Below are positions 1 through 36,354 of a stretch of DNA of 36,354 nucleotides, piece after piece. The DNA is taken from positions 1-36,354 of the forward strand of contig JANXVW010000319.1 of NCBI GenBank assembly GCA_025351455.1. Reading direction: 5' to 3'. Origin of the DNA: Betaproteobacteria bacterium (GTDB lineage: Bacteria > Pseudomonadota > Gammaproteobacteria > Burkholderiales > JACQAP01). Position 1 is the first letter of the stretch. Each line of letters begins with the position of its first letter. A model generated the notes under the pieces. The model saw nothing but the letters and a program-made list of their open reading frames with translations, searched no databases and had not been told where the DNA came from. A program made the translations under genes and the position numbers.

Positions 1-605
1 TTCCATGTCCATGACCGGGTCCGCGAACCCCGCCCCGATCATCATGTCGCCGACATCGTGCATGTCAATGAAACGGTTGACGTGAACCTTGCCGTCGCCG
101 GCGGATGCCGTGCGAAGTTCCTTCAACGTATCCGGACCGAAAGTCGTAAACATGAGCAGGCCGCCGGGTCGCAATACGCGCTGGCATTCGGCAAATACCA
201 CTGTCAGGTCGGCCGCCCATTGGAAGGCGAGGTTGGACCAGAGCATGTCTACGCATGCCGAGCGGATCGGCAGCCGATCATAGTCGCCGCAAACGAATAC
301 CTGTCCGCTGGACCCGAACCATTTCCTCCAACCCGGTATGCGCGAGCGCGACGCACGCAACATTGCGGGGGCAATGTCGAGCCCGACCAGCATCGCGCGC
401 GGGTAGCGCTCGCGCAATGCCTGTGCCGCGAACCCCGTGCCGCACCCGGCGTCAAGGATGGCTGCAGGATCGAGCTTCACCAGATCCAGGCGCTCGAGCG
501 CGCGCGTACAGACTTCCCGTTGCAGAACCGCGGCCCGATCGTAAGTCGATGCAGCGCGCTCGAAGGAGCGTCGCATCTGGCGCTTGTCCGGCACTAAGGC
601 ATCGT

Positions 606-609
<4 letters not shown>
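1..609 (-). CDS. bioC: Malonyl-ACP O-methyltransferase BioC (3' end cut by window edge)
   Basis: SAM-dependent methyltransferase that methyl-esterifies malonyl-ACP so that fatty-acid synthesis can build pimeloyl-ACP for biotin; cytoplasmic. 203 codons are visible, running off the left edge. The N-terminal block has the BioC-like RRSFERAASTYD stretch (residues 13-24). The SAM-binding motif I LDAGCGTG is at residues 52-59, and a WSNLAFQW motif follows in the middle, as in BioC. The ATG at 609-607 overlaps the bioF stop as ATGA, so the two are translationally coupled. Another class I methyltransferase is possible from the fold alone, but the biotin neighbours make BioC the best call. Confidence 0.87.
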
Positions 610-1802
<1,193 letters not shown>

Positions 1803-1811
1803 CGCAACCTT

Positions 1812-2822
1812 TCAGCCGGTACCGGCACCTTCGCCGCGGATTTCCATGGGCTTGAGGCCAAGCTTGTCGAACAGCATCCGGTCACGGTCGGCCACGGGGT
1901 TGGGCGTGGTCAGCAGTTTCTCACCGTAAAAGATCGAATTGGCTCCGGCCAGGAAACACAATGCCTGTGTTTCCTCCGACATGTTTTCGCGTCCGGCGGA
2001 CAATCTCACCATGGCACGCGGCATGGTGATGCGCGCGGCGGCAATGGTGCGTACGAACTCGAATGGATCGAGTTCCGGCGTGCCGTGCAAAGGTGTGCCT
2101 TGAACCTGCACCAGATTATTGATTGGCACGCTTTCCGGATAGGGGTCGAGGTTGGCGAGTTCGGCGATGAGCGCGGCACGATTGGTTCGCGTCTCCCCCA
2201 TGCCGACAATACCGCCGCAACAGACATGGATGCCGGCGGTACGCACTTTCTGCAGCGTATCGAGCCGGTCGCCTTGCTCGCGGGTCGTAATGATTTCTCC
2301 GTATAAAGCCGGATCGGTATCGAGATTGTGATTGTAGTAATCCAGTCCCGCATCCTTGAGTTGCTCGGCCTGTCCTTCCTTGAGCATGCCGAGCGTGGCG
2401 CAGGTCTCCAGGCCCAACGCCTTCACCTCCCGCACCATTTCCGCCACTTTTTCCAGATCGCGTTGCTTGGGTCCGCGCCAGGCCGCGCCCATGCAGAATC
2501 GCGAAGCCCCGTTGTGCTTTGCCGCGCGCGCCGCATCGACCACTGCCTCCACGGACATCAACGCCTCATTTTCGACGCCGGTATGATAGCGCGCAGCCTG
2601 CGGGCAGTAGCCGCAATCCTCGGGGCATCCCCCCGTCTTGATGGATAACAGTGTCGAAAGCTGCACCTCGTTCGCGGCGAAATGCTGCCGGTGGACTTGC
2701 TGCGCCTGGTATATGAGGTCGCTGAATGGTGCGGATAATAAGGATTCGACCCCGGCGACCGTCCAGCCTGCAGGCTGGACAGCGGGTCTGTTCGGAACAA
2801 TCGTTTGCGCGGCGACGGGCAT
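1812..2822 (-). CDS. bioB: Biotin synthase (BioB)
   Basis: Radical SAM enzyme that inserts sulfur into dethiobiotin, the last step of biotin synthesis. The radical SAM cysteines are C66, C70 and C73 in [10 protein letters not shown]. Other family blocks are [43 protein letters not shown] and RLSAGRE. The frame stays open back to 2924, but that would run into the divergent comF start, and family alignment favours the ATG at 2822 (336 aa, near the 346 aa of E. coli BioB). It is the first gene of the bioB-F-C operon. Its N-terminal codons contain a perfect 20-base palindrome (2761-2780), described separately. Ribosome binding before 2822 is weak. Confidence 0.96.
2761..2780. repeat. Perfect 20-base palindrome inside the start of bioB
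   Basis: The arms GTCCAGCCTG and CAGGCTGGAC are exact reverse complements with no spacer. It encodes VQPAGWT near residue 15 of BioB and lies about 40 bases inside the gene, close to the divergent bioB/comF promoter region. It could be a regulator operator or an mRNA hairpin; it does not look like the E. coli BirA operator. Confidence 0.6.
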
Positions 2823-2881
2823 GATGCGGTCTGTGAACCTTGTAATCTGTGTAACGACGATGGTCGGGGAAGGCCCGGTTC

Positions 2882-3604
2882 GTGTCAAATTCAATTTATC
2901 GCATTTTTGACAATTGCCTGCCAATTGCTCAGTGGCTCCTGTCCCCTGCCTGCCTGCTATGCGGCGATAACGGAGGCAACGACGGCTTGTGCCAGGGTTG
3001 CCGCGTCAGCCTGCCCCTGCTGAAAGCCGCGCATTGTCCGGTATGCGCCATCCCCGAGCCGACCGAAGAATTATGCGGGCGATGCCTGCACAAGGCGCCG
3101 CTTTTCGATCGCGTCGTCGCGGCTTTCATTTATGAATTTCCCGCCACAGTATTGATCCAGGAATTGAAGTACCACGGCAACCTCGCTTGTGCACGACCGC
3201 TGGCTGCGGGTCTGGCGAGTGCGCTTGATGCGGAGCCCTATCCAGACCTGATCATGCCGATGCCGCTGGCGCGCGGTCGATTGGCAGAGCGAGGGTTCAA
3301 CCAGGCCATGGAGATTGCGCGACGCGTCGCCGCGGAATTCGGCCTGGACATTGCCGTGGATGCCTGCAAGCGGACGCGCGAATCCACGCCGCAAGCGGCT
3401 CTCCCGTGGAAGCAGCGAGCCACCAATATACGAAACGCCTTTACTTGCGACTTCGACGTGGAAGGAAAATCCGTGGCGGTTGTAGATGACGTCCTGACCA
3501 CGGGCGCGACGCTCAACGAACTGGCGCTTACGCTCAAACGCCGCGGTGCGCGAGAAGTCATCGGCTGGATTGCCGCGCGAACGCCTGCCCCGGGGGAAAC
3601 CTGA
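2882..3604 (+). CDS. comF: ComF family phosphoribosyltransferase-like protein
   Basis: ComF proteins carry a zinc-binding N-terminus and a phosphoribosyltransferase fold; in naturally competent bacteria they act in the cytoplasm during DNA uptake. Here the N-terminus has the paired cysteines CLLCG, CQGC, CPVC and CGRC (residues about 24-68), and the C-terminal half has the PRPP-loop [17 protein letters not shown]. The ERGFNQA motif of the family is also present. At 240 aa the length is typical. The start is a GTG preceded by GGAAGG. The gene is divergent from bioB (59 bases between starts) and its stop lies 3 bases from the end of mshN, leaving no room for a terminator between the convergent genes. 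Confidence 0.9.
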
Positions 3605-3607
3605 CCG

Positions 3608-4819
3608 TTATTTTTTCTTCGGGGCGAAAAGTTCGCGCAACTGACGCTCGACGAATTCCTGCAGTTCGGGCGACAACTGTTTCGATTCAATGGCGCGCTG
3701 AAACGCATCGCGTGCCTCGGCCGATTGATTCGATGCACGCAGGGATATCCCGAGGCCCATCATCCACACGCCGTTGCCCGGTACGCCGCGTAGTGCGGTG
3801 CGATAGTATTCCGCTGCCTCCCGATGGCGTCCCTCCCGCTGGAGCAGCGCCGCCAGGAAGGCGTGGAAGTCCGGATCGGACTGAACATACGGCAGCACGC
3901 TTACCATCGTATTGATCGCACCGGTGACTTCACCGCGCTCGACTTCGAGGCGCGCCAGCACCATGGCATGACGCGGCTGGCGCGGATTGATCGACAGTGC
4001 CTTGCGCAAAATTTCTTCCGCCTCATTGTTACGCCCGTTGTCCAGCAATAATCCGAGCAGCGCCTGGCGTGCGCTGCCATGCGAGGGGTCCACCTTCAAT
4101 GCCTCGCGAAATTCCAGCTCGGCGGCATTTGCCCTGCCTTCCTGGAGTTGCGCCACGCCCCTGCGGAATGCGATCTCGGCGCGTTCCGACGGTGCCACCT
4201 CACGCATCTGCTTGTCGATCGCGGCCGGCGTGCCAGCCGTGACGGCGATCGGCGTCGGCGGCGGCGTTATTCCCTCGGCGTCGGGCACGACGGACTTGGC
4301 CGGCATTACGGCCTTGGATAACGTGTCCACGACCGGCGCTGGTGGCTTTTCAGATTGAGGCGACGGAGCGTCACCCAACTGCGCAAGCGATTGTGTAACC
4401 CTGGGTTTCACAACATGGCCCGACGTTGCCGGTTTCGGCGTCCGGGTCGGCTGGGTTGCAGCGAAACTTAATTCATCCGAAAGCCTGGAAACGGGATTGA
4501 AAGCGGTCGCCTGTGCAGGAGGTTCCACTAAAGACGGCTTCGTTACCGGACTTGGCGCGGGGGTCGGATCCGGTACGGGTATCGCAATCGGCTTGGCGAT
4601 AATAGGGGGCGCATCATTGCCCGGGTCATGGCGGCGACTGTAGATGAAGACAGCAACTGCAACGGCAAGAAGGGCCACCGTTGCCGCGACCAGGATCACC
4701 CGTACAAACGATCGTGGCCGACCAGGCACTGCGCGCACGTAGGGCGGCAGGGAATTGAGTTCGGACTCGGATGCGTGGCGCTTTTCGAGATCCTGCAAAA
4801 CCTGATTGATCAGACTCAT
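3608..4819 (-). CDS. mshN: MSHA biogenesis protein MshN, TPR-containing
   Basis: Bitopic inner-membrane protein of the MSHA pilus machine. It starts MSLINQVLQDLEKR, the usual MshN/GspB-like cytoplasmic head, followed by one transmembrane segment (about residues 37-59) and a Pro/Ala/Thr-rich periplasmic linker (about 70-205). Three or four TPR units follow, in which AELEFREALKVDPSHGSARQ and LRKALSINPRQPRHA are easy to see. These repeats probably bind another machine component. The last gene of the mshI-N unit, its ATG overlaps the mshM stop as ATGA. The C-terminus ends in basic FAPKKK. Length (403 aa) is similar to known MshN proteins. Confidence 0.85.
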   Translation of the reverse strand: MSLINQVLQDLEKRHASESELNSLPPYVRAVPGRPRSFVRVILVAATVALLAVAVAVFIYSRRHDPGNDAPPIIAKPIAIPVPDPTPAPSPVTKPSLVEPPAQATAFNPVSRLSDELSFAATQPTRTPKPATSGHVVKPRVTQSLAQLGDAPSPQSEKPPAPVVDTLSKAVMPAKSVVPDAEGITPPPTPIAVTAGTPAAIDKQMREVAPSERAEIAFRRGVAQLQEGRANAAELEFREALKVDPSHGSARQALLGLLLDNGRNNEAEEILRKALSINPRQPRHAMVLARLEVERGEVTGAINTMVSVLPYVQSDPDFHAFLAALLQREGRHREAAEYYRTALRGVPGNGVWMMGLGISLRASNQSAEARDAFQRAIESKQLSPELQEFVERQLRELFAPKKK

Positions 4820-5709
4820 CTATTCAAATACCAGTAAATCGCGATCGCAACTATCGCTGTTGCGGCTGCTCCTGCCCTCAATATTGACGAATAAACTCGG
4901 CTTGCTGAGGGGGTATCGCGGGCGGCCTCGCGCACATGCGTCGCCGATACGTAATGACGGCCTTCACCATACGCGGCGAGCATGGCCTTGTGCGCCACCA
5001 CGTTGATCAAACGCGGCACGCCACGGCTTGCTTTGTAAAGCGCATCCAGCGCAGCCCTGTTGAACAGGCGGTCGCCCATGTAGCCTGCAATGCGCAGCCG
5101 ATGCGATATGTAGTACTCGAGTTCGCGGCGCGAGAGCGCAGAAAGATGATATTGAAATGTGATGCGTTGCTGTAATTGGCGCACCGAAACATGAGCCAGC
5201 TTCTCGTCGAGTTCGGGTTGTCCGAACAACACAACCTGGAAAAGCTTGCGCTTCTCGGTCTCCAGATTGGACAGCAATCGCAGGGACTCCAGCGTTTCCA
5301 GCGGCATCGCCTGTGCCTCGTCCAGACAGACCACGACGCGCTTGCCCGCCCGCGCATGCGCAAGCAGCACCTGATTCAGGGATTTCAAAAGGCGATGCGC
5401 GTCGTCATCGCGATCGAAATCCACGCGCAGTTCCTCGGCCAGAGCCAGCAGGAGTCCATGCGGATCGAGCAGCGGATTGGGAATGTAGGCGGTTACGTTT
5501 TCGTCGTCGAGCTGGGACAGGAATCGGCGGCACAGCAGGGTTTTGCCGGTCCCGACCTCGCCTGTAACCTTCATGAATCCTTCGCCATTGGCCGCCGCGA
5601 CCAGCAGTGTATTGAGCGCCTCCTGATGCGGGGTGCAGGCAAAAGCGAAGGCGGTGTCAGGCGTCAGGCCGAACGGTAGCTCGCGCAGGGCGAAATGGGT
5701 GTGGTACAT
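4816..5709 (-). CDS. mshM: ExeA-like AAA ATPase MshM
   Basis: AAA ATPase of the ExeA/GspA group; ExeA-type proteins bind peptidoglycan-linked partners and help place the secretin. The N-terminal FALRELPFGLTPD block is typical, the Walker A GEVGTGKT lies at residues 50-57, and the Walker B VVVCLDEAQ is near 125. SRGVPRLINVVAHKAM near 235 matches the sensor region. A single transmembrane segment ends the protein (about 275-295), but the peptidoglycan-binding domain of ExeA is absent, as expected for MshM. The stop overlaps the mshN start, so MshM and MshN are probably made together. Confidence 0.88.
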   Translation of the reverse strand: MYHTHFALRELPFGLTPDTAFAFACTPHQEALNTLLVAAANGEGFMKVTGEVGTGKTLLCRRFLSQLDDENVTAYIPNPLLDPHGLLLALAEELRVDFDRDDDAHRLLKSLNQVLLAHARAGKRVVVCLDEAQAMPLETLESLRLLSNLETEKRKLFQVVLFGQPELDEKLAHVSVRQLQQRITFQYHLSALSRRELEYYISHRLRIAGYMGDRLFNRAALDALYKASRGVPRLINVVAHKAMLAAYGEGRHYVSATHVREAARDTPSASRVYSSILRAGAAATAIVAIAIYWYLNR

Positions 5710-5766
5710 CGTCAGCGCTGAAGCCGATCCGGCGCTACAGCAGGATTTTTCGCGGCGCCAGGCGGA

Positions 5767-7557
5767 TTACTGTGCCGGCGCGGCAGAATTTGCAGGCTTG
5801 GGTCTGTACGTGGGGCGGTCACTGCGTTCGTAAGCATCGATGCGTTCTTTGGTGTCCAGTATATCCTGACGCCAAGTCGCGTCGTTTTCGATCACCGTGG
5901 GTTTGAGCAGGATCACCAGCTCGCTTTTTGTGACCGAACGGCTCTTGCTGCTGAACAGATTCCCGACTATCGGCAGTGTGCCCAGCACCGGAACGCCGCT
6001 GCTGTCTCGCGTGGTCGTTTCCTTCATCAAGCCGCCGATGGCGACGATGTTGGTATTGGACACCCGCACGATGGTATCGCTTTCGCTGATCGTGCTCGAT
6101 GCTAGCGGCAACCGGAAATTGCCAGCGGTGCCAAGATCGATGACTTTCGTTTTCTCGATGACACTGGAAACGGACGGGTGAATATGCAGAATGATCTGGT
6201 TGTTCTCGTCGATTTGCGGCGTTACGTCGAGCGCCACGCCGGAAAAGAACGGCGACACCGTAATGGTTGGCGACTGCGTGCTGGTCGTACCGGTTGTGGT
6301 GGTATTCGTCGTGATATTGGTTACGAAGAACTCGTCGGTTCCGACTTTGAGCACCGCTTTCTGGTTGTTCAACGTGGCGATTCTCGGGCTGGAGAGTACT
6401 TGAAGATTGCCCTGTGTTTCCAGAAATGAAACCAACGCGGCGAAGTTGCTGGTCTGGAACGCCAGCCCGAACAGGGTTCCCGGTATGCCCGTCCCGGCGG
6501 TAATCGATCCCGGAGCGGCCGGGTTCGACGAGAGCAGGGAACTGCTCGATACCGAACCGTCCGGATTCCGCGACGTAAAGGCACTGATGGTCCCGTTAGG
6601 CGTCAGTATTCCGCCCGGACCGAGCACGCCGCCCGCCACCCGGCTATTCGCTCCCTGACCGAATGCAGCCCAGTTAACGCCAGTCTGATGACTGTCGGAC
6701 AACTGTACTTCGATAATTTTTGCTTCCAGCATCACTTGACGCTCGACAACGATCTGCATGGTCTTCAGAAACTCCGAGACCCCGCGCAATTCAGCGGGCA
6801 ATGCACGGACCACGATGACGCCAGCCTGCGGGCTCATCACCACGTTGCGGCCGCCTTCCTTGCCGACGATGGCGCGCAGGGCGGCATCGATCTCTGCCCA
6901 GAAATCATTGTTCGAGGAGGTACTGATGCGGCTGCTCTCAAGCGCCGTCGTCGTCGTACCAGTCCCGGTGGTAGGACTGGGCTGCGCAGTGGTCCCGGTA
7001 TTGGAAGTGGAATCTGAAATCGCCCCGGATGTCACCCTTACCTCGGTCTTGCCTTTGCGCTGGCTCATCAGGTAATTCACCTGATACACGCGCGTTTGCA
7101 GGCTAATCGGTTCGATCAGGATGCGGTTACCCTGCATTTTGTATTCGTAGCCGTAGACCTCGCGGATCGTGTCCAGGGCTTCGAATACGGTCACATCGCG
7201 CAGGTTCACCGAGATCGAATCCTTGACTCCTGGATGGACCACCATGCTGTAGCGGGTGCCGGACACGATCGCCATGAAGACCTGGCTGGCGGGCGCGTTG
7301 TTTACTGCCAAATCGAATCGCGATTCGATCGGCCGACCGTCGACCTTTGGCATTTCCACGGTCAGCGGGGGAAGCAGGGCCTTGCCCACATCTTCGGGCT
7401 GGACGCTGGTTTGCTGCAGACGCGCAGCGGCCGACATTTCCCTTTTTGCGCTGTCGTATGTGGTGCCGGTCGGAGCCTGTGGGGTTGCGCACGCACCGAC
7501 CAGACAGAGCAGGAGCAGGGTCAAAAACCGATTCATGGCATCACTTGGTTTTTTCAT
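5767..7557 (-). CDS. mshL: MSHA pilus secretin MshL
   Basis: Outer-membrane secretin through which the pilus leaves the cell. With the ATG at 7557 the protein is 596 aa and has a lipoprotein signal ending LCLVGAC (lipid-modified Cys23; a second ATG at 7536 would give a shorter signal). An STN/N0-like domain follows (residues about 70-160, FEALDTIREVYGYEY), then a Thr/Ser-rich insert (about 180-220), N-domain segments, and the C-terminal secretin beta-barrel (about 370-560) with VALDVTPQIDENNQIILHIHPSVSSV and VPVLGTLPIVGNLFSS. The open frame extends upstream to 7950 only because it overlaps mshK; the mshK stop and this ATG overlap as ATGA, which fixes the start. Confidence 0.93.
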   Translation of the reverse strand: MKKPSDAMNRFLTLLLLCLVGACATPQAPTGTTYDSAKREMSAAARLQQTSVQPEDVGKALLPPLTVEMPKVDGRPIESRFDLAVNNAPASQVFMAIVSGTRYSMVVHPGVKDSISVNLRDVTVFEALDTIREVYGYEYKMQGNRILIEPISLQTRVYQVNYLMSQRKGKTEVRVTSGAISDSTSNTGTTAQPSPTTGTGTTTTALESSRISTSSNNDFWAEIDAALRAIVGKEGGRNVVMSPQAGVIVVRALPAELRGVSEFLKTMQIVVERQVMLEAKIIEVQLSDSHQTGVNWAAFGQGANSRVAGGVLGPGGILTPNGTISAFTSRNPDGSVSSSSLLSSNPAAPGSITAGTGIPGTLFGLAFQTSNFAALVSFLETQGNLQVLSSPRIATLNNQKAVLKVGTDEFFVTNITTNTTTTGTTSTQSPTITVSPFFSGVALDVTPQIDENNQIILHIHPSVSSVIEKTKVIDLGTAGNFRLPLASSTISESDTIVRVSNTNIVAIGGLMKETTTRDSSGVPVLGTLPIVGNLFSSKSRSVTKSELVILLKPTVIENDATWRQDILDTKERIDAYERSDRPTYRPKPANSAAPAQ

Positions 7558-7979
7558 TTCTTCACTCCGGGACTTCCGGATCTCTGAGCCTTCGAGTCTT
7601 TCTCGGCTTCCGGCTCGCGCAACCGTTTCGACTTGTCGGAGCCCGCGTCGGCGATGCCAAGCCTCGCCACATCTGGAAACAGATAGACAATCCGCAGACC
7701 CTCCCGAGTGCGCAACGTCACGCGTTCCGCGGCAATTGAGATCAGGTCCGCGCCGGCGATCGAACCACCGAGAGCAACGACCTCTCCGTTGATGATGGCA
7801 TAGCGCCGCTCGGGAGAAATCAGTACGGATTGCAGAATCCAACCGGACGCCTGCATTTTGCCCGCCACTCTGTTTGCGTCTGCGGCCGGGGGTCGAGTCG
7901 GATCTCGCAGTGTCTGCGCAACGGCTGCCGACGCGACGCCCGCGCAGCACAGCGCCAGCACGGCCGATACGCGGCGCAT
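7554..7979 (-). CDS. mshK: MSHA biogenesis protein MshK
   Basis: Small periplasmic protein, 141 aa, with an N-terminal signal (ALCCAGVASAAVAQ) and the motif LRDPTRPP just after it. This motif is shared by MshK, PilP and GspC-like pilotins or secretin partners. A short beta domain follows (about residues 45-110) and the tail is charged. In related machines such proteins link the inner-membrane PilM/N/O-like complex to the secretin. The ATG at 7979 shares one base with the mshJ stop (TGATG); an in-frame GTG at 7994 is a less likely alternative. Its stop overlaps the mshL start. Confidence 0.8.
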   Translation of the reverse strand: MRRVSAVLALCCAGVASAAVAQTLRDPTRPPAADANRVAGKMQASGWILQSVLISPERRYAIINGEVVALGGSIAGADLISIAAERVTLRTREGLRIVYLFPDVARLGIADAGSDKSKRLREPEAEKDSKAQRSGSPGVKK

Positions 7980-8650
7980 CAGACGACCAGCCACGCTTCC
8001 TCCAGGCTGAGCGTATACAACGTGATTGTCATGAGAACCTTGGGATAATCGACCGAATTCACGCTGGTACGGGCAAAAAACATGCGCCAGGGAAGCTGCT
8101 CCAGCCGGGACTGATATTCCAGCAAGTCAAGATAGCTGCCTTCAACCGTCAACTCTATTCCGTGCTTGTAAACGACGTTCTTTGACGCAGCGGCGGACTT
8201 GGCTGCCGCGCCGTCCGTCGGTTCCACGAGTGCTGCAACCGGGAGCGTGCGAAGTTTCACCAGACGCACATGCGAATCCCGATTCAGCATGTCTTCCAGA
8301 ACCTTGACCATTCGGTTGGGCGGCACCAGACCCTGCTGAACGCCGCGCAACTCCGTGTCATACCCTCCCAACTGCTGCCGGAGATCATCCACATGCTTGC
8401 GCCCTTCAGCATCGGGATCCTGCGTCAGCACAAGGGCAAGTTCCGCGTTTTGCTTCTGCAGTTGTGCGAGTTCGGTGCGGTGTTTTCCGGCATTAGCGGC
8501 AAGAATTTTATGCTTGGCAAGCGCGCCATCAATGGCCAGCACAAATCCCAATCCCGCGATGATCGCCGCGCCCGCCGCGAACACCATCACCCGCTCGCGC
8601 GGCTTGAAGGCGTCAAATCGGCCTGCCATTTTGCCCCAGGGCTTCTTCAT
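7979..8650 (-). CDS. mshJ: MSHA biogenesis protein MshJ (PilO/GspM-like)
   Basis: Inner-membrane alignment-complex protein. It has a short cytoplasmic head (FDAFKPRERVMVF), one transmembrane helix (about residues 24-44), a coiled-coil stretch (about 50-110, AQLQKQNAELALVLTQD) and a small ferredoxin-like periplasmic domain (about 160-223), which is the PilO/GspM architecture. GIELTVEGSYLDLLEYQSRLE resembles the family core. The start overlaps the stop of the upstream PilN-like gene as ATGA and the stop overlaps mshK by one base, so the genes are tightly coupled. Confidence 0.83.
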   Translation of the reverse strand: MKKPWGKMAGRFDAFKPRERVMVFAAGAAIIAGLGFVLAIDGALAKHKILAANAGKHRTELAQLQKQNAELALVLTQDPDAEGRKHVDDLRQQLGGYDTELRGVQQGLVPPNRMVKVLEDMLNRDSHVRLVKLRTLPVAALVEPTDGAAAKSAAASKNVVYKHGIELTVEGSYLDLLEYQSRLEQLPWRMFFARTSVNSVDYPKVLMTITLYTLSLEEAWLVV

Positions 8651-9294
8651 CTCGTGCCAGCCTTGAGCGCGGCTGAATCAGGCTTGGTGGTCAACTTGAA
8701 TTCCACGTAGTTCGGGCGCACCGGAGCCTTCGCAGACGGGTCAGGTGCAGGCTCCTGGATTACCAATTCCGAAAAAGGATGGCCTTGCATGGCGCTCTCG
8801 CCGTTCAAGCGCTTCAGATAACCCGGAACATAAGCCGCTTGCAATGCGCGCCCTTCCACTGAAACGTCGCGCCCCGCGGTCGCAATGCTCAATCCGGTGA
8901 GCCAGACCCCTTCGAAAGACTGGCGCGCGAAGGCCTTCAGATGGTCAGAAAAACCGCGGGTATCCCCGAGGCCTCCAGCGCGGAGCACAGCCATGACTTC
9001 CTGCCGGCCTTTTACCTCTCCTTCGAGGCGGGCAGCTTCTTCGCTAATGCGCGGATCGTGACGGCGAGAGGCCATTTCGCTGCCCAAGCGCAGCGCGTCG
9101 GCTTGCGCGGTCGCGACCTGTCGCGCCAATTCGCGTTCCTGTTGCTCCATTGAACGCAAGCTGATCATCTGATAGCCGGCAATTACAACCACCAGCGCCG
9201 CAATCGCCACCCAGCCCGCGATGGCGCCCTTGAAGGACAGCAGCGCGCGCTGCGCTTCGAAGGCCGGGTTGTACAGGTTGATCTGCTGGGGCAT
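8647..9294 (-). CDS. PilN-like fimbrial assembly protein of the MSHA locus
   Basis: PilN/GspL-C-like inner-membrane protein, 215 aa. It opens with MPQQINLYNP, the PilN-type motif that binds a PilM-like partner, followed by one transmembrane helix (about residues 24-46), a coiled-coil segment (about 50-105) and a small periplasmic domain. In several genomes this second half of the split GspL is called MshI2. It lies 16 bases after mshI, whose product supplies the PilM-like half, and overlaps mshJ, so the PilM-N-O order is preserved. Confidence 0.82.
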   Translation of the reverse strand: MPQQINLYNPAFEAQRALLSFKGAIAGWVAIAALVVVIAGYQMISLRSMEQQERELARQVATAQADALRLGSEMASRRHDPRISEEAARLEGEVKGRQEVMAVLRAGGLGDTRGFSDHLKAFARQSFEGVWLTGLSIATAGRDVSVEGRALQAAYVPGYLKRLNGESAMQGHPFSELVIQEPAPDPSAKAPVRPNYVEFKLTTKPDSAALKAGTR

Positions 9295-9310
9295 GGCTTT
9301 CTATCGTGTT

Positions 9311-10261
9311 TCAAGCCGTTTCGAGTCGCAACGCCGTACCGAGCGTCTGCCATCTCAAAATCTGTTCGGCCGGCTCGCGCAATTCCGGCACTTCGTGAAA
9401 ATCGAGGACATCGCCCAGATTCACCGCTTCCGCCGGTGTCGACAAATTTCCCGCCAGATAAGCCGCCAGTCCCAGTTCCTCCGGCAATGGCGCCAGCAGC
9501 AGACGCGCGAGGGGAATGTTGCTGAATTGCCGATCGAAGTGATCCAGCGAGCGCTGCAACTCCAGAGCAATGCGTTCGAATAACTGCTCGCGCATTTCCG
9601 CGCGCGAATCGACGAGTTGATCGAGACTGATTTCGATGCGTCGCGACAGATACAGTTCGCCTCGGGCGGTAAATGTAAGCAATCCGCCCTCCTCGCTGAA
9701 GCTGAGCATCGCCAGCGCGCGCTGGTCGGATTCAAACAATGCCGCGAGATTGCGTTGCGCCATTTCGGCGACCTCGATTACGCGCAATGCAATCCGGGCC
9801 TGCGCAAACATTTTCATGCGCGATTCGATGTCCTGGTTGCGGGCGGAAACTGCGTAAACCGAGCGGCCACGACCAGCGGCGACCTGATCCGCCGGAACCG
9901 GGACGACATCCACAGTCGCGGTTTCCACAGGGTATTCGAGAAAATCCTTCAGACGCCAGCGCACCGCCGATTTCATTTCGGCGTCAGGAACGTTCGGCGC
10001 ATCGACCAACTGCAACTGATATTGGCGTGCGGGCAGCAGAGTCGAACAACTGAACCGCTCAAGATGCAACTCGCGTCGCAATCGCTGCAAAGTTTCGACT
10101 GGATCACCTGCGTTGGGAAGTTGTGCGCACATGCCCACGACTGGCCGTTCTGAACCGTTTCGGCGAACGTGCCCAACCTCTATGCGATCCCCATAGAGAT
10201 TTACCGCAGCCAGTTCGGTGGCTCGTTGTTTCGAAAATAATCGGGGGGGCATGAATGTCAT
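9311..10261 (-). CDS. mshI: MSHA biogenesis protein MshI (PilM-like, actin fold)
   Basis: Cytoplasmic PilM/GspL-N-like protein of 316 aa. Actin-like PilM features include an N-terminal beta hairpin (AAVNLYGDRIEVGHVRR), the segment MKSAVRWRLKDFLEYPVE near residue 95 and the helix REQLFERIALELQRSLDHFDRQF, which resembles the PilM motif before the second nucleotide-binding lobe. It should bind the PilN-like tail encoded next door. This is the first gene of the second MSHA transcription unit. No Shine-Dalgarno is evident before the ATG at 10261 or the in-frame ATG at 10252, and a candidate promoter lies 17-45 bases upstream. Confidence 0.82.
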   Translation of the reverse strand: MTFMPPRLFSKQRATELAAVNLYGDRIEVGHVRRNGSERPVVGMCAQLPNAGDPVETLQRLRRELHLERFSCSTLLPARQYQLQLVDAPNVPDAEMKSAVRWRLKDFLEYPVETATVDVVPVPADQVAAGRGRSVYAVSARNQDIESRMKMFAQARIALRVIEVAEMAQRNLAALFESDQRALAMLSFSEEGGLLTFTARGELYLSRRIEISLDQLVDSRAEMREQLFERIALELQRSLDHFDRQFSNIPLARLLLAPLPEELGLAAYLAGNLSTPAEAVNLGDVLDFHEVPELREPAEQILRWQTLGTALRLETA

Positions 10262-10277
10262 GTTAAATTAGAACACG

Positions 10278-10306
10278 AACATATATCAATAACTTATTGT
10301 CGTCAA
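10278..10306 (-). promoter_or_regulatory. Candidate sigma-70 promoter for mshI-N
   Basis: On the minus strand TTGACG (10306-10301), 17 bases and TATGTT (10283-10278) lie in an unusually AT-rich gap between mshQ and mshI. The predicted start would leave a 5' leader of about 10-20 bases. This would make mshI-N a unit separate from mshE-Q. Confidence 0.5.
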
Positions 10307-10330
10307 TAGGATTTCCCTAGTCTATTTCAA

Positions 10331-13300
10331 TCAGAAATTTTCCCGGAAATAAATAAACTGATCCGGATTCTTGAATATGCCGAAGGTCGCCCGGCCGCGC
10401 GGGTCATCGCTATACGATCCGCTGCCCCAGTTTCCCTGGAACCAGGATTTACCCGCATTGGTCACAGGCGTCGCGCTTGGGGTGCAAGTATTGCCGCCGC
10501 TTGCACCATTCAGGTTGACTGTCAGATCCACGGCGCCATCGTTGCCGCTGCCGGGCAAGGTCAGCTTCAACGGCGAAGCTTTACCGCCGTTGAAGGAGAT
10601 GGTACCGGTCGGACTCAGCGCGGTTTCGCATGCGATCAGATTGGGCGTTCCGGCAACAAACGCCATCCGTATGTTGTTCGCAGCAATCGTCGTGCAACTA
10701 TCCAGGGTATTGGTCGCAAAGAAACCGCCCGTATTGAAGTACTCGGCGGTCAACGTCAGGGGCAAGTTGAGTAGCGTGGTTCCGAAGGCATTGAGGAGGC
10801 GCAATCGACCGAAGCGAGCCTGTGTTGTTGCCAGTTGCGCGCGTTCGCTGGTGCCGTTGCCATCGGCATCCATATTGAAAGCACCCGATTGCAACTGGAT
10901 CCCGTCGGGGTCAGTCGGTGCGATGCCAACCTGCAATCCGTTGAACGGTCCATCCGGATTCGCGCCACGCTCGAATTGCATTGTTGCGACGACACTGGCC
11001 ACGCCTGCTGCCCACGAGCCGGTCACCGTGGGGACCGACAGCCGGGACGCCGTTCCACCAGCGATATAAGCCGAGAACCCCGAGGTGTTGGTTCCTATCG
11101 TGAAATTGTTGGCATCCACGAACGTTACCGTATAGGTCAGGTTGTTTACCTGTGTCATGCCCGTGACGCCGGATAGGAACACCTTGTCGCCAGTCGCGAA
11201 TCCGTGCGCGGTGGCGGTGACGTTCCCGGGGTTGGCTTGCGTCAACGCCGAGATCGGCACGGTTCGTGGGGTCGTCAGCGTGCTGTCGATGGCTCCAAAG
11301 CCAAAAGATGATGCCGAGGAAAGATCCAGACGCGCCAGCGCTCCGGCATAGTTGGCTGTCGTGACGCCGGAGGCGTTCTGGGCCAGCAACTGGAAGCTGA
11401 TCGACATCGGTTCGGCCATATAGGTAAATGCCGAGGCTGGCGAGCAAAGAGGCGAAACCTCACTGCGATTGGTAAGTGCCGGTGCGCTCACCCCCGTCGT
11501 CGTGAGCGCAAAATGATCCGGAACGAAGCGTCCGACATTAATTGTCGAAGAGGTGATGTAACGCTCCGCCGTCGATGAATCGGCGGCATCGACGTTGGCA
11601 AAAGTCTGGTCCTGGAGCGTCAGGCCAAAGGACCCGACCTCGGTGTAAGTCGCCAAATTCGAGGTAAGCGTCCCGGAAGCGAATGTTGTCACGACGGTGA
11701 GCGTACCGAGAGACGCAGTGCAACCTGTCCCGACGCAAGTGCTGAGCGTGGTCGTCGGTGAATTCGCGTAGTTCGTTGTGGTTGCAGGCGTGCCGGCGGC
11801 ATTCACCGCAGTAGCCTGTATTGTGAAAGGCATTCCGGCTTTGTGGGCGTTCCCGCTGGTCGCCGTGGTATTGGCCAATGTTCGCGTCGTGCCGGCCGTT
11901 TGCGGATCGGTATCGGTCGCGCTCAGCGTAAACGTATTCGGGCGGATGGCGAAATTGTCCCGGGAGCAGGAGACAACGGTGGGCGACACCGCCGGATAAC
12001 TCACTTTTACACGCACATCTTTCCAGGCGTTGGACACTGCGGCGAAAGTAAGCGTCTGGCGGCCATTGTTCAAAGTCGGGTCGGGAGAGACCACCTGGTC
12101 AAGCCCGAACGTAACCGGGCAGCCATTGGCATCCAGCGATACGCCGGTATTGATGTTGCCCAGAAGTTCGACCTTCACCACATTGGTGAAACCGGTCTGC
12201 ATCACGGTTTTCGCGGCGTTCAGTGCAATGATGTCGAGGCTGAACGAAGCGCCTGCGATTTTGGTCTTGATAACCCCTGAGGTCGCGGTCGCCGGCGCGG
12301 TGGCGGTTTCATAGGCGTCGAAAGCACCAACGGCTGCATTGACCGTCAGCGTGGCGGACGCCGCCAACGTATTCGACCCGGCATTTGCTGAGGTCACCGC
12401 ACTAACGGCAATACTGTTGGCATAGGATCCGGCGGAGGCTGCTGTCACTGTAACAGTCACCGTGCAACTGCCCCCCGCTGGAATGCTGCCTCCGGATAGC
12501 GACACAGTGCCGCCGCTGACGGCCGCGGTCGGCGTACCTCCGCAGGTGGTCGACGCCGTACTGGAATTCGTCACGCCGGCCGGATAAGTGTCGGTAAATG
12601 CCACCCCTGTAATGGCAACTGCGTTGCTGTTGGACAGGGTAATCGTCAGCAGCGAGGTGCCGCCCGCGAAGATGGGATTCGTGCCAAAGGATTTCGTGAC
12701 ACCCGGAGGGTTGACCACCGTCAAGGTCGCGGCGTTCGCCGCGAGGCTGCCTGCCGGAGCGTTGGTGACCATCACCGACATGCTGGAGGGCGGATTGAGA
12801 TAGCTCCCCGCGGTTGCGGAAGTAACGCTCACGCTGACGGTGCAGCTCGCTGCGGCAGCCAACGATCCGCCGCTGAGACTCAACGAGGTTGCGTTCGCCG
12901 CGCCAGTCGCCGTGCCGCCGCACGTATTGCCGAGAGCCGGCGTCGACGCATTCTTGAGGTTGGCCGGATAGGTGTCGGTGAAGGAAAGTCCGACGATCTG
13001 TTTGCCGTTGGGGTTAGTGATCGTGATCGTCAGGGTGCTCGTGCCGTTGACCGGAATCGTAGTCGGGCTAAAGCTCTTGGTAATGGTCGGCGCGACGTTG
13101 GTACCGGCCACCTCAGTCAATTGCCCATATTGCGCCGGAGTCAATGCGGGACTTGGCGATACGGTCGCGGTACCGCTCAGCGTGATCACGCCGCTTGCGA
13201 GGGGCGTGAATGCCGTTGGGCGCACCTGGATACCACCGAACGTGAGGATGCACGTTCTTCCGCCGGTGCTAATTTGCGTGACGGTCGTGGTAATAGTATT

Positions 13301-13654
13301 GCCGCTCAGGACCGGACTGGTCACGATCATGTCGCTGCCGCTACCGCTGCAAGAGACCGAAGCGGTCACCGGGTTCGCCGTATTGAGCTGGAATCCGCTT
13401 GGAATCGCCCAAATGATTGTCCCTGTACCTATCCCTCCCGGATTATTTTCGGTCAGCGTCGGGCCCGTCAATGCCGTCCAGGTCGTGCCGGCGTTATCGG
13501 CTGAAATTGCCGATCCGCCGCTTGCGGGGGTAACCGTGATGCCGTTCGCTGCCCAGGCGCCCGCATGCATCAAGAGGAGTGTCGCGATGCACAGCCAACC
13601 GGCCAGACGCCGATTTACTAGAAAATAGCTGTTACGTTTTTGTGTCGGGATCAT
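10331..13654 (-). CDS. mshQ: Giant MshQ-like surface protein with DUF11-type repeats and DUF6701
   Basis: A 1107-aa secreted protein. It has a signal peptide (cleavage near residue 35, GAWA/ANG), a low-complexity Ser/Thr/Gly beta region, and two tandem DUF11/DUF7933-type repeats at about 189-314 and 317-439. Each repeat begins TKSF and contains FTDTYPA and CxxxV cysteine pairs. A DUF6701 C-terminal region (about 443-1107) ends IYFRENF, the usual MshQ end. Within it a segment near 800-871 (nucleotides about 11031-11257) looks like an inserted FCCH-type beta domain. MshQ is the last gene of the mshB-Q unit in Vibrio; its exact role is unknown, and a tip adhesin is a reasonable guess. The ATG at 13654 is chosen because it gives a normal signal peptide; an in-frame GTG at 13693 does not. 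Confidence 0.85.
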   Translation of the reverse strand: MIPTQKRNSYFLVNRRLAGWLCIATLLLMHAGAWAANGITVTPASGGSAISADNAGTTWTALTGPTLTENNPGGIGTGTIIWAIPSGFQLNTANPVTASVSCSGSGSDMIVTSPVLSGNTITTTVTQISTGGRTCILTFGGIQVRPTAFTPLASGVITLSGTATVSPSPALTPAQYGQLTEVAGTNVAPTITKSFSPTTIPVNGTSTLTITITNPNGKQIVGLSFTDTYPANLKNASTPALGNTCGGTATGAANATSLSLSGGSLAAAASCTVSVSVTSATAGSYLNPPSSMSVMVTNAPAGSLAANAATLTVVNPPGVTKSFGTNPIFAGGTSLLTITLSNSNAVAITGVAFTDTYPAGVTNSSTASTTCGGTPTAAVSGGTVSLSGGSIPAGGSCTVTVTVTAASAGSYANSIAVSAVTSANAGSNTLAASATLTVNAAVGAFDAYETATAPATATSGVIKTKIAGASFSLDIIALNAAKTVMQTGFTNVVKVELLGNINTGVSLDANGCPVTFGLDQVVSPDPTLNNGRQTLTFAAVSNAWKDVRVKVSYPAVSPTVVSCSRDNFAIRPNTFTLSATDTDPQTAGTTRTLANTTATSGNAHKAGMPFTIQATAVNAAGTPATTTNYANSPTTTLSTCVGTGCTASLGTLTVVTTFASGTLTSNLATYTEVGSFGLTLQDQTFANVDAADSSTAERYITSSTINVGRFVPDHFALTTTGVSAPALTNRSEVSPLCSPASAFTYMAEPMSISFQLLAQNASGVTTANYAGALARLDLSSASSFGFGAIDSTLTTPRTVPISALTQANPGNVTATAHGFATGDKVFLSGVTGMTQVNNLTYTVTFVDANNFTIGTNTSGFSAYIAGGTASRLSVPTVTGSWAAGVASVVATMQFERGANPDGPFNGLQVGIAPTDPDGIQLQSGAFNMDADGNGTSERAQLATTQARFGRLRLLNAFGTTLLNLPLTLTAEYFNTGGFFATNTLDSCTTIAANNIRMAFVAGTPNLIACETALSPTGTISFNGGKASPLKLTLPGSGNDGAVDLTVNLNGASGGNTCTPSATPVTNAGKSWFQGNWGSGSYSDDPRGRATFGIFKNPDQFIYFRENF

Positions 13655-13809
13655 CACTGGCCGGCAATCATTTGAGCATGCCGATGGATACACTCTTCAC
13701 CGACGCCGCATTGAAAACGAGCAATGATCATTCGCATGTTTCGCATTCGAGCATCTCTCCGAATGACTTCAGGCGCTCGAGCGCTAGAGGTCTTGATAAT
13801 TCGACGGCC

Positions 13810-14253
13810 TTAGTTAGCCAACATCACCTGCAATTGTCGTTCCACCTGAAACGCGCCGGCCCCTGCGGTGGCGGTGGATACAATCTGATAGACGCGAACC
13901 GGTGCGCCTCCCTCGCTGTAGAGGGAACTTCCGCAGGTGACGGTGACAGTGAATGGCGAAAGCGTGCCGGCAAGTCCCGACAAACTCTGGCTGGTTGGCG
14001 CGGCATACGATGCGCCGATACATGCGGTCGCGTAGGGCCCGGGCGGGGGCTGGAGTACCTGGTACGCGCCCCATTCGATGCCGGCGCGCGCGGCCTGATA
14101 GGCCCTGGACCCCTGCAAATCCAGTGCGGATGAGCCCTGGTTCAACCCGGACACGGTGACAGCAAAAGCCCCGAGCGCGGCCAGGACAACGACCAGGAAA
14201 ATCGCCGCAGCGAGGGTGAAGCCGGTTTGTGGTTTACGGGACATTGTTGACAT
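13810..14253 (-). CDS. mshP: MSHA minor pseudopilin MshP
   Basis: Short prepilin-like protein (147 aa). The leader MSTMSRKPQTG is followed by FTLAAAIFLVVVLAALGAFAVTV, a hydrophobic pilin helix. Residue +5 after the predicted cleavage is Ala rather than the usual Glu, a feature shared with the tip pseudopilin GspK. That, and its position after mshO, support MshP/PilX-like identity. Cysteines sit in TACIGA and TVTCGSS. The ATG at 14253 overlaps the end of mshO by 20 bases; a second in-frame ATG at 14244 is possible. A 117-base gap and a 12-base palindrome (13773-13784) follow before mshQ. Confidence 0.78.
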   Translation of the reverse strand: MSTMSRKPQTGFTLAAAIFLVVVLAALGAFAVTVSGLNQGSSALDLQGSRAYQAARAGIEWGAYQVLQPPPGPYATACIGASYAAPTSQSLSGLAGTLSPFTVTVTCGSSLYSEGGAPVRVYQIVSTATAGAGAFQVERQLQVMLAN

Positions 14254-15043
14254 GCACCTGCTTGAACAGGCTCACCGTTTCTTGGCCAAGCGTCAGGGAA
14301 ATCGACGTGACAAGCACTGCGTTGCGTTGACTGGCACCCGCGGCGTAGCCAAACGCGCATGCGGACACGTTGTTCGCGAGCAGCGCCTGATTGACGGCGA
14401 CTGGCGGGGTTGCCTGACTGGTCGCTATTGCGTATCCCCAGTAGCGGCGCAAAACACCGCCCGTCGGGTCGCATTCGTAGGTAACCGGATACTGGACGAC
14501 CTGGAACCGGTGAGCCGGCGAGTCGAAGGGAAATATTTTGCCGGGGGGAGCCAATGTGATGGCCGTCCCGTTATTGCTGAAGTAGGTTGCAAGGTTGTCG
14601 CCAATGTAGGCATTCGCGCTCGTGGCCGCCGGGTCGGAGAACAGATTGAACACGACGATCGATTCGCCTCCGGAAAATGTCGGCATCGGCCCCAGCACGT
14701 CGAAATTGGTAACCAACGTTCCGGCGGCGAGCACATTGCCCGGTCCGTCCGCGCGGTAACGTCCGCCGCCACTGGTCAGCAGGAATTCCAGATAGTTTTT
14801 CCCGCCACTGCTGGCAATGCGCACGCTGTTGGGCAATGCCAGCCGGACGTCGCGGCTGATCCGCTGCAGCGCCGTATCGGCAATGTCCACAAGCTGGGCA
14901 CGCCGAATCGTATCGAAAAAGCCCTTAACCGGGCGTTGAAGGAAGATCGCAACCGCCGCGAACAGGATGCCGGTTATGACGATGACGATGATCGCTTCCG
15001 CAAGCGTGAACCCCCCCTCTCGTAGCGCGATCGGGCGTGCCAT
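14234..15043 (-). CDS. mshO: MSHA minor pilin MshO
   Basis: Type IV prepilin-like protein of 269 aa (GspJ/PilW-like). The leader MARPIALREGG precedes FTLAEAIIVIVITGILFAA, with Glu at +5. The mature part has RISRDVRLALPNSVRI, the typical MshO/PilW block after the helix, and a long beta-rich C-terminal half with cysteines at YECD and SACAF. In pilus models such minor pilins form part of the initiating tip complex. It starts 2 bases after mshD ends and overlaps mshP. Confidence 0.85.
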   Translation of the reverse strand: MARPIALREGGFTLAEAIIVIVITGILFAAVAIFLQRPVKGFFDTIRRAQLVDIADTALQRISRDVRLALPNSVRIASSGGKNYLEFLLTSGGGRYRADGPGNVLAAGTLVTNFDVLGPMPTFSGGESIVVFNLFSDPAATSANAYIGDNLATYFSNNGTAITLAPPGKIFPFDSPAHRFQVVQYPVTYECDPTGGVLRRYWGYAIATSQATPPVAVNQALLANNVSACAFGYAAGASQRNAVLVTSISLTLGQETVSLFKQVHVNNVP

Positions 15044-15045
15044 GG

Positions 15046-15618
15046 CTATTGGGTCGAGTTAGGCGCGTAGCGGGTACGGTATCCGCTGAGGGCAATCGAT
15101 GCGCCGGTGGAAGCGGTGACCGTCACCGTGATCAGCAGCGACTCGGCTGCAGCAATGCCACCGAGGCTGGAAGTGGCGACGTTGACCGTTGCAGAGTATC
15201 CCGAAAGCATGCCGATCGCGGTATTGGAAATGTCCGTGAGCGGGGAAATTATGAGCGTGCCAGTGGTACCTCCATAATCGCCGACATTGTTGAACGGCGT
15301 CGCCGTTCCCCGTCCTTCACTCCCGGGGATCGTGGTCGTGCCTTCCACCAGTGTGGCGCAACCGGTAGGGCTGATCGTCGGGCCGGTCGCGGTCAGTACA
15401 TTGGCGTCGGTCGGGTCGCAATAGGTGAACGGCATCAATTCCACCTCCTCCAGCAGCGATTCGGCAACCGCCAGCATCTGCTTTCGGATCATCGGATCTG
15501 CACTCTTCTGGACAGTTACGTTCAGCACGGAAAGGATCCCGGCAATGCCAGCGCCCACAATGACAATGAACATGATCAATTCGATCAATGACAGCCCCGC
15601 TTGCGAGCGCTCGCGCAT
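15046..15618 (-). CDS. mshD: MSHA minor pilin MshD
   Basis: Type IV prepilin (GspI/PilV-like), 190 aa from the ATG at 15618. The short leader MRERSQAG is followed by LSLIELIMFIVIVGAGIAG with Glu at +5, then SADPMIRKQMLAVAESLLEE, a block characteristic of MshD. The cysteines in TYCDPTD and TGCATL may form a disulfide. A longer start at 15648 (10 codons upstream, overlapping mshC) also gives a plausible leader, and I cannot decide between them. The frame stays open further up only as a shadow of mshC. Confidence 0.83.
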   Translation of the reverse strand: MRERSQAGLSLIELIMFIVIVGAGIAGILSVLNVTVQKSADPMIRKQMLAVAESLLEEVELMPFTYCDPTDANVLTATGPTISPTGCATLVEGTTTIPGSEGRGTATPFNNVGDYGGTTGTLIISPLTDISNTAIGMLSGYSATVNVATSSLGGIAAAESLLITVTVTASTGASIALSGYRTRYAPNSTQ

Positions 15619-15637
15619 CCGATTGACCGGGCGGATG

Positions 15638-16135
15638 TCAATGCACATAGCCGGTTTCCGTCTCGATGACGAAGCTTTGTGTGCCATTCCCGCTGATGCT
15701 GATGGTGCGTTGCGGACTGAAAACGCCAGCCGCATCGAGTGGCCGGCCGAGGCCATCGAAGTAGAATGTTGTGATAGAGGGAACGCTGGAAAGGGTGACG
15801 CCACCGCTCGCCGTAACCGTAAAGGGGCTAACTCCGCGGGGGCTCGTCAGGTCGGTGTTGCATACGAACGCACCTGCGCTATTTGCAGAACGGACCGTCA
15901 CGGAATTTGCGCCCAAGGTGACGCACAGAACGCGACGCTTGGCCACGGCCTCTTTCTGCGCATAGCGCACCGAGGACAGCGCTTCCTGGTAAAAGCCGGC
16001 GGTGTCGAAGCTCCGCGTATTGAGCCTGGGCAACGCGACCACCGCCAGTATCGATACCACAATGATGACGACCACCAGCTCGACAAGCGTAAAGCCCGCA
16101 TTCCAGGCGATCGATCGGTGACTCCGCACAGACAT
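15638..16135 (-). CDS. mshC: MSHA minor pilin MshC (GspH-like)
   Basis: Type IV prepilin of 165 aa. The leader ends AWNAG, followed by FTLVELVVVIIVVSILAVVALPRL with Glu at +5. The mature part carries YQEALSSVRYAQKEAVAKRR, a GspH/FimT-like block, and FYFDGLGRPLDAAG near the C-terminus, also typical of GspH. The ATG at 16135 is preferred; a GTG at 16174 would lie inside the hairpin that follows mshA. It is the first gene after the major pilin and is probably expressed at a lower level than mshA. Confidence 0.83.
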   Translation of the reverse strand: MSVRSHRSIAWNAGFTLVELVVVIIVVSILAVVALPRLNTRSFDTAGFYQEALSSVRYAQKEAVAKRRVLCVTLGANSVTVRSANSAGAFVCNTDLTSPRGVSPFTVTASGGVTLSSVPSITTFYFDGLGRPLDAAGVFSPQRTISISGNGTQSFVIETETGYVH

Positions 16136-16167
16136 ACGCTGTGACAGTACGTCCAAGACGGGGGAAA

Positions 16168-16206
16168 CGATCACTGCCGCAGCCGATATCGACTGCGGCA
16201 GGATCG
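16168..16206 (-). terminator. Long hairpin between mshA and mshC
   Basis: CTGCCGCAG (16174-16182) pairs with CTGCGGCAG (16193-16201), extended by CGATC (16168-16172) with GATCG (16202-16206), one bulged A and a CGATATCG loop. The hairpin starts 16 bases after the mshA stop on the minus strand and is followed by only three T, so partial termination or 3'-end protection of the pilin mRNA is more likely than full termination. Confidence 0.65.
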
Positions 16207-16221
16207 TTCAGGCCGCATTAA

Positions 16222-16620
16222 TTACGGACTGACGCACACGATAACGGCACTCGCTGTGCGATTAGGCGTTACGTTGGTATTGGTAACCGTGCAAGTGTCG
16301 GTGTTGCCGTCGGTGCAGCCGGCACCAGCGGTGATCGTGTAGCCGGCAGGCAGACCACCGGACAATAACGTAGCAATATTCGTATTGGCGTTGGCACAGC
16401 TGAGAATCGGCCCGGCGCCGGCAGTGGCGCTCGCTTTGCGCGCGGCATAGTTGATGGCGGTCGCTGATGAAATGGCGCCCGCCACTCCCTGGGCAGCCGC
16501 TTGCGCAGCTTCGCCTGAAAGGTTGATAAATTTCGGCAGCGCCACGGCGGACAGAATGCCCAGTATCACAATCACAACGACGAGTTCGATTAATGTAAAA
16601 CCACTTTGCTTGGCTTGCAT
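16222..16620 (-). CDS. mshA: Major pilin MshA (type IV prepilin)
   Basis: Type IV prepilin of 132 aa, the likely main fibre subunit. The leader MQAKQSG is followed by [24 protein letters not shown] with Glu at +5 and phenylalanine at +1, then [20 protein letters not shown], closely MshA-like. There are four cysteines, in ILSC, AGC, DTC and VIVC. The start at 16620 is fixed by an excellent ribosome binding site (AGGAG and GAAGGA just upstream), stronger than that of its neighbours. A hairpin follows the stop. Both the strong site and the hairpin fit high expression of a structural subunit. Confidence 0.88.
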
Positions 16621-16693
16621 TTTCCTTCTCCTATTCAAAAAATCCACAGTCAAATAATCTTCGTTACCATTTCCGCTGCGCCACCCAAAACCC

Positions 16694-17164
16694 TTAAGAA
16701 CAGTCCGGCACGACGGGCAACACGATTGTCGGCGACGCGTTGGCAAGTGCCGACGTATACGAAACGGCGCAGTTCGCGGGCGTGGTGGCGCCATTGATAT
16801 CGATGGTAATGGTCGATCCGGCCGCCGCGCCGCCCGCGGAAAGGGTGACCTGATCGTTGGTGGCATCGAGCTGCAACGCTCTGATGATACCGGTCAGGTT
16901 CGCGGTCGGGTATCCATTGACTTGATCGATGAGAGCCCCCTCCATGGAAATCGTTGCGGCTGCTGTGGAGTTAGTGGCGATCGCCTGGGCATGGGCCAGC
17001 ATCGAGGCGGAACGAATGCCGCCGTATATGGCTTGCATTTTTGCGGTCCGCGCCTGCGTCTGCAACGCGATGTACCGCGGCAACGCCACGGCCGCCAGGA
17101 TGGCGATGATGCTGATCGTCACGACCAGTTCGATCAGGGTGAAACCTCGTAATCGTCCTCTCAT
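16694..17164 (-). CDS. mshB: MSHA pilin-like protein MshB
   Basis: Type IV prepilin of 156 aa directly upstream of mshA. The leader MRGRLRG precedes [24 protein letters not shown] with Glu at +5, then [20 protein letters not shown], like the other MshA-type pilins. Two C-terminal cysteines (PANCAV and PDCS) could form the D-region disulfide. The ATG at 17164 follows GAAAGGGA, a good ribosome binding site. It could equally be a second major pilin; position and length favour mshB. Its stop is followed by a short sequence also found after mshF. Confidence 0.8.
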
Positions 17165-17233
17165 TTTTTTCCCTTTCCGCTCGTCTATCACTGGCAACCA
17201 TGTGGATAACAGCAGAACGCATGCCACCCACCC

Positions 17234-17761
17234 TTAAAACCATCTCCCGCCCGAAACCTTCACCAACGCGACCCAATGCACTTCGTTTCTGCTGCGTGAA
17301 ATGTCCTCTTCCTTCGCCGGCAGACGCACGGCTTGCCATCTGAGCGCGTAGTCCTGGCCGTTGGCGGGTAGAAAGTGACGCCTATTGTTGATCGTGTACA
17401 CCATCTCATGCCGTGTTTTGTCGAAGTACCATTTGCCACGCAAATCCGCGTCCGGCTTCAGATCGAATTCGCCGAGATAGTTTTCCGGATGATCCTGCAG
17501 CCAGTTGACCGGATTTTCGTCGCTCAGTGTCGCGATTTCCGACACCTTGCCGCGAATCAGCAAATCCCCGGTTTTATAGCGCAGTCCGGTCCGCAAGTTT
17601 GCGACGGTCAGATCCATCGCCGTCATTTCCGCGTACTCCTGCAGGTAGAGCATCCGTTGCAACAGCATGCCACCCAATACCCCCATGATGGCGATGGCGG
17701 CGACGAGCTCAAATACGCTGAAGCCACTTTGTTGCCTTGGGTCTCTGGCATTGACCGGCAT
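17234..17761 (-). CDS. mshF: Prepilin-like protein at the mshF position
   Basis: 175-aa protein between mshG and mshB. Its start MPVNARDPRQQSG is followed by FSVFELVAAIAIMGVLGGMLLQRM, which has the Gly/Phe cleavage site and Glu+5 of a prepilin. The rest is charged and unlike the pilins, with the blocks LRTGLRYKTGDLLIRG and NPVNWLQDHPENY and a C-terminal WVALVKVSGGRWF. The equivalent place in Vibrio holds mshF, so I assign it by position; the sequence link is weaker. It begins 4 bases after mshG and is probably processed by the prepilin peptidase (inference). Confidence 0.6.
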   Translation of the reverse strand: MPVNARDPRQQSGFSVFELVAAIAIMGVLGGMLLQRMLYLQEYAEMTAMDLTVANLRTGLRYKTGDLLIRGKVSEIATLSDENPVNWLQDHPENYLGEFDLKPDADLRGKWYFDKTRHEMVYTINNRRHFLPANGQDYALRWQAVRLPAKEEDISRSRNEVHWVALVKVSGGRWF

Positions 17762-17765
17762 GGAT

Positions 17766-18992
17766 TCATCTCTTCATCGCCGCCTGGCCGAGGTCCCAGA
17801 TCGGCAGGAATACTCCGAGAGCAAGGATTAGCACCAATATGCCAAGGCCGATTATCAGAATTGGTTCGATCTGCGCGCCCAGCGTTTTGAGTTCGTATTC
17901 AACTTCGCGCTGATAAATATCGGCTATCTCCTGCATCATGTCGTCCAGTGCTCCGGATTCTTCGCCGACCATGACCATTTGCAACACGACCGGCGTAAAG
18001 ATTCCGGCATGGGAAGCGGTACGCAGCACGCTTTCTCCGCGCTCGACACCCTCCCGCATCTTGTCGATTTGCCTTGCGACGAAAGCGTTTTCGACTGTTT
18101 GCGCGACCAGGGTCAGTCCCTGAACGATAGGCACACCGCTGCGAATCGCCAACGCAAAGCTTCGCGCAAAGCGCGCCATGGTTGCCTTCAACACAATCTT
18201 GCCCGCAACGGGGATGCGCATCTTCATCCGGTCCCAGTTGTAGCGGCCGGATTCCGTGCCGATATAGGATCGGAACCCGAAAATCGCCGCAATCAGTATC
18301 AGGCCTTGCAACCACCAGGTTGCGACCATGAACTCGGAGAACCCGATCAGCATTCGGGTAAGCAGTGGCAGTTGGGCATTGAAGCCCGCGTAGACTTTGG
18401 CGAACGCAGGAATTACGAAGAGATTAATGACGACGATGGCGACCATCATCGCGACCATGACGAATATCGGGTAGCGCAGCGCGGCTTTGACCTGGTTGCG
18501 CATGAACTCCTGGAATTCGAGGTGGTTATACAGCCGCAGGAATATCTCCTCAAGCATTCCGGTGGTCTCGCCCACGTACACCATCGCCACATAGAACGGC
18601 GAGAATACGCCGGTGCGTTGCATCGACGTAGACAGTGGGCGGCCATTGTCCAGGCTCTCACGGATGTCCCGGAGGACTTCCCTGAAGGTCGGATTGGTTG
18701 CCGACTCCTGAAGGCCGGCAAGTGCGCGCATGATCGGCACTCCGGCCTTGAGCAGGGCATACATCTGGCGACTGTACAGCAGCAGTTCGGTCTGCTCCAC
18801 GCGGCGCTGGGTGAATCGCGCCAAAAGACTGGTGACGCTGTTATCGTTGGGCTTGAGGGCCGTCGCGATTTCGACCGGCGTAATCCCGGAACCGAACAAT
18901 TGCGTTGCAACCGCGCCACTATCGGGGCCTTCCAATACGCCCTGCACCAGTTCGCCTGTTGCGTTACGCCCCCTGTACGAAAAGTAGGCCAT
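17766..18992 (-). CDS. mshG: Inner-membrane platform protein MshG (GspF/PilC family)
   Basis: Polytopic platform protein on which the pilus is assembled. It has 408 aa, with two GspF domains. Visible blocks are LLYSRQMYALLKAGVPIMRAL, TSMQRTGVFSPFYVAMVYVGETTGML and the duplicate TMARFARSFALAIRSGVPIVQGLTL with VVLQMVMVGEESGALDDMM. Three or four membrane helices are seen (about 168-190, 220-240 and 375-400). The N-terminus YFSYRGRNATGELVQGVLEG is standard. Its ATG shares a base with the mshE stop (TGATG). It interacts with MshE in related machines. Confidence 0.93.
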   Translation of the reverse strand: MAYFSYRGRNATGELVQGVLEGPDSGAVATQLFGSGITPVEIATALKPNDNSVTSLLARFTQRRVEQTELLLYSRQMYALLKAGVPIMRALAGLQESATNPTFREVLRDIRESLDNGRPLSTSMQRTGVFSPFYVAMVYVGETTGMLEEIFLRLYNHLEFQEFMRNQVKAALRYPIFVMVAMMVAIVVINLFVIPAFAKVYAGFNAQLPLLTRMLIGFSEFMVATWWLQGLILIAAIFGFRSYIGTESGRYNWDRMKMRIPVAGKIVLKATMARFARSFALAIRSGVPIVQGLTLVAQTVENAFVARQIDKMREGVERGESVLRTASHAGIFTPVVLQMVMVGEESGALDDMMQEIADIYQREVEYELKTLGAQIEPILIIGLGILVLILALGVFLPIWDLGQAAMKR

Positions 18993-20692
18993 CAGTCGTT
19001 TAATTGCGAACCGATGCGCATCGCTTCTTCAACCGTGGTTTTGCCCTCTACCACCAGCTTGACTGCATGATCCTTCAACATGTGACCTTCCATTTGCTTG
19101 CGGGCCACTTGCATGAATATCGCCGGATCGGGCTGGTTCGCGGCTTCTACCACCGGTCGGGTCATCTCCAGCATCTCGTAAACACCAGTGCGCCCAAGGT
19201 AGCCGGTGCCATTGCATTGCGTGCAACCGCGACCTTTGCGGTACTGCGGCCCATCGGCTTCGCGGCCGAGTTCCAGACGCATCCATTCGTGTTCCTGGGG
19301 AGCCAGTTGCGCAACCTCACCGCAACTTTCGCAGACCAGACGCAACAATCGTTGCGCGAGTACAACCTGCAGCGACATGGCCACCATATATCGCGGAGCC
19401 CCCATGTCCAGCAACCGGATCGGCGTGCTGATAGCGTCGTTGGTATGCAAAGTGGAAAAAACCATGTGCCCCGTCATCGCGGCTCGCAGTCCGGTTTCGA
19501 CGGTACCCTGATCGCGCATTTCACCGACCAGAATCACGTCAGGATCCTGGCGCAACGCAGTACGCAACACTCTGCTGAACGTGAGGTCGATTTTCTCGTG
19601 GATCTGCACCTGATTGATGCCCGGCAACCGATATTCCACCGGGTCCTCCACGGTGATGATCTTGCGCTCCGTTGTGTTGAGCTCATCGAGTGCGGCATAG
19701 AGCGTGGTCGTCTTGCCGCTGCCGGTCGGGCCGGTGACCAGCACCATGCCGCTCGGCCGGTGGATGATGTGGCGCAGGCGCAGGAGCATGTCGGCCGGCA
19801 TGCCAATGCGCTCGAGGCCCAGAATGCCGCCGCTCTGGTTGAGCAGACGCATGACTGCCGATTCGCCGTACTGCGTCGGCATGGTCGATATCCGCACGTC
19901 GACCTGAGTGTTCCTCACCTTGACGATGAAGCGACCATCCTGCGGCAACCGCTTTTCGGAGATGTCCAGCCCCGACATGAGCTTCAGCCGCAAGGTCAGG
20001 GCGGAGGCAATTTTCGAATCAGCCTCGGCCTGCACGTGCAACATGCCATCGATCCGGAAACGGATCAGTACCTTGTGCTCCTGGGGCTCGATATGAATAT
20101 CCGAAGCCCGCACCTGCACCGCATCCTCGAACACAGATTGGAGCAGCTTCACCACCGGCGCTTCCTCGGCGCCAGGCGTCAAACCCAGTGCCGCAAAATC
20201 GGTGGTTTCGCCGAGTTCTTCGCCCAACTCCAGTGCCAGCCCGCTGATTTCTTCGGTACGCCGATAAACCCGGTCGATGGTCTGCAAAAGCAACGACTCG
20301 GCGACCACAGCCAGCTGGATCTCGCGCTTGAGGACGCGATTGATCTCGTCGTAGGCGAACAAGTCGGTAGGATCCGCCATGCCCACCCGATAGAAGGCGC
20401 CGGTATCCTCCAGTACGATCGCCCGGAAACGGCGCGCCAGGGTTTCCGGCAATCGCGTCGCGACTTCCGGGCGGATGTTGAAGTGCTTGAGATTGATATA
20501 CGGAACTTGCAACTGCCGCGCGAGCGCGCTGCCGATCTGCTCCTCGGTGACGTACCCGGCATCGATGAAGATACGGCCGAGTTTGCGACCGCTGCGCTTT
20601 TGTTCGTCGAGCGCCGCCTTGAGCTGATCCTCTGTCAGCAGTTTTTGCTGAAGAAGAATTTCGCCGAGCCTGATTTTTTCCGGTCTGCCCAT
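18992..20692 (-). CDS. mshE: MSHA extension ATPase MshE with tandem c-di-GMP motifs
   Basis: Hexameric GspE/PilB-type ATPase that powers pilus extension from the cytoplasm. Numbered from the ATG at 20692: Walker A GPTGSGKTTT at 321-330, Asp box and Walker B DPDVILVGEMRD near 383, and a zinc-binding four-cysteine motif C454, C457, C490 and C493. The N-terminus holds two MshEN 24-residue motifs: R8-L-G to Q31, a 5-residue spacer, then K37-L-G to Q60. This spacing is the known c-di-GMP-binding arrangement. Length 566 aa fits the family. It is the first gene of the long minus-strand unit, with its promoter probably in 20693-20800. Confidence 0.95.
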   Translation of the reverse strand: MGRPEKIRLGEILLQQKLLTEDQLKAALDEQKRSGRKLGRIFIDAGYVTEEQIGSALARQLQVPYINLKHFNIRPEVATRLPETLARRFRAIVLEDTGAFYRVGMADPTDLFAYDEINRVLKREIQLAVVAESLLLQTIDRVYRRTEEISGLALELGEELGETTDFAALGLTPGAEEAPVVKLLQSVFEDAVQVRASDIHIEPQEHKVLIRFRIDGMLHVQAEADSKIASALTLRLKLMSGLDISEKRLPQDGRFIVKVRNTQVDVRISTMPTQYGESAVMRLLNQSGGILGLERIGMPADMLLRLRHIIHRPSGMVLVTGPTGSGKTTTLYAALDELNTTERKIITVEDPVEYRLPGINQVQIHEKIDLTFSRVLRTALRQDPDVILVGEMRDQGTVETGLRAAMTGHMVFSTLHTNDAISTPIRLLDMGAPRYMVAMSLQVVLAQRLLRLVCESCGEVAQLAPQEHEWMRLELGREADGPQYRKGRGCTQCNGTGYLGRTGVYEMLEMTRPVVEAANQPDPAIFMQVARKQMEGHMLKDHAVKLVVEGKTTVEEAMRIGSQLND

Positions 20693-20800
20693 AAATCGTG
20701 ATTGATTTTCGGAATTATCTTTCGATCTAACTTTAGGTGTTTGACGCAGTCCATTGAATTACAAGATTAAACTATTAAACCAACTGAATTGCAACAAAAA

Positions 20801-21265
20801 ATGTTCAACATCGTCCTCTTCGAGCCTGAAATTCCGCCCAACACTGGCAACATCATTCGGCTTTGCGCCAATTCCGGGTGCCGGTTGCACCTGGTTCAAC
20901 CTTTGGGATTCCAGCTCGATGATCGTCAGTTAAAGCGGGCGGGACTGGACTACCACGAATACGCTTCCGTCGAGGTTCACCCCGACTGGCCAGCGCTGCT
21001 GCAAGCGCTGCCCGGCCGACGATTCGTTTTCAGCACCAAAGCGGCAACCCGCTTCGATAGCATCGAATACCGGCCGGGGGATGCGTTGATATTCGGTCCT
21101 GAAACCCGCGGCTTGCCCGACGATCTTTTAGCAAGCTTCGATCCCCGGCAGCGATTGCGCCTGCCGATGGTAGCGGGGAGCCGGAGTCTTAACCTTTCGA
21201 ACGCGGTGGCGGTGGTGGTCTATGAAGCATGGCGCCAGAACGGATTTGCCGGAATGGCCAGTTAG
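20801..21265 (+). CDS. trmL: tRNA (cytidine(34)-2'-O)-methyltransferase TrmL
   Basis: SPOUT-class methyltransferase that modifies the wobble nucleotide of certain leucine tRNAs. The start [21 protein letters not shown] is nearly the family consensus, and the SAM-binding trefoil knot shows as [11 protein letters not shown] and [20 protein letters not shown]. 154 aa matches E. coli TrmL (157). A TTG 12 bases upstream would add four residues but the ATG at 20801 is preferred. A TTGACG hexamer at 20741-20746 is a possible -35 element, without a good -10. The stop overlaps the convergent gpsA stop, so there is no terminator between them. Confidence 0.95.
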
Positions 21266-22251
21266 CGCCCGCTCTCTTGCTTTGGCCCTCGCTGCAACAG
21301 ACCGCTGACTAATTCATGAACAGAATTTGTGCCGCCAAGTAACGCCACAACCGCCGCTGTAATCGGCATGTCGACGCCGAGCTGTTTGGATAGCCGTAAC
21401 ACTTCACGCGCCGTGTAGACCCCCTCTGCGACGTGACCGAGCTCTTTCAGGATGTCCGGCAAGGGTCGGCCCGAGGCCAACAACAGCCCGACCCGGCGAT
21501 TTCTCGACAAGTCCGATGTCGACGTCAACATAAGATCGCCGACCCCCGCCAGTCCCATGAAGGTTTCGACTCGGCCGCCCAGCCGCACCCCCAGCCTGGT
21601 TATTTCCGCCAGGCCTCGCGTAATCAGCGCCGCCCTTGCCGACGCTCCCAGATTCAGGCCATCGCACGCCCCCGCCGCAATGGCAATGACGTTTTTCACG
21701 GCGCCTCCCGTTTCCACGCCAATCAGGTCGTCGCTGGAATAAACCCGCAACCGGCCGGTATGAAGCTCGCGCGAAGCCAGGGCGGCGAAGTTTGCGTCAC
21801 GGGATGCCAGCGTCACCGCGGCCGGCAGTCCGCGGGCAACTTCGTTGGCGAAACTCGGCCCGGAAAGCGCGGCGCGGGGCTGTGTCGGCGGCAATTCTTC
21901 CTCGGCGATCTGGTGAGGAAACCTGGCGCTGCCGGATTCGAACCCTTTGCACAGCCAAACCACCCCCGCCCTGGACGAGGCGGCCACCTGCCGCAATGTT
22001 TCGCGCAATGCCGACGTTGGAACGGCCACGACGATCAGTTCGCATTCTTCAATCGCCAATGCCATGTTCGGCGTAATCCGCACGCTTGCGGGAATCGCCA
22101 CATTGGGCAAGTAACGGTCATTGATGCGGCCGGCCGCGAGCTTTCGGCATAGGTCTGCGTCGCGCGCCCACAAGGATATTTCATGGTCGGCGGCCAGAGC
22201 GACCCCCAAAGCCGTGCCCCATGCTCCAGCGCCCAGGATAGCGAGCCTCAT
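21262..22251 (-). CDS. gpsA: Glycerol-3-phosphate dehydrogenase [NAD(P)+] GpsA
   Basis: Cytoplasmic enzyme that reduces dihydroxyacetone phosphate to sn-glycerol 3-phosphate for phospholipid synthesis. It has the N-terminal Rossmann loop GAGAWG (residues 7-12), [19 protein letters not shown] and the catalytic KNVIAIAAG block, then [17 protein letters not shown]-like sequence and the typical C-terminal helices. 329 aa is normal. The ATG overlaps the stop of the SH3-domain gene as ATGA, and it is the last gene of the pglL-like to gpsA operon. Confidence 0.96.
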
Positions 22252-22694
22252 AGACCCCAGAGCTGGCTTACCTTGATAAACCCGACGGCACCATCATGGT
22301 GGCGCACCTTGACCCAGCCCACCGCCGTGTCGAGCACTTCCAGGAAAACACTCTTCTCGGCGGTAAAGACCACCGGCGAACTCTCGCTGGCGCCGTGGCG
22401 CGCCTCGGCGCTGGCGACTTTTACCATCACGGTACGGCGATCCGACAGGTGGCTGTTTTCGATCCAGGCGAATTCGCCGGTATCGTCGCGGATCTTGGTC
22501 CAGCCTTCCAATTTGACGACGACCTCCACTGGATAACCCTGGGAAAGGATGAAAACCTTTTGCGCCTTGGCGGACGGTGCGTCGTAAAGGATGGCGGCCG
22601 GCTCGGTGACGGACTTAAACTCCAGCGCCGCCACATTTGCGCTGGCAAGGATAGCTGCCAAAACGGCTGCGTATCGCAGACTGCCGATCACCAT
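22248..22694 (-). CDS. Secreted bacterial SH3-domain protein
   Basis: 148-aa protein with a signal peptide (residues 1-23, ending SANVAA/LEF) and two SH3b-like modules (about 26-85 and 88-148). The pattern EPAAILYDAPSAKAQKVFILSQGYPVEVV and W-T-K-I-R-D recurs in the second half as [23 protein letters not shown]. Such domains bind peptidoglycan or peptides in the envelope. The gene lies between secB and gpsA, 9 bases after secB. I do not know a specific function. Confidence 0.75.
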   Translation of the reverse strand: MVIGSLRYAAVLAAILASANVAALEFKSVTEPAAILYDAPSAKAQKVFILSQGYPVEVVVKLEGWTKIRDDTGEFAWIENSHLSDRRTVMVKVASAEARHGASESSPVVFTAEKSVFLEVLDTAVGWVKVRHHDGAVGFIKVSQLWGL

Positions 22695-22703
22695 GCTGGC
22701 CTC

Positions 22704-23162
22704 CTAATGCGTCACTCCTGCCCCGGCCTGGGTCTTTGCCTCGCGTTGCGCCTGGAATATCGCGTCGAAGTTGACCGGGTTCAACACCACCGGTGCAAAC
22801 CCCGCGCGGACAACCGCGTCGGAAATGACTTCGCGCACGTAGGGATAAAGAATGTTGGGGCAGGTTATGCCGAGGACGGGAGCGAGTTCTCCCTGCGGTA
22901 TGTTGCGAATCTGGAACACGCCGCCCTGGCTCGCCTCAACGAGAAAGACGGTCTTTTCGGCGAGCTTCGCCGTGACCGTCACGCTGACCACGACTTCGAA
23001 ATAGCCTTCATCGATCGGATTGGCGCTGGTATTCATCTGGATCTCGACCTGCGGCGTATCGCGTTCGAGATAAATCTTTGGCGCGTTCGGCACCTCGATA
23101 GACAGATCTTTTACGAACAGCTTTTCGATCGAAAAGACCGGCTGGTTGGACTCCTGGCTCAT
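22704..23162 (-). CDS. secB: Protein-export chaperone SecB
   Basis: Cytoplasmic homotetrameric chaperone that holds precursor proteins unfolded and hands them to SecA. 152 aa, with blocks FSIEKLFVKDLSIEVPNAP, EVVVSVTVTAKL, FLVEASQGGVFQIRNIP and NILYPYVREVISDAVVRAGFAPVVLNPVNFDAIF, all consensus SecB. It sits in the usual betaproteobacterial place between grxC and gpsA. The gap to grxC is 33 bases. Confidence 0.97.
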   Translation of the reverse strand: MSQESNQPVFSIEKLFVKDLSIEVPNAPKIYLERDTPQVEIQMNTSANPIDEGYFEVVVSVTVTAKLAEKTVFLVEASQGGVFQIRNIPQGELAPVLGITCPNILYPYVREVISDAVVRAGFAPVVLNPVNFDAIFQAQREAKTQAGAGVTH

Positions 23163-23195
23163 GGTTACGGCTCTCGGTGAGGGGTTGTTAGGTGG

Positions 23196-23459
23196 TCAGG
23201 CAGCGTCGCGCAACAGGGGATCGAGTCCGCCAGCGGCATCGAGCGCGGCCAGGTCATCGAAACCGCCGACATGCCGGTTATCGATGTAGATCTGCGGAAC
23301 AGTACGCCTGCGGGTGCGTTCCATCATTTCCGCACGGCGTTCGGGCTGCAAGTCGATGCGAATCTTCTCGATTTCCGCAATGCCCTTGCTTTTGAGCAAA
23401 CGTTCCGCAGCCACGCAATAGGGACAAACCGCCGTGCAATACATGCTGATGCGCGGCAT
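23196..23459 (-). CDS. grxC: Glutaredoxin 3 (GrxC)
   Basis: 87-aa glutathione-dependent thiol oxidoreductase. The active site is C12-P-Y-C15, with the cis-Pro segment TVPQIYI and the glutathione-binding GGFDDL. The real start is the ATG at 23459, which shares a base with the rhodanese stop (TAATG); the open frame further upstream is only a shadow. It could reduce ribonucleotide reductase or other disulfide proteins. Confidence 0.95.
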   Translation of the reverse strand: MPRISMYCTAVCPYCVAAERLLKSKGIAEIEKIRIDLQPERRAEMMERTRRRTVPQIYIDNRHVGGFDDLAALDAAGGLDPLLRDAA

Positions 23460-23872
23460 TATTTTTTCTCCACGGGCATGTTGGCCTGTTGCCAGGCGCC
23501 GATGCCCCCGGCGAGAACGACGACTTCGGCAAAGCCCGCCTTCTTCAGCAAGGCGATTGCCGCGTGCGATTTGCCTCCCGTCTGGCAAACGACGACTGCC
23601 GGACGGTTCTTGAATTTCTCCAGTTCGCCGATGCGCTTGTCGAGTTGCGCGAGCGGGATATTCCTGGCGTTCGGTGCGTGACCCGCATTGAACTCCGCCG
23701 GCTCGCGCACGTCGATCAAGATCGCATCCTTGCGGTTGAGCAGCTGGACAGCCTCGAGGGCGCCGACTTCGGCTGCGCCGCTAAGGCGCCGGTTGATCAA
23801 GGGCCAAATCAGGATGGCACCGCTCACCGCGGCGGCCAAAACGAGCCATATATTGTTCAGTACGAATTTCAC
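23459..23872 (-). CDS. Membrane-anchored rhodanese-like protein
   Basis: 137-aa YibN-like protein. One N-terminal transmembrane helix (about residues 8-25) is followed by a single rhodanese domain. The active-site loop reads CQTGGKS with the catalytic Cys near residue 96; the domain start LLNRKDAILIDVREPAEFNAGH is consensus. It starts with GTG overlapping the stop of the oligosaccharyltransferase gene as GTGA. The cognate sulfur acceptor is unknown. Confidence 0.88.
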   Translation of the reverse strand: MKFVLNNIWLVLAAAVSGAILIWPLINRRLSGAAEVGALEAVQLLNRKDAILIDVREPAEFNAGHAPNARNIPLAQLDKRIGELEKFKNRPAVVVCQTGGKSHAAIALLKKAGFAEVVVLAGGIGAWQQANMPVEKK

Positions 23873-25644
23873 TTTTCAACCTTTTTGTCTTGTCGCCGCG
23901 AGAATCGCAGCAACTCCGTCATCCCGGGTTCGCCGGACTTTTCCAGCTCCTGCGCAACCTTAAGAACTTCCCCGCGGTCGTTCGGGTAATTGGCAACGGC
24001 CAGATTCCACTGCACCCGCATTCCCTCGAGGTCTCCGGACATCGCCAGCAACAAGGCCTGCCGATACGCAAAATCATTGGAAGGCTGGAATCGCATCGCA
24101 CGCTGGTTAAGCACGATCTTGTCGTCCAGATGTTCCCGATTCAGCAACATCCGGCGGGCCAGCGCGAATTCGATGAACGGAGCGAATAGCGAAGTGCGTT
24201 GCATGTCGACCAGCACCCGAATCCCTGCGTCCCCGGAACCCGGCGCCGCAGCCGACTCACGAATCGCCGTGCCCTGCAACGCCTGCAGGATGCGATAGTC
24301 CCGATACACGTTCGCGAACGCTAACGCACCGAGCAAAACTGCCGCGCACAGAATGATCCTGCCGGCGGGTCTATTGTAGGCAGGCGCTTCGCTTTCGGCT
24401 GCGCCCAGAGCCACCGCGGCGATCCCCAGAAAATACGCATACCACAGCGGATACTCTAGCATACTGTGCAGTCCGAGCACGCCGAGCACCGCTGCCATCC
24501 ACCATAGCGCGGGGTCGATCCGTGCACGTCTCAGGGTCCATCCCCACCAGGCCAACCCACCGAGCAAAACGATCAGACCGCAGACGCCAAATTCGGCGCC
24601 GATGTGGAATAGGAGATTGTGTGCGTGATCGATAATGCCTTCATCGGTCGCCGAGCCCGGAATCTGTCCGGTCAGCAAAAAATTATTCCAGGCGAATTGC
24701 TTGAAGCCCAGGCCGAATACTGGCGCTGCACTGAACATCAGCCATGCCTGACGCCAGAAATGCAGCCGTATCGGGGACGACATTCCTTCGGACTGCACGC
24801 GCTCACCCATGGTTTCCACCGCGATCGGACGCTGCGGGAGCAAGCCAGACATTGCCCACTGCGCGACCAGCAGGCCGCCAACAATGACTAAGCTGAAAAC
24901 GAGCAGCCGCCTGAACTCCACTGATGGTCGCAACTTGCCCATTACCAGGGAGAACACCACAAATGCCGCGGCGTACAGCCAGACGGCACGGGAGCCGGAT
25001 ATCGTCAGAACGGCAAACAGGACGGCGCATATACAGGCAACCGGGACCAACCCGAGGCGGCGTGTGCTCCAGAGATATCCAGCCGAAGCAAGCCCCAGAC
25101 ACAAATAACTCGCCAGGTGATTCGGCTGCCCGGTGTTGGCATAAATCCGGCCATGCGCCTGCGGCAGCATGAATGGCGCCAGCGGCGTTTGCACGCCAAA
25201 TAACTGGATCAATCCTATGAGCGCGCTGATCACACTGCCTGCGACCAGAAACCAGGCCAATGTCGCAGCAAATGTTGCTGCCCCGAAAACCTGCACCAGC
25301 CGGTTGGCCAGCATTGCCAACGCTGCCGCCCACAGGACGTAGAGCGCGCCCAGCAGATTCAACTGGCCGTAAAGTGCCTTGCCCAAGGCAATCTGCAATA
25401 CCATCAGCGCTGCAAAACCAAGAAACATCAGGCTGATGCGCGGCAGGCGCATTCCCGCCCACAAAGATCGGGCCGCCATCAAAGCGACCGCCACCAGACC
25501 CAGCGCAACAGCCACGGCTTCGCCATAAAAGCTGGCAACCGGCGGCTGGAAAACGGGGCTCAGGAAGGGCAGGACACAGCCCAGTCCGAGCAAACCCAGC
25601 GCAATACGCGCTGGCAGTGCCGAGCGATCCAACACGGCAACCAT
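23869..25644 (-). CDS. PglL/Wzy-type O-oligosaccharyltransferase or O-antigen ligase family protein
   Basis: Polytopic membrane protein of 591 aa with about 11-12 hydrophobic helices, a Wzy_C-type periplasmic loop, and a C-terminal soluble helical part (about 450-590) that looks TPR-like. Key blocks: [20 protein letters not shown] (PglL-like), the ligase motif [20 protein letters not shown] with its conserved His, and [15 protein letters not shown] (Wzy_C_2-like). PglL enzymes move lipid-linked glycan to pilins; WaaL-like or polymerase roles cannot be excluded. The start at 25644 is chosen because GGAGG lies 8 bases upstream; ATG 25659 and TTG 25674 lack such a site. Confidence 0.78.
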
Positions 25645-25705
25645 CAAATCAGCCTCCATGAATAACGCGGGCAACCGCCGCCTTCATGGCGCCGTTGAGA
25701 TCGGC

Positions 25706-25734
25706 AGGACACTCGCCGATGCGGGTAATACAAT
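25706..25734 (+). promoter_or_regulatory. Candidate promoter for gpmA
   Basis: AGGACA (25706-25711), 17 bases and TACAAT (25729-25734) match sigma-70 boxes at 4/6 and 5/6 and lie 62 bases before the gpmA ATG. This is a weak call based on boxes alone; the gap also has to hold the promoter of the divergent oligosaccharyltransferase gene. Confidence 0.35.
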
Positions 25735-25795
25735 TCTATCCGTCGGGCGCCAACGCGTCCCCCTCCCTCCAACCTCGCGATCATTACATGTTTCC

Positions 25796-26545
25796 ATGAA
25801 AAAACTCGTACTCCTGCGTCATGGTGAAAGTGTCTGGAACAAGGAAAACCGGTTCACCGGCTGGACCGACGTCGATCTTTCGGAGAAAGGCCTCGAAGAA
25901 GCCCACGACGCCGGCCGGCTGCTCAAGCAGGAAGGCTTTACTTTCGACCAGGCCCACGGGTCTGTGCTCAAGCGCGCAATCCGCACCATGTGGATTACGC
26001 TCGAGGAACTCGATTTAACCTGGATTCCCCAACAGCTTTCATGGCGGTTGAATGAGCGCCATTACGGCGCGCTGCAGGGTCTGAACAAGGCCGACATGGC
26101 CCGGCAATACGGGTCAGAGCAGATCCTGGTCTGGCGCCGCAGCTATGACACGCCGCCTCCGGCGCTCGAAAAAAGCGATCCGCGTTATCCCGGCAAGGAT
26201 CGCCGCTATGCGGACATGCGCCCGCAAGACATTCCGATCACTGAGTGCCTGAAAGACACAGTCGAGCGCTTTCTGCCGCATTGGAACGATGTCATCGCGC
26301 CCCAAGTCAAGGCCGGCAAGCGCATCATCGTGGTAGCGCACGGCAACACCATCCGCGCGCTGGTGAAGTATCTCGACAACGTATCGGAAAATGAAATCGT
26401 AGGCCTGAACATCCCCACCGGCATCCCCCTTGTTTACGAGCTGGAAGACAACTTGAAGCCCCTGCGCAACTATTACCTGGGCGACCAGGAGAAGGCAAAG
26501 CAGGCCGCGGCCGCCGTGGCGGCGCAGGCGCGCGGCAAGTCTTGA
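25796..26545 (+). CDS. gpmA: 2,3-bisphosphoglycerate-dependent phosphoglycerate mutase
   Basis: Glycolytic/gluconeogenic enzyme that interconverts 3- and 2-phosphoglycerate. The ATG at 25796 gives 249 aa starting [20 protein letters not shown], with the phosphohistidine His9. Other blocks are [26 protein letters not shown], the second His in [16 protein letters not shown] and [12 protein letters not shown]. The length and pattern are those of GpmA. It heads the operon gpmA-envC and its stop overlaps the TTG start of envC. Confidence 0.96.
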
Positions 26546-27741
26546 GCGCGGCGCGAAAATTCCTTTCGTTGTTTCCAGCCGCGCTCGCGGTCGTGGTGAT
26601 GGTGGCCGCATCTCCGGCAACCCGGGCGGGCCCACAGGACGATCTGAAGGATATTCGCGGCCGCATCGAAGCCCTGCGCAAGCAGCTCACGGAGTCCGAA
26701 AGCTCGAAGGCGGAAGCCGCCGATGCATTGAAGGATTCGGAGCGGGCGGTCAGCGAGACCAGCCGCAAGCTTTACCAGATTTCCGGCCAGCGGCGTGAAG
26801 TCAACACCGCGTTGTCCAGGCTGCAAGCGCGGGCTCGTGCCGTGGAAGGCAACATCGCCGACGAACAGGTCACACTAAGCCGGCTGCTCTATCAGCAGTA
26901 TGTCGGCGGGCAATCGGACGCCGTCAAGCTGGTACTCAACGGCGAAGACCCGAACGAAATCGCCCGCCAGTTGCACTACCTCAGTTACGTCTCCCGCGCC
27001 CGCGCCGAACTGCTCGCCAGCCTGCGGGAAAATCTTGCGAGTCTCGACAAGCTGACCGGCGAAACCCGCCGCAAGAGTTCGGAACTGCACGCACTGCAAA
27101 GCGAAGAAACTTCGCAAATGCGCCGGCTGGAAAAGGAGAAAGCACAACGCCAGCAGGTTTACGTAAAGGTTTCGGACGATATTGAAAAGAGCCGCAAACA
27201 GCTCTCCACGCTCAAGCACGACGAGGAAAGACTGTCGCAACTGATCGAGCGGCTGGCCAGGGAAGCGGCGCGCAAGAGCCACAAGAAGCCGGGAAAACGC
27301 CTCACCAATAAGGCTTTGCCCAATGCCGATAGTGGAGCAGGGCCATTCCGTGAACTGAAGGGCAAACTGCGATTGCCGGTGATCGGGGAACTGATGAACC
27401 GATTTGGCAGCCCAAGACAAGACAGCGGGCTTTCCTGGAAAGGACTGTTTATTTCCGCCAGGACAGGGCGGGAGGTCAAAGCCGTCGCAGAGGGCCGGGT
27501 CGTGTACGCCGACTGGTTGCGCGGCTTCGGTAACCTGCTGATTCTCGACCACGGCGACGGTTATATGAGCCTTTACGGCAATAATGAGTCGCTGCTCAAG
27601 CAAGTCGGCGAAGAGGCCAAGGCCGGCGACACCATTGCCGCCGCTGGCAACAGCGGTGGCAACCCCGATTCGGGTTTATACTTTGAGTTGAGATTTCAGG
27701 GAAAGCCTTTCGACCCCATCCCTTGGGTAACGTTGAAATAA
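26542..27741 (+). CDS. envC: Murein hydrolase activator EnvC-like, degenerate LytM domain
   Basis: Periplasmic protein of 399 aa. It has a signal peptide (about 1-30, ending SPATRAG), a long coiled coil (about 33-245, Gln/Glu/Lys/Arg-rich) and a C-terminal LytM/M23 domain (about 280-399). In the LytM domain the first metal His of active peptidases is absent ([11 protein letters not shown]) and the last HxH is replaced by GLYFELR, so it should be catalytically dead, like E. coli EnvC. EnvC-type proteins activate cell-division amidases. The start codon is TTG, overlapping the gpmA stop as TTGA. The gene order gpmA-envC-ctpA is common in betaproteobacteria. Confidence 0.9.
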
Positions 27742-27782
27742 GACCGCGCGACATCGGGTTGCGCGCATGAGGAGTCATGAAG

Positions 27783-29189
27783 ATGCAAAGCAAATTTCGG
27801 CAGGTTGGCCTGATCGTCCTCGGGGCGATCCTTGGCGTGCTGATCAGCCTGAACTTTTCCGCCGTTGCGCAAAAAAGCGCGGGCCCGCTGCCGATCGAGG
27901 ATCTGCGCGCCTTCACGGAAGTATTTGGCCGCATCAAGAATGACTATGTCGAGCCGGTCGACGACAAGAAGCTCATTTCCGAGGCGATCAACGGCATGTT
28001 ATCCGGCCTGGATCCGCATTCCGCCTATCTGGACGCCGAAGCGTTTCGCGACCTGCAGGTTGGCACCCAGGGCGAATTCGGCGGCCTGGGCATCGAAGTC
28101 GGCATGGAAGACGGATTCGTCAAGGTCGTCGCGCCCATCGAAGATACGCCGGCGTGGCGCGCCGGCCTCAAGTCGGGCGACCTGATCATCAAGCTCGATG
28201 ACGCCAACGTGAAGGGCATGACGCTCAACGATGCGGTCAAGCGCATGCGCGGCAAGCCCAACACGCCGATCACGCTGACCTTCGTTCGCAAAGGCGACAC
28301 CAAGCCGCGTGTTGTCACCCTGACCCGCGCTGTGATTCAGATCCAAAGCGTGAAGGCTAAGCTGCTCGAACCGGGGTACGCCTACTTCCGCGTGACCCAG
28401 TTCCAGGAGCACACCGGTGAGACGCTGGCGAAATACGTCGAGAAGCTGTTCAAGGATAACAATGGTGCGATGAAGGGCATCATCCTCGACCTGCGCAATG
28501 ATCCGGGCGGTCTGCTGAACGGCGCCGTGGCAATTTCGTCCGCTTTCCTGCCAAGTGAAGACCTCGTGGTCTACACCGAAGGCCGCACCGAAGACGCGAA
28601 GATGAAACTGTTCGCGCGCCCCGAGTACTATCTGCGCGGCAGCAAGGACGACTATCTCAAGAAGCTCCCCAAGGAGATGAAGACGCTGCCGATGGTGGTA
28701 CTGGTCAACAGCGGCTCCGCATCGGCGTCGGAAATCGTTGCGGGCGCCCTGCAGGATCACAAGCGTGCGGTGGTGATGGGCACGCAAACATTCGGCAAGG
28801 GATCGGTGCAGACCATCCTGCCGCTCGGTAACGGCACGGCGATCAAGCTCACGACCGCACGTTACTACACGCCGAACGGACGCTCGATCCAGGCCAAGGG
28901 CATCACCCCGGACATCATCGTCGAAGAAGCCACGGTGACCGAGGGCGAGGCTGCAACCAGGCTGCGCGAAGCCGATCTGGACCGTCACCTGGCCAACCCG
29001 CAAGGCGGCACTCCCGAAGCCAAGCCGGCTCAGCCCCAAGCCGTGCCGGCCACGCCGCCGGCTGCGCCGAAGCCCGAGGAAAAGCCCGCCGACGACGGCA
29101 CGCCGCCCGACATCGTGTCGAAAAACGACTACCAGTTGAACCAGGCGCTGAATCTGCTGAAAGGCCTGCAGATTATTGGCAAGAGATAA
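27783..29189 (+). CDS. ctpA: C-terminal processing protease CtpA (S41 family)
   Basis: Periplasmic S41A serine protease of 468 aa, with an N-terminal signal or anchor helix (about 5-29), a PDZ domain (about 95-180, GGLGIEVGMEDGFVKVVAPI) and the protease core with the SGSASASEI nucleophile region and the general-base lysine in TFGKGSVQ. The C-terminal Pro/Ala-rich stretch (about 405-445) looks like a linker. Such enzymes trim the C-termini of envelope proteins and degrade some of them. The ATG at 27783 is preferred to 27777, because AGGAG then lies 8 bases upstream instead of 2. A strong hairpin follows. Confidence 0.95.
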   Translation: MQSKFRQVGLIVLGAILGVLISLNFSAVAQKSAGPLPIEDLRAFTEVFGRIKNDYVEPVDDKKLISEAINGMLSGLDPHSAYLDAEAFRDLQVGTQGEFGGLGIEVGMEDGFVKVVAPIEDTPAWRAGLKSGDLIIKLDDANVKGMTLNDAVKRMRGKPNTPITLTFVRKGDTKPRVVTLTRAVIQIQSVKAKLLEPGYAYFRVTQFQEHTGETLAKYVEKLFKDNNGAMKGIILDLRNDPGGLLNGAVAISSAFLPSEDLVVYTEGRTEDAKMKLFARPEYYLRGSKDDYLKKLPKEMKTLPMVVLVNSGSASASEIVAGALQDHKRAVVMGTQTFGKGSVQTILPLGNGTAIKLTTARYYTPNGRSIQAKGITPDIIVEEATVTEGEAATRLREADLDRHLANPQGGTPEAKPAQPQAVPATPPAAPKPEEKPADDGTPPDIVSKNDYQLNQALNLLKGLQIIGKR

Positions 29190-29212
29190 AGCAGTACGGC
29201 AAGTGCAGTGAC

Positions 29213-29239
29213 GGAAGGCCCGCCCAGCGCGGGCCTTCC
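29213..29239 (+). terminator. Terminator-like hairpin after ctpA
   Basis: GGAAGGCCCGC (29213-29223) and GCGGGCCTTCC (29229-29239) form an 11-base-pair stem with a 5-base loop, 24 bases after the ctpA stop. Only short T runs follow, so termination may be partial or Rho-assisted. Confidence 0.65.
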
Positions 29240-29265
29240 GCGTTAAGATGCCCGCAAAATCCGCT

Positions 29266-29313
29266 GCCCTGAGTGAAATAGGCCCTGAGCGAAATAGCCC
29301 TCAAGCGAAATGG
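29266..29313. repeat. Three tandem 16-base repeats covering the moeB start
   Basis: Copies at 29266-29281, 29282-29297 and 29298-29313 differ at one to a few positions (GCCCTGAGYGAAATAG, last copy CCCTCAAGCGAAATGG). The third copy supplies the ATG of the moeB gene, where the other two have ATA. Copy number could affect translation or be a slippage relic. Confidence 0.8.
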
Positions 29314-30086
29314 ACGACAACCAGCTTTTGCGTTACAGCCGCCACATCCTGCTGCCCGAGATCGAAATCGACGGACAGCAGAAGCTGCTCGATGCGCATG
29401 TGTTGATAATCGGCGTGGGCGGGCTGGGCGCGCCGGTTTCACTTTATCTGACGGCAAGCGGCGTGGGCCGGCTGACGATCTGCGACGACGACCGCGTCGA
29501 CCTGACCAACCTGCAACGCCAGATCGTGCACTTCACCGATTCGATCGGCGAACGCAAGGTCGATTCCGCGCAACGCACGCTGGCGCGCATCAATCCGCAA
29601 ACCGTTGTCACGCCCATTGCGGAACGCGTCGCCGGTGAGCGGCTGGAACAACTGGTCCAGTCCGCGGATGTGATTGTCGATTGCACCGACAACTTCGCCA
29701 CACGCCACGCGATCAACCGCGCCTGTGTGCGTTTTGCCAGGCCGCTGGTGTCGGGCGCCGGCGTTCGCTTCGACGGGCAGGTCGCGGTGTTCGACCTGCG
29801 TCGCGCGGACAGCCCGTGCTATCACTGCCTGTTTCCGGAAAGCGGCGACCTCGAAGAAATGCGTTGCGCCGTCATGGGCGTATTCGCGCCGCTGGTCGGC
29901 ATCATCGGCTCGATCCAGGCCGCCGAGACGCTGAAATTGCTGATCGGGGCAGGCAAGGATCTTACCGGGCGCCTGCTGCTGCTTGATGCCCTGACAATGG
30001 AGTGGCGCAGCGTGCGTCTGAAGAAAGACCCGCAGTGCGCGGTATGCGGCGCCGGAGAGAGCGCCCGGCGACCGAAGGTCGCGTGA
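29310..30086 (+). CDS. moeB: MoeB/ThiF/HesA-type sulfur-carrier adenylyltransferase
   Basis: E1-like enzyme of 258 aa that adenylates the C-terminus of a small sulfur carrier (MoaD or ThiS). The nucleotide loop is GVGGLGAP, with RLTICDDDRVDLTNLQRQIVH, IVDCTDNFATRHAIN, and the zinc cysteines in PCYHC and CAVCG. MoeB versus ThiF cannot be fixed without the partner gene, none of which is in the window; the local gene order in related genomes usually names it moeB. The start codon sits in the last of three tandem repeats and has no clear Shine-Dalgarno. Confidence 0.88.
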   Translation: MDDNQLLRYSRHILLPEIEIDGQQKLLDAHVLIIGVGGLGAPVSLYLTASGVGRLTICDDDRVDLTNLQRQIVHFTDSIGERKVDSAQRTLARINPQTVVTPIAERVAGERLEQLVQSADVIVDCTDNFATRHAINRACVRFARPLVSGAGVRFDGQVAVFDLRRADSPCYHCLFPESGDLEEMRCAVMGVFAPLVGIIGSIQAAETLKLLIGAGKDLTGRLLLLDALTMEWRSVRLKKDPQCAVCGAGESARRPKVA

Positions 30087-30090
30087 TTAA

Positions 30091-30197
30091 GCGATTGGGC
30101 AATTAAGTGATTGAGTGACTCAATCCCGCAATCGCTGAATCGCGCAATCGCCCGACCATTCAATCACCCAATCGCCCAATCGCGGAACTACGCAATC
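30091..30197. repeat. CAATCGC-type short repeat cluster with inverted arms
   Basis: The gap between convergent moeB and the lipoprotein gene is filled by degenerate 7-8-base units (ATTGGGC, CAATCGC, GAATCGC, CAATCAC, CAATCGCC). Larger inverted arms GCGATTGGGC (30091-30100) and GCCCAATCGC (30174-30183) flank an inner hairpin GATTGAG-TGA-CTCAATC (30109-30125). The last unit contains the lipoprotein stop codon. It could act as a two-way terminator; there is no T tract. Confidence 0.75.
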
Positions 30198-30654
30198 ACT
30201 CTTTGCGGAATTCCACGCGCGTCCTGCCGTTTGCGGCGGACACGTAGATCATTTCCTTGCCAGTCACTTCTTTGAGTTTCCACGCGGCGGCAAATCCCAC
30301 CGGCAGCAGGCTGGGCAGCGTCGAGGATTCGATCTTGGTGTGCAGGTACCCATCGCGCACCGTCCAGTTGCCGCTCGCACTGAAGTAGTACACCAGCCGG
30401 CCATTCCGGACTTCGAAATTGGGACGATTCGGCAGGTAAAAATCGGCGGGCACGAGCATGCGTAACTCGCCCTGCCAGTTGACCCGTCCCCCAGGCAGCA
30501 GTGTGAACTGGGTTTCCACGATCACATCGTCGGAGGCGACTTCTCGCGATCCCCAGGTGCCGACAAGCACCTTCGCGAATTCATCGTCCGACGCGCCGCA
30601 GCCGCCAAGCAGCGCGGCAACCAGCGCAAAAAAGATAATTCTTACGGTCGGCAA
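30196..30654 (-). CDS. Orphan lipoprotein, function unknown
   Basis: 152-aa protein, probably starting at a TTG (30654) 13 bases after the slmA stop. The N-terminus has a lipobox signal (FFALVAALLGGC), giving a lipid-modified Cys near residue 19. The mature part is beta-rich with W and Y residues (LVGTWGSREV, GGRVNWQGEL, YYFSASGNWTVRDGYLHTKIES) and looks like a lipocalin/YxeF-like or lipid-exposed beta sandwich. I do not recognise a family. It is the last gene of the argB-HAD-slmA set. Confidence 0.6.
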   Translation of the reverse strand: MPTVRIIFFALVAALLGGCGASDDEFAKVLVGTWGSREVASDDVIVETQFTLLPGGRVNWQGELRMLVPADFYLPNRPNFEVRNGRLVYYFSASGNWTVRDGYLHTKIESSTLPSLLPVGFAAAWKLKEVTGKEMIYVSAANGRTRVEFRKE

Positions 30655-30667
30655 TTGAAGCCCCGCA

Positions 30668-31240
30668 TCAAACCAGCGCGGGCCATTGCGCGGCCCACTG
30701 CTCTGTTGGATCGCGCCTGAAGCCGCTCTTGGCGAACTGGTGCCAGCGGCCGATCACGAAAGCGATCATGAGATTGGCCTGGGCAGCCGCGTCGGTGCTT
30801 TCCGCGATCTGCTTTTCCGAAATGGCGAAACGCAGCGACTGCTTGAGCGTTGCCTCCAGGCGGTCATGCAACTGGTTGATGCGCGTCTGCAGGCGCTCGT
30901 CTTCGTTGACCAGCGCGTCGCCGATCAGCACGCGCGTCATGCCGGGATTCTTCTTGGCGAAGCCGAGCAACGACGACATGATCGCCTCGAGTTGCTTCAG
31001 TCCGCTGGTTTCTTCCGCGGTGATCTTGTTCACCAGGCCAAACAGGGTCTGCTCGATGAATTCGATCAATCCCTCGAACATCTGCGCCTTGCTGGCGAAA
31101 TGCCGATACAGCGCGGCCTCGGAAACGTCGAGCCGGGCGGCGAGCGCGGCGGTGGTGATCTTTTCCCCCTTGGGATTTTCGAGCATGCTCGCAAGGGTCT
31201 GCAAAATCTGCAGCTTGCGTTCTCCGGGCTTCATTGGCAT
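30668..31240 (-). CDS. slmA: Nucleoid-occlusion regulator SlmA (TetR family)
   Basis: 190-aa TetR-fold DNA-binding protein. The helix-turn-helix is near residues 27-52 (ITTAALAARLDVSEAALYRHFASKAQMFEGLIEF), almost the SlmA consensus, and the ligand-type domain has GFAKKNPGMTRVLIGDALVNEDERLQTRINQL. SlmA binds chromosomal sites and blocks FtsZ ring assembly over the nucleoid in E. coli; the same role here is inferred. It is downstream of the HAD gene, with a 102-base gap. Confidence 0.88.
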   Translation of the reverse strand: MPMKPGERKLQILQTLASMLENPKGEKITTAALAARLDVSEAALYRHFASKAQMFEGLIEFIEQTLFGLVNKITAEETSGLKQLEAIMSSLLGFAKKNPGMTRVLIGDALVNEDERLQTRINQLHDRLEATLKQSLRFAISEKQIAESTDAAAQANLMIAFVIGRWHQFAKSGFRRDPTEQWAAQWPALV

Positions 31241-31342
31241 GGCGGCTCTGAGAGGGTGTAGCTGCGCTGATTGGGGTTGAGGGCGAACAAAGGTTACCCG
31301 AACGCCGCGAAATTTAACACGAACCGCGCGAAGCGGCGTGGC

Positions 31343-31999
31343 TCAAAGGCGATGCAGCAGCCTGGGCAGACGGAACAGTTGCCGCACGCTGGCATCCACC
31401 CACGCCGGGGCGTAATTCGATTCGGTCACCCAGACGGTTTTCATGCCCAGCCGCCGGGCGGTGCGCAAATTCTCAAGACTGTCTTCCACCATGATGCAGC
31501 GCGAAGGCGCCAGGCGGTGTGCATGCAGCAAGCGTACAAAGCCGTGCGCCTGCGGCTTGGGCCGGAAGCGGGTGCGCTCGATGGAAAACACGTCGTCGAA
31601 CAGATCGCCTACTCCCAGCACCTGCAGGACGGCCCGCGCGTAATGACCGGGTGCATTGGAAAACACGATCTTGCGTCCCGGCAGGCGCCGCAGCACGGAG
31701 CGCAGTTCGCGCCGGCCCACGACCATGCGCTCGATGTCGAGGACAGGATGGGTTTCGCGCAGGAAATGCCCCGGATCGACGCTGTGATGCCGGATCAGTC
31801 CGATCAGGGTTGCGCCATAGCGCTTCCAGTACGCGTCGCGCAATTCGTCGGCCTCTTCCGCCCCAAGATCGAGCAATCTGGCGACGTATTCGGTCATCGA
31901 ACGATTGATGTGCGGAAAGATGTGCGGACGCGCATCGTGCAGCGTGTTGTCGAGATCGAATATCCAGACCCTCGACCTGCCGCCGGCGGAAAATCCCAT
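31343..31999 (-). CDS. HAD-family pyrimidine 5'-nucleotidase-like phosphatase
   Basis: 218-aa HAD-superfamily hydrolase, probably a pyrimidine nucleotidase (SDT1-like). Motif I is WIFDLDNTLHDA (nucleophile Asp), motif II FSNAPGHYA, and motifs III and IV RPKPQAHG and MVEDSLENL. Such enzymes remove phosphate from UMP/CMP or from related metabolites, but the natural substrate cannot be read from the sequence. It lies 17 bases after argB and before slmA, an arrangement repeated in many betaproteobacteria. Confidence 0.85.
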   Translation of the reverse strand: MGFSAGGRSRVWIFDLDNTLHDARPHIFPHINRSMTEYVARLLDLGAEEADELRDAYWKRYGATLIGLIRHHSVDPGHFLRETHPVLDIERMVVGRRELRSVLRRLPGRKIVFSNAPGHYARAVLQVLGVGDLFDDVFSIERTRFRPKPQAHGFVRLLHAHRLAPSRCIMVEDSLENLRTARRLGMKTVWVTESNYAPAWVDASVRQLFRLPRLLHRL

Positions 32000-32016
32000 A
32001 TTCAGCGAGCACCCCG

Positions 32017-32937
<921 letters not shown>

Positions 32938-32970
32938 CTAACCGACCACCAGCCTGGCAACCAACGACGT

Positions 32971-32998
32971 AAAAAAGGGGCGGCCGAAGCGCCCCTTT
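32971..32998 (-). terminator. Rho-independent terminator of hsp20
   Basis: On the minus strand AAAGGGGCG pairs with CGCCCCTTT around a loop that includes a CTTCGG tetraloop-type sequence, followed by a run of T before ACG. It lies 20 bases after the hsp20 stop and is a textbook intrinsic terminator. Confidence 0.88.
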
Positions 32999-33018
32999 AT
33001 TGAATGCTACCAACCCGC

Positions 33019-33441
33019 TTATTGGATCGAAAGCTTCCTGGCGGGCGCGACGGCCTTCTTGGGCAACCGCAGTTCCAGCACGCCATTCGTGTACTTGGCT
33101 TCCGACGCCGCTTCGTCCACCTCCTGCGCCAGGCTGAACGCGCGGTAGACCTTGCCGTAATAGCGCTCCGAGCGCAGCACCCTCTCGCCCTGCTTTTCTT
33201 CCTGGTGATTTTTAACTTCGGCCGTAATCGCGACCTGGTTGCCGTCGATGGTGACCTGGATGTCGTCTTTCTTCACACCAGGTATTTCGGCGTGCACGGT
33301 GTAGGCTGCTTCATCTTCCGTCACATCCATGCGCGCTTCCGCAACCGGCTCGGCGTCGAACGCCGACGGACGCGCGATAAAGCTCCTGAACAAGCTGTCG
33401 ACGGAACTGTCGTACGGGGTGTATCGGATCAAACTTACCAT
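33019..33441 (-). CDS. Small heat-shock protein Hsp20 (alpha-crystallin family)
   Basis: 140-aa chaperone that holds unfolding proteins in large assemblies. The alpha-crystallin domain (about residues 35-130) has VHAEIPGVKKDDIQVTIDGNQVAI, RYYGKVYRAFSLAQEV and the conserved ASEAKYTNGVLELRLPKK; the C-terminus ends KLSIQ, an IxI-like motif. The ATG at 33441 is fixed by AAGGAG seven bases upstream, which also gives the usual MVSLIRYTPYD start. A sigma-32-type promoter precedes it, and the terminator is strong, so it is a single-gene heat-shock unit. Confidence 0.94.
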   Translation of the reverse strand: MVSLIRYTPYDSSVDSLFRSFIARPSAFDAEPVAEARMDVTEDEAAYTVHAEIPGVKKDDIQVTIDGNQVAITAEVKNHQEEKQGERVLRSERYYGKVYRAFSLAQEVDEAASEAKYTNGVLELRLPKKAVAPARKLSIQ

Positions 33442-33484
33442 AGTGTTTCTCCTTGAATTGCGGGCGCGTATCACCCTTGACCGC

Positions 33485-33513
33485 TATATGAGCCCCCACC
33501 CGACTATTTCAAG
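33485..33513 (-). promoter_or_regulatory. Sigma-32 (heat-shock) promoter of hsp20
   Basis: Minus-strand CTTGAAA (33513-33507), 13 bases, and GCTCATATA (33493-33485) compare well with the RpoH consensus CTTGAAA and CCCCATNTA, with a legal spacing. The predicted start would leave a leader of about 36 bases before the hsp20 ATG, with AAGGAG in it. Confidence 0.75.
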
Positions 33514-33711
33514 AGCATCTTTGCCGGTCCCCGGAATGGCGGGCCTCGGGCTTTGGGGACTAAACTTCCGGATTCAAGGCGGCCTCAGGCGCAAGCCAGG
33601 CGTCGCGGGGCGCTGCATCCAATTGGCGGTGCATTGCGTACTTGGGTCTACGGCAGGCAAATACGGCCGTAACCAGGCAGATCGTCATTCACATTCGAAG
33701 GAGAGCGAACC

Positions 33712-33969
33712 ATGGAAGGCAAGAAAATCTTGGGCTTGGCGGTAGCGGCTTCCGCTGCTGCACTTTTCATCACCGGCTGTGCGAACATGGGCGGCGGCAC
33801 CCATTCCGGCACTGAAGCGAAGGTCGCCTGCAGCGGCGGCAACGCCTGCAAGGGCCAGAGCGAGTGCAAGAGCGCGAACAGTTCCTGCAAAGGCCAGAAC
33901 GCCTGCAAGGGCCAGGGCTTCGTTTCCCTGACGTCGGAAGAATGCAAGAAAGCGACCAACCGCTCGTAA
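33712..33969 (+). CDS. Bufferin-type Cys-rich metallophore precursor (BufA2-like)
   Basis: 85-aa small precursor of a ribosomal peptide that is probably modified and exported. It has a Sec-type signal with a lipobox (FITGC, Cys23) and a mature part with six cysteines at 40, 46, 52, 59, 65 and 78. Three CKGQ repeats start at 46, 59 and 65, preceded by CSGG. This matches the cysteine-rich bufferin group, in which a DUF692 (MNIO) enzyme converts cysteines to thio-oxazole-type groups that bind copper. A strong ribosome binding site (AAGGAG, 8 bases) precedes the ATG. The next two genes encode the expected enzyme and partner. That the product is lipid-anchored is inferred from the lipobox. Confidence 0.8.
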
Positions 33970-33976
33970 TGTTCGG

Positions 33977-34010
33977 GTGCGGGAACGCCGGCGTGCCGGC
34001 CTTCCCGCAC
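33977..34010 (+). other. Hairpin between bufA and bufB
   Basis: GTGCGGGAA (33977-33985) pairs with TTCCCGCAC (34002-34010). Inside it GCCGG pairs with CCGGC across a CGTG loop, with one C-C mismatch. It begins 7 bases after the precursor stop, has no T tract and could protect the precursor mRNA or weaken read-through into the enzyme gene. Confidence 0.75.
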
Positions 34011-34033
34011 CAGGCACGCTCGAAAGGTTCTTC

Positions 34034-34864
34034 ATGACGGCGGCTTTGGGATTCGGGCTCGGCCTGCGCACCGATCACTACGAGGCGATCCTCGAATCGC
34101 ATCCGCGGGTCGACTGGTTCGAGGCGCTCAGCGAAAACTATCTGGTGCCCGGCGGCAAGCCGCTGTATTACCTAGATCGCATCCGCGCCGATTACCCCAT
34201 CGTCCTGCATGGCGTGTCGCTTTCGATCGGCAGTGCGGATCCCCTCGACCGCGATTATCTCAAGGCGCTGAAACAGCTCGCGCAGCGCGTTGAACCGGCC
34301 TGGGTCTCCGATCACTTGTGCTGGACCGGCGTGGCCGGCAAGAACCTGCACGACCTGTTCCCGATTCCCTACACCGAGGAAGCCGTCGAGCACGTCGCCG
34401 CCCGCGTGCGCGAAGTGCAGGATTTCCTCGGCCGCCGCATCCTGCTCGAAAACGTATCGAGCTACGTGACCTTCCGCGGCTCCGAGATGAGCGAGTGGGA
34501 TTTCTTGTCCGAGATCGCGCGGCGTGCCGACTGCCAGGTGCTGCTCGACGTAAACAACATCTATGTCAGCGCGTTCAACCACGGCTTCGATGCCCTCGAG
34601 TTCCTGAACGGCATTCCCGTCGAGCGTGTGCGCCAGATCCACCTGGCCGGCCACAGCAACTGCGGGACGCACATCATCGACACGCACGATGCCGAAATCA
34701 TCAACGCGGTCTGGGACCTGTACGCCACGGCGGTGCGCCGCTTCGGCAACGTGGCGACCATGATCGAGCGCGACGACCACATTCCGCCGCTGGCGGATCT
34801 GGTTGCGGAACTCGGCCGAGCGCGCGAAATCGCCGCGCATTCCCTACAGGCCAAAGCGGCGTGA
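34034..34864 (+). CDS. bufB: DUF692 multinuclear non-heme iron oxidase (BufB-like)
   Basis: 276-aa TIM-barrel enzyme of the MNIO family, which uses a cluster of irons to oxidise peptide cysteines. Numbered from the ATG at 34034: the conserved His59 in [28 protein letters not shown] with the metal Glu, [17 protein letters not shown] with Asp, Asn and His, QIHLAGH, and IDTHD followed by MIERDDHIP. This is the full family pattern, so it should be active. The start follows AAAGG; the frame upstream runs through the bufA-bufB hairpin and has no support. It should modify the CKGQ cysteines of the precursor encoded just upstream. Confidence 0.93.
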
Positions 34865-34871
34865 ACAGGTT

Positions 34872-35657
34872 ATGAAGCAACTTGCCACAACCGAAGCGCA
34901 TTTCCAGGACTACGTGCTGACGGGCAACCCCGCCATTGATGGAGAAATCGACGGCGACGGCGCCGAATTCCGTAACGCGCGCCTGGCCATCTACCGCGAC
35001 GCCTACCGCCTGCGCCTGATCGAGGTCCTCGGCAACGACTATGACGTCCTGCACGCCTACCTGGGCGACGACTCCTTCGACGCCCTGGCGGCCGAATATG
35101 TTGCCGCGCATCCCTCCACGTTTCGCAACGTGCGTTGGTTCGGCGGCCGGATGGCGGATTTCCTGGATGCGACGCCGCGCTACGCCAACCATCCCGAGCT
35201 GGGCGAGCTCGCCCGCTTCGAATGGTCGCTGGGCATGGCCTTCGATTCGCCGGACGAGGACCCGGTGCAATTCGCAGAAGTCGCGGGCGTGCCGCCGGAA
35301 GCCTGGGCGGACCTTCGCTTCAGGCCCCACCCGAGCCTGCGCCGGATGGGCCTGCATACGAATGCGGTCGCAATCTGGAAGGCAATTGGCGATGAGGCCG
35401 ATCCGCCGGCCGCGGAAACATTTACCGCACCGGTCGCTTGGGCGATCTGGCGCAAGCAGCATTCGCCGTTTTTCCGGTCGCTGGAAGAAGACGAGGCCTG
35501 GGCGCTGGGCGCGCTGCTGGCCCAGGCCAGTTTCGGCGAGATTTGCGCCGGCTTGTGTGAATGGGTTGCCGAAGACGCCGCGCCGGCGCGCGCCGCCGGC
35601 TTGCTACGCGGCTGGGTCGAAGAAGGCTGGATTGCGGAACTGCTGATTGCGGCCTAG
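34872..35657 (+). CDS. bufC: DUF2063 putative recognition partner (BufC-like)
   Basis: 261-aa protein of the DUF2063 family. The N-terminal domain (about 1-95) has FQDYVLTG, NARLAIYRDAYRLRLIEVLGNDYDVLHAYLGDDSFDALAAEYV, which is diagnostic; the C-terminal part (about 130-261) is variable and includes the PCLR-type segment ADLRFRPHPSLRRM. In other systems this protein partners the MNIO enzyme, holding the precursor leader. The ATG at 34872 follows AGGT, 7 bases after bufB, so the genes are coupled. It converges on the copper chaperone gene with a 10-base gap and no terminator. Confidence 0.88.
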   Translation: MKQLATTEAHFQDYVLTGNPAIDGEIDGDGAEFRNARLAIYRDAYRLRLIEVLGNDYDVLHAYLGDDSFDALAAEYVAAHPSTFRNVRWFGGRMADFLDATPRYANHPELGELARFEWSLGMAFDSPDEDPVQFAEVAGVPPEAWADLRFRPHPSLRRMGLHTNAVAIWKAIGDEADPPAAETFTAPVAWAIWRKQHSPFFRSLEEDEAWALGALLAQASFGEICAGLCEWVAEDAAPARAAGLLRGWVEEGWIAELLIAA

Positions 35658-35667
35658 CGGCCGGTAG

Positions 35668-36150
35668 TTAATGATGCTCGTGCTTGTCAGCAGTCCCGGC
35701 ATCGCGATCGCGCACCTGGGCTTCGACCACGATTTGATGCTGGTGTTTGGAACTGTCCTCGACGGTGAGTTCGAGTTTCAGCTTCTGCCCGGTCACCAGC
35801 GATTGCTTGAGGTCGAACAGCATGACGTGATAGCCGCCCGGCGCGAGCTTCACCCGCTTGCCGGCCGGCAGTTCCAGGAAGGGCACGGCGCGCATCCTCA
35901 TCATGCCCTTTTCCATTTTCATCTGGTGCACTTCCGCCGTTTCCGACGCCACGCTCTTGGCGCCGGTCAGGCGCAGATTCTGCCGCGCGACGAGTTCCAT
36001 GTAGACACCGCCGACCTTCTGCCCCGGCACGGTCGCCCTCGCCCAGGGGTCGACCACCTTGACCAGTTCGGCGGCGTGCGTGCCGCCTGCCAGGAGGCTG
36101 ACCAGCAGCACCGTGGTGCAATAACCGTATCTGAGCAAAGGGTTCGTCAT
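35668..36150 (-). CDS. PCu(A)C periplasmic copper chaperone
   Basis: 160-aa protein with a signal peptide (about 1-26, ending THA/AEL) and the PCu(A)C domain. The copper motif reads HQM, then MRMRAV, then GGYHVMLF, close to the H(M)x10Mx21HxM pattern. The C-terminus is His-rich (KHQHQ and DKHEHH), an addition that could bind metal. The family delivers Cu(I) to cytochrome oxidase CuA sites. The ATG at 36150 is the best family-like start; the frame is open upstream to 36264 without support. Convergent location beside the bufferin genes suggests a common copper theme. Confidence 0.92.
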   Translation of the reverse strand: MTNPLLRYGYCTTVLLVSLLAGGTHAAELVKVVDPWARATVPGQKVGGVYMELVARQNLRLTGAKSVASETAEVHQMKMEKGMMRMRAVPFLELPAGKRVKLAPGGYHVMLFDLKQSLVTGQKLKLELTVEDSSKHQHQIVVEAQVRDRDAGTADKHEHH

Positions 36151-36245
36151 GATTGAGTGAGCTCTCCATCGGTTGCGATCACCGGCAGCGCGCATTGTTC
36201 CAGACGCCAAGCCAAGGGGCAATCGGGAATGCGATACGCGTCCTG

Positions 36246-36251
36246 TATAAT
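36246..36251 (+). promoter_or_regulatory. -10 box TATAAT before the edge gene
   Basis: A perfect TATAAT lies 14 bases before the ATG at 36266. No good -35 box is found 16-18 bases further upstream (TCGGGA). The predicted start would leave a leader of only about 7-9 bases, too short for a Shine-Dalgarno, and none is seen. Confidence 0.5.
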
Positions 36252-36265
36252 GCGTACGCTTCACG

Positions 36266-36354
36266 ATGATGAAATTTCTCGTCCTTCTCGCGCTTTTTTT
36301 CCCCAGCCACCTGGCCTTCGCCCAGGCTCCGGCACTGTCCTCGAGATCCTACCT
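36266..36354 (+). CDS. Probable D-alanyl-D-alanine carboxypeptidase, N-terminus only (PBP5-like)
   Basis: 29 codons are visible before the right edge. The signal peptide MMKFLVLLALFFPSHLAFA is followed by QAPALSSRSYL, which resembles the mature start of PBP5/DacC-type carboxypeptidases (PxLxAxSYLL). They trim pentapeptides in the periplasm. There are two adjacent ATGs, 36266 and 36269, and no ribosome binding site. The call rests on few residues and could be wrong. Confidence 0.5.
   Translation, partial: MMKFLVLLALFFPSHLAFAQAPALSSRSY

Follow-up and report, generated by a model that had tools for sequence, protein, structure and literature searches.

The described systems closest to the locus reported here are the bufferin-2 clusters (Buf2/BufA2; Buf_6/12Cys; NF050166; Antoine et al. 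2025, PMC12452194), which combine a precursor carrying a Sec signal and six core cysteines with an MNIO enzyme and a DUF2063-RRE partner protein. The bufABC order is strictly conserved among the published clusters, and predicted lipoprotein signals are found in about 16% of Buf2 precursors (PMC12452194). For Caulobacter Buf2, mass loss, absorbance at 305 nm and a copper function have been published, the modification in that study resting on mass loss and UV only, and the outer cysteines of Buf1 are disulfide cysteines (PMC12452194). The Cys-Lys captophorins (BufA2B2C2; Gadgil et al. 2026, PMC13097082) have Cys-Lys motifs in their precursors, and in their MNIO the catalytic Asp is followed by a second Asp, which marks Cys-Lys MNIOs. 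In the RiPP-lipoprotein hybrids (DAG-RiPPs, including DybA and NedA; Chen et al. 2025, PMC12636315), an MNIO-modified precursor bears an SPII signal; lipidation of the MNIO-modified relative NedA has been shown experimentally, and predicted DAG-RiPPs include a subset of bufferins.

We analysed a 36,354-nucleotide stretch of DNA from a betaproteobacterium (the window) containing a locus that shares with Buf2 its precursor family, six core cysteines, Sec signal, gene order and MNIO and DUF2063-RRE partners, with the Cys-Lys captophorins the Cys-Lys motifs and the additional Asp, and with the DAG-RiPPs an SPII signal on a precursor predicted to be MNIO-modified. It differs from the Buf2 clusters in lacking doxX and in possessing a convergent PCu(A)C gene, a neighbour absent from the main text of that paper. 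Unlike the captophorins, the operon is known here from its genes alone, with its product predicted, and whereas NedA is of the EGKCG oxazolin type, the window precursor is a BufA2.

Results

Positions 33712-36150 of the window contain genes for a Cys-rich precursor, an MNIO and a DUF2063 partner, all on the forward strand, and a convergent PCu(A)C gene on the reverse strand. The precursor gene bufA2 (33712..33969, +; 85 aa, signal peptide 1-22, core C40-C78) is followed after 64 nt by bufB (34034..34864, +), encoding an MNIO (DUF692/PF05114) bufferin maturase of 276 aa, and after a further 7 nt by bufC (34872..35657, +), encoding a DUF2063-RRE partner protein (PME type 1, PF09836) of 261 aa. 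Only 10 nt separate bufC from the gene for the periplasmic copper chaperone PCu(A)C (35668..36150, -; PF04314, 117.8 bits; motif H-X10-M-X21-H-X-M). A divergent gene for an HSP20 small heat-shock protein (33019..33441, -; PF00011), a neighbour kept in relatives, lies outside the operon. The precursor scored 78.6 bits against NCBIfam Cu_RiPP_BufA2 (NF050166; cut-off 60, E=2.9e-22) and the MNIO 396.9 bits against MNIO_BufB (NF050167; cut-off 310, E=3.5e-119), and Pfam matches were obtained to PF05114 (MbnB_TglH_ChrH, 1.6e-115), DUF2063 (1.3e-20) and PCuAC (2.6e-34). These family matches are far above chance level. Codon changes relative to locus L052 (G001:C26), the closest relative, were mostly synonymous (16 synonymous and 9 non-synonymous in bufA2; 85 and 19 in bufB), indicating that both frames are under purifying selection.

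A first-pass annotation of this DNA had called a bufferin (BufA2-BufB-BufC) operon with an adjoining copper chaperone, and every element that it named is present. Its description of an undescribed system, however, could not be upheld, as the matches over cut-off to NF050166 and NF050167 place the locus in the recently described bufferin-2 family. It had also remarked on a missing doxX gene, and none was found between the HSP20 gene and the window end. Because doxX is listed as core but not universal in Buf clusters, its absence is not defining for BufA2 membership; the absence is real, but it is not a notable trait, doxX being unneeded in Buf2 loci and present in the other bufferin operon of this genome (its frequency near Buf2 loci, from a profile grown from one seed, is indicative only). 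A BufA2-type (bufferin-2, Cys-Lys captophorin) operon is very probably the best explanation of the locus, which we firmly place among BufA2 bufferin operons of the lipoprotein subtype, as nothing categorically new.

The enzyme and its partner were compared with characterised proteins. By alignment, the BufB motif is ERDD, in which D247 occupies the catalytic base position and D248 that of the Asp of Cys-Lys specificity; the BufB1 of the same genome has EWDT, and HvfB-type copies have ERDF. Relatives were fetched with the pattern MIERDDH, so that the frequency of ERDD among them is biased. Structures related to the window MNIO include 3BWW, TglH and MbnB. The AlphaFold model of BufC (mean pLDDT 92.6) had its best PDB match in 3DEE (NGO1945; E=1.4e-6, TMq 0.60, TMt 0.75) and also matched TglI (8HCI) and, weakly, lasso-peptide RRE proteins; as modelled, BufC is a DUF2063 protein with an RRE-like domain, a partner of PME type 1.

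The core region of the precursor (33829..33945, +) has six cysteines conserved in an alignment of 81 sequences (C40, C46, C52, C59, C65 and C78). Four of them, C46, C52, C59 and C65, form Cys-Lys pairs and are flanked by C40 and C78; CKGQ occurs at C46, C59 and C65, and the context of C52 is ECKSA. C78, left free by the selection pattern, was invariant among the alignable BufA2 relatives (81/81), and Lys followed C52 in 72 of these 81, C59 in 70 and C65 in 79, whereas C40, C46, C52, C59, C65 and K47 were demanded by the pattern with which the relatives were selected. This conservation of Lys suggests that the likely modification sites are the four Cys-Lys positions and not three CKGQ motifs, and we rejected CKGQ as the defining signal, since in the alignment its Q is variable and Cys-Lys is conserved. 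The three CKGQ cysteines singled out earlier are thus present and among the likely sites, but they are not the sole ones, C52 being a fourth, equivalent Cys-Lys. Judged from conservation, up to four cysteines may be modified, and C40 and C78 can be likened, by analogy, to the disulfide cysteines that flank the Buf1 core.

Inspection of the precursor's signal peptide showed an n-region with KK and a hydrophobic stretch, then a lipobox, I-T-G-Cys23 (33769..33780, +), which was also reported in the first-pass annotation and is conserved at the same position in orthologues. Cys23 is the lipid attachment site predicted by the lipobox rule, LspA is encoded in the genome, and the residue at +2 after Cys23 is Ala. 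Under the E. coli Lol rule, Ala at +2 points to the outer membrane. The signal peptide pattern A..AA.[LM]F was kept in both lipidated and soluble forms across the 81-sequence alignment, in agreement with a published hint that BufBC recognition occurs partly through the signal peptide. The earlier suggestion that the lipobox sets this peptide apart from bufferins had to be abandoned in view of the predicted lipoproteins among Buf2 precursors (PMC12452194) and of lipidated NedA (PMC12636315).

Of 88 Cys-Lys precursors, a motif script flagged 21 as lipoboxed; L061 and L126 joined them when the sequences were read, and after removal of L060, a duplicate of L057, the count was 22 of 87 distinct precursors (about 25%), in a set biased towards close MNIOs. 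On the MNIO tree, the trait requires at least nine changes. A single clade of all lipobox loci was rejected at a borderline level (p-AU 0.047), and a clade of the window, L052, L057, L061, L062, L067 and L070 was not rejected (p 0.50). A single lipobox origin is thus disfavoured, at this borderline level, and repeated gains or losses of the lipobox are probable. Within the genus, the MNIO-adjacent copies (window, L052 and L057) are lipoboxed, and the soluble paralogues encoded elsewhere have no lipobox.

The convergent arrangement of bufA2BC and PCuAC was found in the window and in L052, L061, L062, L067, L070 and L180, that is, in seven genomes from at least two GTDB families. All seven PCuAC-linked precursors are lipoboxed, and these loci share the setting argB-HSP20-...-PCuAC-dacC-dat. 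The window's genome gave one PCu(A)C match among the matches listed from a scan of 399 genomes. G003, of the same genus, has argB-PCuAC-dacC (L196) with its bufferin elsewhere (L057), and G031 has PCuAC-dacC (L199) and no adjacent bufferin within the stretch read. As PCuAC-dacC pairs exist without a bufferin, the bufferin-PCuAC link may be an inherited neighbourhood, and these two loci weaken the argument that synteny proves a functional link. The link is old, with a functional partnership as a candidate only. In L061, L062, L067 and L070, an extra ERDF (HvfB-like) MNIO-DUF2063 pair directly precedes the lipoboxed bufA2, and no EGKCG precursor was noticed beside this pair in the four loci. The sister species G002 has a contig end with the 3' end of bufC next to PCuAC (C427, L195) and, on another contig, a broken bufB2-like fragment (C240, L176).

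The window's genome contains a second bufferin system, a complete BufA1 (DUF2282)-BufB-BufC-DoxX operon (G000:C216, L050). It shares with the window locus the MNIO-DUF2063 pair and a secreted Cys peptide, but has another precursor family, doxX, no lipobox, and EWDT where the window MNIO has ERDD. This genome also encodes two soluble BufA2 copies that lack a nearby MNIO gene (G000:C130:283-507 and G000:C149:11170-11391; L048 and L049). Precursor homologues without an MNIO neighbour had been named beforehand as evidence against the bufferin reading; two such genes do exist, but MNIO-less precursors are common in the BufA2 family, and the orphan copies therefore do not refute it. With two MNIOs found in the genome (assembly 98.8% complete, 353 contigs), the window BufBC would be its sole pair of the Cys-Lys type and may mature all three BufA2 precursors; several precursors with one MNIO pair are an already known situation. 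G001:C30 and G002:C376 likewise have soluble BufA2 genes without an MNIO nearby. Downstream of the C130 and C376 copies comes a gene for an HD-domain protein that distantly resembles PhnZ/TmpB-type oxygenases (under cut-off), and an RND efflux operon is near.

Upstream of bufA2 lies a block, GCCGTAACCAGGCAGATCGTCA-TCACATT-GAAGG (33666..33703, +), that has the ribosome-binding site at its end, is near-identical in the closest relative and is a candidate regulatory or leader element. The exact sequence GCCGTAACCNNGCAGATCGTCA occurred only in the window and before the G001 orthologue of bufA2. The GCCGTAACCAGGCAGATCGTCA portion (33666-33687) is identical before bufA2 in two species; a search of four genomes of the genus that allowed up to two mismatches gave no other occurrence. 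A sigma-70 scan was without match, and no copper-responsive promoter could be recognised. The Caulobacter SigF ECF promoter reportedly has a motif of the GTAACC plus CGAA kind; GTAACC is present here, but as the distance from it to CGAA is 21 and the relative has not preserved CGAA, we do not claim an ECF promoter. In G001, the bufA2 orthologue is directly preceded by two genes (L052:4640-5522, -), one for an ECF sigma factor of the TIGR02943 family and one for a zf-HC2 anti-sigma factor; a search of the window's genome gave no copy over cut-off. In the literature, sigma genes are described in Buf1 clusters and none in Buf2 clusters.

Discussion

From characterised relatives, we infer thiooxazole formation, copper chelation and membrane anchoring for the product of this operon. 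In the model that we propose, BufC would present the precursor to BufB in the cytoplasm, possibly via the conserved signal-peptide motif A..AA.LF, and BufB would oxidise up to four core cysteines (C46, C52, C59 and C65) by four electrons each, most likely yielding copper-binding 5-thiooxazoles, with C40 and C78 probably forming a disulfide like the outer cysteines of Buf1. The modified precursor would be exported by Sec, Cys23 would gain a diacylglyceryl group, LspA would cleave, and Ala at +2 would send the lipoprotein to the outer membrane. The anchored peptide would then chelate periplasmic copper under copper excess, and PCu(A)C, another periplasmic copper carrier, may act alongside it.

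Other identities and other metals were considered. The relatedness of the MNIO and a weak HvfC model match could suggest an HvfA/oxazolin (EGKCG, Lys-Cys) system. However, the proposed search of the precursor against BufA2/HvfA-type families passed the BufA2 cut-off, the precursor contains no EGKCG, the HvfB and HvfC scores lie below their cut-offs (281.4 bits, cut-off 360; 31, cut-off 142), and the MNIO carries ERDD, not ERDF, so that this identity is almost certainly wrong. A Buf1 identity (DUF2282 precursor, four cysteines) was rejected, as the precursor has no DUF2282 match. It is also very unlikely that another soft metal (gold, mercury or silver) is the main target: bufferin operons were formerly named gig, for gold-induced, and MerC fusions exist (PMC12452194), but here a copper chaperone gene adjoins, and a copper function has been reported for both Caulobacter Buf1 and Buf2.

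Two further alternatives accept the bufferin assignment and concern the fate of the peptide. Cleavage by signal peptidase I near C23 would leave Cys23 without lipid and release a soluble periplasmic peptide, and soluble paralogues with a similar h-region do occur in the genus; the lipobox, moreover, was called from its motif alone. We nevertheless consider such cleavage unlikely, as an exact lipobox closes the h-region and is shared by the three closest loci and by every one of the seven loci linked to PCuAC, inspection found no AXA-type site after Cys23, and LspA is encoded in the genome. Alternatively, the anchored peptide might serve storage or delivery and not detoxification, swapping copper with PCu(A)C in the assembly of cytochrome oxidase, as the convergence of PCuAC with bufC in seven genomes, each time with a lipoboxed precursor, and the single PCuAC among the genome's listed matches would allow. 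This seems rather unlikely, given that PCuAC-dacC pairs lacking a bufferin occur in L196, from the same genus, and in L199, that bufC and PCuAC are convergent and not co-transcribed, and that the bufferins known so far work under copper excess.

Under the preferred reading, a lipid-anchored BufA2 bufferin acting on copper, the locus adds a clean, syntenic set of such bufferins beside a copper chaperone. On its own it leaves the known picture as it was, and its most useful aspects are the recurrent copper-chaperone neighbour and the pairing of anchored and soluble BufA2 in one genome, which lends itself naturally to the question of what anchoring adds; the same genome also allows one to ask whether a single MNIO serves several precursors. 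A more speculative extension, to which we give rather little credence, is that the window BufBC pair modifies three precursors encoded at separate loci, one anchored in the outer membrane beside the sole PCu(A)C found and two diffusing freely, and that buffering is thereby spatially divided, with copper exchanged with PCu(A)C.

Variant architectures were seen elsewhere in the family. In L090 and L125, a single MNIO is preceded by tandem BufA2 genes, of which one is lipoboxed and the other has an ordinary signal peptide. In L141, L142 and L145 (G151, G187 and G113), one frame of ~590-620 aa matches both MNIO and DUF2063, an apparent BufB-BufC fusion beside BufA2. The Legionella and Tatlockia loci L089, L095, L102 and L117 encode long, Cys-rich precursors in which CKS/NNCK repeats are many, adjoined by BufB-type enzymes.
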